DNA from: Methylomonas sp. 11b
Lineage (GTDB): Bacteria; Pseudomonadota; Gammaproteobacteria; Methylococcales; Methylomonadaceae
Direction of reading: 5' to 3'
NCBI RefSeq assembly: GCF_000515215.1
Contig: NZ_KI911557.1
Span: 2,005,586-2,069,585, forward strand
Length of the DNA stretch: 64,000 nt
The notes beneath the pieces are model-generated. The model was given only the letters and a program-made list of their open reading frames with translations, did no database searches and was not told where the DNA came from. The position numbers and the translations under genes are program-made. Positions 1 to 64,000 of this stretch are shown here, one piece after another (position 1 is the first letter of the stretch; every line of letters begins with the position of its first letter).

Positions 1-99
1 GCCCACAGCGGGCATCATGGCGACGGCAAGGTGTACATCCTGGACGCGCTGGAAGGCGGCCGCGTCAGCAGCGGCGAGCGGGACAAGGATTTAGGCTGA
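1..99 (+). CDS. P-II family signalling protein, C-terminal end only
   Basis: The window opens inside this gene; only the last 32 codons are present, ending in TGA at 97-99. The visible tail has the GDGKVYIL segment and a final GERDKD stretch, matching the C-terminal end of GlnB/GlnK proteins (GDGK-I-F-V, then TGE-D-E-A-x). In that family the GDGK region lines the ATP site and the tail closes over it. P-II proteins are trimeric sensors of nitrogen, carbon and energy state that control transporters and enzymes. The arginine-rich RIRTGE segment of typical P-II proteins reads GRVSSGE here, so this may be a divergent P-II-like member rather than GlnB itself. The porin gene starts 5 bp downstream and is probably co-transcribed. 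Confidence 0.65.
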   Translation, partial: AHSGHHGDGKVYILDALEGGRVSSGERDKDLG

Positions 100-104
100 A
101 CCCT

Positions 105-1568
105 ATGTGCCATCTATCTCTCCCGACATGTTCCTACGGCGCGCTGTTGGCGCTAACACTTAGTTTTGCCAACGCTGAAGCCACGGAACACCCATCTGAT
201 GGGGAAGACGCTAACTTTTCGTTTATGCAATTGCTGGCCGACCACGCTCTGCACGATACGGTCGACGAGCGCTGGAATGCTTATGGCCAAGCCACTTATA
301 TTTCCAGCTGGAAACCGGCCTTCCCGGCTCAATACACCAACCTAAATGGTACGCCGCATTCGTTGTTGCCGAATGCCGAGCGCAGTTTCACCGGCACAGT
401 CACGGCGTATTTCGGCTTGAAAGCCTGGCAAGGCGGTGAAATTTATCTAGCGCCGGAGATGATTTCCGAACTGCCCTTGTCCGACTTAAAAGGTCTCGGC
501 GGCAGCATCCAAAACTTTGAATTGCAAAAATCCGGTTCGGTCAGCGCGACTTGGTATAAATCGCGTTTCTATTTAAAACAGACTTTCAATCTGGGTGGCG
601 ACAGCCATTCGGTGAGCTCCGGGCCCATGCAATTGGCCGGCAGTTTTAATAGCCAGCGCTTGGTCATTGCCGGCGGCAACCTCAGTGTCCTGGATATTTT
701 CGATAAAAACAGCTATGCCGCCGATTTGCGCCAGCAGTTTCTAAACATGGCCTTTCTAACCAATGCCGCATACGATTTTGCCGCCGATGCCCGAGGTTAC
801 AGTGTAGGCTTGGCGGCAGAATATTATTTTGACGACTGGACCTTTCGCCTGGGCCGCTTCGCCACCCCGCAAAATCCAAACGACTTACCGCTGGATTTTC
901 GGCTGTTCAAATACTACGGCGATCAAGCGGAGCTTGAGCATCGCCATGAACTTTTTAAGCAACCGGGTGCGATCAGGCTATTGGCCTATCGTAACCGCGA
1001 ACGCATGGGGCGCTGGGACCATGCCATCGCCGCCTACCAAGCCAATCCGGCGCAAAACGCCGCGAATTGCACCAGCTTTAACTACGACTCGGCTAATAGC
1101 AGCGCCCCCGATCTGTGCTGGGTGCGAAGAGCCAACGTCAAAATGGGCATAGGCATCAACATGGAGCAACAGTTGGTTGATGGTGTCGGCGTGTTTTTAC
1201 GCGGCATGGTCAGCGACGGCAAAACCGAAGTGTATTCCTATACCTCGGCGGATCGCTCGCTATCGTTTGGCACGTTAATCGGCGGCGAGAGTTGGGGCCG
1301 ACATTACGACGCACTGGGGATCGCCTATGCCACGAGCTGGATTTCCGCGGGCCATGCCGAGTATTTACGCCTGGGCGGGGTGGACGGTTTTATCGGCGAC
1401 GGCAATCTGCGTTACCGGCCCGAACAAGTAGTGGATATTTATTACAAACTGCGCTTGCTGCAGTCCGCCTGGATGACGCTTGATTACCAGCACATCGCCA
1501 ACCCCGCTTACAACGCGGATCGCGGACCTGTCGATGTGTATGGTGTCAGGGCGCATTTTGAGTTTTAG
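105..1568 (+). CDS. OprB-like outer-membrane carbohydrate porin
   Basis: The 487-residue product begins with a signal peptide (about residues 1-24, ending ANA/EA). The rest alternates polar and aromatic residues as in a beta-barrel and ends in Phe (HFEF), the usual outer-membrane C-terminal signature. The last 60 residues resemble OprB porins: an EQVVDIYYK strand, then LDYQHIANPAYNADRGPV and the terminal strand. OprB-type porins let sugars and other small solutes diffuse across the outer membrane; the substrate here is unknown. It starts 5 bp after the P-II gene. The ATG at 105 has no strong Shine-Dalgarno, which fits translational coupling to the gene before it. Confidence 0.75.
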   Translation: MCHLSLPTCSYGALLALTLSFANAEATEHPSDGEDANFSFMQLLADHALHDTVDERWNAYGQATYISSWKPAFPAQYTNLNGTPHSLLPNAERSFTGTVTAYFGLKAWQGGEIYLAPEMISELPLSDLKGLGGSIQNFELQKSGSVSATWYKSRFYLKQTFNLGGDSHSVSSGPMQLAGSFNSQRLVIAGGNLSVLDIFDKNSYAADLRQQFLNMAFLTNAAYDFAADARGYSVGLAAEYYFDDWTFRLGRFATPQNPNDLPLDFRLFKYYGDQAELEHRHELFKQPGAIRLLAYRNRERMGRWDHAIAAYQANPAQNAANCTSFNYDSANSSAPDLCWVRRANVKMGIGINMEQQLVDGVGVFLRGMVSDGKTEVYSYTSADRSLSFGTLIGGESWGRHYDALGIAYATSWISAGHAEYLRLGGVDGFIGDGNLRYRPEQVVDIYYKLRLLQSAWMTLDYQHIANPAYNADRGPVDVYGVRAHFEF

Positions 1569-1607
1569 TCTAGCCCGCTCAACACAGTCCGCCCCGGAGA
1601 ATTAGTC

Positions 1608-1985
1608 ATGCCTAAAACAAACACAACAGAGATTCATTGGTTGCCCGATGTCGAAGAACATGATTACCCGGCAGCCGGCTCTTATCTCAGCATTCTTTAC
1701 AGCGACGACAAGGTAGCCGAGATGATAGCCCGATTAAGAGGCGCTGCCGTGGTGCAATTCAAGGCCAAGGACCTCTTCAGGGCTTCACAGCTGTCATTAT
1801 TGGGCGTCAGCAATTCGCACGTAGAGAAGGATATAAAGAAGATCCGGAAACAGAAAAGTCTTTCCCCTTTACTACTGGTCCGAGATTCACAAAATGGCAA
1901 AGTGATCATTGCCGATGGCTACCACCGTTTGTGCGCCATTTACGAGTTTAATGAGGATGCATTAATCAGTTGCAAGATTATATAA
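1608..1985 (+). CDS. Small ParB-N-like domain protein
   Basis: The 125-residue protein has GGAG 7 bp before its ATG. The region from about residue 75 to 115 (LSPLLLVRDSQNGKVIIADG, then YHRLCAIYEF) has the layout of the ParB/sulfiredoxin-type fold, in which a conserved DGxHR motif ends the nucleotide-binding or catalytic half; here it reads ADGYHRL. There is no helix-turn-helix, so it is not a plasmid partition protein. Its specific function is unknown. It sits between the porin and the alpha/beta hydrolase on the same strand, and its stop comes 68 bp before the preferred start of the hydrolase. Confidence 0.6.
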   Translation: MPKTNTTEIHWLPDVEEHDYPAAGSYLSILYSDDKVAEMIARLRGAAVVQFKAKDLFRASQLSLLGVSNSHVEKDIKKIRKQKSLSPLLLVRDSQNGKVIIADGYHRLCAIYEFNEDALISCKII

Positions 1986-2053
1986 GCCTGATTAGCTCAA
2001 AGACGCGACAAACCAAGAGATCCGGCTACCTCAAATGTGAGGCAACAATTTTA

Positions 2054-2929
2054 ATGAAGCGCATATTGCAGATGAGCGGAGTATTTTTACTGGTCTTTTT
2101 TTTCTCCGTTTGGATTTGGTTAAGCCCGATGTCGGGAAATTTTCTAAATTACCTAATCTGGAAAGCGACTACCAGCACCCAAACGGTCAGTGGCGACATT
2201 GAAAATCAGGGCGCCCAAATTCGTTATGTCGCTTACGGTCAGGGCGAGCCCATCCTGTTACTGCATGGCGGCTTGAGCAATAAACTCAGCTGGTTTTCGC
2301 AGATACCCTGGCTGGTAGAATCGGGCCGACGTGTAATACTGATCGATACGCGTGGCCACGGCGAGTCGACACCCGGCCATTCTGCGCTGACATATCAGGT
2401 TTTTGCGGAAGACACCTTGTTGGTGTTGGACCGACTCGGTATTCAACGTACCAATATTGTTGGCTGGAGCGATGGCGGCATTATTGCGCTGATATTGGGT
2501 CTGGAGTCCCCGCAACGCGTGGGAAAAATCATCGCGATAAGCGCCAATTTCCACCCCTCTGGTGTAATCCAGGCATCCGACAACTCTCAAGTTGATGCAA
2601 TAAGCCCACCGCAACATAAGTTACTCGATTGGCTACGAGGCTGGTGGTCTGGCGCGGGAGAAAACCACCCGGCTCTGGAAGCGGAGATTAAAGCCCTGTG
2701 GCGTGTGGCACCGCAACTCAAGCATACAGATTTGCAGGAAATTACCGCGCCGACCTTAGTCATCGCCGGCGAAAACGACATTATCGATCTCCCACACTCT
2801 GGCGAATTGGCGCAAATGTTGGCAAGAGCAAAAATAGAAATTGTCTTGGGCGCGGGCCATGCGGCACCGGTTACTCACGCACGCCAGGTTAACCAGTTAA
2901 TTGCATCATTCTTGGACTTAAACCAATGA
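2054..2929 (+). CDS. Membrane-anchored alpha/beta hydrolase
   Basis: The preferred start is the ATG at 2054, with GTGAGG upstream; a longer reading from 1970 would overlap the preceding gene. Residues about 5-25 form one hydrophobic segment (LLVFFFSVWIWL) that probably anchors the enzyme so that it faces the periplasm. The fold is canonical: an HGG oxyanion-hole turn, the nucleophile elbow GWSDGG, an acid-region loop (VIAGENDIID) and the catalytic histidine in GAGHAAP. The substrate cannot be read from sequence. It lies 25-40 bp before an AcvB/VirJ gene and MprF, so a lipid or aminoacyl-lipid ester is a plausible substrate, but that is inference. Confidence 0.8.
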   Translation: MKRILQMSGVFLLVFFFSVWIWLSPMSGNFLNYLIWKATTSTQTVSGDIENQGAQIRYVAYGQGEPILLLHGGLSNKLSWFSQIPWLVESGRRVILIDTRGHGESTPGHSALTYQVFAEDTLLVLDRLGIQRTNIVGWSDGGIIALILGLESPQRVGKIIAISANFHPSGVIQASDNSQVDAISPPQHKLLDWLRGWWSGAGENHPALEAEIKALWRVAPQLKHTDLQEITAPTLVIAGENDIIDLPHSGELAQMLARAKIEIVLGAGHAAPVTHARQVNQLIASFLDLNQ

Positions 2930-2966
2930 TGCACTATGCCTTAAGCGCTTTTTAATGGGTCAGACT

Positions 2967-4319
2967 ATGAAAATCAAAAGAGTACTCTTGGTGTTTCTGA
3001 CTTTAGGTCTCATGCCGGCAGGTGTCTGGCTAAGTGTTCAAAAAAGTCCGCTGCTTGTAGAAAAACAGCTCACTACCGAAGGTTTCGGGGATATCAATGT
3101 CGCCGAACCCCTTTGGAACTCTCACGGTATGGGAATAGTGTTTGTCGATAGCCAAAAGTATCCCCCAAGAGCCTTGGCACAGCGACTGGCGGCAACCGGC
3201 GTAACTGCGGCCGTCATTGATACCGCCACGATCTTTAAACGATTTCATATTGAAAATAAGGAATGCCTGGATAGCCACTTTATCGCCACTTCCATTAATG
3301 GTTTGATAAAACAGCTGCCTCGCCCAGCGATTAACCGACTAATAGTTGCGGGGGTTGCCGAAGCGGCATTGTTACCGTTTCTGAATGCTCAAGACCCTAT
3401 TGGGAATGAAACCATCAATCTTTCTATCGGTTTTTCGGTGATGTTACCGGCTGATTTAGACTTATGCCCACCATTAAGCAGCTCGCAGAAGAATCAGCAA
3501 GGCTTGCTGATTTCCGCGCCAGCCCCCAAAGGCAACTGGCGATCAGTGTGGACCGATCAACCATCTGACGAAACCGCAGTGTTTATCCGGACATTAGGCG
3601 ATGTCGATACCCGAATTGCCGCTTACGACACACCGTTGGACAACTTATTGATCGAGGCAGTCAAATCAGCGATTGGTCAGAGCAGTCAGGCGTCTCCACC
3701 AATGCCGGTGGTGGAAGTGCCTGCCGCCAAAGCCAGCGATACGGTGACGCTGTTCTATTCCGGTGACGGCGGCTGGCGCGACCTGGATAGAACCGTCGCC
3801 GGCGAGATGGCGGCGCAAAATTATCCGGTAGTCGGTGTCGATGTCTTACGCTATTTCTGGGAGCATAAAACGCCGGAACAGGCCGCCGCCGATCTGGCCA
3901 CCACCATGGCGTACTATCGAAAAAACTGGGGCGTAAAGTCTTTTGTTCTGGCTGGATATTCGTTTGGCGCCGACGTTTTGCCGCCAATATACAATCGCCT
4001 GTCCGCGCCCGATCAAAACAGCGTATCGCTGCTGGTATTGTTGGCATTGGCTGACCACGCCGATTTTGAAATCCACGTGACCGGCTGGCTCGGGCAAAGC
4101 GACGGGGAACACGCTTTGGCACCGGAACTGATAAAGCTGCCGAAACAGAAAATTTTGTGTATTTATGGCAAAGACGAAAAATCCGAGACCGCCTGTACGG
4201 CCTTGGCCAATAGCGATGCCCGCATTCTGGAACTGCCTGGTGGCCACCATTTCGACCAAGATTACCCAAAGCTGACCCGGCAAATTCTGGACGTTTACCA
4301 ACAGCATGGTATCCACTGA
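2967..4319 (+). CDS. AcvB/VirJ-family periplasmic lysyl-phosphatidylglycerol hydrolase
   Basis: The start is taken at the second ATG (2967), which gives a clean signal peptide (MKIKRVLLVFLTLGLMPAG); 2955 is also possible. The C-terminal half, from about residue 245 on, is a VirJ-type alpha/beta-hydrolase domain: the FYSGDGGWRDLD block, the nucleophile motif GYSFGAD, and a late LPGGHHFDQDY segment with the likely catalytic histidine. In Agrobacterium, AcvB hydrolyses the lysyl-phosphatidylglycerol made by LpiA, its operon partner. The same pairing is seen here, with mprF starting 24 bp downstream. The expected role is therefore tuning of aminoacylated lipid levels in the envelope. The family assignment is strong; the exact substrate is inferred. 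Confidence 0.85.
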   Translation: MKIKRVLLVFLTLGLMPAGVWLSVQKSPLLVEKQLTTEGFGDINVAEPLWNSHGMGIVFVDSQKYPPRALAQRLAATGVTAAVIDTATIFKRFHIENKECLDSHFIATSINGLIKQLPRPAINRLIVAGVAEAALLPFLNAQDPIGNETINLSIGFSVMLPADLDLCPPLSSSQKNQQGLLISAPAPKGNWRSVWTDQPSDETAVFIRTLGDVDTRIAAYDTPLDNLLIEAVKSAIGQSSQASPPMPVVEVPAAKASDTVTLFYSGDGGWRDLDRTVAGEMAAQNYPVVGVDVLRYFWEHKTPEQAAADLATTMAYYRKNWGVKSFVLAGYSFGADVLPPIYNRLSAPDQNSVSLLVLLALADHADFEIHVTGWLGQSDGEHALAPELIKLPKQKILCIYGKDEKSETACTALANSDARILELPGGHHFDQDYPKLTRQILDVYQQHGIH

Positions 4320-4343
4320 TTTCATCCCAACTTATAACAGCCC

Positions 4344-6926
4344 ATGACTCGCAAAAGCCTAAGTCACTTCTTACAGTGGATCAGCCATTGGCTGCCGGTG
4401 GCCTTATTTGCCTGCGCGCTTTACATCGTTCATCGGCAGTTAGCCATGCACGATCTAAGCGACATTCTAACCACACTGAAAACCACACCGATGCTTATCA
4501 TCGGTGCCGCTTTGCTACTGACCGTGATTAACTATCTGGTATTGGCCGGTTATGACTGGCTGGCATTACGTTTCACCGGGCATAGCCTAATTCCGCTAGG
4601 AAAGATGATCCCGGCGGCTTTATTAAGTTACGCGATTAGCAATAACACCGGCCATGCCTGGGCCTCTGGCGGCTCGATCCGCTATCGGTTTTACTCCGGG
4701 TGGGGCGTGCACGGCTGGGACATTTTAAAGATTTCCTTGTTTCAGACAGTGACCTATCTGCTGGGCGCGCTGACCTTGGGCCTGGTGGGCAGCTTGATAT
4801 TGCCTCACTATTTATCCAGCACTATTCAAGAACCATCGGCCATTCATTGGGTCAGTCTGATTTGCGCGATTAGTTTGCTAGCCTATTGGGGTGGGGTTTT
4901 TCTATGGCGTAAGCCCTTATTGATTAAAGGTTTCGAATTACATCTGCCCTCACCCCGAATGGCATTTTGGCAAACCCTGGTCGCCAGTATCGACGTGGTG
5001 TTGTCGTCGCTCGTGTTGTGGGTGCTGTTGCTAAACCAGGTGGACATTGATTTCGGCGCCTTCCTGGTGGTGTTCGTGGTGGCCCAGGTGATGGGCGTCA
5101 TTAGCCAGGTTCCGGGCGGTATAGGTGTGTTTGAAAGCGCATTTCTGTGGCTGATGGCGGACGTTGAAGCAACGGATCAGCATCTGATTTTGATCAGCGC
5201 CTTATTGTTGTATCGGGTCATTTACTACTTCGTCCCCCTGCTACTGGCGGGTGTAGGTTTGCTGGGCTACGAACTATACAGCCGAAGTAGCCTTCTAGCT
5301 GAAAGCAGTGATTTGATCAGCAAGATTCTTAGTGCGATCTTGCCACCTCTTTACTCACTCCTGCTATTGGTAGCCGGCGGCCTCCTGATCGTTTCCGGCT
5401 CCATCCCCGCCAACTCAGAAGTCATGGATTGGTTACGCGATGCAATTTCATTGCCTATTGTGGAGTTTTCGCATCTGGCCGGTAGTTTAATCGGTTTACT
5501 GCTGCTGTTTTTGGCGCGAGGCATTTGGTTGCGGATTGATGCCGCGTGGTTCGGCAGCCTGATGCTGTTGGGAATGGGCATTATCGCCTCCTTGCTGAAA
5601 GGATTCGATTGGCCGGAAGCACTGGTCTTGGCAATGATCATGCTGTTGTTATTGCCAACACGCAATCACTTCCAACGTAGCTCGTCGCTGTTGCGCATGT
5701 CGTTTTCGGCCTCCTGGATAGCCACCGTGATAATGGTCCTGGCAGGCTCAACTTGGCTAGGATTTTTCGCTCATCGTGATGTCGAATACGCCAATGAATT
5801 ATGGTGGCAGTTTTCCTACGAAGACGACGCACCTCGATTTCTGCGGGCCTTGTTATTGATCTCCGTGGTGAGCGTGTCTTATGGGCTGTCGCGTTTACTC
5901 AGCGTGGCTCCGCCGGAGGATTTGGAAAAACCGACGGCCGAGGAAATCGATGAAGTAAGGAATCTACTGACTCACTGCGATGATACCCACGGCTTTTTGG
6001 CGTTACTGGCGGACAAGTATCTGCTGTGGAACCCGCCACGCAACGCGTTCATTATGTATCAAACCACCGGCCAGTTCTGGATCGCAATGGGTGACCCCAT
6101 CGGCGAACCGTCCGCCATTGAAGATCTGCTGTGGGAATTCCACGAACAGGCCAATCTACACGGTGCGAAAGCCGTGTTCTATCAAGTGGGTCCAAGCTTA
6201 TTGCCTTACTATTTGGATTTAGGCATGTCCTTGTTCAAATTAGGCGAGGAAGCCCGGGTGGACCTGACTACTTTCAACTTGCAAGGCAAACAACGCGATT
6301 CTCAGCGTAGCGCCCGCAATAAATTTGGCAAAATGGACTATCGCTTCGAAATTCTCACGGGTGATGAAGTCACAGCCGCCCTGCCAATTCTGAAACATAT
6401 TTCCGCTGCCTGGTTGACGCACAAAAACACCCGCGAGAAAGGTTTTTCGCTAGGCTTTTTCGCTGAATCCTACATTCGACTTACCAATGTCGCGGTGATC
6501 AAAGACCCATCCGGTCAGATCCAAGCGTTTGCCAATCTCTGGCAAACCCACAATCGACAAGAGCTATCCATCGACCTGATGCGTTACGATCCGGAAAGTC
6601 CGAAAGGCATCATGGATTTTCTGTTCGCCGAGCTGATGATGTGGGGCAAGGCGGAAAATTACCAATGGTTCTCGCTGGGGATGGCACCACTAGCCGGGCT
6701 GGAACGCCGTCCTTTGGCACCGTTGTGGCATAAGATCGGCACCACCATTTTCGACTTGGGCGATCACTTTTACAATTTTGAAGGGCTTTACGAATACAAG
6801 GCTAAATTTGCCCCAACCTGGCAACCGCGCTACTTGGCGGCGCCGACCGGTATTTCGCTACCGTTTATTTTAATGATCATCACCCGCCTGATCTCCCGCG
6901 GTTGGCAAGGTATTTTTAGCAAGTAG
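4344..6926 (+). CDS. mprF: Bifunctional lysylphosphatidylglycerol flippase/synthetase MprF (LpiA)
   Basis: At 860 residues this is the usual full length. The first ~520 residues hold many transmembrane helices, including the flippase-domain blocks YAISNNTGHAWASGGSIRYR and QVPGGIGVFESAF. The last ~320 residues are the soluble synthase domain (DUF2156/GNAT-like) with the blocks NAFIMYQTTGQFWIAMGDP, RSARNKFGK and MDFLFAELMMWGKAENYQWF. The enzyme moves lysine (or alanine) from aminoacyl-tRNA to phosphatidylglycerol and flips the product outward, lowering negative surface charge and raising tolerance to cationic peptides. It follows the acvB-like gene closely, reproducing the lpiA/acvB pair with the gene order reversed. 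Confidence 0.93.
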   Translation: MTRKSLSHFLQWISHWLPVALFACALYIVHRQLAMHDLSDILTTLKTTPMLIIGAALLLTVINYLVLAGYDWLALRFTGHSLIPLGKMIPAALLSYAISNNTGHAWASGGSIRYRFYSGWGVHGWDILKISLFQTVTYLLGALTLGLVGSLILPHYLSSTIQEPSAIHWVSLICAISLLAYWGGVFLWRKPLLIKGFELHLPSPRMAFWQTLVASIDVVLSSLVLWVLLLNQVDIDFGAFLVVFVVAQVMGVISQVPGGIGVFESAFLWLMADVEATDQHLILISALLLYRVIYYFVPLLLAGVGLLGYELYSRSSLLAESSDLISKILSAILPPLYSLLLLVAGGLLIVSGSIPANSEVMDWLRDAISLPIVEFSHLAGSLIGLLLLFLARGIWLRIDAAWFGSLMLLGMGIIASLLKGFDWPEALVLAMIMLLLLPTRNHFQRSSSLLRMSFSASWIATVIMVLAGSTWLGFFAHRDVEYANELWWQFSYEDDAPRFLRALLLISVVSVSYGLSRLLSVAPPEDLEKPTAEEIDEVRNLLTHCDDTHGFLALLADKYLLWNPPRNAFIMYQTTGQFWIAMGDPIGEPSAIEDLLWEFHEQANLHGAKAVFYQVGPSLLPYYLDLGMSLFKLGEEARVDLTTFNLQGKQRDSQRSARNKFGKMDYRFEILTGDEVTAALPILKHISAAWLTHKNTREKGFSLGFFAESYIRLTNVAVIKDPSGQIQAFANLWQTHNRQELSIDLMRYDPESPKGIMDFLFAELMMWGKAENYQWFSLGMAPLAGLERRPLAPLWHKIGTTIFDLGDHFYNFEGLYEYKAKFAPTWQPRYLAAPTGISLPFILMIITRLISRGWQGIFSK

Positions 6927-7001
6927 TCATATAACAAATGTCCTTGCCCGTAGTCACAACCGGCCTGACACCCCAGAAACCAGAAACATCAAGGAGTCTC
7001 A

Positions 7002-8030
7002 ATGCATTCATCTTGTCACAGACGCTACCTATGTATTTGCCTGCTATTGCTGGCAACGCCTATGTCTGCAGTTGCGCAACAGACTATGGAAATCGGTAAA
7101 GGTGAGCGCCTGTTGGTACTGGCTCCACACCCCGACGACGAAACACTGAGTTCTGCCGGCCTGATCCAGCAGGTATTACAACAGGGCGGCAGCGTGCGTT
7201 CGACGGTAGTGACGTCTGGCGATGCTTATGTCGGCGCGGTGATGCAGGACAGCGGCAAACGTAACCCATCGGCGGCAGACTATCTGGACTTTGGCGAAAA
7301 ACGTCTGGAAGAATCGCGGCGCGCCGCCGAGGTTTTAGGCAAGGGCTTTGTGCATCTGGATTTATTGGGGTTCTCGGACGGCAGCATTTATTCAGCACTG
7401 GTGTCGCATTGGCGGCGTAATAATCCGATGCGCTCCGAATTCACCGGCTTTGACCACGTGCCTTACCGGGACGCCAAAGATCGCGGCTTTGCCCAAGACG
7501 GTCAGGATTTGCTGAACGAACTAGTCGCCATTCTGCAGGACACCAAACCCACGATCATCGCTTTTCCCGATGTGATGGAAAACGACTCCGACCACGCCGG
7601 ACTGGGCATGTTTACCTTGCTTGCAGTACATAAATGGCTGCTACAAAATCCCGTTCACCGCGCGCAACCGAAATTACTCGCCTATTTGATTCACTGGCAG
7701 CACGGCTGGCCGACCGGTTCCAACTGGGGCATGCCGCAGGACTGGAGCGACCAGCCGCTATTATTGCCCGCTGATTTGCCGCTGCGCGGCCATAGCCGGG
7801 CTTGCGTCAATCTGTCGTCCGTGCAAATCAACTTGAAGCGGGCTGCGCTGGCCGAGTACAAAACCCAACAACGCATCATGGGCGATTTTCTGTCGGCCTT
7901 TGTGCGCAGCAGCGAGTGTTTCACCCTGCTCAAGCCCGAGGACGGCAACCGTATCGAACAGGTTCTGGCGCATTGGCGGCAGGTGCGCAAGACATTTGAT
8001 AATCATCCCTTGAGTCGGCGTAAAATTTGA
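7002..8030 (+). CDS. Secreted PIG-L family deacetylase
   Basis: The 342-residue protein starts with a signal peptide (MHSSCHRRYLCICLLLLATPMSAVAQQ region), and AAGGAG precedes the ATG. The metal-binding motif of the PIG-L/LmbE family, APHPDDE, is at about residues 41-47, and a second conserved region with NDSDHAG carries the third zinc ligand near residue 198. Members remove N-acetyl groups from GlcNAc-containing glycolipids, mycothiol precursors, teicoplanin-type compounds or polysaccharides. The signal peptide points to an envelope glycan or glycolipid here. It lies 75 bp downstream of mprF and upstream of a two-component system, so a shared envelope role is plausible. Confidence 0.85.
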   Translation: MHSSCHRRYLCICLLLLATPMSAVAQQTMEIGKGERLLVLAPHPDDETLSSAGLIQQVLQQGGSVRSTVVTSGDAYVGAVMQDSGKRNPSAADYLDFGEKRLEESRRAAEVLGKGFVHLDLLGFSDGSIYSALVSHWRRNNPMRSEFTGFDHVPYRDAKDRGFAQDGQDLLNELVAILQDTKPTIIAFPDVMENDSDHAGLGMFTLLAVHKWLLQNPVHRAQPKLLAYLIHWQHGWPTGSNWGMPQDWSDQPLLLPADLPLRGHSRACVNLSSVQINLKRAALAEYKTQQRIMGDFLSAFVRSSECFTLLKPEDGNRIEQVLAHWRQVRKTFDNHPLSRRKI

Positions 8031-8091
8031 CCGGATATGCACCCCACAACGCGGTACTTGGCTTGGCCGTCAACAACGAGAGATCTCGAAC

Positions 8092-9516
8092 ATGTTAAAA
8101 CTTCTGCTACGTCCGGTCATTTTCGTCACGATTGTGATGAGCATCCTGGTGATAGGCGAGTTACTGGCCATTGGCCGCCTGACCTGGCGCAATCACGAGC
8201 GGATACAAACCATAGAAACCGATATTGGCAAAGGCCGCTATTTGGAGGAAACGATTTTTGAATTGTTGGAACTGCAATCGCAACTGGCGTTGCACCGCAG
8301 TAATCCTGACGTAGCCGCCGAGCAGATCAACGACATTCAAGACCGGCTGCTGGATTTATTACAAACGCACAATAAAAGCTCTGAATTCGCGTCCGCAGTC
8401 GATCTAAACACCTTACAAACCAAATTTGCCGCCGCCAGCAACGGCGACGCGAAAGCATTAATCGATTCGGTGAATATGATTCGGCAAGTGCTGGACCGGC
8501 AGACTAACGAAGAAGAGAAAATGCTGATCGGCGTCGAGGACGACAGTCAACTGGAACTGCAATTGGCCGTTATTCTGCCTTTGCTGCTGTTTTGGATCGG
8601 CCATTATTTTTTTCGAAATAACGTGTTGGAACCACTGGATGCGCTGCGCGATTTATTATCCGGCCTGGCGGAAGGTGTTAAGCAGCCTATCAGACGCGAG
8701 ACGGCAGATCCGATTTTGCGCGACTTATTCGACCGCTACAATCACTTGGTCGACCATTTAATAGAACTGGAACAGGAACATTTACATTACACCAATCGCC
8801 TGGAGCAACAAGTACGACAAACCAGTCACGCATTATTGGAGCAAAGCCAGCGCCTGGCCAAAGCCGAGCGCTTGGCGGCCTTGACCGAAATGGCTGCTAG
8901 CACCGCCCACGAATTGCGCAATCCGCTGGCGATTATTCAAGCAGCCTTAGAGAACTTGTTGTGCGAAGCCAGCGACCCGGACCTGCGCCAACGCATCGGT
9001 CTATTGCATAGCGAAGTGCAACGCTTGACCAACCACCTTAATGACCTGCTCAGTTCGGCGCGCCATCGCAACAAAATTGCCCAGCCTACCGATGTGAATG
9101 CGGTGGTCAACGACTTGATCACGCTATTCAAATACCAGGCAACCGATAATATCCAATTTACTGTGCAGGGAAAAGCCGACAGTTCCTTGATGTTGCCGGA
9201 AATCGAATTCCGGCAAGCGCTATTAAATCTGTTGCAAAACGCCGTGCAGGCAATCGGCACCCGCAGTGGCAGCGTGCAGGTGCATATTACTCAAGACGCT
9301 CAGCGCCTGTCGGTGACAGTGATCGACAGCGGCGACGGCTTTGGCGAGGCGTTTTTACGGCAAGGCATCCGCCCCTTCGTCAGCCTGAAGGAAAATGGCA
9401 GTGGCTTGGGGCTGGTCATGGTGCAACGTTTCGCCAAAGATCTGAGCGGCCAACTTAAACTCGACAACGACGCCGCCGGCCACGGCCGAGTGAGCCTGAG
9501 TATTCCTTTGACTTGA
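8092..9516 (+). CDS. Sensor histidine kinase of an NtrC-type two-component system
   Basis: The 474-residue kinase has an N-terminal transmembrane helix (about 8-26), a helical periplasmic sensor of ~130 residues, a second helix (about 158-174), a HAMP-like linker and a coiled coil. The phospho-acceptor histidine is H273 in STAHELRNPLA. The ATPase domain shows the N box (NLLQNAVQAIG), DSGDGFG and GSGLGLVMVQRF. The response regulator starts 88 bp downstream. The signal is unknown; the gene follows mprF and a secreted deacetylase, so an envelope signal is a reasonable guess but not shown. Confidence 0.9.
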   Translation: MLKLLLRPVIFVTIVMSILVIGELLAIGRLTWRNHERIQTIETDIGKGRYLEETIFELLELQSQLALHRSNPDVAAEQINDIQDRLLDLLQTHNKSSEFASAVDLNTLQTKFAAASNGDAKALIDSVNMIRQVLDRQTNEEEKMLIGVEDDSQLELQLAVILPLLLFWIGHYFFRNNVLEPLDALRDLLSGLAEGVKQPIRRETADPILRDLFDRYNHLVDHLIELEQEHLHYTNRLEQQVRQTSHALLEQSQRLAKAERLAALTEMAASTAHELRNPLAIIQAALENLLCEASDPDLRQRIGLLHSEVQRLTNHLNDLLSSARHRNKIAQPTDVNAVVNDLITLFKYQATDNIQFTVQGKADSSLMLPEIEFRQALLNLLQNAVQAIGTRSGSVQVHITQDAQRLSVTVIDSGDGFGEAFLRQGIRPFVSLKENGSGLGLVMVQRFAKDLSGQLKLDNDAAGHGRVSLSIPLT

Positions 9517-9604
9517 ACTGACTTCCCTGAGCAAAAATCAGCGATGGACCGGCGAACTCCGGTAAGTCGCATACAATGCCGTAACTCGCAAACCAGCCAC
9601 GACC

Positions 9605-11002
9605 ATGATGACCAATACCCTATTAATAATCGAAGATGAAGCCCTGTTAGCCTCCGAATTGGCACGCTACTTTAGCAAGGGTGGCTGGGAAGTCAGCATT
9701 GCCCACTCCTTGCAACAAGCCGAACAGTTTCTGAGCGGACAAGCGCTGGACCCATTGGTGGTGTTATCGGACATGAACCTGCCGGATGGCAACGCCCTGG
9801 ACTTGCTGGAAAAACTTAAACCGGAAATCGGCAGCAGCGAATGGGTATTTCTCACTGGCTACGGCAGCGTCGCCGATTCGGTGCGGGCCGTGCGGCTGGG
9901 CGCATACGACTTTATCGAAAAGCCTTGTGCACTGGACCGCTTAAATCTCTTGGTGGAAGGCGCCGCCCGCAGCGCTCGCGCCCAACGCCGCCTGGAACAA
10001 CAAACGGCCTCGCAGAACCATCAATACAGCATCGACAGTTTGATCGGCTCCAGCCCGGCCATGACCCAATTACGGGCCATGCTGAAACAAATCGCCAACG
10101 TGCCCTTCTCCAGTCTGATCGTCAGCGGCGAAACCGGCACCGGCAAAGGCATGATCGCCCGCATTCTGCACTATTCCGGCAGCCGTGCTGCCGCGCCGCT
10201 GGTGGAAATCAACTGCGCCGCGCTACCGCGCGAACTGCTGGAAGCCGAGTTATTCGGTTACGAAGCCGGTGCTTTTACCGGCGCGAAAAAACGCCATCGC
10301 GGCCTGTTCGAGCAAGCGCACACCGGCACGCTGTTTCTGGATGAAATCGGCGAAATGGATCTGGATTTACAGAGCAAGCTGTTAAAAGCCGTGGAAGATT
10401 TACGCATCCGCCGGGTGGGCGGCGAAGCGGAGATTAATATCGATGTACAAATCATCGCCGCCACCAATCTGGACTTGGTGGAAAAAGTCGCCGAAGGCTT
10501 ATTCCGCCGCGATTTGTACCATCGTTTAAACGTGATCAACATCCGCATGCCGGCCCTGCGCGAACACAAACAGGACCTGGATCAATTGGTGCCGCAATTC
10601 ATAGCCGAATGCAATCGCAAATCGGCCAAAGGGGTCAGCCATATTTCGGAACAAGCCTGGCAGGCGCTGAAAAGTTACGATTGGCCCGGCAATATCCGTG
10701 AATTGCACAATGTGTTGGAACGCTGCGTTTTGCTGTCCAGCGATCACAATTTGCCGGTGGAATGGTTGCAATTACAAACCCCACAAACCAACGCCGCGCA
10801 TCATAATGCCAAGGTCAATCAGGAAGGTGTGTTCATTCCGCTGGACGGCAGCATCAGCCTACACGAAATGGAAAAATTCATTATCCAAGAAGCCTTGAAC
10901 CGCAACGACGACAACGTCACCGGCGCCGCGCGGATGCTGGGCACTACTAGGGAGACACTGCGCTACCGAGTGCAGAAGTATCATTTGAAATGTAAATTTT
11001 AA
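9605..11002 (+). CDS. Sigma-54-dependent response regulator (NtrC family)
   Basis: The 465-residue protein has three domains: a receiver with phospho-acceptor D56 (VVLSDMNLPDG), an AAA+ domain from about residue 145 to 385, and a Fis-type helix-turn-helix at the C-terminus (VTGAARMLGTTRETLRYRV). All activator motifs are intact: Walker A GETGTGKG, the sigma-54 contact motif GAFTGA, and Walker B LFLDEIGEMD. It should therefore drive sigma-54 promoters when phosphorylated by the kinase upstream. Its targets are not evident; no obvious sigma-54 -24/-12 site was identified nearby. The start may be either of two adjacent ATGs. Confidence 0.92.
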   Translation: MMTNTLLIIEDEALLASELARYFSKGGWEVSIAHSLQQAEQFLSGQALDPLVVLSDMNLPDGNALDLLEKLKPEIGSSEWVFLTGYGSVADSVRAVRLGAYDFIEKPCALDRLNLLVEGAARSARAQRRLEQQTASQNHQYSIDSLIGSSPAMTQLRAMLKQIANVPFSSLIVSGETGTGKGMIARILHYSGSRAAAPLVEINCAALPRELLEAELFGYEAGAFTGAKKRHRGLFEQAHTGTLFLDEIGEMDLDLQSKLLKAVEDLRIRRVGGEAEINIDVQIIAATNLDLVEKVAEGLFRRDLYHRLNVINIRMPALREHKQDLDQLVPQFIAECNRKSAKGVSHISEQAWQALKSYDWPGNIRELHNVLERCVLLSSDHNLPVEWLQLQTPQTNAAHHNAKVNQEGVFIPLDGSISLHEMEKFIIQEALNRNDDNVTGAARMLGTTRETLRYRVQKYHLKCKF

Positions 11003-11592
11003 GCGAAGCGGGCTGATTAAGCGGGGATAGCTTTATCGCGGACAAAAAAATGCGCCCTGACCGCCCGAAGAACTTCGACCAACCAGAGCGCCACGTCCAC
11101 ACATGAGAACAGGTAGGAGTAACAACACAAGCTAAGTGTTGCAAGGTTGATGCCAAATAACCTATTCCTTGATTTTTCTGGATTTATGCGGCTCAGAGCC
11201 GATACCACGCCGGGAGATTTGCACCAGATGCAACCAAAATCCGGCTGTTTTGCACCAGGATGACTCAAATAGACGATGAATTTGCGCAACCGGCAGACCA
11301 TACCGAATACTGCGCTCACGAATCGCAACATTCGAAAAAATTTGTCGGACACTTTTGTTCAGAACGCGGCGACTGCACAAAATTACGCCGTCACCCGAGC
11401 TTTCAGCGAGAACACCCGAGTTATTTTGGAGAATCGTCGAGAAAAAGCTCGACGCATTCGGAGGACCGCAAGGATAGCCACCGATGGGTATGCGCGGAAC
11501 GAATCCGAACAACCAAACGGCCCATGCCGGACATCTGGCGCTCGAACATTCAACCCGGGTGGGCACAAAAACCACGCCCGCCCTACTCGGCT
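11003..11592. other. 590-bp stretch without a convincing gene
   Basis: Open frames occur on both strands (the longest is about 137 codons, minus strand, 11162-11575). They overlap one another, lack recognisable domains and have no good ribosome-binding sites. The stretch lies where the envelope block ends and the accessory island begins, so it may be an eroded insertion or island border. No tRNA, clear inverted repeat or terminator was seen. Confidence 0.4.
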
Positions 11593-12672
11593 TTATTGAA
11601 GCGTCCTTTTAAGGTACTTTTGAGCTGGAATTTCAATATACCGATAGGTTATAAATGAGAGCACGAATATTACGAACATCAAAGAAAAATACTTTAGTAT
11701 TGAAACATTCATAGGGCTATAGTTACTTGACAGCGCTCCAAAAACATAAACGCCATAAAACAAGTATGCCTTATAAATAATCCAATGATTGAGGTAAATC
11801 GAATAAGACAGCGTACCAAGAAGCACAAATATTCGTGTATTTAACAGTTTTGCTAGGAAGCCACAATCACTCGCTGTTGAATACAATAACAAGCCAAAGG
11901 AAGCAATAACCAAAGAGTGACTTAAGCTAAAATGCATCGCAAACAATACGCCACTCCCACCTATTAGCTGCAAGCTCGTAGCTACCCTATAGTCAGTAAC
12001 CGGAATTTCCTTATATACTATAAAAATGAAAATACCCAACATAAAACCTGCAAAGCAACGAATAACAACAAAACCGTCTTTCTCACCATAATATATTAAA
12101 TACAACGCAACAGATAAGCTAACAACTATCATGCCAACAAAAAATATATTGAACCGCAGCCATTTTATTATAAAAGGAAACAGCAAATAACAAGCCATCT
12201 CCGTACTAATACTCCAGGCAGGACTATTCAAGGGTGCCAATGTCAAATCAGATAAGCTCCAGCCCTGAATTAAAAGCAAACTCGCAACTAAGCTTTCAAA
12301 ACTTACACCCGGCATACCAACCACTTCAGGCCGATTAGAGTAAAAGGACCACTCTAAAAAAAGGTATAAAATAAGTGTAAAAAAATGAAGAGGATAAACT
12401 CTAGAGAAGCGTGCAACGTAAAAAGATTTAATCAAATTACTCTTGTAATCAAGCAAAAACAATGAAGCGTAGACATAAGAAAGAATATAACCACTTAAAA
12501 TAAAAAAAAAGTCTACCCATAAATACCCCATACTAAAAAAACTGGTTACTGAATCAAGAGCAGCGCCTTTATCGTAAGATATTTCCCTAATATGAAAAAA
12601 CACAACCAATACTGCAGCGACCCCTCTCAGAGAGTGGTGAGAAACAATAGTTTTTCTATATCGATTATCCAT
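11593..12672 (-). CDS. Acyltransferase 3 family membrane O-acyltransferase
   Basis: Reading from the ATG at 12672 gives 359 residues (an upstream TTG at 12693 would add seven). The N-terminus has the family hallmark SLRGVAAVLVVFFH, with the conserved Arg and His, then the SGYILSYVY block and about ten hydrophobic helices. OafA/YrhL-type enzymes transfer acetyl or other acyl groups to sugars of O-antigen, exopolysaccharide or peptidoglycan at the cytoplasmic membrane. The gene is markedly AT-rich compared with its neighbours and lies beside a decayed IS630 element, which suggests horizontal acquisition. No polysaccharide locus adjoins it, so its substrate is unknown. Confidence 0.85.
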   Translation of the reverse strand: MDNRYRKTIVSHHSLRGVAAVLVVFFHIREISYDKGAALDSVTSFFSMGYLWVDFFFILSGYILSYVYASLFLLDYKSNLIKSFYVARFSRVYPLHFFTLILYLFLEWSFYSNRPEVVGMPGVSFESLVASLLLIQGWSLSDLTLAPLNSPAWSISTEMACYLLFPFIIKWLRFNIFFVGMIVVSLSVALYLIYYGEKDGFVVIRCFAGFMLGIFIFIVYKEIPVTDYRVATSLQLIGGSGVLFAMHFSLSHSLVIASFGLLLYSTASDCGFLAKLLNTRIFVLLGTLSYSIYLNHWIIYKAYLFYGVYVFGALSSNYSPMNVSILKYFSLMFVIFVLSFITYRYIEIPAQKYLKRTLQ

Positions 12673-12710
12673 TATTAAATAAGCACCTTGCAAAAGGTTA
12701 ACATGTCTTT

Positions 12711-13546
12711 TTAGCCAAGCCCATGTCCAATTTCATCTATAGCGTTTTCAAGCTCATTGGGAGTAAATATTTTACAAAACAGCCATTCGTATTTGATTTT
12801 ATATCATAGCAATTCAATCCGGTTTAGCTCTGGTCTGTAGGGCGGCAGAAAATAAAATCGCATGCCGTTTTCCTCCAATAAATTCCAATAAGGTTTCAGT
12901 TTCTTGGCGTTGTGAATCGGTGCGTTATCCAAAACACCACCAAGGGTTTGCTGAAACCTTCGATCAAGGCCATCAGAAAACCAAATAACCAAAGGGTATT
13001 CATGTTATGCCACAGTTTAACCAGTATGACTCGGCCGGATGAAAGTAAATTGCCTATGACGACATCCATCCACTGCGCGCGCGTGGCGATCACCGTATGA
13101 ACATCACCGCTTTTCGTCCAAACAGAACGATTCGGCGGTTGTGGCGCAAATCCGGCTGCATCCCCTTAGGCCAACTCGCTGTCTCCGGCTTCCGTGTGGT
13201 TTATCAACGCTGAAATATAGCGTCGGGCTTACTTCGAACCGCTCGGGATCTCACTTCTTGCGCCTTTTAGGTATTTTTTTAACTGTAGCGCGTGCGTTTC
13301 CAGGCGTAGCCCATCCGTTTCAACTCGTTCCGCAAGGCTGGCGCTGATCGTCACGCCGCATGCCGTTGTCAGGTGACGGCCCCATGCACGACAGGTCAAC
13401 GTCTCCGCTTCAAGCCATTCCTTGGGTAGTTGGCGATACTCATGGGTCAATTTGCTCAGCAGGCGACAGCGCGGCTGGTCCGCTAAACTGCTGACTCCGG
13501 TTCTCCACCACTTCCGCCGCCGTTCACCGATGGCTTTTGGCTTCAC
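12711..13546 (-). pseudogene. IS630-family transposase, decayed
   Basis: Pieces of one transposase occur in order on the minus strand. The helix-turn-helix N-terminal part (GVSSLADQP, SKLTHEYRQLPKEW, CGVTISAS) is at 13229-13546. The first catalytic-acid region (DAAGFAPQPPNRSVWTKSGD) is near 13090-13160. The second (LDNAPIHNAK) and the PELNRIE glutamate region are at 12804-12992, and a C-terminal KYEWLFCKIF...GHGLG tail stops at 12711. They are in different frames, and a TGA interrupts the last part where Trp is expected, so the gene is dead. The 5' end is cut off where the palindrome-rich repeat begins at about 13571. No terminal inverted repeats could be identified. Confidence 0.82.
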
Positions 13547-13570
13547 CTCTTGTTGCTCCGTAACATTCCG

Positions 13571-14079
13571 TATGCTGCGCCGAGCACCGGAGCTTTTGAA
13601 CGGACAAATCGGCAGGATAGCTGATTTGCATGCGCATTACCCGAAGGGCGAGGTACATGGATGTACCGAGTGAGCAGCCCGTTAGGGGCGCTGCAGGAAT
13701 GCGGCGCGTTGCCGAAGGGGCAGGAAGCCCCTTTCGGCAACCCCGTTCAAAAGCGAGGAGCGCAGGGAATAAGGCATCCGGGTGGCCTGCTGACTCGCGC
13801 CATCCGGGCGCTCGCACTTCGTGCGCCTATGGCGTCCAAATCCGCTCCCGGCGGATTTGTCTTTGGATACTTTTCTTTGGACAAGCACAAATTCGCCTGG
13901 AGCGAATTTGAACAGCCGATAGGCTGGCCCGAAGGGCGAAAACCACGGATGGTTTTCGTAGCGAAAGTATCTCGGCTGTCGGGCCGAGACCCGACATTAA
14001 AATAGGTCGTGGCAATTCAACACTATGCGTACGATCACGCGATCGATGCGCTTCACTTTGTTCAGCACATCCTATGGGC
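13571..14079. repeat. Palindrome-rich repeat, copy 1 (long form)
   Basis: About 510 bp, nearly identical to 14488-14996 and, in a shortened form, to 15408-15778. It contains nested inverted repeats: a GAACGG...CCGTTC pair about 150 bp apart, a hairpin around GCCGAAGGGGC/GCCCCTTTCGGC, and a hairpin around CAAATCCGC/GCGGATTTG. Open frames of ~60-115 codons run through it on both strands but appear to be by-products of its composition. Its right end (CACATCCTATGG) lies next to the stop codon of the small gene at 14084. The left end abuts the IS630 remnant. Confidence 0.85.
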
Positions 14080-14083
14080 TAAA

Positions 14084-14407
14084 TCACGCTTTAGGTCTCC
14101 TGGCCGAGTAGTAGAACAACCACCACAAATGTGCAACAAAAATAGGCCCAAAAATCACAGCAAAAACATACCAAAGATACGGTTTTAAAAATTCAATATA
14201 TGTAACGGCTGGAATTATCGGCAACGAAGAAAAGAACAAAATTTCAATACGAAGGAAGACCCTGACAGCTTCTGCCAATCTACTTCGGTCAAGCCAATCC
14301 CCTCCAACTTCTTTAAGAAACAAGTCGTGATTTCGGTATCGCAGAAGCCTATCGATCTTCCAAATGGCCAACATGAGCATAATGATGCTAATTATCCAAT
14401 TAGGCAT
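14084..14407 (-). CDS. Small three-helix membrane protein, copy A of a tandem pair
   Basis: The 107-residue reading starts at the ATG at 14407, which has GGAG five bases upstream; a TTG at 14422 would extend it, but the ribosome site favours the ATG. Three hydrophobic segments are visible (about 4-20, 52-72 and 80-102). The protein differs from the copy at 15002-15325 at only 8 of 107 positions, mostly conservative swaps (I/V, L/I, M/L), so both look selected as proteins. No family is recognised. It lies between two copies of the palindrome-rich repeat, its stop just beyond the end of the repeat to its left. Small membrane proteins in such arrays can be immunity factors, but nothing here proves that. 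Confidence 0.7.
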   Translation of the reverse strand: MPNWIISIIMLMLAIWKIDRLLRYRNHDLFLKEVGGDWLDRSRLAEAVRVFLRIEILFFSSLPIIPAVTYIEFLKPYLWYVFAVIFGPIFVAHLWWLFYYSARRPKA

Positions 14408-14487
14408 AAAAACTCCATACAATCATCGTTGGCAGAAAGCCGTGCCCACCCCAGGCCTATAGTGAAACCGGGATGGTTTTCTCCCCG

Positions 14488-14996
14488 TATGCCGCGCCGA
14501 GCGCCGGAGCTTTTGAACGGACAAATCGGCAGGAAAGCCGATTTGCATGCGCAGCACCCGAAGGGCGAGGTTATGGATGTACCGAGTGAGCAGCCCGAAG
14601 GGGCGCCGCAGGGATGCGGCGCGTTGCCGAAGGGGCAGGAAGCCCCTTTCGGCGACCCCGTTCAAAAGCGAGGAGCGCAGGGAATAAGCGGCATCCGGGT
14701 GGCCTGCTGACTCGCGCCATCCGGGCGCTCGCACTTCGTGCGCCTATGGCGTCCAAATCCGCTCCCAGCGGATTTGTCTTTGGATACTTTTCTTTGGACA
14801 AGCACAAATTCGCCGGGAGCGAATTTGAACAGCCGATAGGCTGGCCCGAAGGGCGAAAACCACGGATGGATTTCGTAGCGAAAGTATCTCGGCTGTCGGG
14901 CCGAGACCCGACATTAAAATAGGTCGTGGTAATTCAGCACGATGCGAACAATCACGCGACCGATGCGCTTCACTTTGTTCAGCACATCCTATGGGC
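14488..14996. repeat. Palindrome-rich repeat, copy 2 (long form)
   Basis: About 510 bp starting 917 bp after copy 1 and differing from it at scattered positions. It shows the same nested palindromes and ends in the same CACATCCTATGG sequence beside the stop codon of the next small gene (15002). A ~60-bp lead-in (GTGAAACCGGGATGG and flank) is shared with copy 3 but absent from copy 1, where the IS630 remnant takes its place. Confidence 0.88.
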
Positions 14997-15001
14997 CTAA
15001 A

Positions 15002-15325
15002 TCACGCTTTGGGTCTCCTGGCCGAGTAGTAGAACAACCACCACAAATGTGCAACAAAAATAGGCCCAAAAATCACTGTAAAAACATACCAAAGATACGG
15101 TTTTAAAAATTCAATATATGTAATGGCTGGAATTATCGGCAACGAAGAAAAGAACAAAATTTCAATACGAAGGAAGGCCCTGACAGCTTCCGCCAATCTT
15201 CCTCGGTCGATCCAGTCCCCACCAACCTCTTTAAGAAACAAATCATGATTTCGGTATCGCAGAAGTCTATCGATCTTCCAAACGGCCAACATAAGCAAAA
15301 TAATGCTAATTATCCAATTAGCCAT
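15002..15325 (-). CDS. Small three-helix membrane protein, copy B of a tandem pair
   Basis: This is the 107-residue twin of the gene at 14084-14407 (99 of 107 residues identical), with the same GGAG-5 bp-ATG start context and the same three hydrophobic segments. The charged stretch between helices 1 and 2 (KIDRLLRYRNHDLFLKEVGG) is unchanged between the copies, which suggests it matters for function. It sits in the second unit of a repeat-gene-repeat array with a period of about 920 bp. No homologous family is recognised. Confidence 0.7.
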   Translation of the reverse strand: MANWIISIILLMLAVWKIDRLLRYRNHDLFLKEVGGDWIDRGRLAEAVRAFLRIEILFFSSLPIIPAITYIEFLKPYLWYVFTVIFGPIFVAHLWWLFYYSARRPKA

Positions 15326-15407
15326 AAAAACTCCATACAATCCTCGTTGGCAGTAAGCCGTGCCCCCCCCCTAGGCCTACCGTGAAACCGGGATGGTTTT
15401 CTCCCCG

Positions 15408-15778
15408 TATGCCGCGCCGAGCACCGGAGCTTTTGAACGGACAAATCGGCAGGATAGCCGATTTGCATGCGCAGCACCCGTGAGGGCGAGGTACAGGGAT
15501 GTACCGAGTGAGCAGCCCGGTAGGGACGCCGCAAGGATGCGGCGCGTTGCCGAAGGGGCAGGAAGCCCCTTTCGGCAACCCCGTTCAAAAGCGAGGAGCG
15601 CAGGGTATAAGCGGCATCCGGGTGTCTTTTCTTTTGGATACTTTTCTTTGGACAAGCAAAGAAAAGTATCTCGGCTGTCGGGCCGAGACCCGACATTAAA
15701 ATAGGTCGTGGCAATTCAACATGATACGAACGATTGCGCGACCGATGCGCTTCACTTTGTTCAGCACATCCTATGGCC
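15408..15778. repeat. Palindrome-rich repeat, copy 3 (short form)
   Basis: About 370 bp starting 920 bp after copy 2. It matches copies 1 and 2 at both ends but lacks about 140 bp in the middle. At the junction it forms a perfect 13-bp stem (GATACTTTTCTTT and its complement) around a short loop, 15636-15671. Its right end CACATCCTATGG contains the TAG stop codon of the following minus-strand gene (15771), so the gene boundary lies inside the conserved repeat end. Confidence 0.85.
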
Positions 15779-16250
15779 CTGGATTATTGTCCAAAGCTAG
15801 TCGAAGGTACCCATCAAATCTGGCGTGAATCAATTCATCGGTTATCGATTTAATATCTTCAGCTAATTGTTCTAACTCTTCAACGGTTGGAATAGGGTGA
15901 AGCTTTCCAGGAGTTATTTGTATTGAGGCTTCGCCATCAAGTTCCTGAGACCAAACACTGTGAGTCAATTCATTACGTTTATCAGTTAACCGCCCTGCAC
16001 GAACCAATAACGCCTGGAGCTTTAACAAGGCCTCCCCTTCACCCAGTCGTTTTTTAGCTAGTTTTTTGATTCGCTCCCTTAGCGATCTAGTCCCTTCATA
16101 CTGAGTAGCATCCAAGACCTCCTGGGGAGTAATTTCAGCAAATGACCTTATAGTCATTTTTAGCACATGGTTAAGTTGCTCATGACGAAGTGCCACTTTT
16201 CCAATTGCAGCAAGTAGCTCCTGATCTTCAGGTAAAAAAAACATCAACAT
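15771..16250 (-). CDS. Hypothetical protein with a HEPN-type RNxxxH motif
   Basis: The 159-residue, predicted all-helical protein carries R92-N-E-L-T-H97, the R-N-x3-H pattern of HEPN-domain ribonucleases, in the expected place near the start of a later helix (LTDKRNELTHSVW). The N-terminal LRHEQLNHVLKMTIRSFAEI resembles the first HEPN helix. HEPN proteins are common as toxins and as effectors of anti-phage systems. No MNT-type antitoxin partner is visible beside it. It is the last gene of the repeat array, and its TAG stop lies inside the conserved end of repeat copy 3. The start may be at 16250 or 16244. The family call rests on the motif and predicted helices only. Confidence 0.55.
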   Translation of the reverse strand: MLMFFLPEDQELLAAIGKVALRHEQLNHVLKMTIRSFAEITPQEVLDATQYEGTRSLRERIKKLAKKRLGEGEALLKLQALLVRAGRLTDKRNELTHSVWSQELDGEASIQITPGKLHPIPTVEELEQLAEDIKSITDELIHARFDGYLRLALDNNPGP

Positions 16251-16283
16251 ACTTTAGACTTTTACCCCTTCCGTATAAATCAA

Positions 16284-18257
16284 TTACACCACCAACCTCG
16301 GCACCGCCGACAACAACCTCTGAGTATAAGGATGCTCCGGCGCCCCACAAACCTTAGCAGTCAAACCTTCTTCTACAACCTTCCCCTTATACATCACCAC
16401 CGTCCGATCACTGAGATACTCCACCACCCCAATGTTATGCGTGATAAACAATAAGGTCAGATTCCGCCGCCGCCGAATGTCGAGCAGCAATTGCAGTATT
16501 TCCGCCTGCACCGACACATCCAGCGCACTGGTGATTTCATCGCACACCACAAACTCCGGATTCAAGGCCAAAGCTCGCGCCAAACCGATGCGTTGGCGTT
16601 GGCCCCCGGAAAACTCGTGCGGGTAGCGCCACAGCGATTCGCGGCTGAGCTGCATGTCTTCCAGCAGTTGCCCGGCCAGCTCGATACGCTGTTCTTGATT
16701 GGCACCGATGCCGTGCACTTTCATCGGTTCGGTTAGCGTGGTTTCCACCAGCAAACGCGGGTTGAGCGAGGATTGCGGGTCTTGAAAGGCAATCTGCATC
16801 TTGCGGCGTAGCGGCCTGAGTTCGCGCGCGGACAGGCCGGTGAGTTCCTGGCCGTCGATGTGGATACTGCCGGCAGTCGGCAGTTCCAATTGCAACACCG
16901 CCCGGCCCAAGGTGGTTTTGCCGCAGCCGGACTCGCCTACCAAGGCAACGATTTCGCCGCGCGGAATATCCAGCGATACTTCATCCACGGCTTTGACGTA
17001 ATCGACGGTTTGCCGGAACAAACCTTTTTTGATGGGGAACCAGACTTTCAAATCACGGATTTGCAGAAGCGGTTCGCCCTCCTTAACAATTATCTGGGAG
17101 GAACTCTTATGACTATCCCCATCTATCCGAGCCGAGCTGGTAGTCCCCTCTCCCTCCGGGAGAGGGCTAGGGTGAGGGGAGTTCATCGAAACGTTTTGCG
17201 TTGACTGTAGCCTTAAGCCGGCGCGCTCCAGTACGGAAAGCAGTTTTTTATCGCTCTTACTCAGCAACTCATCCGACAGAGGGGGCGAATAAGGTGAAGC
17301 ATCGATTTGCATCCCCTCACCCTGCCCTCTCCCGGGGGGAGAGGGTTCTGCTTCCGTTTTTACGACGGGCTCCTCTGGCAGAGGGATATCTTCCTCGCTT
17401 GGCGATTCGGCGGTTTCGGGAGCAGACGGATTCACACACCTAACCGCCCGGCCCGGCTTGGCCAGATTTTCCGGCACCGCAGCCAGCAATTGTTGGGTAT
17501 AGGGATGCTGAGGGTTGCGCAGTACTGACTTACACGCGCCAACTTCCACCAGCTTGCCTTGCTGCATCACTCCTACCCAATGCGCCATCTGCGCCACTAC
17601 GCCGAAATCGTGGGTGATGAACAACATGCTCATGCCGGTGTCGTCCTGGAGTTTGCGCATCAGGCGCAAAATCTCAGCTTGTACGGTCACATCCAGCGCG
17701 GTGGTCGGTTCGTCGGCAATCAGCAATTGCGGCTGGCAGGCCAGGGCCATGGCGATCATGACCCGTTGGCGTTGACCGCCGGAGAGTTGGTGCGGGTAGT
17801 CGGCAAAGCGGCTGGAGGCATTGGGGATTTGCACCTGTTCCAAGGCCCTGATGGTCCGTTCGGTTGCTTCCGCATCGTCCATATCGGCATGATGCAGTTG
17901 CAGGGCCTCGGTGATTTGTTCGCCTATACTCATGACCGGATTTAAGGAGGTCATCGGCTCCTGGAAAATCATGGCGATTTGTAAACCGCGCACGGCACGG
18001 ATGCCCGGATCATCCAGGGCTAGCAAGTCCTGCCCGTTCAGAAAAATCTCGCCGCTGGGATGCGAAGCCACACCGTCCGGCAATAAGCGAATCACCGACA
18101 AGGCGCTGACCGACTTGCCGCTGCCCGATTCGCCGACCAAACAAAAGGTTTCGCCTTTGGGGATGCTGAAACTGATGTCGTCTACCGCCCGCACTTCGCC
18201 GCCGCCGGACCTCAAATAAGTGCGCAGATTGCGCACTTCCAATAGGGCTTGGCTCAT
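16284..18257 (-). CDS. Yej/Dpp-type peptide ABC transporter, fused double ATPase subunit
   Basis: The 657-residue protein has two complete ATPase domains. The first, residues ~1-265, has Walker A GESGSGKS, signature LSGGQRQRV and Walker B LLIADEP. The second, ~395-657, has [17 protein letters not shown] and FVVCDEI. It powers uptake of peptides or similar solutes, like YejF (about 530 residues). The extra length is in the linker (~270-395), which includes two segments, PPGRGQGEG and [11 protein letters not shown], encoded by a dispersed DNA repeat. The gene overlaps the upstream permease by 4 bp and is the last gene of the operon. Confidence 0.9.
17144..17180. repeat. Dispersed palindromic repeat inside the ATPase linker, copy 1
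   Basis: A 37-bp sequence with the internal hairpin CCCTCTCCC/GGGAGAGGG followed by a GGGTGAGGGG tail. It is a familiar type of dispersed extragenic repeat in proteobacteria. It lies in frame in the coding strand of the ABC ATPase, where it reads [12 protein letters not shown] second copy in opposite orientation is at 17313-17345. Confidence 0.8.
17313..17345. repeat. Dispersed palindromic repeat inside the ATPase linker, copy 2 (inverted)
   Basis: The same element as 17144-17180 in the opposite orientation: CCCCTCACCCTG, then the hairpin CCCTCTCCC/GGGAGAGGG with one change in the loop. In the coding frame it reads PPGRGQGEG. Both copies keep the reading frame open. Confidence 0.8.
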
Positions 18258-19435
18258 GATTTAACCCCGGCTTTGTCCGACAAGCGCGGGTCAATCGCAT
18301 CCCGAAACGCCTCGCCGATCAGGTTGTAGGCAAACACCGTCATGAAGATAGAGCCGCCGGGGAATACCGCCATCCACCAGTTAAACGTGGAGGATTTGAC
18401 AGCTTGATCCAGCATCGCGCCCCAGGATGGCGCATCGACCACACCCAAGCCCAAAAAGCTTAAGGTCGCTTCCGACAAAATCGCCCCGGCCACCCCAAAG
18501 CTGACCGCGACCAATAAAGGCGCGACGCCGTTGGGTAGCATATGCCGGAACAAGATCGAGCTTAAGGGTAAACCGCTGGCGACTGCTGCTTGCACATAAT
18601 CTTGTTTGCGTAATTTCAAAAATTCCTGGCGCACGTACCGCGCATACCCAGACCAACCGGTGACGCCGATGATCACCATCATCATGTACAAACTGCGACC
18701 AAAGAAGGCCACGAAAGTCAGCAGTAGAAACAGCGTCGGAATGTCTTCGAAAATCTCCACCAGGCGCATGCCCAACATGTCGACAACACCGGAGAAATAG
18801 CCCATCAAGCCGCCGACCACAATCCCGATAGCCAAGGCAATACCGGAGGCAATCAAACCGATGCTCAAGGAAATTCGGCAGGCGTGGATCATCCGGCTTA
18901 ATACGTCGGCGCCGTTTTCTTCCGTGCCCATCCAATGGGTATGGCCTTCGGTGGCGAACGGCGCTTCCAGGCCTTTGCTGCCCAAATCGCGCAAGTAATC
19001 GACCGGCGCATAGGGGATGGGTGGCATGATTTTCCAGTCCACTTGCGTATAAGCAGCGCTGCGGAATTCGTCGTAGATCACTAAGGCCGGTGGTTTGACG
19101 AACATATTAACCGCTAAGGCAGCCAAGGCACTGCCCAGTAAAAATAACAAAATCTGCTTGCCACCAGCCAGGCTAAGCCGATAAACCGCCAAAGCGATAA
19201 AAAAACTGGCCAAAATCCAGGCATCTTCGACGCTGAGGTACTCCAACACCGGCGCGGAAATCACGCCATCTTTACTCATCAGCAGCGGCATGGAGTTGGC
19301 CAGAAACGGCGCAAATACCGCGCAAAACACTAACAGCGCCACCCAGCCCAAGCCAAACTTGACACCAACGCCGGCCAGGGTTTTGCGCCAAATGCGCGCA
19401 GAAAAGGATTCGCGGCTGATCACAGGCTTAATCAT
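18254..19435 (-). CDS. Peptide ABC transporter permease, YejE/DppC type
   Basis: The 393-residue permease ends in a typical DppC/OppC membrane domain with an EAA-loop stretch (AAVASGLPLSSILFRHMLPN) that contacts the ATPase, plus the GLGVVDAPSWGAMLDQA block near the end. The N-terminal ~150 residues include a first helix and further hydrophobic segments (FFIALAVYRLSL, LLFLLGSALAALAV) that lengthen it beyond the ~340 residues of YejE. It overlaps the upstream permease and the downstream ATPase genes by 8 and 4 bp, so the operon is translationally coupled. Confidence 0.9.
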   Translation of the reverse strand: MIKPVISRESFSARIWRKTLAGVGVKFGLGWVALLVFCAVFAPFLANSMPLLMSKDGVISAPVLEYLSVEDAWILASFFIALAVYRLSLAGGKQILLFLLGSALAALAVNMFVKPPALVIYDEFRSAAYTQVDWKIMPPIPYAPVDYLRDLGSKGLEAPFATEGHTHWMGTEENGADVLSRMIHACRISLSIGLIASGIALAIGIVVGGLMGYFSGVVDMLGMRLVEIFEDIPTLFLLLTFVAFFGRSLYMMMVIIGVTGWSGYARYVRQEFLKLRKQDYVQAAVASGLPLSSILFRHMLPNGVAPLLVAVSFGVAGAILSEATLSFLGLGVVDAPSWGAMLDQAVKSSTFNWWMAVFPGGSIFMTVFAYNLIGEAFRDAIDPRLSDKAGVKS

Positions 19436-20504
19436 AACTCACCCGCGGATCGGCCAGGGTGTAACAGAAGTCGGCGATCAAATAACCAATCAGCGTCAGA
19501 AAACCGCTGATCCAGGTAATCGATAGCACCAACTCGCGGTCGCGGCCTTTCACTGCTTCCACAGCCAATTGACCCATACCGTTGATGCTAAAAATATTTT
19601 CGACGATCAAGGAGCCGGCCAGCAAACTGGGCAGTAAACCAGCGGAGACGGTAATCAAGGGCAACAAACTGTTGCGAAATACGTGTTTCCAGAGCACATC
19701 ATTCTCAGCCAGACCTTTGGCGCGCGCGGTGCGGGCGTAATCGGCATGCAGATTTTCCAGAATCGAGGTGCGGGTCAATTTGGTCAGCGCGGCAAAGCCG
19801 CCGTAGGACAAACAGATCACCGGCAAAATCAAATGCCAGATTCTGTCCAACAAGAAACCCCTGACAAATCCGCCCTCCTCCCAATGCGGCAGGAAGGGCA
19901 TATCTTGCGCTTCCAGACTACTGATGCCAGCGGTGGGGAACCATTGAAAATGCTGGATGTTGGCAAAAAAACCCAGCAGCAACACGCCGGCCAGCATGGT
20001 GGGTATCGACCACAATGCCAGCATCGACATACCCGCGCCGACATCGAATGCACTACCGCGTTGGGTAGCCGCCTTCATGCCCACCATGATGGCGATGATA
20101 TAGGTAAGCGGCAACGTGACTAGATTTAGCAGTAAGGTGATCGGAATTCGTTCGGCCAGAATGTCCGACACCGGCCGACCGTATTGAAAGCTGGTGCCCA
20201 AATCCATGCCCTTGCTGAACGAAAATTCGCCGCGCTGGCCTTGGGCGTCGGTAACAAAACCGATAGGTGAGACATTATTCAGCCAGCGCAGATATTGCAC
20301 CGGTGCCGGTTTATCCAGGCCATAGCGTTTGTTGTAATAATCCAGTAGCGCCTGCTTTTCCTGCGGCTTCATGTCCATGCCGCCGATCAAGGTCTGGGCA
20401 CTGATGCCGCCCGGCGACATGGCCATGACGCTGAACACCAGCACGGTAATTCCCAACAAGGTGGGGATCATCAACAGCAAGCGCCGCAGGAGATAGGTCA
20501 GCAT
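19428..20504 (-). CDS. Peptide ABC transporter permease, YejB/DppB type
   Basis: The 358-residue protein starts with the family-typical MLTYLLRRLLLMIPTLLGIT helix and has six hydrophobic helices and an EAA-loop (TARAKGLAENDVLWKHVFRN). It pairs with the YejE-type permease to form the membrane channel. The gene starts 15 bp after the stop of the solute-binding protein and overlaps the next permease by 8 bp, giving the SBP-B-E-F order of yejABEF. Confidence 0.9.
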   Translation of the reverse strand: MLTYLLRRLLLMIPTLLGITVLVFSVMAMSPGGISAQTLIGGMDMKPQEKQALLDYYNKRYGLDKPAPVQYLRWLNNVSPIGFVTDAQGQRGEFSFSKGMDLGTSFQYGRPVSDILAERIPITLLLNLVTLPLTYIIAIMVGMKAATQRGSAFDVGAGMSMLALWSIPTMLAGVLLLGFFANIQHFQWFPTAGISSLEAQDMPFLPHWEEGGFVRGFLLDRIWHLILPVICLSYGGFAALTKLTRTSILENLHADYARTARAKGLAENDVLWKHVFRNSLLPLITVSAGLLPSLLAGSLIVENIFSINGMGQLAVEAVKGRDRELVLSITWISGFLTLIGYLIADFCYTLADPRVSYD

Positions 20505-20519
20505 CGGCGAATCCTTGCC

Positions 20520-22376
20520 CTATTGGCTGTATTTTTGCTGCGCCAGCGGCACGTAGTTTTCCAGCGGCAAGGAGCCGAAGTTTAATCCCAGTTTGGTCAT
20601 TTGCAGATTGTGGACACGCTTGTCGACAAACAACAGACTCTTGCGGCGCATCAAAAAGGTATAGGGCTGATCCTCGTAAAGGATATGTTCAGCTTGCTGC
20701 CAGAGTGGCATGCGTTTGCTTTCATCGACAGTGCGGCGAGCATCGTCGATTAATTTATCCAAAGCAGGATTTTTGTAACTGACGTAGTTATCACCTTTGC
20801 TGACGGCTTGCGAGCTATGGAAGATTTGGTACAAATCGGTTTCGATACCGCTGGTCCAACCCAGAGTAATCGCGTCGAAATCTTTTTTATCCAGATTTTC
20901 CAACATCACCGGCCATTCCTGCGGGGTTGGAATTAGCTTGACGCCGGCGCGGGCGTAGAGATCTTTCAATAAAAGCACCATGCGTTTGGTGTCTTCGTTG
21001 GCTTGAAAGTAGGTCAGTTGAAATTCAAAGGGTGCACCGGCCTTATCTTCCAATACGCCGTCACCATTTTTATCCTGATAGCCGGCATCTTTTAGCAAGG
21101 CTTTGGCTTTATCCAAATCGGCTTGATACGGCTGTAAGGCCGCGTCATGCTGTTTGCTGGTTTTACTGAACGGACTGACCGCCGGCTCGGCGTAATCCAA
21201 CATCACATCTTTAATCACCCGGCTGACGTCGGTGAGATAGGTCATGGCCTGGCGCACGCGCTTGTCGGCAAAACGGGTTGGCTTGCCGCCGCGTTCCTGG
21301 TTCCAGCCGATGTAGCTATAGCCGACGACCGGTGGCATGTACTCGAAGTTTTGGCTCTTGGCCTGGATTTGCGGGTCTTTTTTCAGCTCTTGGTATTCGA
21401 CCGGACGCGCCGAATAAGAATCGATGTCGCCATTGCGAAAGGTGGTTAAGCGCGCGCTATCGTTTTGAATGATTTTCCAGAGAATGCGATGGTAAGACGG
21501 TTGCACGTCGCCCCAGTAACGCTCGTTACGCACCAGTTCGATATTGCCTTTGTCCGGCGTCCAGTTTTTCGGATCGTTTAATCGATAAGGACCGCTACCC
21601 AATAACAAACCTTTGGATTCGTTGAATTTTTGCGGCTCTTTTAAATACGGTTCGTAAAAATGCTTGGGCATGATGCCGATGCCACCGGCCAAGGACAGCG
21701 CTTCGAAGTACGGCTCTTTGAAGGTAAATACCACTTCGTACTTGCCGTTGGCTGTGACGCTTTTGATCTTTTCCAGATAGGCGCGTTCGCGCGGCGCCTG
21801 GATGGCGTCGGTCATGATGAAATTGAAACTGAATACCACGTCGTCGGCAGTCAGCGGTTGACCGTCCGAGAAACTGACGTCCTCGCGCATCCGGAAGCTA
21901 ATCACCAAGCCGTCTTCGCTGATGGTCCAGTCCTTAGCCACCAAACCTTCCCATTCCAAGGTGTCTGGATTACGGGTAATCAGACTCTCCAGCACATAAC
22001 TTTGCACATTGGAGGCATACGCATCACTGGACACCAGCGGCGTGATGGTCTTGAGATTGGTGCCGAAGGCTTCCACGCTCCAGTCACCCTGGGCGTAATC
22101 CGGCATACGACTCGCAGCATGCGCGCGTTGAAAGGCCTGGGCGACATCACCGCTCGCGGTGGCGTTCACGGAAGGGTTGGCGGCGGCAATCGCTCCGGAA
22201 GCAATCGCCCCGCGCAGTTCGCGCACATCCTTGGCTTGCTCGGACAGCGCGGCTTGCATTTCGCTCAATTTCAGCCATTGCCGGTCGATTTGATACATCG
22301 CCAACACGATCAGCACAATGGTCAAACTGAGTAGCGCGTAGAGAATCCAGTCTCGGGTAGTTGATTGTGTTTGCAT
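20520..22376 (-). CDS. Peptide ABC transporter solute-binding protein, membrane-anchored
   Basis: The 618-residue protein belongs to solute-binding family 5: residues ~100-600 contain DWTISEDGLVISFRMREDVS, FSDGQPLTADDVVFSF and ADKRVRQAMTYLTDV, typical of DppA/OppA/YejA. The N-terminus is not an ordinary cleavable signal. It has an uncleaved-looking helix (about 12-28) followed by a coiled-coil-like stretch (QWLKLSEMQAALSEQAKDVRELR), so the binding domain is probably tethered to the inner membrane. It is the first gene of the operon and lies downstream of a 26-bp perfect hairpin. Confidence 0.88.
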   Translation of the reverse strand: MQTQSTTRDWILYALLSLTIVLIVLAMYQIDRQWLKLSEMQAALSEQAKDVRELRGAIASGAIAAANPSVNATASGDVAQAFQRAHAASRMPDYAQGDWSVEAFGTNLKTITPLVSSDAYASNVQSYVLESLITRNPDTLEWEGLVAKDWTISEDGLVISFRMREDVSFSDGQPLTADDVVFSFNFIMTDAIQAPRERAYLEKIKSVTANGKYEVVFTFKEPYFEALSLAGGIGIMPKHFYEPYLKEPQKFNESKGLLLGSGPYRLNDPKNWTPDKGNIELVRNERYWGDVQPSYHRILWKIIQNDSARLTTFRNGDIDSYSARPVEYQELKKDPQIQAKSQNFEYMPPVVGYSYIGWNQERGGKPTRFADKRVRQAMTYLTDVSRVIKDVMLDYAEPAVSPFSKTSKQHDAALQPYQADLDKAKALLKDAGYQDKNGDGVLEDKAGAPFEFQLTYFQANEDTKRMVLLLKDLYARAGVKLIPTPQEWPVMLENLDKKDFDAITLGWTSGIETDLYQIFHSSQAVSKGDNYVSYKNPALDKLIDDARRTVDESKRMPLWQQAEHILYEDQPYTFLMRRKSLLFVDKRVHNLQMTKLGLNFGSLPLENYVPLAQQKYSQ

Positions 22377-22415
22377 GTTTCCAGTGTTTCGCAGAAATTA
22401 AACAGAAACTTGAGC

Positions 22416-22474
22416 GACGCTTTTGCTTACGGTCAGAACTATCCGAAGTAGTTCTGACCGTAAGCAAAAGCGTC
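22416..22474. repeat. Perfect 26-bp inverted repeat with 7-base loop
   Basis: The left arm at 22416-22441 begins GACGCTTTTGC; the exact complement is at 22449-22474, and the loop is TCCGAAG. It lies between the fabV stop (22534) and the start of the peptide-binding protein (22376), both read leftward. No T-run follows the stem on either strand, so it is not a typical intrinsic terminator. It could be a small mobile palindromic element, an attenuator or an mRNA-stabilising hairpin. Confidence 0.9.
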
Positions 22475-22533
22475 AGGTGTCCATACTTTTTAACCCGGTG
22501 ACTCGCTGCCGCGCTAGCCACCGGGGTATATCT

Positions 22534-23724
22534 TTACAGCAAATTGGCGATAGGTGCCTCGGGATTGACATCGGCGTCGTAATCGACGCCGTCTACCTCG
22601 AAACCGAACAACTTCAGGAACTCGTGTTTGTAACCGGCAAAATCGCTCAATTCGTTGATATTGTCATTGTTGATTTGTTCCCACAAAGCGTTGACTTTGT
22701 CTTGCACTTGCGGCTGCAATTCTTTCAAATCGGCGCGTAGGCGACCGGTATCGTCCAAGCTGGGATGGGCACCGTAAAGACTGTCGCGGAACAAGCCGTT
22801 GACCTGTTCAATACAACCTTCGTGGGTTCCCTCTGCCTTCATGGTTTTGAATAGCAAGGCCAGATATAAGGGCATGACCGGAATCGCCGCACTGGCTTGG
22901 GTAACCACGGCTTTTAGTACCGACACCCTAGCGTCGCCACCCAAAGTAGCTAATTTGCTGCGGATATCGATGACACGTTTGTCCAAATCTTTTTTGGCTG
23001 CGCCGATGGTGCCGTCCCAATAAATATCCCAAGTAATTTTTTCGCCCAGATAGGTATATGCGGTGGTTTTAGCACCTTCCGCCAAGACGCCGGCATCCTC
23101 CAAGGCATCGATCCACATTTGCCAGTCTTCACCGCCCATCACCGCGACGGTGTTATCGATTTCTTCTTGGGTAGCAGCTGGCAAGGTGAAGGATTTGATG
23201 ACTTCTTTATCGGTATCGATACCGTTTTGTACCAAATCTTTGCCGATCGGTTTGAGTGTGGAGTTGTGAGTAACGCCAGTCTTTGGATGGGTACGACGCG
23301 GCGCGGCCAAGCTGTAAATCACCAGATCGACTTTGCCCAAATCTTGTTTGATGGCGGCTATGGTTTTTTGTTTGATCTCGTCGGAAAACGCATCGCCGTT
23401 GATGCTTTTGGCGTACAGGCCTTCCGCTTCGGCAAATTTATGAAATGCTGCTGAATTGTACCAACCGGGGGTGCCTGGCTTATCGGCAGTCCCTTCGCGC
23501 TCAAAAAACACCCCCAGGGTTTTCGCGCCTGAACCGAAAGCCGAGACAATACGCGAAGCCAAACCGTAGCCGGTGGAAGCGCCCAGAATCAACACATTTT
23601 TCGGGCCGTTGGCGATAGCTCCGAAACTTTTGACGTAGTCGATCTGCTGTTTGACATTGGCTTCGCAGCCGACTGGATGGGTGGTGACGCACATAAATCC
23701 GCGTACGCGAGGTTTGATAATCAT
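22534..23724 (-). CDS. fabV: Enoyl-ACP/trans-2-enoyl-CoA reductase FabV
   Basis: The 396-residue protein has the usual FabV length and features: an N-terminal [20 protein letters not shown], the nucleotide-binding loop [13 protein letters not shown], the [13 protein letters not shown] block, and the active-site region with a Y-x8-K pair ([10 protein letters not shown], with WDGTIGAAK after). FabV reduces the enoyl intermediate in fatty-acid elongation using NADH and, in Vibrio and Pseudomonas, is resistant to triclosan. It appears to be a single-gene unit, with its promoter in the 360-bp gap to ppiD. Confidence 0.95.
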
Positions 23725-24036
23725 GTTGTTCCTTACATCGAGCTAATAAAAATTGAGACGGGAGCTGCTTCAGCAAGCTTTTTTAGTTATAGATTTTAAA
23801 GTTTATCCCATGAGTTGACCGAACAGGAAAATAATATCGATACGTTCCGGATCGAAAAACCACCGTATTCGGCTTTCTGCGGCTATGTTAATAAACGTCA
23901 GCCTAAAAGCCAATCCAGGTTGGACGCTGCTAGCTATTGCCGCATGGGGCAACGGTAATAGCGGGACGTCTCAGGAACCCTACCTAAAATCAGTAACAAA
24001 ATCACCTGAGGTAATCAACTAACCGCTTAAACAAGC
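23725..24036. other. Intergenic region upstream of fabV
   Basis: About 310 bp between fabV and the ppiD terminator, both genes reading leftward. It must hold the fabV promoter, but no convincing -35/-10 pair, small gene or RNA was recognised. Confidence 0.5.
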
Positions 24037-24068
24037 AAAAAAAAGGGAGCTTGAAGCTCCCTTTTTGT
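24037..24068 (-). terminator. Intrinsic terminator after ppiD
   Basis: A stem AGGGAGCT/AGCTCCCT with a 3-base loop lies 17 bp beyond the ppiD stop. Read on the minus strand it is followed by eight T residues. The A/T flanks on both sides could let it work in both directions. Confidence 0.85.
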
Positions 24069-24084
24069 CGGTCCGTATTACGGT

Positions 24085-25953
24085 TTACTGTTTTTGCGTA
24101 TTGATAACGATCTCGGCTTTAGTCTGCAACGCATTCAATACCGCTTCCATCTGCGCCTTACCGAAGGCCGTAGAGATGTTTTTGGCAATCAAGGCTTGTT
24201 TGCTCTTGTCGCTGTCCGACATTACGCCTTCGTTAACGCTGTTGACGCTAACCACCAATTTACCGCCCTTAGCTTCATCGATTACGGCAACGCTAGGCTG
24301 ACCTGCCTTAGGTTTGGCAGTTCTAAAAATCTCCTGAGTGACGGCCGCCGGCAAATCACTAGCAGTACGCGTCAAGCCATTGATTTTTTTGGTTTGCAAA
24401 TGCAGCGCTTCGGCAATTTGCACAAGCGTTTTACCGCCAGCCAATTCCTGCTTAATTTTATCGGCAGTGGCGATGGCCTGTTGTTTTGCTTTATCTTGCT
24501 GAATCGCGGCAATGACCTGTGCCTTAACATCCCTGAGGTCCCTGCTGGCGGCCGGTTGATGCGATAACATCCGCAACACCACGACTTTGTCACCGCCAAT
24601 TTCCAGCGGTTCGCTGTTGCTGCCTTTTAACACATCTTCGGAAAACGCAGCCGCCCGAACTTTCTCGTCGGTAGCGATACCTTCACCCGCCGCGCGAGTG
24701 AAGGCTTCGGTCTTGCTGGTCGCACCACCCAACAATTGCGCAACCGCCGCCAAACTATCAGGATTTTCGTAACTAACTTCCGCAACTTTCTCGGCCAAGG
24801 TGTTAAATTTGGCTTCGGCCTGCGCTTTTTGATAAGCCTTGCTGACTTCTGCTTTTACCGCTTCGTATGGCTTCACGTCACCCGGTATCAACTCGGTGAC
24901 TTTAATCAAATGATAACCAAAAGCCGATTTAACGGGTTCGGAGACTTCGCCAAGTTTTAAACTGCTAGCGGCATCTTCAAAGGCTTTTTCCATCACCCCG
25001 ACATTGAATAAACCTAGGTCGCCGCCATTTTTCGCGGTTAGTTTATCGTCGGACACTTCGGCGGCCAGGGCGGCAAAATCCTTGTTTTTCAGATCTTGTT
25101 TCGCCTTCAGGGCTTTTTGCAAAGCAAGCTCATCAGCCGTTTTATCCTTGCTGAACGCGAACAGAATATGGCTGATTTTTCTACGCTCTTTCGTGGTGAA
25201 TTGGACTTTTTGTTCTTCGTAATAAGCTTTTAACTGCTCTTCGCTAGGTTTAATCTCCGCGGCCAGTTTATCCAACGATAATTCCACGTATTCGATAGCC
25301 ACCTGCTCGGGAGTCTGATAAGCATCCTGATGCTGCTGGTAATAAGCGGTAATTTCTTCTTCGCCAGGCTGTTGACTGACCGGGGTTAACGGTACGGTCA
25401 CATATTCGACATCGCGGGTTTGGTTCTGGATTTTAAAGAAGTTATTGATTTCCGCCGGCGTCACGAAGCTGCTATCCACCACGGCGCGTTGAAACTGCTC
25501 CATAACCAAGGCTTTTTTGATGCGATTGACGAACTCGGCGGAAGACATACCCTGTGAACCGAGCATGGTTTGGTATTGAGTCTTATCGAATTTACCGTCT
25601 TTTTGGAAATACTCCAGGGTTTGAATGAAATCTCTTGCCGTCTCATCGCTAACCAACAGGTTTTGATCCTGAACGTATTGCAACAACACCTCGTCGCGAA
25701 CCAGCTTTTGCAAAGCCTGCTTTTTTATCGTCTCTTCGTCGAACTTCATCCCTGCCAGATTTTGAGCGTATTGCTGATAGGCCTGACTGACATCGCGCTG
25801 AAAAAACTCCTTATCTCCGACAGACACCACTGGCGCTTCTTTACCGCCGCCAAGATAGTTTTGGATGCCCCACAATCCGAAAAGCACACAAATCAAAATC
25901 AATATGATCGATGCAAACAGACCATGCACCTTTTCTCTAATCTCTAAAAGCAT
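24085..25953 (-). CDS. ppiD: Periplasmic folding chaperone / peptidyl-prolyl isomerase PpiD
   Basis: The 622-residue protein has one N-terminal membrane helix (about 12-34, IILILICVLFGLWGIQNYLG), a SurA/PpiD-type N-terminal chaperone domain (residues ~40-190), and a parvulin-type domain around residues 255-355 (KISHILFAFSK, FAALAAEVSDD, GGDLGLF, AFGYHLIKV), then a C-terminal chaperone extension. PpiD is anchored in the inner membrane, works on proteins leaving the Sec translocon and cooperates with SurA and DegP. It follows the hupB-tRNA unit, the usual order in gammaproteobacteria, and ends at a strong terminator. Confidence 0.93.
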   Translation of the reverse strand: MLLEIREKVHGLFASIILILICVLFGLWGIQNYLGGGKEAPVVSVGDKEFFQRDVSQAYQQYAQNLAGMKFDEETIKKQALQKLVRDEVLLQYVQDQNLLVSDETARDFIQTLEYFQKDGKFDKTQYQTMLGSQGMSSAEFVNRIKKALVMEQFQRAVVDSSFVTPAEINNFFKIQNQTRDVEYVTVPLTPVSQQPGEEEITAYYQQHQDAYQTPEQVAIEYVELSLDKLAAEIKPSEEQLKAYYEEQKVQFTTKERRKISHILFAFSKDKTADELALQKALKAKQDLKNKDFAALAAEVSDDKLTAKNGGDLGLFNVGVMEKAFEDAASSLKLGEVSEPVKSAFGYHLIKVTELIPGDVKPYEAVKAEVSKAYQKAQAEAKFNTLAEKVAEVSYENPDSLAAVAQLLGGATSKTEAFTRAAGEGIATDEKVRAAAFSEDVLKGSNSEPLEIGGDKVVVLRMLSHQPAASRDLRDVKAQVIAAIQQDKAKQQAIATADKIKQELAGGKTLVQIAEALHLQTKKINGLTRTASDLPAAVTQEIFRTAKPKAGQPSVAVIDEAKGGKLVVSVNSVNEGVMSDSDKSKQALIAKNISTAFGKAQMEAVLNALQTKAEIVINTQKQ

Positions 25954-26009
25954 AAACGCTGTCCTTAAACAGTATTAAACCCGAATGCTTCAGGCCATAA
26001 AATTAACAG

Positions 26010-26047
26010 GCAAAAAAAAACCTCGGACCATACGGCCCGAGGTTTCT
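26010..26047 (-). terminator. Intrinsic terminator after tRNA-Asp
   Basis: The stem AAACCTCGG/CCGAGGTTT with a short GC-containing loop is followed on the minus strand by nine T residues. It lies directly after the 3' end of tRNA-Asp and separates the hupB-tRNA unit from ppiD. Confidence 0.85.
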
Positions 26048-26051
26048 GTTT

Positions 26052-26128
26052 TGGCGGAGCGGACGGGGCTCGAACCCGCGACCCCCGGCGTGACAGGCCG
26101 GTATTCTAACCAACTGAACTACCGCTCC
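26052..26128 (-). tRNA. tRNA-Asp (GTC)
   Basis: A 77-base cloverleaf with acceptor GGAGCGG/CCGCTCC, D-loop AGTTGGTTAGA, anticodon loop CTGTCAC (anticodon GTC), T-arm GCGGGTTCGAGCCCCGT, and an encoded CCA end. It lies 6 bp downstream of tRNA-Val on the same strand. Confidence 0.97.
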
Positions 26129-26134
26129 AAAGTC

Positions 26135-26210
26135 TGGTGGGTGCTGAGGGGTTCGAACCCCCGACCCTCGCCTTGTAAGGGCGATGCTCTCCCAGCTGAG
26201 CTAAGCACCC
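26135..26210 (-). tRNA. tRNA-Val (TAC)
   Basis: A 76-base cloverleaf with acceptor GGGTGCT/AGCACCC, anticodon loop CTTACAA (anticodon TAC), T-arm GGGGGTTCGAACCCC and an encoded CCA end. It lies 13 bp after the hupB stop, so hupB, tRNA-Val and tRNA-Asp probably share a transcript. Confidence 0.97.
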
Positions 26211-26223
26211 GACTAAAGAGCGG

Positions 26224-26496
26224 CTAGTTTACAGCATCTTTTAAAGATTTGCCAGCTTTAAATGAAGGAATTTTCGCGGCTTTAATAGTAATCTCTTCAC
26301 CGGTTTGCGGATTGCGGCCTTTACGCTCTGCTCTTTCTTTAACATCGAATGTGCCGAAGCCAACCAAGGCAACGGAATCGCCTTGTTTTAAAGCATCTTC
26401 TACTGCTTTGATAAAACCATCTAAAGCACGACCTGCATCAGCTTTAGTTAACTGGGACGCACTGGCGATTGCATCGATAAGTTCCGATTTATTCAT
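26224..26496 (-). CDS. hupB: DNA-binding protein HU-beta
   Basis: The 90-residue protein is of exact HU length: [11 protein letters not shown] start, [20 protein letters not shown] beta-arm region, and [18 protein letters not shown] end. AAGGGG precedes the ATG. HU is a dimeric nucleoid protein that bends DNA. The position directly after lon is the conserved gammaproteobacterial arrangement and identifies it as HU-beta rather than IHF. Confidence 0.97.
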
Positions 26497-26703
26497 TTAT
26501 TTCCCCTTAGGATGTCGTTGTATTAATTATGCTCAGCAAACAAATGTTTGAATTTGCCCGCTAACCGGTTTTCCACCAACCCGATTTACAGCCTCTCCTG
26601 GTGCGAGAGGCCGACATTTATATCAATCGCCTGCAAGCGATGTCAAGCACTGAAGTCCGCGGAAGCCACGACACTGATGGTTTCCGCCGACCCGACTCGA
26701 CTT

Positions 26704-29121
26704 TTAATGGGCAACAACACCCGGCTTTTTTACCTCTGCCTTACTGGCGGCAGTTTCAGTTATTTCAGCCACTGGAATCGCTGCAATTGGGGTCGGCATA
26801 TGCTGTAGAGCTAACTCCAACACTTCATCTATCCAACGGACACACTTAATCGCCAAATTGCGTTTGATGTTTTCGGGGATCTCGGCGAGATCCTTTTCGT
26901 TTTCCGCCGGAATCACCACTGTCGCAATGCCGCCGCGATGCGCCGCCAGCAGCTTTTCTTTCAGTCCGCCAATCGGCAACACTTCACCGCGCAGGGTGAT
27001 CTCACCGGTCATCGCCACATCAGCCCGTACCGGAATTTTGGTCAGCGCGGAAATAATCGCGGTACACATGCCAATACCGGCACTAGGCCCATCTTTTGGT
27101 GTCGCGCCTTCCGGTACATGAATGTGAATGTCATTTTTCTGAAACACATCGCTGTCGATACCCAAGATATTGGCACGACTCCTGACTACCGTAACGGCAG
27201 CCTCGATAGACTCTTTCATCACGTCACCCAGCTTACCTGTCGCTAGCTGCTTGCCCTTACCCGGCATTACCGCGGTTTCTATCGTCAGCAACTCACCACC
27301 GACTTCGGTCCATGCCAAACCTGTCACTTGACCAATTTGATCATTGTCCTCGGCGATACCATAACTAAACCGCCTGACACCCAGATATTTATCCAAAGTT
27401 TTTTCCGTAACAGCGATGCGGCTTTTACGGGACTTCAACAACAGATCTTTCACGACTTTCCGGCAAATTTTCGAGATTTCCCGCTCCAGTCCGCGCACAC
27501 CCGCTTCACGTGTGTAGTATCTGACAATATCCTTAACCGCTGCTTCGGAGATATTAATTTCCGATTCCGCCAAACCGTTGTTTTTAATCTGTTTCGGAAT
27601 TAAGAAACGCATGGCGATATTAATTTTTTCATCTTCGGTATATCCGGCCAAACGAATAATTTCCATCCTGTCCATCAAGGCAGGCGGGATATTCATGGTA
27701 TTCGCGGTAGCTACGAACATGACATCGGACAAATCGAAATCGACTTCTAAATAATGATCGGAGAAGGTATGGTTTTGCTCGGGATCCAGCACTTCCAACA
27801 GCGCAGAAGCGGGATCACCGCGAAAATCCGCAGCCATTTTGTCGATCTCGTCCAGCAAGAACATGGGGTTACGGGTTTTGATTTTCGACAGATTTTGCAG
27901 GATTTTACCGGGCATAGAGCCGATATAGGTACGCCTATGCCCGCGAATTTCCGCTTCATCTCTAACCCCGCCTAAAGCCATCCGTACGTACTTGCGGTTG
28001 GTAGCCCGTGCAATCGACTGGCCAAGAGAGGTTTTACCAACCCCCGGAGGACCGACCAAACACAGAATAGGCCCTTTCAACGCTTTAACGCGTTGTTGAA
28101 CGGCAAGGTATTCGAGTATCCGCTCTTTTACCTTGTCCAGCCCGTAATGTTCGGCTTCCAACACCTCTTCGGCAACTTTTAAATCGTGCCTAACCTTGGT
28201 TTTCTTTTTCCAAGGCACATTGACCATCCAATCAATATAATTGCGCACCACTGTCGCTTCCGCCGACATCGGTGACATCATTTTCAACTTATTCAGCTCG
28301 GCCGTAGCTTTGGTTTTGGCTTCGGCGGACATACCGGCAGCGGCAATTTTTCGCTCCAGTTCTTCAATCTCGTTGCTGGCTTCGTCCATCTCGCCCAGCT
28401 CTTTTTGAATAGCCTTCATTTGCTCATTCAAATAGTATTCGCGCTGATTTTTTTCCATCTGCTTTTTAACGCGGCCGCGAATTTTCTTTTCCATCTCCAG
28501 AATATCGACTTCGCCTTCCATCAACGTCATCAAATTTTCCAGCCGTTTGGCGACATCGACCATTTCCAGCATCAGCTGTTTTTCTTCAACCTTCAGGGCC
28601 ATATGTGCGGCCATGGTGTCGGCTAAGCGGCTTGGGTCGTCGATACCCGCTAGTGAATTAAGCACTTCAGGCGGAATTTTATTATTCAATTTTACATACT
28701 GATCGAACGAGTTAATCGCGGTTCGCTGCAAAACTTCCGCTTCCTGTTCGGAGATATTTAATTCGTCGCTCAACTCGACCACGCTGGCCGCGCAATAATT
28801 ATCAACTTCTTGGTATTTTGTTACGGAGCAACGCTGACTGCCTTCAACCAACACTTTCACAGTACCGTCCGGCAGTTTCAATAATTGCAGGATGTTGGCC
28901 AAGGTCCCGACCCTGTATAAGTCATCAAAACCCGGTTCATCGACATCGGCCTGCTTCTGGGCAATCAACAACACTTGCTTGTCTTGTTTTATGGCGGCAT
29001 CAAGGGCATCAATCGACATGCCTCTACCGACAAACAATGGAATCACCATATGCGGATAGACCACCACGTCCCGTAACGGCAAGACAGGAATTAATTCATC
29101 TTTGGTTTTTAACTCGGTCAT
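26704..29121 (-). CDS. lon: ATP-dependent protease Lon
   Basis: At 805 residues the gene is full length. It has the N-terminal substrate-recognition domain ([20 protein letters not shown]), a long coiled coil (~190-280), an AAA+ domain with Walker [10 protein letters not shown] near residue 360 and Walker [10 protein letters not shown], and a C-terminal protease domain with the catalytic serine in [10 protein letters not shown] (about residue 681) and a lysine ~43 residues later. Lon degrades misfolded and short-lived regulatory proteins. It lies between clpX and hupB as in other gammaproteobacteria; a terminator separates it from clpX, so it is probably transcribed independently. Confidence 0.98.
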
Positions 29122-29210
29122 TTCATTTGCTCCCTTGAGCAGCTCAAAACATTGGATGTCATCCTATATGAGGATGAACTCCCAGAAAACAAGTATCTTT
29201 AATTTCAGGC

Positions 29211-29245
29211 AAAAAAAAGGGGGCTTTATTGAAAAAGCCCCCTTC
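29211..29245 (-). terminator. Intrinsic terminator after clpX
   Basis: An 11-bp stem AAGGGGGCTTT/AAAGCCCCCTT with a 5-6 base loop, followed by a run of eight T residues on the minus strand, lies about 50 bp past the clpX stop and upstream of lon. Confidence 0.88.
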
Positions 29246-29295
29246 AATTTGATTATTTCTCCGCGAGAACGCGAGGATACCTCAAAGCCCCATAC

Positions 29296-30573
29296 TTAAG
29301 AAGCGTCGGAAGCCACCAGCTTTTGCTCAGCTTCGTAAACCAAAATGGGCTCAGAATTACCTAAAATGACGTTCTCATCAATCACGACTTTCGATATTTT
29401 ATCGTTGGACGGCAATTCGTACATGGTATCCAACAACACGTTCTCGACTATCGTACGCAAACCTCTGGCACCGGTTTTTCGTTCCATGGATTTGCGGGCA
29501 ATCGCCGCCAACGAATCATCCCTAAACTCCAGCTCCGCACCTTCCATTTCAAACAAATGCTTGTACTGCTTGATCAAAGCATTTTTGGGCTGTGTCAAAA
29601 TTTGAATCAACGCCGCTTCATCCAACTCGTCCAGCGTGGCGATAACCGGCAGACGACCGACAAACTCCGGAATCAATCCGTATTTAATCAAATCCTCGGA
29701 ACGCACATCGGCAAAGATCTCGCCGACATTACGTTTGTCGTCTTTGGTTTTAACTTCCGCAGAAAAACCGATGCCGCCCTTCTCGGTGCGATGTTTAATC
29801 ACCTTATCCAAACCAGCAAAGGCTCCCCCGACGATAAACAAGATATTCGCAGTATTAACCTGCAAAAAATCCTGCTGTGGGTGCTTGCGACCGCCTTGCG
29901 GCGGGACAGAAGCAACAGTGCCTTCGATAAGCTTCAGCAAGGCCTGCTGCACACCTTCTCCGGACACGTCGCGAGTAATGGACGGATTATCGGATTTGCG
30001 GGAGATTTTATCGATTTCGTCGATATAAACGATACCTGTCTCCGCTTTTTCCACATCGTAATCGCACTTTTGCAGAATCTTCAAAATGATGTTTTCAACA
30101 TCTTCACCGACATAACCGGCCTCGGTCAGTGTGGTGGCGTCTGCTATGGTGAAAGGCACATCCAGCAATCTAGCCAATGTTTCCGCTAACAAGGTTTTAC
30201 CGGAACCGGTAGGCCCGATCAGCAAGATATTGCTTTTCGCCAACTCGACTTCGTTCTTTTTGCTGTTGCTGCGCAAGCGCTTGTAATGATTGTACACAGC
30301 TACGGCCAGAATTTTTTTGGCATTTTCCTGACCGATAACATAACCATCCAACTCTTGCTTGATTTCCTTCGGCTTAGGCAGCGCACCGCCGGCCACGGAC
30401 ATTTCATCTTCCAGCAACTCATCTCTGATAATGTCGTTGCACAATTCCACACATTCGTCGCAAACATAAACGGATGGACCTGCAATCAGTTTCCTGACTT
30501 CATTTTGACTTTTACCGCAAAAAGAACAGTAAAGAAGTTTTTCATCGTCTTTACCTTTCTTGTCTCTACTCAT
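29296..30573 (-). CDS. clpX: ClpXP unfoldase subunit ClpX
   Basis: The 425-residue protein has the N-terminal Cys4 zinc-binding domain ([11 protein letters not shown], then CDECVELC), Walker A GPTGSGKT near residue 120, Walker [11 protein letters not shown], and the sensor/arginine-finger regions typical of ClpX. It unfolds tagged substrates and feeds them to ClpP. It lies about 100 bp downstream of clpP on the same strand and is followed by a strong terminator, closing the tig-clpP-clpX unit. Confidence 0.98.
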
Positions 30574-30676
30574 AGACAGACTCCACCGTGATACATTGCC
30601 TCGTCATGGCGATGAAATATATCAAAAACCAACATTCAAATCACATCGCACTCTTGACGAAGCGACGCGACACTTA

Positions 30677-31312
30677 TCAGGCAATACGACTAGTTAATAC
30701 TTTGTCGATCAAACCGTAATCAACCGCTTGCTGAGAACTCAGAAAGTTATCTCGATCCGTATCTTGCTGAATTTTTTCCAACGGTTGCCCGGTATGATGA
30801 GCCAGGATTTTATTCAATCGATCACGAATAGCCAAAATCTCCCGAGCGTGAATATCAAAATCCGATGCTTGGCCTTGAAAACCACCCAAAGGTTGATGAA
30901 TCATCACCCTGGAATGAGGCAAACAATAGCGCTTGCCCTGCGCACCGCCCGCCAATAATAGAGCCCCCATACTGGCGGCCTGACCGATGCACATGGTGCT
31001 GACATCCGGCTTGATAAATTGCATGGTATCGTAGATCGACATACCTGCTGTCACCGAGCCGCCGGGAGAGTTGATATACAAGTGAATATCTTTATCCGGA
31101 TTTTCAGATTCCAAGAATAGCAATTGCGCTACCACCAGATTCGCCGAGTAATCTTCCACTTGGCCAACTAGAAAAATTACCCGCTCTTTCAGCAAACGGG
31201 AATAAATATCGAACGATCTTTCCCCACGGGCTGTTTGTTCAACCACTATAGGCACTAGACCGCCCGCCGCTTGCGGCGCCATCATTTCGCTCATCACATT
31301 TTGGTTAAACAC
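30677..31312 (-). CDS. clpP: ATP-dependent Clp protease proteolytic subunit ClpP
   Basis: The 211-residue serine protease has the catalytic serine in [11 protein letters not shown], the histidine in [10 protein letters not shown] and an aspartate in the DRDNFLSS region. The start is a GTG at 31312 with GAGGG six bases upstream; an ATG at 31294 is an alternative. It forms the tetradecameric chamber that works with ClpX. It starts 16 bp after the trigger factor stop. Confidence 0.98.
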
Positions 31313-31328
31313 GTTTAGCCCTCATTCG

Positions 31329-32624
31329 TTACTGTTTTTCCATGACATCATCAAAACCAACTGTTACATCGGTGATTTTAGCCTGGCTGACAATCCATGC
31401 AACAGCTTGATCTTCTAAAACCATCTGCTGCACATCATTCAGCCTAGCCTTGTCGGCATAATACCAGTTCACAACGTCTTCGGGGCGCTCATAACTCTTC
31501 GCCATGTCATCAATTACCGCACGAACTTTATCGGCATCGACCTTGATGTCATTCTTTTGAATGATTTCACCCAAAATCAAGCCCAAGGCCACGCGGCGCT
31601 TGGCCTGACCTTCAAATGCATCCCTAGGCAAGTTCAGGTCTTCCAATTTCAAACGCATGTTTTTCGCGCGTTCGGCATAAGGTTTCATCAACGCTTGAAT
31701 TTCTTGATCGATCAACGCGTTAGGCATCGCTATCACGATGTTTTCGTATAAGGCATCCATCACTGCATTTTTTAACTTGTTTTTCAGACCTTGGTTCAGC
31801 TCTCTCTCCATGTTAGCCCGAACATCGCTACGGAAACTTGCCGCTTCGCCGTCTTCAACACCATAAGCCTTGATAAATTCCGCATCGACGACAGGCAAAA
31901 CCGGCTCTTCGACTTTAACCAACTCGATCTCAAATTCGGCAACTTTACCGGCTAATTTTTCGCTGTTGTATTGCTCTGGGAACGTCACAGAAAAGGTTTT
32001 GCTCGCACCGGCGACCAAGCCTTTCAATTCGTCTTCGAAACCGGGAATCATTTGTTTGCCGCCGATTTCCACCTGGTAATTTTCGACCTTACCGTCGGTA
32101 AAATTCTCGCCATCGGCCACGCCGGAGAAATGAATGGTTACCCGGTCAGCATCCTGCGAAGCGCGCTCGACAGTGTTCCAGGTTTTCTTTTGCTGACGCA
32201 GTTTTTCGATCATGTTATCGACATCGGCCTGTTCCACAGTTGCAAAAGGACGGTCCACTTTCAATTCGCTAACACTATCCAGTACGATCTCCGGATAGAC
32301 TTCAAACTCGGCGATGTATTCAAAACCCTCGGCTTTCTCGGTAGGCTGGATATGCGGATGACCGGCAGGGTTCAAATCCTGTTGTTGCAGCGCTTCAAAA
32401 TAAGTCGATTGAATCAAGTCGCCGGTTACTTCGTTTCTAACTCTATCGGCGTACAGCTTTTTCACCATGCTCGCCGGCACTTTACCCGGACGGAATCCAT
32501 CCACTTTGACTTCGCGAGCGAGTTTTTTAAAGCGAGTTTCCATTTTCTCCTGAACCACGGCATCAGGAATGCTAACAGTCATTTTTCGGCTTAACTCTGA
32601 TGTCTTCTCGACAGAAACTTGCAT
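31329..32624 (-). CDS. tig: Trigger factor, ribosome-associated chaperone
   Basis: The 431-residue protein has the ribosome-binding loop GFRPGKVP in its N-terminal domain (about residues 44-51), a central FKBP-type isomerase domain (DRVTIHFSGVADGENFTDG region, ~150-240) and a helical C-terminal arm. It binds nascent chains at the ribosome exit. It is the first gene of the tig-clpP-clpX cluster, with tRNA-Leu about 110 bp upstream. Confidence 0.97.
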   Translation of the reverse strand: MQVSVEKTSELSRKMTVSIPDAVVQEKMETRFKKLAREVKVDGFRPGKVPASMVKKLYADRVRNEVTGDLIQSTYFEALQQQDLNPAGHPHIQPTEKAEGFEYIAEFEVYPEIVLDSVSELKVDRPFATVEQADVDNMIEKLRQQKKTWNTVERASQDADRVTIHFSGVADGENFTDGKVENYQVEIGGKQMIPGFEDELKGLVAGASKTFSVTFPEQYNSEKLAGKVAEFEIELVKVEEPVLPVVDAEFIKAYGVEDGEAASFRSDVRANMERELNQGLKNKLKNAVMDALYENIVIAMPNALIDQEIQALMKPYAERAKNMRLKLEDLNLPRDAFEGQAKRRVALGLILGEIIQKNDIKVDADKVRAVIDDMAKSYERPEDVVNWYYADKARLNDVQQMVLEDQAVAWIVSQAKITDVTVGFDDVMEKQ

Positions 32625-32732
32625 TGCATTACCTCAAAAAATTAAAAATACGGTTTTATATTTTGGGAGACCGGCCGGCGATGTTTAGATCTGGGGAACT
32701 TAAGGTCGTATCGTTACGAATAACGCAGGATA

Positions 32733-32816
<84 letters not shown>

Positions 32817-32885
32817 TAAATAATTGAACGCGGCATTATAATCAGCCGCACTCTCAAAGACAACCTTATATTACTGACACTCCGT

Positions 32886-33344
32886 ATGCACTCTTATCTT
32901 TCCCGCACAATTTTCGGAATTGCTTTTCTTGCGGCACTCAACAGCGCTGGGGCTTCAGCAGACGCGTTTACAGACTTCAACAACCCAATCACATTTGTAG
33001 CTCAACAACGTATCGTCTACGCGGCCATCGCCGCTAACGAAAGCGAACGCGAACACGGACTGATGTTTCGCCAGACACTTGCCGAAAACCAGGGCATGCT
33101 TTTTGTGTATCCAGATCAGACTCAGCGCGCAGTGTGGATGAAAAATACCTTACTGGCTTTGGATGTGGTGTTTTTAACCGGAGACGGCCGGATTGCAGGG
33201 CTGTTAAAAAATTTACAGCCCTGCCCCAGAGATCCGTGCCGGATTTACGATTCCAGAGTAGCGGCCAGATACATACTGGAACTGCCAGCGGGCTTTATCG
33301 AGAAACACGCAATCCAGGTCGGGCAAACAGTGGCACTTCCCTAG
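32886..33344 (+). CDS. Secreted DUF192 family protein
   Basis: The 152-residue protein has a signal peptide (about 1-24, ending ASADA) and one DUF192 domain: EREHGLMFRQTLAENQGMLF, VWMKNTLLALDVVFL, then a C-terminal ARYILELPAGFIEKH block. The family is small, secreted or periplasmic, and of unknown function. It reads toward topA and the two genes are convergent, their stops 2 bp apart, with no terminator between them. Confidence 0.88.
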   Translation: MHSYLSRTIFGIAFLAALNSAGASADAFTDFNNPITFVAQQRIVYAAIAANESEREHGLMFRQTLAENQGMLFVYPDQTQRAVWMKNTLLALDVVFLTGDGRIAGLLKNLQPCPRDPCRIYDSRVAARYILELPAGFIEKHAIQVGQTVALP

Positions 33345-33346
33345 AC

Positions 33347-35668
33347 TCAAGCCGGTCCGTTTGCGTCATCTGGATCACCCTCGTAAGGCGTGGCGTATTT
33401 GCACTCTTTCTGCGGACAGACTTTTTCGGTGCCGCGGCGCTTGGTGGTTTTTAAGGTCAGAATCGGCCAGTTGCAGTCCGGGCAACTTTCCTTGACCGGC
33501 GCGTCCCACAAGGCATAATCGCATTTCGGATATTCCGAGCAGGAATAAAAAATTTTCCCACTACGCGCCTTGCGTTTTAGGATCGCTCCGCTCTTGCACT
33601 GCGGACATTCAACCCCGGTATCGGAAGGCTTTTCCAAAGGTTCGATGTGCTTACATTTCGGATATCCACTACAGCCGACAAATTTTCCATACTTGCCAGT
33701 CTTTATAACCAGCGTCGACTCGCACTTGGGACACACTCTCCCTTCCACCACCTCCGGCTCGGCCGATGCGGCACCGGCGTTGTCATCACCCAAATTTCGA
33801 GTGTAGGAACAGGTCGGATAATTGGTACAGCCGATAAAGCGGCCATTCCGACCCAGGCGAATCGATAGCGGACTGCCGCATTCCGGGCACTGCTCGTCTA
33901 TGCTTTCCTGCGTGACATCCTTGCGTTGTACACTTTCTTCTTTCTCGCTGATCAACTGCGTGAACGGCCGCCAAAAGTCGTCCATCAACGGAATCCAGTC
34001 CTTCTCTCCGCGCGACACCGCATCCAACTCGTCTTCGAGGTTGGCGGTAAAATTGTAATCGACGTATTTGGTAAAATGCTCGGTTAAGAATTTGTTGACG
34101 ATACGCCCGACATCAGTCGGATAAAACCGCTTGTTATCGATGGTCACATATTCGCGGTTTTGCAAGGTCGAGATAATCGTCGCGTAGGTGGAGGGACGGC
34201 CAATGCCATGCTCTTCCAGGGCTTTGACCAGACTCGCCTCGCTGTAGCGAGGTGGCGGCTCGGTAAAATGCTGGGTGGCTGCAATCTCATTCAACACCAC
34301 CGGCCGCCCTTCTTCCATCGGCGGCAACAGACTGTCCTGATCGTCCGCCGCTTCCTTGCTATCGTCCACACCTTCCAGATACACCTTCATGAAGCCGGGA
34401 TTAGTCACCGTGGAACCGGTCGCGCGAAATACGTTTTTATCGCTACCGCAATTCAGATCGACAGCCACTTGATTCAAGGTGGCGTGGATCATCTGGCAAG
34501 CTACGGTGCGTTTCCAGATCAAATCGTAGAGTTTGAATTGCTCCGCACTGAGCCGATTTTTCACCTGCTCAGGCAAGCGTTGCACCGAAGTCGGACGTAT
34601 CGCTTCGTGCGCTTCCTGAGCGTTTTTAGATTTGGTCTTGAAACGGCGCGGTTCTTTGGGCACATCATCGGCACCGTATTTTTCGGCGATCAGCGCGCGA
34701 ATATCGGCCAATGCTTCTTCAGCCAGATTGACCGAATCGGTACGCATATACGAAATCAAACCAACGGTTTCGCCGCCCAGATCAATGCCTTCGTATAACT
34801 GTTGCGCCACCATCATCGTCCGTTTGGTGGTAAAACCCAGTTTGCGAGCTGCCTCCTGTTGTAAAGTCGAAGTGATGAACGGCGGCGCCGGATTTTTGCT
34901 GCGTTGCTTTTTCTCCAGCTTGGCAACGATCAACTGACCGTCGGCGGCATCCAGCAAGCTTTGTTTGACTTGATTGGCCTGCACTTCATCGGTAAAACTG
35001 AACTGATTCAGCTTTTCACCATTGAAATGCGTTAATTTGGCTTTAAACGGCAGCCCTTGCGCACTGGCTTCAGCGGTATGCGACCAGTATTCGCGGGTCT
35101 TGAACGCCTCGATCTCCATCTCACGTTCGACGATCATCCGCAACGCAGGGCTTTGCACGCGACCAGCGGATAAGCCGCGGCGGATTTTCTTCCATAGCAA
35201 CGGCGATAGATTAAAACCAACCAAATAGTCTAAAGCCCGCCGCGCCTGTTGAGCGTTGACCAGATTATTAGATAACTCGGTGGGATGGGCGATAGCCTCA
35301 GTAACAGCTTTTTTGGTGATCTCATGAAACACCACCCGCAGCACTTCCTTGTCTTTTAACAGCTTTTTTTCTTTCAGATGCTCGAAAACATGCCAGGAAA
35401 TCGCCTCACCCTCCCTATCCGGGTCAGTCGCCAAATAAAGGGTATCGACGTTTTTGATAGCTTTGCCTATCTCTTGCAGATGGCGTTGGTTGCGATCAAT
35501 CACCTGGTATTTCATCGCAAAACCGTTTTCCGGATCTACAGCTCCCTCTTTGGGAATCAAATCTCGGACGTGGCCGTAGGAAGCCAATACCTGGAAGTCC
35601 TTACCCAGATACTTTTCTATGGTTTTGCATTTTGCCGGTGACTCTACAATGACTAAACTTTTGCTCAT
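33347..35668 (-). CDS. topA: DNA topoisomerase I
   Basis: The 773-residue type IA enzyme has the N-terminal Toprim domain (IVESPAKCKTIEKYLG, DPDREGEAI), the active-site tyrosine in GLISYMRTDS (about residue 308), and three Cys4 zinc motifs from about residue 595 to 720 plus a fourth Cys4-like motif near 733-757. It relaxes negative supercoils behind RNA polymerase. It is the last gene of the LysM-dprA-smg-topA run and starts 16 bp after smg. Confidence 0.97.
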   Translation of the reverse strand: MSKSLVIVESPAKCKTIEKYLGKDFQVLASYGHVRDLIPKEGAVDPENGFAMKYQVIDRNQRHLQEIGKAIKNVDTLYLATDPDREGEAISWHVFEHLKEKKLLKDKEVLRVVFHEITKKAVTEAIAHPTELSNNLVNAQQARRALDYLVGFNLSPLLWKKIRRGLSAGRVQSPALRMIVEREMEIEAFKTREYWSHTAEASAQGLPFKAKLTHFNGEKLNQFSFTDEVQANQVKQSLLDAADGQLIVAKLEKKQRSKNPAPPFITSTLQQEAARKLGFTTKRTMMVAQQLYEGIDLGGETVGLISYMRTDSVNLAEEALADIRALIAEKYGADDVPKEPRRFKTKSKNAQEAHEAIRPTSVQRLPEQVKNRLSAEQFKLYDLIWKRTVACQMIHATLNQVAVDLNCGSDKNVFRATGSTVTNPGFMKVYLEGVDDSKEAADDQDSLLPPMEEGRPVVLNEIAATQHFTEPPPRYSEASLVKALEEHGIGRPSTYATIISTLQNREYVTIDNKRFYPTDVGRIVNKFLTEHFTKYVDYNFTANLEDELDAVSRGEKDWIPLMDDFWRPFTQLISEKEESVQRKDVTQESIDEQCPECGSPLSIRLGRNGRFIGCTNYPTCSYTRNLGDDNAGAASAEPEVVEGRVCPKCESTLVIKTGKYGKFVGCSGYPKCKHIEPLEKPSDTGVECPQCKSGAILKRKARSGKIFYSCSEYPKCDYALWDAPVKESCPDCNWPILTLKTTKRRGTEKVCPQKECKYATPYEGDPDDANGPA

Positions 35669-35684
35669 GCTGTCCGTAGAAAAA

Positions 35685-36152
35685 TCAATGTAAAGAAGTA
35701 GGTATCAAATCGTAAACTATGTCTTCCATTCGGGAGAAAGCGGCGCTATCGCCGGGTTGACTTAATAACACCATCAATACAATCCATTTCAATTTATCCA
35801 GAGTAATATTTTCGTCTTTCAAGGCCATCGCCCGATCAATAGCGATCTCGCGATTGATCGGCGTCAAGATGCCGCTGTGCTCAAGATACATCAAGAAATT
35901 CCGGCACTCCATGTCGAACACGGAGATTTCCTGACCGCTAAAAATGCGGAACGACGATGAAACCGCCGGTGTGATGCTCTCAATTTCGGCTAAAGACTCC
36001 AGCCAATCGAACGCCTTATTGACATCAGGCTGCTGAAAACCCGCATCCAGCAACTCGCTGGCAATGACGGCAGTATCCGGATAGTTATCGCTGTCGCCAT
36101 CCAGATAATTTTCAAACAGATAAATGAGCACATCGAAAATATCTTCTTTCAT
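35685..36152 (-). CDS. smg: Smg/DUF494 family protein
   Basis: Reading from the ATG at 36152 gives 155 residues, the usual Smg size; longer readings run into dprA. The start MKEDIFDVLIYLFENY and the late LDKLKWIVLMVLLSQPG are family hallmarks. Its function is unknown, but it is found next to dprA and topA in many gammaproteobacteria, as here. Its start is 8 bp after the dprA stop, consistent with co-transcription. Confidence 0.93.
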   Translation of the reverse strand: MKEDIFDVLIYLFENYLDGDSDNYPDTAVIASELLDAGFQQPDVNKAFDWLESLAEIESITPAVSSSFRIFSGQEISVFDMECRNFLMYLEHSGILTPINREIAIDRAMALKDENITLDKLKWIVLMVLLSQPGDSAAFSRMEDIVYDLIPTSLH

Positions 36153-36160
36153 TAGAACCT

Positions 36161-37258
36161 TTATTTGACTCGGAGGTAGCCACCACCGGCAAGCGCGGCA
36201 ATGTAGCCTTGTAACTCCAACACCAGCAGCGTCGAGGAAACTTCTTCCGCGGACCAACCGCTATCTTGCACCAGAGTATCGACCGTTGTGGGACTGTACG
36301 GAATCAATTTCAATAGATTTTGCTGCTCCAGGTCAAGCGAAGTCTGCGGCAATTCCGACTCGGCTCGCATATACCTTTGATTATAATGACCTAATTCCTC
36401 AAAAATATCTTGTGCGGTTTCGACTAATTTAGCTCCCTGGCGAATTAATGCATTGCAACCGCGCGCCAAAGGGTTATGAATCGAGCCGGGAATCGCAAAA
36501 ACTTCCCGATTTTGCTCAAGCGCCAAACGCGCGGTAATCAACGACCCACTTTGCTGGGCCGCCTCCACCACCAACAAGCCGACGCACAAACCACTAATGA
36601 TTCGGTTTCGCCGGGGAAAGTGATTGGCTTTGGCATTGGTACCCGGCGGAAACTCCGAAACCAAGGCGCCATGTTCGACAATTTGCGTAGCCAGCTGTTT
36701 ATGACAAGCCGGATAAACTCGATCCAACCCAGTACCCGCCACGGCTATGGTCTGCCCGTTTACGTTTAACGCACCTTGGTGACTGGCAGCATCAATTCCC
36801 AAAGCCAAACCGCTAGTCACGGTAAAGCCGGCCTCGGCTAAAGCTTCGGCAAATTGAATTGCGGTGCTGATACCAACCGGCGACGGATTGCGACTACCGA
36901 CCATTGCCAATTGCGGCTCTTGCAGTAAGGCTGGATTGCCTTTGACAAATAATATCGGCGGGGGATTGGCGATTTCTCGCAGTTGCGCCGGATAGTCGGC
37001 ATCGTCCAAGGTCAATGCATAATTACCGGCTTGCTCCAACCAGCGAATGTCGTCTTCGACCTTTTGCCAATCCGGTTTTTGCAGAGCGTCGATCAATTTC
37101 TCGCTGAAACCCAAGCCAGTTAAAGTGGCTCGCGACGCGGAGAATATCTGCTCGGGCTCAAAATGCGCCAGCAAGCGCTGAATGGCCTGACTGCCGACGC
37201 CGGGACTACGCAGCATCGCCAGCCAGTACTTGATTTGCGGATTGAGTGCGGATTCCAA
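36161..37258 (-). CDS. dprA: DNA-processing protein DprA
   Basis: The 365-residue protein has the Rossmann-like DprA domain with VGSRNPSPVG, SGLALGIDAASHQGAL, the VAGTGLDRVYPA block and FPRRNRIISGLC, preceded by a helical N-terminal part and followed by a winged-helix-like C-terminus (TVDTLVQDSGWSAEEVSSTLLVLELQG). DprA loads RecA on incoming single-stranded DNA during natural transformation. The start is a TTG at 37258 with no clear Shine-Dalgarno; a later ATG at 37219 is possible but would cut into the conserved N-terminus. Confidence 0.95.
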   Translation of the reverse strand: MESALNPQIKYWLAMLRSPGVGSQAIQRLLAHFEPEQIFSASRATLTGLGFSEKLIDALQKPDWQKVEDDIRWLEQAGNYALTLDDADYPAQLREIANPPPILFVKGNPALLQEPQLAMVGSRNPSPVGISTAIQFAEALAEAGFTVTSGLALGIDAASHQGALNVNGQTIAVAGTGLDRVYPACHKQLATQIVEHGALVSEFPPGTNAKANHFPRRNRIISGLCVGLLVVEAAQQSGSLITARLALEQNREVFAIPGSIHNPLARGCNALIRQGAKLVETAQDIFEELGHYNQRYMRAESELPQTSLDLEQQNLLKLIPYSPTTVDTLVQDSGWSAEEVSSTLLVLELQGYIAALAGGGYLRVK

Positions 37259-37314
37259 AACAGCTTAAACGGCAATCCAGAGCGAGTTAAAGCCTGCTGA
37301 TGACAGATATCCCA

Positions 37315-38346
37315 TTAGGGCGTCTGCACTCTATCCAACGTATGCATCGCGGCAGTTGCCTGCATCACCAACGCATAGCTGACGCGTTCGAACGGCCGAA
37401 ACACCATCAACACACCAGCTAGCTCGTCCGGCATTTTCACCGCCACCGCTTCCTGAGATTGATACCTATCAACGATGACATGCCCTTTACGATACACATC
37501 CAAGGTGTGCCCCACCTCCAAACCGTCGGCAGTACCTTTGTCAATGACCACTACATCGTGTTGACCGATCTGCGACACGCCGCCCTTCACTTGAATGATG
37601 CTGCCCACCACCTGATGTTTAGGCGGCCTTGGAAAATAATTTAAAGCTAACTCTCCCTCCGAAGTAGGCATCAAGCGGTCGCCGCGTTGAATTTCCATAT
37701 CGGATTTATTAATCAGCAAGGTGGCCGGATCACCCGGTTCCTGTAGCGTGGTATCAGCAATGTATTGCGCTTCGTAACCTAAAATTTCCTTGGTAACCGG
37801 ACTGACATAGGCCTTGCCTGCTCGATAAATGGTATACCCCAAGCCGGATGGGTTTTCGATGGCCCTGACGTAAACCCCGTCTCCGGCGCCGGCGATCAAA
37901 TGTTCGCCGACAAACCCGATGACATAAGGTGCGTGCTGCAACTCTTCCGCTGTTACGACTTTCGGCGAATTCAAGAATTGCACGATGGCATCGCTGGGGA
38001 TCATTCTAATGGCTTGATCAATCTCCGACTCGCGCACTCGCGGCAACAGTTTTTCGTCATTGCCGTCCGGCGACAAACTCAGACGCGGCACGCCGTTTAC
38101 ATAAGAAAAGTACAAAGTGTCGCCCGGGTATATCCAATGCGGATCCTTGATTTGCGGATTGTTATGCCATAGCTGCGGCCATTCCCAAGGGTGCTGTAAA
38201 AACTTCCCGGAAATGTCCCACAAAGTATCACCTTTAACAACCGTGTACTGATCGGGATGATTGGGGTTTATTTTCAGCTCATCGGCCCAAGCCACTGCGG
38301 CAAAAACCAGTGGTATTAGTATTCCCAGTATCGCGCGAAAAAACAT
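37315..38346 (-). CDS. Secreted LysM-domain protein
   Basis: The 343-residue protein has a signal peptide (about 1-21, ending AWA) and a single LysM domain right after it (YTVVKGDTLWDISGKFLQHP ... WIYPGDTLYF, ~34-82). LysM binds peptidoglycan. The remaining 250 residues have no recognised catalytic motif but include the GDRLMP and GTADGLEVGHTLDVYR segments common to this class. The gene regularly stands upstream of dprA in gammaproteobacteria, as here, and is divergent from def. Confidence 0.9.
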   Translation of the reverse strand: MFFRAILGILIPLVFAAVAWADELKINPNHPDQYTVVKGDTLWDISGKFLQHPWEWPQLWHNNPQIKDPHWIYPGDTLYFSYVNGVPRLSLSPDGNDEKLLPRVRESEIDQAIRMIPSDAIVQFLNSPKVVTAEELQHAPYVIGFVGEHLIAGAGDGVYVRAIENPSGLGYTIYRAGKAYVSPVTKEILGYEAQYIADTTLQEPGDPATLLINKSDMEIQRGDRLMPTSEGELALNYFPRPPKHQVVGSIIQVKGGVSQIGQHDVVVIDKGTADGLEVGHTLDVYRKGHVIVDRYQSQEAVAVKMPDELAGVLMVFRPFERVSYALVMQATAAMHTLDRVQTP

Positions 38347-38628
38347 AATTTATCCTGCCAGAGCTTATAAAACCGTTCAAAATCCGCCGGACGAAGCGCC
38401 CAAACGCAAAATCGGCAAGCGTCAATATCTGGTGCATGCCGCTTAGCCCAAATTGAAACAAATGCGTAAAAAACCAACCATCGATTTGCCGCACAGTTTA
38501 GATTAATTCGGGCATTATGCCAGCACGAGCCGATCCAACCTAAACCCAGCCCTATTTAGTCTTCACGTTCAAACCCTGGGCAATTTCGGATAAAATCCCA
38601 CTATTACAGTTAGCAAGTGGAGTAATGG

Positions 38629-39132
38629 GTGAGTATTCTTACAATTCTGGAGTTTCCCGATAAACGGCTGCGGACGGTCGCCGCCGAGGTGGACACAGTC
38701 GATGACGGCATCAAGACCTTGGTCGACAACATGATCGAGACCATGTATGCCGCCAAGGGAGTAGGCTTGGCCGCAACTCAGGTAAACGTGCATAAACGCG
38801 TTATAGTGATGGACGTCAGCGAGAACAAAGACGAACCGATCTGCCTGATCAACCCACAAATCATCGAGCGCGACGGTGTTGAAGAATCCGAGGAAGGTTG
38901 CCTGTCGGTACCCGGCTTTTTCGAAAAAGTCAGCCGCGCCGAACATATTAAAGTCAAGGCGCTAAACCGCGACGGCGAAAGTTTTGAATTGGAGGCCAGC
39001 GAATTACTGGCGGTGTGCATTCAACACGAAATGGATCATCTGGAAGGCAAGTTATTCGTCGATTATCTCTCGGCCTTCAAACGCAACCGCATTAAAGCCA
39101 AGCTGGATAAAATTCACAAGTCGCAGGGCTAA
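38629..39132 (+). CDS. def: Peptide deformylase
   Basis: The 167-residue protein has all three metal-site motifs: [18 protein letters not shown] and HEMDHLEGK. It removes the N-formyl group from new proteins. The start is a GTG at 38629, with GGAG about six bases upstream; the nearby ATG at 38625 is out of frame. It begins the def-fmt-rsmB run, opposite the LysM gene across a 282-bp divergent spacer. Confidence 0.97.
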
Positions 39133-39144
39133 TCAGGACATCTC

Positions 39145-40071
39145 ATGAAAATCGTGTTTGCCGGTACGCCGGATTTTGCGGTTCCCACCTTGCAGGCCCT
39201 GCTGGATTCGCGGCATCAAGTCTGTGCGGTTTATACTCAGCCCGACAGGCCAGCCGGACGCGGCCGCAAGCTGACCGCCAGCCCGATCAAGGCACTGGCC
39301 ATATCCGCCAATATCCCGGTTTATCAGCCGGAAAACTTCAAAAGCCCCGAATCGATTGCGCAATTAGCGTCGCTCAATGCTGATTTAATGGTCGTCGTGG
39401 CTTACGGCCTTATTTTGCCGCAAGCGGTATTGGACATTCCCAAGCAGGGCTGCATTAATGTTCATGGCTCGTTACTGCCGCGTTGGCGCGGCGCGGCGCC
39501 GATTCACCGTGCCGTTATGGCGGGCGACGCTAAAACCGGCATCACCATCATGAAAGTAGTAAAAAAACTCGATGCCGGCGACATGCTTTATAAAGCCGAA
39601 TGCCCAATCAGTGCCGACGCCACCTCCAGCAGCCTGCACGATCAATTGGCGCACATGGGCGCCGAAGGGCTGGTTAAAGTGGTCGAGCAGATAGCCAATG
39701 GGTCGCTGCAAGCCGAACCGCAAGACGAGTCCCTAGTCACTTACGCCCACAAACTGGAAAAGCAGGAATCGAACTTGGACTGGCAAAACTCCGCTGTACA
39801 ACTGGATCGTCAAGTACGTGGCCTGAACGCCTGGCCGGTGGCACAAACTCTCTATCAAGGCCAAGTGTTGCGCGTCTGGCGCAGCCAGGTGCTCGATAAA
39901 ACCGCTGAGCAAGCCCCCGGCACCATCAGTTGCGCAGAACACGCTCTGGACGTAGCGACCGGTAACGGCGTGCTGCGCCTACTGGAAGTACAACTTCCCG
40001 GCGGTAAACGCATCGCCGGCAAAGATTTTATGAATGCCCATACGGCCGACCGCGTCATCCTAGGCCTATGA
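39145..40071 (+). CDS. fmt: Methionyl-tRNA formyltransferase
   Basis: The 308-residue enzyme has the formyl-folate site motif CINVHGSLLPRWRGAAPIHR with the conserved Asn/His, and an early TPDFAVPTLQAL. It formylates the initiator Met-tRNA, the partner reaction to deformylase. It begins 12 bp after def and overlaps rsmB by 4 bp. Confidence 0.97.
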   Translation: MKIVFAGTPDFAVPTLQALLDSRHQVCAVYTQPDRPAGRGRKLTASPIKALAISANIPVYQPENFKSPESIAQLASLNADLMVVVAYGLILPQAVLDIPKQGCINVHGSLLPRWRGAAPIHRAVMAGDAKTGITIMKVVKKLDAGDMLYKAECPISADATSSSLHDQLAHMGAEGLVKVVEQIANGSLQAEPQDESLVTYAHKLEKQESNLDWQNSAVQLDRQVRGLNAWPVAQTLYQGQVLRVWRSQVLDKTAEQAPGTISCAEHALDVATGNGVLRLLEVQLPGGKRIAGKDFMNAHTADRVILGL

Positions 40072-41363
40072 ATCTGCGCGGCTGCTCTGCACAGATTCTC
40101 GCGCACGTCCTCAGCGACGGCCAATCGCTGACCGCCGCCCTGGAACATGGCCTACCCAAAATCAAGGACATCAAAGACCGGGCTTTCGTCCAAGCCTTGT
40201 GCTATGGGGTAATCCGTCATTATTACGCATTGGATTTTATGCTGGGCCGCCTGCTCAGCAAACCGCTCAAGCAAAAAGACGGCGACATTAAAGCCTTACT
40301 GCTAATCGGCTTGTATCAACTGCAACACATGCGGGTTAAATCGCACGCCGCCGTTTCGGAAACTGTAGCCGCCACCAGCCACAAACCCTGGGCCAAGTCC
40401 TTGGTTAACGCGATACTCAGACAATATTTACGCGACGCCGAAACCTTGCAACAAGCCTGTACCGCGGACAGTCAGGCCCGCTACAATCATCCGGGCTGGA
40501 TGATTGATTTGCTCAGGCACGACTGGCCGGAACATTACGAAAAAATCCTGCACGCCAACGATCAAGCGCCGCCGATGGCTTTGCGCGTCAATCTGCTGCA
40601 AGGTAGCCGAGCCGCCTACGTAGACGATCTGACAGCGCAAGGTATCGCTGCGCAATTGGTAGACTGCTGCGAAACCGCGATCAGGCTGGACCAAGCCTTG
40701 GCCGTCGAGCAATTGCCGGGCTTTAGCCAAGGCCGCGTATCGGTACAAGACACGGCCGCGCAACTGGCGGCGGAACTGCTCGACGCGCTTCCTGGTCAGC
40801 AGGTGCTGGATTTATGTGCCGCGCCGGGCGGCAAAACCGCCGCCATTCTGGAGCGCCAACCGGCCTTGGCCGGACTGCTGGCGGTCGATATCGATCAACA
40901 GCGTCTGCAACGGGTGACCGACAATTTACAGCGTTTAAACTTGCACGCCGAGACCTTGGCCGCCGACGCCAGTGAGTCGGCGTCGTGGGCTAACAACCGC
41001 CAATTTGATCGGATACTGCTGGACGCCCCCTGCTCCGGCTTCGGTGTGATCCGCCGCCATCCCGACATCAAGTTGCTGCGCCGCGCGGACGACATTGCCG
41101 CTTTGCAAGCTCTGCAAGCCAGGATACTTGCTAACGCCTGGCAGCTGCTGAAACCTGGCGGCATCTTGCTCTACGCCACCTGCTCTGTATTGAAACAGGA
41201 AAACGAAGCGCAAATCGCCGCATTCCTTGCCGAACACACTGACGCCAGCGAAATTCATATCGACGCGCACTGGAGCATTGCGCGGCCACACGGCCGGCAA
41301 ATCATCACTGGCGACCGGCAAATGGATGGCTTTTATTATGCCAAGCTTCATAAAGCCGATTAG
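40068..41363 (+). CDS. rsmB: 16S rRNA (cytosine-967-C5)-methyltransferase RsmB
   Basis: The 431-residue protein has an N-terminal NusB-like helical domain (~1-140) and a C-terminal SAM methyltransferase with LDLCAAPGGKTAAIL, LLDAPCSGFGVIRRHPD and a second catalytic cysteine in LLYATCSV. It methylates C967 of 16S rRNA. It overlaps fmt by 4 bp and the next gene by 26 bp. Confidence 0.95.
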   Translation: MNLRGCSAQILAHVLSDGQSLTAALEHGLPKIKDIKDRAFVQALCYGVIRHYYALDFMLGRLLSKPLKQKDGDIKALLLIGLYQLQHMRVKSHAAVSETVAATSHKPWAKSLVNAILRQYLRDAETLQQACTADSQARYNHPGWMIDLLRHDWPEHYEKILHANDQAPPMALRVNLLQGSRAAYVDDLTAQGIAAQLVDCCETAIRLDQALAVEQLPGFSQGRVSVQDTAAQLAAELLDALPGQQVLDLCAAPGGKTAAILERQPALAGLLAVDIDQQRLQRVTDNLQRLNLHAETLAADASESASWANNRQFDRILLDAPCSGFGVIRRHPDIKLLRRADDIAALQALQARILANAWQLLKPGGILLYATCSVLKQENEAQIAAFLAEHTDASEIHIDAHWSIARPHGRQIITGDRQMDGFYYAKLHKAD

Positions 41364-41904
41364 GTGCTGGGCATTGATGATCTGCCTGCAAATTGCGCCA
41401 GGCGTGGCTGAAGCCGGGGATTATTCCGCGCGCATCGAATATGCCGATTTGGAACATGTCGATGGCGGTTATGACGTGCATGCTCATATCGATTATCGGC
41501 TCAGCCCGACTGCCAAGGAAGCGCTGCACAAAGGTGTGCGCTTAACCTGGGACGTAACGATAGAACTACGCCAGCCCGGCGCGTTGTGGGACACGATAAT
41601 CCATAAACACAAACTGACGTACAGCCTGCAATTCCATGCCTTGCTGAATCAATATGTGGTGCAAACCCCGTTCGATCGCAGCGAAATGTTTTTAACCTTG
41701 AGCGCCGCAATGAATTTCATGGCGGCCGTGCATGACAGCACACCAATTCCCGCCGAACGCGTGACAGCCGGCACACCTTACCTGCTGGCGGTAAAAACTC
41801 AATTCAACCGCGAGCAGCTACCGATACCGCTGCGTCCGGTCGCCTATCTGGATAACCACTGGTTTCTTTCTAGCGCCTGGCACACATGGCCCATTCAAAA
41901 ATAA
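41338..41904 (+). CDS. Secreted DUF4390 protein
   Basis: Taking the ATG at 41338 gives 188 residues with a signal peptide (MPSFIKPIRCWALMICLQIA ending at VAEA). The body is mostly beta-strand, with YRLSPTAKEALHKGVRLTWDVTIEL and a C-terminal RPVAYLDNHWFLSSAWHTWP. DUF4390 proteins are of unknown function and regularly lie between rsmB and ntrY. The gene overlaps both neighbours (26 bp and 19 bp), so it is translationally coupled with them. Confidence 0.85.
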   Translation: MPSFIKPIRCWALMICLQIAPGVAEAGDYSARIEYADLEHVDGGYDVHAHIDYRLSPTAKEALHKGVRLTWDVTIELRQPGALWDTIIHKHKLTYSLQFHALLNQYVVQTPFDRSEMFLTLSAAMNFMAAVHDSTPIPAERVTAGTPYLLAVKTQFNREQLPIPLRPVAYLDNHWFLSSAWHTWPIQK

Positions 41905-44042
41905 AATTACCGGCCAGCGCCACCATTATTCTGCTGTTCGGCTTCGTATTGCTATCGCTGCAATTGATGAGCAGCGCCACCCAGGAATCATCGGAACTCG
42001 GCGAAATGTATTCCTGGCTATTGGTCATCAATACGCTGGGATCGGTGATTTTGCTGGGTTTGGTCGCGTTCAACGCCTATTCGTTGGTGCGGGAATTAAA
42101 GAAAAAGGAGGCCGGCTCTCGACTGACCACGCGCATGGTGTCCTTGTTCGTCTTGCTGGCCTTGGCGCCAGCGGCCATCGTGTTTTATTTCTCCGTGCAA
42201 TTCCTGCATCAAGGCATAGACAGCTGGTTTAACGTTGAAATCGACCGGGCCATGGACGATGCCTTGGAGTTGAGCCAATCCTCACTGAATCAACGCATGA
42301 ACTGGCATATCAAGCAAACCAAGCAAATGGCCGATCAACTCCGCGACAAATCGGAAGCCTTGATTGCCATGGAAGTCGGCTCGCTGTGGGCAGATTCTGG
42401 GGCGCTGGAAATTGCGGTATTTTCCAATCAAGGTCGGGTATTAGCGTCCAGCAGCGTCAATCCCAGCGATATTTTGCCGCATCTGCCCGACGAGCAAATC
42501 TGGCTGCTGCTGAGGCAGAATAAGGAATATTTTGCTTTCGACCCCGGCGATAACGATGAAATGCTGGTACGCATCATCGTCGCTATCGAAGCCGATCAAA
42601 GCCGGTTTTTGCAAGTGCTGTTTCCGATTCCGGTGCGGGTGACCGACCTGGCCGACTCGATAGAGTTTGCCTTCATTCGTTATCAGGAGATGAATTTCCT
42701 GCGCGACTCGCTGAAAACCAGCTTCTCGTTGATCCTGTTGCTGGTGTTACTGCTCAGCCTGCTGGCGGCCATTTGGGTAGCGTTTATCAGTATCCGCAAC
42801 ATCGTCGCGCCAGTAAAAGAATTGGTAAAAGGTACGCAAGCAGTCGCCGATGGCGATTATCAACAGCAGCTGCCGGTAATGAATCAGGACGACCTGGGTT
42901 TCCTGGTGGAATCCTTCAACCAGATGACCCGCCGTATCGCCCGCTCCCGTGACGAAACCCGTGCAGCCGGCCTGGAGGTGGAAAACCAGCGCGCCTATTT
43001 GGAAACCATACTCGCCAATCTGACCGCCGGCGTAATCAGTTTCGACGCGGCCTTTTACATCCGTACCGCCAATCAAGCCGCCTACCGGATTCTGCACATC
43101 CCGGTCAGCCATTTTGTTGGGGAGACGTTGCCAACCCTGGCGACCATGCACAGCGAACTGGCCGAGGTATTGAACGCGATCCAAAGCTTGCTGGAAAAAG
43201 CCGACGACATCTGGGAGCAACGCATCGTGTTTCTCGGCCCCAACGGCCGCCAGGAGTTGTTGTGCCGAGGTACGCCGCTGTTCTCGCAGCACGGTGCCCG
43301 AACCGGCGCGGTCGTGGTATTCGACGACGTCACCGACCTGATTCAGGCGCAAAAAAACGCAGCCTGGGGCGAAGTGGCGCGACGTCTGGCGCATGAGATC
43401 AAAAACCCGTTGACGCCGATCCAGCTGTCGGCCGAACGCTTGCAGCACAAGCTATCCAAGGAATTACAGGACGGTTCCGCCGAATTTCTGCAACGCGGCA
43501 CCCGCACCATCGTCCAGCAAGTGGAAGCGATGAAGCGGATGGTGGACGATTTTTCCGAGTACGCCCGCCCATCCAAGAAACAGGTGGAAAAAATCAATCT
43601 GGTCGATCTGATTCAGGAAGTCATGGCCTTATACCTGCCGTCCGGCATCATTTTCAGCACGGCATTCGCCAGCAACAGAGTACTGGTCGAAGCCGATCCG
43701 GTCAGCCTGCGCCAAGTACTACACAATCTGATAAAAAACGCCCAAGAGGCCACCACGGCCCCCTGCCGCATCGAGATCAAAATCGCCAAAGTCAGCCGCA
43801 ATAACACCGACTATGTCGAATTGGGCATCTACGATAACGGCAACGGCCTGAACGCGGAACAGCTTGAAACCATTTTCGACCCCTATGTGACCAGCAAAGC
43901 CAAAGGTACCGGTTTGGGCTTGGCCATCGTCAAAAAGATCGTCGAAGAACATGGCGGGGTGATTTGGGTGGATACGTCTTATAATGGCGGCGCGGGGTTT
44001 TTACTCCAGCTGCCGGTTTTTGAATTTGGGAACTTTAAATGA
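41886..44042 (+). CDS. ntrY: NtrY-type membrane sensor histidine kinase
   Basis: The 718-residue kinase has an N-terminal membrane region of several helices (two before residue 70, one near 85-105, one near 280-305), then HAMP (~305-360), a PAS domain (~370-480), the phospho-acceptor histidine in RLAHEIKNPLTPIQLSAERL and an ATPase domain ending GTGLGLAIVKKIVEEHGG. NtrY partners with NtrX and has been linked to nitrogen and redox or oxygen control in alpha- and betaproteobacteria. It overlaps ntrX by 4 bp. Confidence 0.92.
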   Translation: MAHSKIKLPASATIILLFGFVLLSLQLMSSATQESSELGEMYSWLLVINTLGSVILLGLVAFNAYSLVRELKKKEAGSRLTTRMVSLFVLLALAPAAIVFYFSVQFLHQGIDSWFNVEIDRAMDDALELSQSSLNQRMNWHIKQTKQMADQLRDKSEALIAMEVGSLWADSGALEIAVFSNQGRVLASSSVNPSDILPHLPDEQIWLLLRQNKEYFAFDPGDNDEMLVRIIVAIEADQSRFLQVLFPIPVRVTDLADSIEFAFIRYQEMNFLRDSLKTSFSLILLLVLLLSLLAAIWVAFISIRNIVAPVKELVKGTQAVADGDYQQQLPVMNQDDLGFLVESFNQMTRRIARSRDETRAAGLEVENQRAYLETILANLTAGVISFDAAFYIRTANQAAYRILHIPVSHFVGETLPTLATMHSELAEVLNAIQSLLEKADDIWEQRIVFLGPNGRQELLCRGTPLFSQHGARTGAVVVFDDVTDLIQAQKNAAWGEVARRLAHEIKNPLTPIQLSAERLQHKLSKELQDGSAEFLQRGTRTIVQQVEAMKRMVDDFSEYARPSKKQVEKINLVDLIQEVMALYLPSGIIFSTAFASNRVLVEADPVSLRQVLHNLIKNAQEATTAPCRIEIKIAKVSRNNTDYVELGIYDNGNGLNAEQLETIFDPYVTSKAKGTGLGLAIVKKIVEEHGGVIWVDTSYNGGAGFLLQLPVFEFGNFK

Positions 44043-45400
44043 ATAAGCAAGCACCGTACATTTTGGTGGTCGATGACGAGCAGGACATTCGTCAGTTGGT
44101 GTCCGAAATTCTTGAGGATGAAGGCTACGATGTCGCCATGGCGGAAAACGCCACGGAAGCCAAAGCCCTGAAAAATCAGCGCCCGCCTAATCTGATCCTG
44201 CTGGACATCTGGATGCCCGACAGCGACGGCATCACCCTGCTGCGGGAATGGGTTAGCGAAGACGACGCACTATGTCCGGTGATCATGATGTCCGGGCATG
44301 CCTCGGTGGAATCGGCGGTGGAAGCAACTCGGCTTGGCGCTTACGACTTTCTGGAAAAACCGCTATCGCTGGCTAAGTTATTGTTGATCGTCGAACGCGC
44401 GCTGGAGACCAGTTCCTTACAGCGCGAGAACGCCGGCTTGAAACAACAGCTGATGATAGGCGTGGACCCGGTCGGCAAAAGCGCAGTAGTGGAACGCACC
44501 AAAGACAAGTTAAAACGCTTGGCGCAACACGATGCCCGCGTGTTATTTGTTGGTGAAGCCGGGGTCGGCAAGGAAATGTTCGCCCGCTACCTACACAATA
44601 ATAGTTCGCGGCGCGATGGATCGTTCGTCGATGTATCGGTTGGCAGTATTTCGCCGGAAAACTCGGCGGTGGAATTTTTCGGCCGCGAAGATAATGGCCG
44701 GGTTTATCGCGGCTTGTTGGAACAAGCCCATCGCGGCACGCTATTTCTGGGCGAAATCGGAGGCATGGATCCGGAAACTCAAACTCGCTTGCTTAGCGCG
44801 CTGGAATCCAGCTCGTTCCTGCGGGTTGGCGGCAGTCAGGCTGTGCGCGTCGATGTGCGCGTAGTCGCGTCTACCCGCATGTCTTTGGAAGAAGAAGTCA
44901 ACAGCGGCCGCTTCCGTCAGGATTTATATTATTTGCTGAATGTGGTGACGCTGGAGATTCCGCCGCTTCGCGAACACAGTGAAGACGTACCCAGCTTATT
45001 GAATTTTTACGTCGATCATTTCGTTACCCAAGAAAAGCTGCCGTTCCGACGTTTCTCGATGGCAGCGCAAAATTATTTGCGTAATTACAGCTGGCCGGGT
45101 AATGTGCGCGAACTGCGTAACTTGGTACAGCGTCTGATGATACTAGGCGCGGGCGACGACATTGAGTTGGACGAGGTCAAAACCGCACTGGGATCGATCG
45201 CCGAGCAACCCAAGCTGGGCCTGAATGTACCGGAGTTTTTCAATTTGCCGCTGAAGGAAGCCCGCGACCATTTTGAAAAATCCTACCTGGAATATCATTT
45301 CGAAAAAACCGGCGGCAGCGTCGCCAAGCTGGCATCAGCGATCGGTATGGAGCGTACACATTTGTACCGAAAACTCCATTCCCTGAAAATTAAGCTTTAA
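44039..45400 (+). CDS. ntrX: NtrX-type response regulator with degenerate AAA+ motifs
   Basis: The 453-residue protein has a receiver domain with D56 (LILLDIWMPDSDG), an AAA+-like middle domain and a Fis-type C-terminal helix-turn-helix (GSVAKLASAIGMERTHLYRKL). Walker A is kept as GEAGVGKE, but the sigma-54 contact motif GAFTGA is absent (the region reads FFGREDNGRVYRGLLEQAH), and Walker B reads LFLGEIGGMD, with Gly in place of the catalytic-site Asp. It probably acts as a DNA-binding regulator without sigma-54 activation. NtrX proteins lacking GAFTGA are known; loss of the Walker B Asp is less usual. Confidence 0.92.
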   Translation: MNKQAPYILVVDDEQDIRQLVSEILEDEGYDVAMAENATEAKALKNQRPPNLILLDIWMPDSDGITLLREWVSEDDALCPVIMMSGHASVESAVEATRLGAYDFLEKPLSLAKLLLIVERALETSSLQRENAGLKQQLMIGVDPVGKSAVVERTKDKLKRLAQHDARVLFVGEAGVGKEMFARYLHNNSSRRDGSFVDVSVGSISPENSAVEFFGREDNGRVYRGLLEQAHRGTLFLGEIGGMDPETQTRLLSALESSSFLRVGGSQAVRVDVRVVASTRMSLEEEVNSGRFRQDLYYLLNVVTLEIPPLREHSEDVPSLLNFYVDHFVTQEKLPFRRFSMAAQNYLRNYSWPGNVRELRNLVQRLMILGAGDDIELDEVKTALGSIAEQPKLGLNVPEFFNLPLKEARDHFEKSYLEYHFEKTGGSVAKLASAIGMERTHLYRKLHSLKIKL

Positions 45401-45406
45401 TTTGAC

Positions 45407-45435
45407 TTGAAGTTAACGCCCCTATTAAGTACAAT
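45407..45435 (+). promoter_or_regulatory. Probable sigma-70 promoter of rplM-rpsI
   Basis: A -35 TTGAAG at 45407-45412 and a -10 TACAAT at 45430-45435 are separated by 17 bp, about 40 bp before the rplM ATG. The spacing is ideal and the -10 matches five of six consensus bases. Confidence 0.6.
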
Positions 45436-45473
45436 TCACGGTTTTTATAGCCTCAACAGACTAAAAAGCAAAG

Positions 45474-45902
45474 ATGAAAACATTTAGTGCAAAGCCCGCA
45501 GAAGTTAAGCGCGATTGGTACGTGATTGATGCAGAAGGAAAGACATTAGGTCGCCTTGCTACTGAAATTGCACGACGTCTTCGCGGAAAACACAAACCCG
45601 AATTCACACCACACGTTGACACCGGCGATTACATCATCGTCATCAACGCCGAAAAAATCGGCGTTACCGGCAACAAAGAAAAAGACAAAATGTACTACCA
45701 CCACACTGGTTATGTCGGTAACATGAAGTCAGCTTCTTTGGGTAAGTTAAGACAAACTTTCCCGGACAGAATCATCACCACCGCCGTACAAGGCATGCTG
45801 CCCAAAAATCCATTGGGTCGCGCCATGTTCAAAAAATTGAAAGTTTACGCAGGTTCTGAGCATAATCATCAATCTCAGCAACCTAAAGTTTTAGAATTCT
45901 AA
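45474..45902 (+). CDS. rplM: 50S ribosomal protein L13
   Basis: The 142-residue protein is of standard L13 length, with [20 protein letters not shown] at the start and [20 protein letters not shown] near the end. It binds 23S rRNA early in large-subunit assembly. rpsI follows 15 bp downstream, the near-universal gene pair. Confidence 0.98.
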
Positions 45903-45917
45903 GCAGGTAGATAGTTT

Positions 45918-46307
45918 ATGGCAGCTCAATACTACGGAACAGGTCGTCGCAAAAGCGCAATCGCTCGCGTCTACGCCACCATCGGTTCAGGAAAATTCAC
46001 TATCAACAAACAACCTGTTGAACAATATTTCGGCCGCAAGACTGACGAAATGATTGCCAGACAACCTTTGGAGTTGTTGGGCAAAACCGGTGATTTCGAC
46101 ATCAACATTATCGTTACCGGCGGCGGCCCATCAGGCCAAGCTGGCGCGATCCGTCACGGTCTGACCCGTGCACTGATGGTTTTCGACGAAACCTTGAGAC
46201 CGTCACTGAGAAAAGCCGGTTACGTCACTCGCGACGCTCGTGAAGTTGAACGTAAGAAAGTCGGTCTGCACAAAGCCAGAAAACGTCCTCAATACTCAAA
46301 ACGTTAA
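45918..46307 (+). CDS. rpsI: 30S ribosomal protein S9
   Basis: The 129-residue protein has the [15 protein letters not shown] start and the basic C-terminal tail RKRPQYSKR that reaches the P-site tRNA. It lies 15 bp after rplM and is followed by an intrinsic terminator. Confidence 0.98.
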
Positions 46308-46328
46308 GCGTTCCTTTATTGGGAACAA

Positions 46329-46358
46329 AAAAAAGCCGCTGCAAAGCGGCTTTTTTTG
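46329..46358. terminator. Bidirectional intrinsic terminator between rpsI and the DUF2380-like gene
   Basis: The stem AAAGCCGCT/AGCGGCTTT with a 3-4 base loop is flanked by eight A residues on the left and seven T residues on the right. It can therefore end transcription of rpsI (plus) and of the convergent gene at 46379 (minus). Confidence 0.9.
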
Positions 46359-46378
46359 TGCCTGTCGCAACCGCCAAA

Positions 46379-46891
46379 CTACTTAACGCTATACGCGGCA
46401 AGCGTAGCCCTGATCTTTCCAGCCAACGTATCGATACCATGCTGGGTGACTTTCTGATGATTACCCTTCAACTCGATATCGTAACGCGCTACCGCCGCCC
46501 GTTGCTTCACGTCGACCAGATAAACCCACAGATACGAAAATAAAAAGCTCGGTTTGCTGTGCTGACTGACCAGCACCCAATCCGCCCCCTGCCGCCGACC
46601 CAAGTCCGCTGCCAAATCGTGAAATCGGAACAAATAACCGAAACTAGCGTTAGCGACTTTCTGACTATCCGCATCGACAACTCTGATTTGATAATTACCT
46701 GACCGACTCAAGGCTTCCATCAACAAAGGCGCCATGCTCGAAGTGCGGGTTATTTCCTCCGGCGTGTTCGGCAGCGACGTTATGTCATTCAATTCGAAAC
46801 CCAAAACCGCTATCTGCGGCACGGCATTGGCCGGCGTGGAGAAAATAGCCGCAGCCAATGACATACATTTGATGGAGTGAACGCTAGTCAT
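46379..46891 (-). CDS. Secreted DUF2380/DUF3280-like protein
   Basis: The 170-residue protein has a signal peptide (about 1-23, ending ANA) and an IAVLGFELND start to the mature part, followed by a compact alpha/beta-looking domain with QGADWVLVSQHSK and VYLVDVKQRAAVARYDIELKG. This resembles the DUF2380/DUF3280 proteins found in methylotroph genomes, usually of unknown function. It overlaps the MxaD-like gene upstream by 4 bp, so the two form a coupled pair. The family call is from recall of the motif pattern and is not certain. Confidence 0.65.
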   Translation of the reverse strand: MTSVHSIKCMSLAAAIFSTPANAVPQIAVLGFELNDITSLPNTPEEITRTSSMAPLLMEALSRSGNYQIRVVDADSQKVANASFGYLFRFHDLAADLGRRQGADWVLVSQHSKPSFLFSYLWVYLVDVKQRAAVARYDIELKGNHQKVTQHGIDTLAGKIRATLAAYSVK

Positions 46892-47340
46892 AAAGCCTCC
46901 GACGCCGAACGTGACGCCGCTGAAGCCAGCAAATCCCGCTCCAATCCAGCCACGCCGTCGCTTATAGCCTGACGCACAAACTCAAGCAGATCTTGGCTTT
47001 CAGCCTCCGCTTCAATATCCACCACCCACTCCACCACGCTACCGCCATCAACCGTCTCCCCAACCGCCACAGTTCCCAAATAATGACTCACCGCAAACGG
47101 CGATTCGATGCGGTTGTATTGAAATCGCCGGCAATCATGATCGATTAGCTCAATCCTGTCAGTCATTTCCCCGCCCGCTGCCAAAATCAAAATTCGTGTG
47201 GCCCCGACGCCATTTCCTATCACACGACAAGCGGCAATCACTGGAAACCATCGTTCCAGACCGCCGATACCGGCTATCGCCGCCCATACTGTTTCCGCCG
47301 ATATAGACATGGTTCTGCTGACTGTCACTTTTTTAAGCAT
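46888..47340 (-). CDS. SRPBCC-family protein, MxaD-like
   Basis: The 150-residue protein shows the SRPBCC (START-like) pattern: VSRTMSISAETVWAAIAGIGGLERWFP at the start, a middle beta-rich part (GGEMTDRIELIDHDCRRFQY) and a long C-terminal helix (AISDGVAGLERDLL). MxaD, a periplasmic helper of methanol dehydrogenase electron transfer in methylotrophs, belongs to this fold. No signal peptide is evident here, so the MxaD link rests on fold and context only. It is divergent from a MoxY-like sensor kinase across a 194-bp spacer containing a palindrome. Confidence 0.7.
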   Translation of the reverse strand: MLKKVTVSRTMSISAETVWAAIAGIGGLERWFPVIAACRVIGNGVGATRILILAAGGEMTDRIELIDHDCRRFQYNRIESPFAVSHYLGTVAVGETVDGGSVVEWVVDIEAEAESQDLLEFVRQAISDGVAGLERDLLASAASRSASEAL

Positions 47341-47409
47341 CTTTGATCTCCCAATTAAGCTGATTTAGAAAATCTCAGCTTAAGCAAGCAGCCGCCAGCG
47401 GTAAGCCGA

Positions 47410-47436
47410 AATTTGCCCGAATAACTCGGGCAAATT
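47410..47436. promoter_or_regulatory. Perfect 11+11 bp palindrome, candidate operator
   Basis: The arms AATTTGCCCGA and TCGGGCAAATT, exact complements, are separated by ATAAC, in the divergent spacer between the MxaD-like gene and the MoxY-like kinase. A further half-site-like AATTGCCCGGG overlaps the right arm (47433-47443). The size suits a dimeric regulator such as the LuxR-type response regulator encoded nearby, but binding is not shown. Confidence 0.6.
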
Positions 47437-47534
47437 GCCCGGGTCTTACCATCAAGCTATTCAGCATCAACTCAACTATCTAAAATGCCTGCCAAACTGC
47501 CGTCACCGGCTTTTCAGCGCGCGACGAACCGATC

Positions 47535-48887
47535 ATGAATCTAAAACTGTATTTGTTAACCCGCATTACGGCGGTAGCCTTACTGTGTTTATTGGCCACG
47601 CTGACGTATGTATTGCAGCGCAGCGCGCAACAATCGGCAGCGCAAGCGCAAAGCACCTTGGCCGCGCTAGGCAAACAACTGGAGTTTCAATTATTGAAAG
47701 TAAGTGCCGGGGAAAAACTGACCAATCCCTTCCCGGATTTTGATTTATGGAAACAGACCGGCAGCGAGCCGGGCATTTGCGCCAGTTATCTGGCCAATGA
47801 CGGCGAAACGATGCGTAACTACTGCAAAGGCATCGACCTATCCACTCATCACTATCCCAAGCATTTTGCGGAGCTATACCGACGACTTTTCGGGCCGGAA
47901 TTCGACTGGCAACGGCCGATAACCTACGACAGCCAGGTTTACGGGGTATTAACGGTTTCGGTTAGCGCCGAATTGTCGATAGCCCGCGCTTGGGATGATG
48001 CCCGGGATTTACTGGCATTGTCGGCAGCAACCATCACGACGGTTTGCCTGCTGGTTTATTTAGCCGTCAGCCGCGCCCTGCTCCCGGCTCAGGCTATTGT
48101 GGAAGGACTAAACCGGCTCAGCTCGGGCGATTTGGCGTTCCGGCTACCCAATTTCGACTTACTCGAATGGCGACAAACCGCGACAGCAATCAACCGACTC
48201 GCCGAAAACCAGCAACAACTCTTAGCGGAACGGCAAAAACTGGCAGTGATGTTGATGAACTTGCAAGAAGAGGAACGCCGCTATCTGGCGCGAGAACTTC
48301 ACGACGAATTAGGCCAATGTCTGACTGCAATCCACGCCGTTGCGGCCGGCATCTCCCAAACCGCCCAACAACGATGCCCGGAGCTAGTCACAGAAGCTGA
48401 ACAAATCTCCCGATTTACGCAAGCCATGCAAAACAGCTTGCGTGGCTTATTGACGCGCTTACGACCGACGGAATTGGAAGAATTAGGCCTGGACGCCAGC
48501 CTGCGTAGCCTGATAACTAGCTGGAACGGTCTAGGTAAAACGCACTACAGCCTGCACATCAACGGCGATTGCAGAATGCTGACGGAGCCGCTGGCGATCA
48601 GTCTGTTTCGCATCACCCAGGAAGCCGTCAGTAATATCGCCAAACATGCCTCTGCCAGCCAAGCCGTTATTACCCTAACAGTCGACGGCACTCAGGCATC
48701 GATTACCATACAAGACGACGGCAACGCCATCGCTTTGCCGTTTGCTGCACACCATGGCATAGGTTTGCTGGGCATGCGTGAACGCGTAGCCGCCTTAAAC
48801 GGCCAATTTTCTTTGCACCTGGCCAAGCCGCATGGCTTGATAATCCAAGCCCGCTTGCCAATCGAGCAGCCGGAGAGCGCCGAATGA
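47535..48887 (+). CDS. NarL-class sensor histidine kinase, MoxY/MxaY-like
   Basis: The 450-residue kinase has a first membrane helix (~10-27), a periplasmic domain of ~120 residues (SEPGICASYLANDGETMRNY, FDWQRPITYDSQVYGVLTVS), a second helix (~160-180), HAMP, and a HisKA_3 domain with the histidine in RYLARELHDELGQCLTAIH, then an ATPase domain ending GIGLLGMRERVAALNG. The sensor part resembles the LapD/MoxY-type periplasmic domain. MoxY (Paracoccus) and MxaY (Methylomicrobium buryatense) control methanol dehydrogenase genes, the latter in the lanthanide switch. The regulator gene overlaps it by 4 bp. Confidence 0.78.
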   Translation: MNLKLYLLTRITAVALLCLLATLTYVLQRSAQQSAAQAQSTLAALGKQLEFQLLKVSAGEKLTNPFPDFDLWKQTGSEPGICASYLANDGETMRNYCKGIDLSTHHYPKHFAELYRRLFGPEFDWQRPITYDSQVYGVLTVSVSAELSIARAWDDARDLLALSAATITTVCLLVYLAVSRALLPAQAIVEGLNRLSSGDLAFRLPNFDLLEWRQTATAINRLAENQQQLLAERQKLAVMLMNLQEEERRYLARELHDELGQCLTAIHAVAAGISQTAQQRCPELVTEAEQISRFTQAMQNSLRGLLTRLRPTELEELGLDASLRSLITSWNGLGKTHYSLHINGDCRMLTEPLAISLFRITQEAVSNIAKHASASQAVITLTVDGTQASITIQDDGNAIALPFAAHHGIGLLGMRERVAALNGQFSLHLAKPHGLIIQARLPIEQPESAE

Positions 48888-49591
48888 ATAAGCAAACCAC
48901 TATCAATATTTTGCTGGTAGACGATCACGCCATAGTCCGGGAAGGCTACCGTTCCTTAATCAGCAAACAAGCGGACCTGAAGGTCATTGCTGAAGCTGCG
49001 AACGGCGTCGACGCTTATCGCCTCTACAAGGAATGCCAACCCGACGTGGTGGTTACCGATTTAACCATGCCCGGCTTAAGCGGCCTGGAATTGATAGGAC
49101 GAATCAAACAGCGCGACAACAAAGCCAGGATACTGGTATTCAGCATGCATCAAAATCCCAGCTTTGCCCGCCAAGCCTGCCGCGCCGGCGCCTTGGGTTA
49201 TGTCACGAAAAGCAGTGCACCGGATCTGCTGTTGCAGGCGATACGGGACATCTACCTTCGCAGGCATACGCTCAGCACCGACATCGCCCAAGCGTTGGCG
49301 TTGGAAAAACTCGGCAATGAATCCACGGCGCTGAATAGTTTAACGGCCAGAGAATTCGAAATTCTGCGACTGCTGGTCGAAGCCAACAGCCAGGGCGCCA
49401 TTGCCAAAACCTTGAATATCAGCCCTAAAACCGTTGCCAACTGTCATTACCTGATCAAAAACAAGCTGGGGGTGAACAGCGACATCGAGTTAACCCGGTT
49501 AGCAATCAAACTCAATGTGCTTAGCTTGCTGGACTTGGCGGATCCGGCGCAAGCCACCCTCGCACCAGTGACCAACCCACTTATCAATTAA
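48884..49591 (+). CDS. LuxR/NarL-type response regulator (MoxX-like)
   Basis: The 235-residue protein has a receiver domain with D59 (DVVVTDLTMPGLSG) and the output-face K near GYVTKSSAPD, followed by a LuxR helix-turn-helix (LTAREFEILRLLVEANSQGA, then AKTLNISPKTVANCHYLIKNKLG). It is translationally coupled to the kinase gene (4-bp overlap), so the two should form a phosphorelay pair. If the kinase is a MoxY/MxaY homologue, this corresponds to MoxX in Paracoccus. Its likely target includes the palindrome-bearing divergent spacer upstream of the kinase. Confidence 0.88.
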   Translation: MNKQTTINILLVDDHAIVREGYRSLISKQADLKVIAEAANGVDAYRLYKECQPDVVVTDLTMPGLSGLELIGRIKQRDNKARILVFSMHQNPSFARQACRAGALGYVTKSSAPDLLLQAIRDIYLRRHTLSTDIAQALALEKLGNESTALNSLTAREFEILRLLVEANSQGAIAKTLNISPKTVANCHYLIKNKLGVNSDIELTRLAIKLNVLSLLDLADPAQATLAPVTNPLIN

Positions 49592-50004
49592 TTGATCGCA
49601 TATTGTTCGCGTGCCTCCAGCGCTTCCGCCAACGCCAAATGGCCCGCCGCGTCAAACAATATGCGCTGCTCGGTGAAAAACTCGGCAGCGGCGTCGATGG
49701 CGTCCATGATCACCGCGACCACAAAGCGCTCAGCGTGAGTGGATGCCACCATTTTCTCCGGTACGGCACATTCTATCCGCAACGTCTGCGAGGCTTTATC
49801 AAACGAATGCAAACGCAAACCTTCGAAATCGGCTTTTTCCTGGCGGCTGGGTAATAAAAATATCAAATCCAGAATCGGCGCCCGTTTTTGAATCGGCTCC
49901 TCGCGGAACCTTGCCAAATCGACGGCGGTTTTGATAATGGCTTTGGCGATGACACTCTCGTCAAGCGCGCGGTCCGGCATCATGGATGCAATGTGTATAG
50001 TCAT
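49588..50004 (-). CDS. Hypothetical protein, 138 residues
   Basis: The product is not recognised. It is soluble, with no signal peptide or membrane helix, and appears mixed alpha/beta: a helical N-terminal part (DESVIAKAIIKTAVDLARF), a strand-like centre (ILDLIFLLPSRQEKADFEGLRLHS; TLRIECAVPEKM) and a long C-terminal helical part (FVVAVIMDAIDAAAEFF, ALAEALEAREQYA). GAGAGG lies upstream of the ATG. Its stop overlaps the end of the convergent response regulator by 4 bp. A real gene is likely from its codon use and ribosome site. Confidence 0.65.
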   Translation of the reverse strand: MTIHIASMMPDRALDESVIAKAIIKTAVDLARFREEPIQKRAPILDLIFLLPSRQEKADFEGLRLHSFDKASQTLRIECAVPEKMVASTHAERFVVAVIMDAIDAAAEFFTEQRILFDAAGHLALAEALEAREQYAIN

Positions 50005-50268
50005 ATCAACCTCTCTAAGTAACCCGTTTTTAGTCTACTCAGCAAATACCATTCCAATATCCAGCTTTACAGTTAAGAAGCTCAAGTCAGGCCGACAATC
50101 AACGGTTAATGACAAATCAAGGGCAATGCGTTACTAAAAATTGAGTTGGCGGCATTAAGAGTTGGAACGGGTATTTGTTGTAAAGCCCACATAATCAGCA
50201 TACCCAACAACGATAGACGCGACAATGGACTAAACGCAAAAGCCGGACCACTCATTGATGCGAAAAAC

Positions 50269-50958
50269 TCAATCTATTGGCAGCGCTAACAGCCGCAAAT
50301 TGTAATAACATGCCGGCGTGACTAGCGCCGCGCGACTAGCATCATCAACGTCTAATTCGTGAACCAGCCAAGTGTTTGCCGAACCGTATTCTGGCGGAAT
50401 GGCTAGCAACTGCCCGCCCTTTTCCAATTGAAATTCGCATTGTTCTATTCCCAAAGCAATTCCCCTACCCACCGCTTTGACGAAAGCCTCTTTTTTGGTC
50501 CATAGTCGGTAAAACACCTCCAACCGAGCATCCACCGACAATTGGCACCAATCCTGATATTCTTGATGGGAAAAACAACGCTCCGCCAGCCTATCGAGAC
50601 GCTGCCGCGGCCTACAGGTCTCGATATCGACACCAATATCGGCGAAATCTGCAACCGCTAATAATAAAGTATCGGCACTATGCGAAAGGTTAAAATGTAG
50701 CGCACCGCCAATCAAAGCAGGCTTGCCATAATGCCCTGTTTCGAACACCAGGGAAGATGGCTCTACATCAAGATAGCCAGCCAGAATTTGCCGCAAAAAA
50801 CCGCGCACCGCAAGGTAACGGTCCAGCAATAAGGCTGACTTGAATACCTCTGCTTTGCATCTCTCGTCATCTGTCAACAATCCGGTCAATTGTCGCAACG
50901 CCGTTGCCGGTACGCGCATATCCCCATGCCAAACATCGACAAAATACTGTTTCACCAT
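50269..50958 (-). CDS. Sfp-type 4'-phosphopantetheinyl transferase
   Basis: The 229-residue protein has the Sfp signature motifs: NLSHS (substrate/CoA pocket), GVDIE with the metal-binding Asp and Glu, and WTKKEAFVKAVGRG. It transfers phosphopantetheine from CoA to carrier proteins. At this length it is of the Sfp/Gsp class, which serves polyketide or peptide synthases or fatty-acid ACP, rather than AcpS (~125 residues). No carrier-protein cluster adjoins it, so its partner is unknown. It is divergent from ilvB. Confidence 0.92.
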   Translation of the reverse strand: MVKQYFVDVWHGDMRVPATALRQLTGLLTDDERCKAEVFKSALLLDRYLAVRGFLRQILAGYLDVEPSSLVFETGHYGKPALIGGALHFNLSHSADTLLLAVADFADIGVDIETCRPRQRLDRLAERCFSHQEYQDWCQLSVDARLEVFYRLWTKKEAFVKAVGRGIALGIEQCEFQLEKGGQLLAIPPEYGSANTWLVHELDVDDASRAALVTPACYYNLRLLALPID

Positions 50959-51021
50959 TTCTCTCTTACTGTATAAACCTATCTATTTACTAACAATCCC
51001 AAGCAAAACCCTTGGTTTTCC

Positions 51022-51050
51022 TTGACGAAAAGGGTCAAAAACAGTAGCTT
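51022..51050 (+). promoter_or_regulatory. Weak candidate promoter for the ilv operon
   Basis: A -35-like TTGACG at 51022-51027 and a poor -10-like TAGCTT at 51045-51050 with 17-bp spacing, about 60 bp before the ilvB start. The -35 is good and the -10 matches only three consensus bases. No leader peptide rich in Ile, Val or Leu codons was found, so attenuation is not supported. Confidence 0.3.
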
Positions 51051-51111
51051 ATCCAACCTTTTTTGTAAAATCTGCATTTCCCCGATCGATTAGTTTTTTG
51101 AGGACGTAAAA

Positions 51112-52847
51112 TTGGAACTCAGTGGCGGACATATACTTGTCCAATGTCTTAAAGATGAAGGTGTCGAATTTGTATTTGGCTATCCGGGTGGCTCTGTATT
51201 GCACATCTATGATGCCATTTTCCATCAAGACGAAGTGAAACATATCCTGGTCAGACACGAGCAAGCGGCGGCCCATGCAGCTGACGCCTATGCGCGCGCG
51301 ACCGGCAAACCCGGCGTGGTGCTGGTGACCTCGGGACCAGGAGCAACCAATGCCGTCACCGGCATTGCCACAGCCTATATGGATTCGATTCCGATGGTGA
51401 TCATCTCGGGACAAGTGCCGTCGCCGGTGATAGGCAGCGATGCGTTCCAGGAAGTCGATACGGTGGGTATTACCCGGCCCTGCGTTAAGCATAACTTCCT
51501 GGTCAAAGACGTCAACGACCTGGCCGAAACCATGAAAAAGGCCTTTTACGTGGCGACCACCGGTCGTCCTGGCCCAGTGTTGGTCGACGTACCCAAGGAC
51601 ATGACCGATCCGAACATCAAGGTGCCCTATAAGTATCCAAAAAAGATCAGCATGCGTTCTTATAACCCCGTGGTGACAGGTCATAAGGGCCAGATCAAGC
51701 GGGCGGTAGAAATGTTGCTGACCGCGCAAAGGCCGATGATTTATTCCGGCGGTGGCGTGATTCTCGGTGAAGCGCATAAAGAGCTGACCGAATTGACCCA
51801 ATTGCTGGGTTATCCGATCACAAATACCTTGATGGGCTTGGGTGGCTATCCAGCTACCGACAAACAATTTGTCGGCATGCTGGGCATGCATGGTACTTAC
51901 GAAGCCAATATGGCGATGCACGAGAGTGACGTCATTCTGGCGGTCGGCGCGCGGTTTGACGACCGAGTGACCGGTAAGTTGGCTGAGTTTTGTCCATACG
52001 CGAAGATTATCCATATCGACGTCGATCCGGCCTCCATATCCAAGACCGTTAAAGTGGACGTGCCGATTGTTGGCGATGTAAAACCGGTGTTGGAACAGAT
52101 GCTGGAGCTGATCAAAGACAGCAAAATCAAACCATCCAAATCGGCATTGGAATCCTGGTGGCAGCTGATTCAAAGCTGGCGCGATGTACATTGCCTGGAA
52201 TACGACCGCAACAGCAAGGTAATTAAACCGCAATATGTGGTGGAACAGCTGTATCAGGTCACTCATGGCGAAGCCTATGTGACATCAGACGTTGGTCAGC
52301 ACCAGATGTATGCAGCGCAGTATTATCACTTCGATAAACCTCGGCGCTGGATCAACTCCGGTGGCTTGGGCACGATGGGCTTTGGCTTGCCGGCTGCAAT
52401 TGGTGTGAAATTGGCGTTTCCGGAAGCCAATGTCGCCTGTATTACCGGCGAAGCCAGCATCCAGATGTGTATTCAGGAACTGTCCACGGCCTTGCAATAC
52501 CATGCGCCGGTGAAGATTATCAACCTGAATAACCGCTACATGGGTATGGTGCGGCAATGGCAGGAGTTTTCCTACGAGAGCCGTTATTCGCAATCGTATA
52601 TGGATACCATCCCCGACTTCGTCAAACTGGCAGAAGCCTACGGCCATGTCGGCATGCTGATCGAAAAACCCGAAGACGTGCGCGGCGCCCTGGAACATGC
52701 GTTCGCCTTGAAAGACAGAACGGTATTCCTGGATTTCATCACCGACCGTACCGAAAACGTTTACCCTATGATTGAAGCAGGCAAAGGCCATCACGACATG
52801 AAATTGCGCGTCGCACCCGGCACCCCGGTAGACAGGGAGTTGTCATA

Positions 52848-52848
<1 letters not shown>
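51112..52848 (+). CDS. ilvB: Acetolactate synthase large subunit
   Basis: The 578-residue ThDP enzyme has the catalytic Glu in [16 protein letters not shown], the FAD-binding middle domain, and a C-terminal ThDP domain. The metal-binding motif, GDGS in E. coli IlvI and GEGS in my recollection of Pseudomonas, reads GEAS here ([15 protein letters not shown]), with the usual [13 protein letters not shown] following. It catalyses the first shared step of valine, isoleucine and leucine synthesis. The start is a TTG at 51112 with GAGGA about seven bases upstream. It abuts ilvN with a one-base overlap. Confidence 0.95.
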
Positions 52849-54388
<1,540 letters not shown>

Positions 54389-54403
54389 GCTTATCGGCTA
54401 GGA

Positions 54404-54436
54404 TTAAAGCCCATCTATACGATGGGCTTTTTTTTT
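54404..54436 (+). terminator. Intrinsic terminator of the ilv operon
   Basis: The stem AAAGCCCATC/GATGGGCTTT with a short TATAC loop is followed by a run of about nine T residues, 18 bp past the ilvC stop. Confidence 0.92.
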
Positions 54437-54455
54437 GCCCGTAGGATTTTGCCAA

Positions 54456-55235
54456 ATGCCTGATCATTCTCGCTTCAACCAGCTTTATCTCGGCATCATA
54501 ATTGCGACCTTGGCACTACCCTGCTCCGCTGAATTCTTGCAGTGGAGCAACAGTGAGATTCAATATCTGCATGGCGGCAACTACCAGGAACCTTTCAACC
54601 CCAACGACGTCAGCCAGTCCATTACCACCGTCACCCACGCCCACGGCTGGGCTTACGGCCGCAACTTCTTCTTCATGGATACGCTGTTTACCGAATCCGG
54701 CCAAGCCGCGCAAACCAATCTCTACGGCGAAGCCTATAGTACTTTCAGTCTCGGCAAAATCACCGGCTTGGACCTGTCATACGGCATATTCAAGGATTTT
54801 GGCGTTACTGGCGGCATTAACCTGGGCGAAAATATGAACAGCCAACGCAGTGGTTTTCGGGCGTGGCTGTACGGCATTACCCTTGATTTCAATCTGCCAG
54901 GTTTTGACTATTTCAATGTGGACTTTTTGCGCCAACGCGTTACCGAAACAGCAGACATAGGCACATCCTGGCAAATCACGCCAGTGTGGAAACTGCCTTT
55001 CGAGATCGTCGGCACGAAGTGGAGTTTCGAAGGCTTTGCCGATTTCATCGGCCGCAACCACGGTACCTCTCGCCAAGCTTTGGCTCAACCGCAGCTAAGA
55101 CTCGATATTGGCGACTTATGGGGCAATCGTAGCCATCTGTATCTGGGCATCGAATATCAATACTGGCACAATAAATACGGCATTAAAGGCCTGCACGACA
55201 ACGTGCCGCAAGCCTTGCTTTTGTGGAAATTTTGA
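54456..55235 (+). CDS. Tsx-like outer-membrane channel protein
   Basis: The ATG at 54456 is preferred over an upstream TTG at 54435 that lies in the terminator T-run. It gives 259 residues with a signal peptide (MPDHSRFNQLYLGIIIATLALPCSA). The mature part has alternating aromatic/polar strands, the early EIQYLHGGNYQEPFNPNDVS and TVTHAHGWAYGRNFFFMDTL segments seen in nucleoside-channel (Tsx) superfamily proteins, and a terminal LLWKF. Nucleosides are the known substrate of Tsx itself; here the substrate is not known. Confidence 0.75.
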   Translation: MPDHSRFNQLYLGIIIATLALPCSAEFLQWSNSEIQYLHGGNYQEPFNPNDVSQSITTVTHAHGWAYGRNFFFMDTLFTESGQAAQTNLYGEAYSTFSLGKITGLDLSYGIFKDFGVTGGINLGENMNSQRSGFRAWLYGITLDFNLPGFDYFNVDFLRQRVTETADIGTSWQITPVWKLPFEIVGTKWSFEGFADFIGRNHGTSRQALAQPQLRLDIGDLWGNRSHLYLGIEYQYWHNKYGIKGLHDNVPQALLLWKF

Positions 55236-55319
55236 TGCCAATTGCCCGGTATTTAGTTAAGCAGCTGTCATATTCAGCATGTACAATGCCGCCAACTTTT
55301 CAACCTTTGTAGACACATT

Positions 55320-56060
55320 ATGATCAAGAAGCAACCGCTTACGCGTCATCGTGGCATTTACCTACTGCCCAATCTGTTCACCACAGGCGCCATGTTTGCC
55401 GGATTTTATGCGATCACGTCAGCGATTAACGGCCGCTTCGAAACAGCGGCAATTTCCATGTTCATCGCGATGGTGCTCGATGGACTGGACGGCCGAGTTG
55501 CCCGCCTGACTAACACCCAAAGCGAATTCGGCGTGCAATATGACAGCTTGTCCGACATGGTGTCGTTTGGCGCCGCTCCGGCTATTGTGATGTATCTTTG
55601 GACCCTATCCAGCATGGGCCAAGCGGGCCTGTTCGCCGCGTTTGTGCACATGGCCGGCGGCGCGTTGCGGCTGGCACGCTTTAATACGCAAGTCGAGGTG
55701 GCCGATAAACGCTACTTTCAAGGCCTACCAAGCCCAGCGGCGGCAGCTATTTTAGCCGGCGGCTTATGGTTCTGCGTGGAGAATGGTTACGACGTGGAAA
55801 ATATCAAATACTTGGTATTGCTGACTACCATCAGCACCGGCTTGCTGATGGTAAGCAATTTCCGCTACTCCAGCTTCAAGGAAATCGATTTTAAAAACAA
55901 AGTGCCATTCATCGTTGCCATCATCGCGATGCTGGTCATCAGCTTCATCTTGGCGCAACCGCAGCGGATGCTGTTTCTGTTATCGGTCGGCTATGCCGTA
56001 TCCGGCCCCATCGTCACCTTGGTTTTGCGCAAACGTAAGCTGCAAAGTCGTAAAAGTTAG
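55320..56060 (+). CDS. pssA: CDP-diacylglycerol-serine O-phosphatidyltransferase
   Basis: The 246-residue membrane protein starts HRGIYLLPNLFTTGAMFAGF and has the CDP-alcohol phosphotransferase motif (DGLDGRVARLT ... FGVQYDSLSDM), followed by several hydrophobic helices. It makes phosphatidylserine, the precursor of phosphatidylethanolamine. It is the type II (membrane) PssA. The CHAD gene starts 3 bp after its stop. Confidence 0.93.
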   Translation: MIKKQPLTRHRGIYLLPNLFTTGAMFAGFYAITSAINGRFETAAISMFIAMVLDGLDGRVARLTNTQSEFGVQYDSLSDMVSFGAAPAIVMYLWTLSSMGQAGLFAAFVHMAGGALRLARFNTQVEVADKRYFQGLPSPAAAAILAGGLWFCVENGYDVENIKYLVLLTTISTGLLMVSNFRYSSFKEIDFKNKVPFIVAIIAMLVISFILAQPQRMLFLLSVGYAVSGPIVTLVLRKRKLQSRKS

Positions 56061-56063
56061 CGG

Positions 56064-56915
56064 ATGCAAAATACTGGCGGCAAACTGTTGCTCGACGCCT
56101 TGGAAAGACACTGGCGCCAATATCGCAAACGGTTGAAAGCCTGCCGCCAAAGCGCCAACGAAGATAACGTCCACGAATTACGTGTCAGTACCCGGCGCTT
56201 ACTGGCGCTGATCGAATTGCTGCAAACCCTGGCACCGCAGACCACGCTGCTAAGAATTCGCAAATCCCTGAAAAAACAGCTCGACGGCTTCGACCAACTG
56301 CGCGACACTCAGGTGATGCTGTTCGAATCAGCCAAGTCCCTGCCTATCCTTCCCGAGCTAGAGCCGTTTTTAGCGCACATGCATCGCTGCGAACAGCGCT
56401 TATTGCTGGAAAACCAGTCGTTCATTGCCAGCTTGTACCAACCAAAACTGCGGCGCAAGCTGAAAAAAGCTGGCAAATACTTCAAAACTCAAACCGCCGA
56501 CATCGATCTTGAACTGGCCGTATCAAGCGCCATTGACGATATTTATGGCATGGTGATAAATCGCTATGAAGCACTGGACCCCGCCATTCCTGCCAGTATT
56601 CATCATCTACGCATCGCCGTTAAGAAATTGCGCTACACGCTTTTCGCAACGCAATCCATTGATTCCGCCGTGACTGAAACGGACTTAAGCCTGCTGAAAA
56701 GCCAGTTAAATCGCATGGGCGATATTCAAAACTCTGTGGTAATGTTGCAAACACTTGAGCTATTTTTTCAACATCAGATACCCACCGCAATAGAGCAGTA
56801 TTATCGACGGCAACAACAAGAGATGATCGACTCATTTATGACATGCTGTTCGGAGATTTTGACGTTTCGGCATGCGACCCAAAATGACAGAAACTGGGTT
56901 TTTGAATCCGCTTAG
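56064..56915 (+). CDS. CHAD domain protein
   Basis: The 283-residue helical protein has the conserved histidines and arginines of CHAD in two repeats: VHELRVSTRRLLALIELLQT near residue 37 and IHHLRIAVKKLRYTLFATQ near residue 180. CHAD domains bind inorganic polyphosphate through their positively charged faces and often localise to polyphosphate granules. There is no CYTH/triphosphatase domain, so this is a stand-alone CHAD protein. It starts 3 bp after pssA, so the two may be co-transcribed, though no functional link is known. Confidence 0.9.
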   Translation: MQNTGGKLLLDALERHWRQYRKRLKACRQSANEDNVHELRVSTRRLLALIELLQTLAPQTTLLRIRKSLKKQLDGFDQLRDTQVMLFESAKSLPILPELEPFLAHMHRCEQRLLLENQSFIASLYQPKLRRKLKKAGKYFKTQTADIDLELAVSSAIDDIYGMVINRYEALDPAIPASIHHLRIAVKKLRYTLFATQSIDSAVTETDLSLLKSQLNRMGDIQNSVVMLQTLELFFQHQIPTAIEQYYRRQQQEMIDSFMTCCSEILTFRHATQNDRNWVFESA

Positions 56916-57187
56916 AAACTAGCTATACTCATTGTCGATGTACTTATTGGCACCAATGGCAAGCTGATTTGCCAGAAATAAAGAATTTTCTAGTAAGCCA
57001 TTGAAAGACAATGTGGCTGGACAAATAGTGCGAGCCATTAAATCTACTATCAATTGGATTTATATTTTATCATTGCCTCAGGACAATCAGCGGCTGCCGA
57101 GAAAACTAACTCCGTCAAACTTAAACACTCAAAATCAACAAGAAAAAGTTCATAACGTGGCATTACGAAATATTAGAGGCGGTTTCA

Positions 57188-58072
57188 ATGGCATCAGATG
57201 ATAGAAACTCACCAAAAATTGGTGTTCCGTCGTCACCCTATCTGGTTTACACCTCAGCCGGTCACCGATCCAATATTAAAAAATGGGTCACGGGCAAAAA
57301 AAATTTCGACTTATGGGTTACTCAATACGAAGGCGAAAGCGATTATCACCGGAGCGTTGCTGATTTTTACAACGAGCGAAAAGGCGGCAAATATCCAAAT
57401 CTACATGATATATATAACTGCTGGGGAGAGCTACTCAACCACTATCGGGCAATATTCGTACTTGACGACGATATAGAATTAAGCGCCAACCAAATTAGCC
57501 AGTTATTCCGAATTTTAGAACGCTACAAGCTCGTCTTGCTACAACCTGGTTTCTTGAGCGTCGGCAAAATAAGCCATGAAGTCACAAAAGCAAACCATTT
57601 CAGGTTTGCGAGGCTTACCAATTTCGTGGAAAACTGCGTGCCATTGTTCTCTAAACCTATTCTGGATCGCTTTATGGCAACTTACGACCCGGGTTTAATA
57701 GCCTTCGGAACTGATTGGTGGTATTTACACCTTCTGACTGATGAAGAGCGCGAAACCGGAGTGGCGGTAATTGATTCAGTACCTTGCGTAAATCCGGACG
57801 AATGGCTGGAACAAAAACCGCGAAAAATAGATCAAGTGGAGCCGGTCAATAAAGGCATAGAGATTTGGCAGGAATTTAAGCGCGAGCGCGGCATCGAGAT
57901 GCCGCCGGGTGGTGTCAGAAGCTTGGGACTATTATGGCCTGAAGCCTTAGAAGACTGGCTTACTCTAATCTCAGCTCCGTTAATCCGCTGCAAAACATTT
58001 CTGTTCTACCCCTTTTATTTCATGCGCCTGAAGCGCTTTTATTGGGATATTCATAGGCGAAAAATATTTTAA
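57188..58072 (+). CDS. Glycosyltransferase-like protein, DUF707 type, copy 1
   Basis: The 294-residue protein has FVLDDDIELSANQISQLF near residue 95, with the DDD-type metal-binding motif of GT-A folds, and a late FGTDWWYLHLLTDEE stretch that plays the role of the second acidic motif. GAGG precedes the ATG by nine bases. DUF707-type proteins are predicted glycosyltransferases acting on cell-surface glycans; their substrates are not known. It is followed by a similar gene (58243) and a family 2 glycosyltransferase (59348). Confidence 0.75.
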   Translation: MASDDRNSPKIGVPSSPYLVYTSAGHRSNIKKWVTGKKNFDLWVTQYEGESDYHRSVADFYNERKGGKYPNLHDIYNCWGELLNHYRAIFVLDDDIELSANQISQLFRILERYKLVLLQPGFLSVGKISHEVTKANHFRFARLTNFVENCVPLFSKPILDRFMATYDPGLIAFGTDWWYLHLLTDEERETGVAVIDSVPCVNPDEWLEQKPRKIDQVEPVNKGIEIWQEFKRERGIEMPPGGVRSLGLLWPEALEDWLTLISAPLIRCKTFLFYPFYFMRLKRFYWDIHRRKIF

Positions 58073-58242
58073 GTCCGCAATTCAGCAATGGCGGAATAAT
58101 GCGAAATGCTGGCTATCCAAACCAGCGCAAAGGATCTTATTCAATAAGAATATAATTTTCCTTTCTCCAATTGAAAACTTAGCTCGGCTAACCTCCTTCA
58201 GAATAGCATTTCGCAACTAGCTGACGGCCCAAGGAATTATTC

Positions 58243-59112
58243 GTGAACTATTTAAACGAAATTAAATGCTATTTAAAAATCAAAATTTCCCAAATATTGA
58301 TGCGGTACCCTACCCATCATAAACCACTAAAAATACAACATGCGCCTAAAAACAAACCGAAGGTACTAATTTTAGGAATATATTTAGAATACAGAGAAAA
58401 CACATTTAATCACCTGATAAATGCGTTTAATCAATCAACAGCATGTGCTGTTGATCAAATCTGGGTATCATTGAACCCTAAAAACTCTCCAAAAGCCAAC
58501 GAAACCGAATATAAAAACCATGCCAACCTAATGCTGGTTAAGCAGATATTTGAGCTTAAACCAAAATTTACGATATTAAATGAAATTCTAGAAGAGGTTG
58601 ACATAAGCAAATACGATTATCTTGTCTTTACCGATGACGACATTTTTGTTGACGATAACTTTCTCGATGCTTTTATCGGATGGCAACAGCATTTAAACTT
58701 TTGTTTGGCTCAACCCGCCCGCACAAGAACCAGTACAGCTGATAATACATTTGTTGTTTCCAGGCCTTGGCTAAATGCACGCGAAACACATTTTGTTGAA
58801 ATTGGCCCGCTATTTAGCATGCATAAATCAATTGTAAATGAATTACTACCGTTTGATCTTGAAAGCCCAATGGGATGGGGATATGACCTCGTTTGGCCAA
58901 TAAAGGTGAGTTCATCGGGAAAAACCATGGGAATTATCGATGCGACTCCTGTACAGCATAGCCTAAGACCGCAGGGCGCTGCGTATTCTACTGCAAAAGA
59001 ATCCGTGCTAATGAACGAATATCTTTCAACAAAACAGCACCTAAACTTCCGAGAAGCCTGCACTATTGTTAAAAATTACTCAAAAATAAAGCTTCCTCAA
59101 AAATCCGTCTAA
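58243..59112 (+). CDS. Glycosyltransferase-like protein, DUF707-type, copy 2
   Basis: The 289-residue protein starts at a GTG (58243) with AAGGAA about eight bases upstream. It has the metal-site segment YLVFTDDDIFVDDNFLDAF, and the PMGWGYDLVWPIKVSSSG block of this group, then an IDATPVQHSLRPQGAAY end. It is distinctly AT-rich compared with the core genes. It resembles the preceding gene in layout but shares few exact residues, so the two are diverged relatives at most. Function is predicted surface-glycan transfer, with an unknown substrate. Confidence 0.75.
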   Translation: MNYLNEIKCYLKIKISQILMRYPTHHKPLKIQHAPKNKPKVLILGIYLEYRENTFNHLINAFNQSTACAVDQIWVSLNPKNSPKANETEYKNHANLMLVKQIFELKPKFTILNEILEEVDISKYDYLVFTDDDIFVDDNFLDAFIGWQQHLNFCLAQPARTRTSTADNTFVVSRPWLNARETHFVEIGPLFSMHKSIVNELLPFDLESPMGWGYDLVWPIKVSSSGKTMGIIDATPVQHSLRPQGAAYSTAKESVLMNEYLSTKQHLNFREACTIVKNYSKIKLPQKSV

Positions 59113-59347
59113 TTTATCGTAGTGCCTATCTGTTTTCATTTCTCGAACAAAGTACCTCTTAACTCCCATTAGTTCCAACAACCTATTTATCTTACTGGCA
59201 CTATGCGATACTACTTAAACATAATAAGCGACAGAATCACCGACTTAAAGTTACAATAGCCAAAACTGCCAACATTAATTTGATTCATCTTATGCATCAT
59301 AATATCTCCGATAAACCTTTTGTAATTTAATCGGCCTAATCAACGCT

Positions 59348-60319
59348 ATGAGCTGCTTAGTTACCGTTATCATACCTACCCACAACCGCCCCGACCTTTT
59401 GGACGAAGCCATAAGCAGCGTAGTCAATCAGACTTTAGCGGATTGGGAGGCCATTGTCATTGACGACTGCTCAACCCCTCCGGTAAACCCCGCCCAACTC
59501 CAGAAAAAATTCGGAACGAAGGTTAAAGTTTTGCGGCACCCAAGCTCTTTGGGGGGAGCCGCAGCGAAAAACACCGGCATCAAAGCCGCTTCTGGCAAAT
59601 ATATTGCGTTTCTGGACGACGATGACCTTTACGCGCCGACTTATTTAGAAAAAGCTGTTTCAACTTTACAAAAACATCCAGAAATTAACACGCTGTTCAT
59701 GAGCGTCGCCTGGTTCGGCCCAAATTCAAAATGGACGCACGAATCCTACACTGACGCCATGAACAAAATATTGGCAGATCTGGCTGGAACGCAGGTTACG
59801 GAAACCCTGCTGGAATTTGACGCAGACCGTCTATTCAAAGCTTTACTAAAACGGGTCCCTATGGCGTTTCAACGACCGGTAGCAGCCAGGGAACAGGTTA
59901 TGCAAATCGGCCTATATCAAGAAGATTGCCTACTTTGGGATTGCGATTGGGCTTTGCGTGCTGCGCTGAATGGCCAATGCGGATTAGTGACAGAGGGTTT
60001 GTACCTGCAACGCAGCGCCGGCCAGGGATACTCGTCTCAGCCCCGCCGCCGGGTGGATCACTCTTTATCCAATCTGGAAATAAAAAAACAACTGATTAAG
60101 CGGAATGTCAGACCTGATCTAGCTAAACTGATCAGGCTCAACTACATCCAATCCGCTCAAGATTTGAGTTGGGAGTACATCAATCAAAACCAGGGTTTAC
60201 TAGCGGTTAGAACCATGCTGACTAGTTTCCGATACGGCATTCACTTTCTTCAGATTAAGTTTTTAGCGCATGCTATATATAGCTGGGGATTAAGTTTATG
60301 CTCTAAAGAACAAAAGTAA
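59348..60319 (+). CDS. Glycosyltransferase family 2 protein
   Basis: The 323-residue protein has the GT2 start VTVIIPTHNRPDLLDEAISSV, the nucleotide-sugar Asp in AIVIDDCSTPP, and the DXD-like ALDDDD site (AFLDDDDLYAP). Behind it lies a further acidic region (YQEDCLLWDCDWALRAAL). It transfers a sugar from a nucleotide-sugar donor, probably to a surface polysaccharide or lipid; the acceptor is unknown. It is last in the row of three glycosyltransferase-like genes. Confidence 0.9.
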   Translation: MSCLVTVIIPTHNRPDLLDEAISSVVNQTLADWEAIVIDDCSTPPVNPAQLQKKFGTKVKVLRHPSSLGGAAAKNTGIKAASGKYIAFLDDDDLYAPTYLEKAVSTLQKHPEINTLFMSVAWFGPNSKWTHESYTDAMNKILADLAGTQVTETLLEFDADRLFKALLKRVPMAFQRPVAAREQVMQIGLYQEDCLLWDCDWALRAALNGQCGLVTEGLYLQRSAGQGYSSQPRRRVDHSLSNLEIKKQLIKRNVRPDLAKLIRLNYIQSAQDLSWEYINQNQGLLAVRTMLTSFRYGIHFLQIKFLAHAIYSWGLSLCSKEQK

Positions 60320-60598
60320 CCTGCTCAGACCTCTGAACGAAACAAAAAGGTAAAATAGCTTACACCACAGCATCGCAAACTTGAGCGTCAGTCGGCAATC
60401 AAGTATAGTTTCCAGCCATGAACAATCAGATAATCGTTTATCATAAAAATTTAGCTCCCATGCCAGCCATTGGCACACGGTTGTTCGGCCTGTCTTTAAG
60501 ATTGCTGCCCTGAGGGGCACACTCTATCCTCATCTAAATAATACAACCCTTTTCTGTTTCTCGGCCTCAGCGCCGAACATTTCATGATCGGAGTTCTC

Positions 60599-62143
60599 AT
60601 GAAAGATAAATTAATTATATTCGACACTACTTTGCGCGACGGCGAGCAAAGCCCTGGCGCCTCCATGACCCGCGATGAAAAAGTCCGCATCGCCCGTGCG
60701 CTGGAGCGGATGAAAGTTGATGTGATCGAAGCGGGGTTCCCGGCAGCCAGCCAAGGCGATTTCGAAGCCGTCCAAGCAGTGGCGGATGCAATCAAAGACA
60801 GCACAGTTTGCGGTTTGGCACGGGCCTTGGATAAAGACATCGACAGAGCCGGCGAAGCCTTGAAAGGCGCGAAAAGCTCGCGAATCCATACGTTTATCGC
60901 CACCTCGCCGATCCATATGCAAAAGAAGTTGAATATGCAGCCTGATCAGGTGATCGAATACGCAGTTCGGGCGGTGAAGCGTGCCCGTCAATACACCGAC
61001 AACGTCGAATTCTCCCCAGAAGACGCCGGCCGCTCGGAAGAAGATTTCTTGTGCCGTATCTTGGAAGCAGTGATCGATGCCGGAGCGACGACGCTTAATA
61101 TCCCGGATACGGTCGGCTACAGCATGCCTCAGCAATTCGGCGCGACCATTGCCAATTTGATCAAACGCATTCCCAATTCCGACAAGGCTATCTTCTCGGT
61201 ACATTGCCACAACGATTTGGGCTTGGCGGTTGCCAATTCCTTGTCCGCGGTAATGAATGGCGCTCGGCAGGTGGAATGCACCATCAACGGTTTGGGCGAA
61301 CGCGCCGGCAATGCCTCTTTAGAAGAAATCGTGATGGCCGTGCGCACCCGGCAGGATTTCTTTGGTTGCGATACCGGCTTGGATGCGCGTGAGATTGTCA
61401 CCTGCTCAAAGCTCGTGTCATCCATTACCGGCTTTCCGGTGCAGCCTAACAAGGCCATCGTCGGCGCGAACGCCTTTGCCCACGAATCAGGGATTCATCA
61501 AGACGGTGTATTGAAAAACCGGGAGACTTACGAAATCATGCGCGCCGAGGATGTGGGTTGGACCACCAACCGCATGGTATTGGGCAAACATTCCGGACGT
61601 AACGCGTTCAAAACCCGGATGGCGGAGCTGGGCGTAGACTTTGCCGGCGAAGCGGATTTGAACGACGCATTTTTCAGATTCAAACAACTCGCAGACAAAA
61701 AACACGATATTTTCGACGAAGACTTGCAGGCCTTGATTTCTGAACAAGGTTTCGAAGCGGAAGACGAGCATATCAAGTTGGTAGCTTTAAAAGTGTGTTC
61801 AGAAACCGGCGAAGTACCTAACGCCACCGTCACGATACGCGTCGACGGTAAAGAAGTAACCGGCAGCGGACAAGGCGGCGGTGCGGTGGATGCAAGCCTG
61901 AAAGCGATAGAAAGCTTGGTGAAAACCGGAGCGACTTTAGCGCTGTACTCGGTTAACAACATCACCACCGGCACGGATGCTCAAGGTGAAGTAACAGTGA
62001 GACTGGAAAATGCCGGCCGTATCGTTAATGGTTCCGGAGCCGACACCGACATCGTGATCGCCTCGGCCAAGGCTTACATTAACGCGGTTAACAAACTGCA
62101 AACACCCGACCAACGTCAGCATCCGCAAAAAGGCGATGTCTGA
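60599..62143 (+). CDS. leuA: 2-isopropylmalate synthase
   Basis: The ATG at 60599 is chosen because GGAG lies five bases upstream and the protein then begins [20 protein letters not shown] like other LeuA proteins; an in-frame ATG at 60584 lacks this. The 514-residue product has the HMGL-like catalytic domain with [15 protein letters not shown] metal ligands and a C-terminal LeuA regulatory domain (~390-505) for leucine feedback. It catalyses the first committed step of leucine synthesis. The ~280 bp upstream holds no recognisable leader peptide. Confidence 0.96.
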
Positions 62144-62156
62144 TTGTTGAGCCACC

Positions 62157-62987
62157 ATGGATAACGCGACCCGCTTGCAATATTTGGAAGCGATGGGCAT
62201 TGATGTCTGGCTACCTAGGCATCAACCTGTCGTCATTCCGCGAGCGGCCGTTTATCTTGAAAATCCAGTCGAAAACGTAGAACGGCTTGAACAACCTGAA
62301 GGCCGGCAAGATGTGTTCTCCAAGCAAACGGTATCAAGCGTCATCGAAACCGTTAATGCCGAAACTCCGCGACATTCCGTTTCATCGCCATCATCCCACG
62401 CCAACGATCAAATATGGAGAGACTTGCAACACGAGGTTTCTTTGTGCCAAGCCTGCTCGCTGTGTAAAACCCGCACCCAAACCGTATTCGGTGTCGGCAA
62501 TAAGCAAGCAACCTGGATGCTGATCGGCGAAGCGCCAGGGCAGAACGAAGATTTACAAGGCGAGCCATTCGTCGGCAAGGCTGGCCAACTTTTAACCGAA
62601 ATGCTGCGGGCAATTGGCTTAAAGCGCGAAGAAGTCTACATCGCCAATATGCTGAAATGTCGACCGCCGAACAACCGCGATCCGCAAACAGAGGAAGTTG
62701 CCGCTTGTAAAAATTTTTTACAGCAGCAAATTGAATTGATACAGCCAAAAATTATTTTGGCTGTAGGCCGCATTGCCGCACAAAATTTGCTCGACACGCA
62801 ACAACCTCTGGCAAAATTGCGAGGGGTCCAGCATCAGTTGCACAACATCCCTTTAATTGTCATTCACCACCCGGCTTACTTATTACGTTCATTGCTGGAA
62901 AAAGCCAAGGCCTGGAGCGACTTGCAATTTGCACTGTCGGTCTATCAAAAACTAGAAAAATTGAACCATGTGGAAACTGTTACATAA
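62157..62987 (+). CDS. Family 4 uracil-DNA glycosylase
   Basis: The 276-residue protein has a variable N-terminal part (~1-95), then the family 4 core: the iron-sulfur cysteines CQACSLCKTR, the GEAPGQNEDLQGEPFVGKAG uracil-binding motif, the NMLKCRPPNNRDP cysteine region and the VIHHPAYLLR end motif. It removes uracil from DNA and carries a 4Fe-4S cluster. It starts 13 bp after leuA and overlaps rimI by 20 bp, so it belongs to the same transcript. Confidence 0.93.
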   Translation: MDNATRLQYLEAMGIDVWLPRHQPVVIPRAAVYLENPVENVERLEQPEGRQDVFSKQTVSSVIETVNAETPRHSVSSPSSHANDQIWRDLQHEVSLCQACSLCKTRTQTVFGVGNKQATWMLIGEAPGQNEDLQGEPFVGKAGQLLTEMLRAIGLKREEVYIANMLKCRPPNNRDPQTEEVAACKNFLQQQIELIQPKIILAVGRIAAQNLLDTQQPLAKLRGVQHQLHNIPLIVIHHPAYLLRSLLEKAKAWSDLQFALSVYQKLEKLNHVETVT

Positions 62988-63522
62988 ATTGAAAGATGCT
63001 GTGATTTACGATGCGGACCGTGAGTTTTACGCCAAGGTGTTTCCCGATTCGGTAGATAGCAAAGACTTAATGCGCATGCGCAAAATGGACCATGCCGATT
63101 TGGCTAGCGTCCTGAAGATCGAAGAGTTAAATTACGAATTCCCTTGGTCGGAAGGGATATTTAAAGATTGTTTCCGCACGATGACTTACACCAGTTGGGT
63201 TTGCGAAGCGCCGGATGACAACATAGTAGGCTACTGCATCATCAATGTTGCGGCTGGCGAAGCACACATTATGAACATCAGCGTCAACCCTGTCTTTCAA
63301 AGGCAGGGAGCCGGCCGCAAAATGTTGGAACACTTAATTGAATACGCCAGGCCTCGCGCCGAGAAAATATTCCTCGAGGTGCGCCCCAGCAATCCTGGCG
63401 CCATCAATTTGTACCGACAAACCGGCTTTCGCGAAATCGGCACCCGTAAGAATTATTATCCGGCGAAAAATGGTCGCGAGGACGCAATTATGTTTGCGTT
63501 GGATCTGGTTCCTATGCTGTAG
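62968..63522 (+). CDS. rimI: Ribosomal-protein-alanine N-acetyltransferase RimI
   Basis: The 184-residue GNAT protein has the acetyl-CoA loop VNPVFQRQGAGRKMLEHL, IFLEVRPSNPGAINLYRQTGF and RKNYYPAKNGREDAIMFAL, the C-terminal signature of RimI. RimI acetylates the N-terminal alanine of ribosomal protein S18. It is about 35 residues longer than E. coli RimI; the first ~35 residues (MWKLLHKLKDAVIYDADREFY) are the extra part, and an internal ATG at 63070 (codon 35) would give the short form. It overlaps the glycosylase gene. Confidence 0.9.
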   Translation: MWKLLHKLKDAVIYDADREFYAKVFPDSVDSKDLMRMRKMDHADLASVLKIEELNYEFPWSEGIFKDCFRTMTYTSWVCEAPDDNIVGYCIINVAAGEAHIMNISVNPVFQRQGAGRKMLEHLIEYARPRAEKIFLEVRPSNPGAINLYRQTGFREIGTRKNYYPAKNGREDAIMFALDLVPML

Positions 63523-63623
63523 CCGGATTATGTCTATTCCCTGTCGGCCTCAATTATCCCGCCAACTATTCCTTAGAGACGGTAACTGACCCGATTAGAG
63601 CAGTACATCGGGCGTTTACCAAG

Positions 63624-63791
63624 TTATAAAACCGGATACTTTTTCACTCTATTTTGCAATTGCTGAGGCCCTTGCTTCAACCAATTTGCTGTTTGGACCC
63701 TTAGGTCAATTTCGTAAAGATATATTGGGTTTGCTTGAAAACCAGCATCACGGGTTTTAAGCGAGTTGGATTTGCCGAATTTAGTTATCAT
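63624..63791 (-). CDS. Possible small protein, 55 residues
   Basis: ATG at 63791 to TAA at 63624 encodes 55 residues with a strand-like segment (NPIYLYEIDLRVQ) and a basic C-terminus. It lacks a clear Shine-Dalgarno (GGGAATT only) and no family is recognised. It is the only plausible reading in the last ~480 bp; chance is a real alternative. Confidence 0.3.
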   Translation of the reverse strand: MITKFGKSNSLKTRDAGFQANPIYLYEIDLRVQTANWLKQGPQQLQNRVKKYPVL

Positions 63792-64000
63792 CGTAATTCC
63801 CTAATGTGCAGTTTATCTATAAAAGCAAAAACTTGTTCAAGTCTCATAAACAATTGAATTCGTTAGCTTACAAACACTGGTCAAACGAGTATCTGGCTGT
63901 ACCGGAATGTATGTCGCTAGCATTTGGCAATAGTTACAAAGCAAATAACACACCATTTTCTGAACACGGAATGGCCTTCGCCTCTTCGAACGATCTGCGT
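63792..64000. other. End of window without identified gene
   Basis: About 210 bp of AT-rich sequence with no supported coding region, RNA or terminator. A gene may begin just beyond the window edge. Confidence 0.4.

Follow-up and report, generated by a model that had tools for sequence, protein, structure and literature searches.

Paired copies of a folded repeat as probable borders of gene-exchange docks in Methylomonas

The array and its repeated element

To understand why one palindrome-rich repeat occurs three times in succession beside small genes of Methylomonas sp. 11b, we analysed a window of 64,000 nt (positions 2005586–2069585 of contig C1, the single contig of the 5.41-Mb genome G000) together with related genomes. 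The original prediction had read this array as a series of units, each a repeat followed by a gene ending at CACATCCTATGG, laid out like integron cassettes or an orphan immunity array. We consider it probable that the repeat, here called element E, is the boundary of exchange docks, a subset of which swap integron cassettes, and that the window holds a duplication of E and gene A beside an exchange position.

All three repeats were confirmed, with spacings of 917 and 920 nt. E copy 1 (13563–14014, + strand; 452 nt) covers positions 13–256 of the nhmmer model and repeat families D1 and D3–D5; it is a long form with extra palindromes, and the first 12 model positions are missing. The same search placed a second long copy at 14471–14927 (+; 457 nt) and a shorter third copy at 15391–15712 (+; 322 nt), from which the palindrome modules of copies 1 and 2 are partly missing. 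The final ~65 nt of each window repeat, up to CACATCCTATGG, are a separate dispersed repeat, M6 (14015–14077, 14928–14994 and 15713–15776, all +), occupying the place where E usually finishes in GTCGCGATAGCGACAC. The coordinates confirmed that CACATCCTATGG, with 3′ ends at 14077, 14994 and 15776, lies beside the stop codons of genes A1 (14084–14422, −) and A2 (15002–15340, −), which begin at 14084 and 15002, and over the stop codon of gene B (15771–16250, −), contained at 15771–15773 within the third M6 copy. As a general boundary CACATCCTATGG failed, since only three of its 13 sites at ≤2 mismatches are in the window and most of the others lie away from E 3′ ends. The common form of E is modular, ~260 nt long and runs from CCCGTATGCCGCG to GTCGCGATAGCGACAC; the window copies are atypical in their tandem arrangement, their extra palindromes and the exchange of their 3′ end for M6. 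Other direct or triple layouts were seen at L234 (two + pattern matches 3 kb apart) and L311 (E(−), E(+), E(+)), and possibly resemble the tandem form of the window.

The repeat exceeds chance recurrence: the fetched stretches of its own genome, together with the window, hold 53 copies scoring above 50 bits, and at least one more lies elsewhere. DNA searching detected E in 29 of 41 genomes (26 of the 34 good ones), and the covariance model R1, applied to an evenly drawn sample of the order under stricter filters than the DNA search, detected it in 64 of 142 good genomes and 21 of 45 genera. On plasmids, E was represented by only three Pasteurella records of 50 nt each. Rfam 15, compared with E from six sources, gave no match above gathering score; an RsmW match overlapping one E copy reached 29.2 bits, below its 52. 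At another locus, L059:2572–2857 (−), the Rfam family 5_ureB_sRNA matched with 124.8 bits against a cut-off of 40.

Gene A (107–112 aa) belongs to no known family and has one relative outside the genus. Within the genus it occurs in one of 37 genomes, its own, as two copies with 99% and 92% identity to the query, and E1–A1 and E2–A2 share 97% and 94% identity over two 300-nt blocks. Given this distribution within the genus, E–A–E–A is a local tandem duplication. Broken pieces of an IS630-type transposase (DDE_3 and HTH_32, below cut-off) border the array on its left (12804–13546). Gene B (159 aa), unrelated to gene A as predicted, is likewise confined to its own genome among the 37, with 111 relatives outside the genus; searches of plasmids and viral contigs for gene B gave nothing. 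Its residues Arg90, Asn91 and His95 (R-N-x3-H, an RX4H pattern), invariant in all 22 aligned relatives, form what we take to be a HEPN-like motif. No immunity family was matched above cut-off, gene A being without a match and gene B reaching only 13.2 bits with Imm3 (E 0.095; cut-off 25), so the orphan immunity array finds no backing here.

Inverted E pairs and the turnover of their cargo

The arrangement of E elsewhere was surveyed in 70 stretches from five genomes, 67 of which carried E, with copies within 4.5 kb counted as neighbours. The resulting 59 pairs were dominated by the inverted orientation with 5′ ends inward (45 (−,+), against 8 (+,+), 4 (+,−) and 2 (−,−); binomial p 2e-16 versus an expectation of one in four). 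These 45 pairs enclose 55–3908 nt, at least 500 nt in 37 of them, and the 37 large islets have a median G+C of 0.42 compared with 0.525 for all fetched sequence, the contents being mostly one or two AT-rich accessory genes. The outer E ends lie close to host genes, at either gene end (≤50 nt in 42 of 89, median 57, as placed by a crude gene caller). All 16 regions from other genera carried E and just one, L301, had an inverted pair, so E pairing looks to be mainly a Methylomonas trait.

Scanning of 54 of the 56 listed cargo proteins gave Pfam matches to several transposases, Mrr, HNH, dCTP deaminase, Peptidase_M78 and HSDR_N, and PADLOC matches to dCTPase (2.8e-163), capP (capP/RmrA-like; 3.6e-19), AriA (3.1e-13) and PDC-S59 (2.5e-29, two halves of one gene in L112). 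Many cargo proteins had no match at all, and no transposase family was common to the islets among the 54; our impression is that the cargo is often defence-like. When islet and H1 ORFs (the dock H1 is described below) were compared with the loci, the cargo that recurred at different docks consisted of RAYT and IS genes. A RAYT-like gene, about 78–93% identical, lies beside E at two docks in four species (L044, L102, L106 and L121). One E pair (L071:6008–7627; own genome 3253007–3254626) encloses an anti-phage-type dCTP deaminase followed by a 59-aa ORF. A full-length close copy of this deaminase occurs in its own genome only, of the 37, and distant relatives (35–40%) sit at loci with no E found within ~1.5 kb.

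One dock, H1 (that of L066), has a downstream gene present in all 37 genomes. Five genomes were excluded as their contigs begin or end there, leaving 32 loci, and the upstream gene was not found in G051, giving 31 resolved loci. Fourteen of the 31 species carry E–cargo–E, and the other 17 have a gap of 18–124 nt without E. In 12 of the 14 occupied loci the left E lies 7–27 nt past the upstream stop (120 nt in G048, 262 nt in G011), and the right E lies 19–39 nt ahead of the downstream start in all 14. The downstream gene is closer to our own among the other occupied species (87–97% identity) than among the empty ones (74–87%), suggesting that the H1 arrangement is likely to descend from one ancestral insertion.

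Cargo was compared by blastn at 12 docks in 111 pairs with both islets ≥500 nt (nine shorter ones were set aside), 91 of them at H1 and therefore not independent. In 98 of the 111 comparisons the cargoes share ≤20% of the islet (83 at H1, 15 elsewhere); ten share 20–50% and three share more. E copies from the same dock and side have a mean identity of 0.886 (n=49) compared with 0.802 (n=3389) for other E copies of different genomes, and the left and right E of one pair are at 0.801 (n=28). The cargo nearly always differs between species, while E copies stay with their dock. The original idea of a constant element with exchangeable genes thus holds, and genus-wide, but the usual unit is E(−)–cargo–E(+) and not a repeat plus a gene ending at CACATCCTATGG.

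Junction sites and competing explanations

With G048 set apart, 76 of 78 pairs at H1 lose their homology 55–87 nt past the left E, within the islet (12–33 nt in at the rearranged G048 locus); on the right side homology stops near E or ~120–155 nt inside. The left junction is GATATACAGAAACCATTTAATnACTT-G^TTRRRY, an integron core site, the consensus being GTTRRRY/RYYYAAC in the part of PMC12901181 available to us. A ~36-nt site ahead of the H1 core matches an attI beside a Methylomonas intI. A model built from 19 such attI-like sites was run over 2.28 Mb, mostly from loci with E, with a reporting threshold of ≥12 bits; it gave 53 matches (38 distinct), and none in the reversed sequence; in the 70 E-pattern loci nine non-training places score ≥15, four more being training places again. 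In the own genome, an unbiased search by pattern found four attI-like sites (control, 0), three within 0.8 kb of E. The fourth (3915647–3915676, L338; one mismatch) is 9.6 kb away from any E found and is possibly a dock without E.

The cassette ends give mixed evidence. An exact complement of the core (R′′) lies by the stop in nine of the 38 site-bearing cassettes, two of the nine being one cassette in two species, against a chance expectation of about 0.4 by arithmetic estimate. Of 43 islet cargos, however, five have RYYYAAC close to the stop, compared with 13 of 469 controls (p 0.012), which limits the integron reading. Full attC sites were present in L210 and L336. In the latter (G013), the same site type and a textbook attC adjoin an intI with a single TAG in its frame, indicating that, on sequence grounds, the H1-type dock site is an attI. 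A cassette start at the G^TTRRRY of attI/attC was observed at H1 and at some other docks.

An intI above cut-off was found in 14 of 37 genomes and was absent from G023 and G002, which both have docks. The own genome has 23 integrase-model matches, none of which falls in the window, as had been predicted; one is an IntI over cut-off (567841–568794; L312, L317), full-length at 439.6 bits (cut-off 265), with no attI-model match nearby and far from every E copy found. The intI beside attI that would mark a complete integron was not found at the docks.

The integron reading covers a subset of docks; elsewhere it has a serious rival in homologous recombination through E. In that rival, the E pairs or their flanks act as homology arms, shared by incoming and resident DNA, by which cargo is swapped, and the attI-like sites are passengers at some docks. 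Only eight of the 37 large islets have an attI-like site of ≥12 bits, five of them among the training sequences, and the 29 without one are what this explanation would predict. It also gains from an HNH block shared by L057 and L085, which is 95.8% identical between two species compared with 90.1% and 85.4% in the flanks, and from same-dock E copies that are no nearer than random (e.g. 0.79; down to 0.74). However, those 76 of 78 pairs at H1 share one core site as their left junction, and most E copies are dock-bound; as an account of the docks in general we find it plausible but somewhat doubtful.

MICs and TIMEs are known to consist of inverted repeats around passenger genes without a transposase, and E pairs may similarly be the terminal inverted repeats of non-autonomous transposons whose cargo came with its own pair. 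E–cargo–E is missing as a whole from the empty H1 sites, and the L057/L085 block stops at the outer E ends, beside which the adjoining flank losses differ; both observations fit a transposon. The docks share with MICs and TIMEs the inverted repeats and the lack of a transposase, but E is 260 nt long and stays while the cargo changes, so that the E copies of one dock are common to species with different cargo. No direct target duplication was visible at the junctions of H1, the one dock inspected for it, and no transposase family unites the islets among the 54 proteins scanned, making this explanation unlikely. pdif modules, in which inverted short XerCD sites surround single-gene modules, are alike in their inverted borders, whereas E is a folded 260-nt element and not a short XerCD site.

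Swapping of cassettes at a subset of docks, the reading that we prefer, bears on the window through its relatives. Gene B is separated by a gap (16251–16283, −) from a conserved host gene bordering the dock (16284–18257, −; named from its sequence as the ATP-binding protein of an ABC transporter), and the position beside this gene is occupied by a different, unrelated gene in each of three species (the own one, G012 and G023). An attI-like site precedes the gene in G012 (L104, 22.1 bits) and in G023 (L088, 17.5 bits), located in the equivalent of the gap, both being training sequences. In G012 the terminal TGCTAAC of the gene overlaps the stop and is the complement of the core GTTAGCA. In both relatives, judged by these motifs, the dock appears to hold integron cassettes with no integrase alongside. 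In the window there was no site-model match near 13.5–16.3 kb and, read by eye, no RYYYAAC core at the gene B stop. What marks gene B as exchanged cargo is thus its position and not a sequence signature, and the proposed integron link is borne out at the same dock in relatives while no attI or attC was found in the window.

This also bears on whether the array is nothing more than a gene and an ordinary dispersed repeat, duplicated locally in tandem, the outcome that would have reduced the original prediction to a feature found only here. The similarity of the E1–A1 and E2–A2 blocks and the single genome carrying gene A are what it would predict, and for E–A–E–A it is correct. As a full account it is contradicted by the relatives, in which the gene B position holds other genes, and by the E pairs that bracket changing cargo genus-wide, and we consider it improbable. 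Spread of E as a REP/REPIN-type repeat by RAYT transposases, for which the RAYT-like genes in a few E islets might speak, was rejected as very improbable, with just two of 11 own-genome Y1_Tnp matches lying between E pairs.

Folding of E, a candidate mechanism and its meaning

In 55 E copies we obtained 77 consensus pairs, of which 28 are changed on both sides, in up to 30 sequences at one of them. In those pairs that are mostly Watson–Crick, the forward strand (from cargo to host side) has 103 G-U versus 6 A-C cells, compared with 5 G-U and 22 A-C cells when the other strand is folded; the forward strand gives the more stable fold in 54 of the 55 copies. The covariation, the G-U/A-C asymmetry and the forward-strand stability together argue that a strand-specific single-stranded form of E is under selection. 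Because of the outward orientation of the pairs, transcripts that exit the cassette on either side read E forward, and E may insulate the host operon.

Taken together, E(−), a short attI-side region, one or more accessory genes and E(+) would sit in intergenic gaps as exchange docks, where the E pair would outlast speciation and the enclosed gene would be replaced. In a subset of docks this gene would be an integron cassette starting at G^TTRRRY and, when intact, ending in attC, moved by an IntI acting in trans from the same or an earlier host. Insulation of the host operon would fall to E, folded in a strand-specific manner as RNA or single-stranded DNA and read in the outward direction. In the window, E and gene A were tandemly duplicated beside the exchange position that now holds gene B. 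An integron mechanism may also act at docks without a recognisable attI; this and the way in which an E pair first inserts are inferences. A wider formulation, which we offer only tentatively, is a distributed integron of dozens of one-cassette docks, each an attI-type platform with an outward pair of folded-RNA E elements, swapping foreign, often defence-like genes in host operons without read-through, with the integrase in trans.

As far as the available parts of PMC12444791 and PMC12901181 describe chromosomal integrons and CALINs, the docks resemble them in single-gene cassettes, the GTTRRRY core, attI, attC in some cases, intI in part of the genus and arrays away from intI. They differ in that each site holds one or two cassettes, that the dock has an attI-type platform but no intI, that its borders are long inverted folded repeats, and that many docks have no recognisable sites. 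According to the same partial sources, which cite Loot et al. 2024, cassettes can be inserted away from the integron at attG sites that diverge from classical att sites; the docks likewise hold cassettes away from an integron, but keep a conserved attI-like site across species. The literature on repeats and layouts or integrons, in the available parts of PMC8527097, PMC12901181 and PMC12444791, contained no description of the dock layout.

If this reading is correct, single foreign genes would be taken up at many ordinary operon gaps, each site being kept stable. This would account for the rapid turnover of accessory genes that are private within a genus, and the structured repeat, present in nearly half (64 of 142) of the good genomes of the order, would gain a testable function. 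The docks would also be a searchable source of candidate defence genes, such as those for dCTP deaminase, capP/RmrA-like, PDC-S59, Mrr and HNH proteins.
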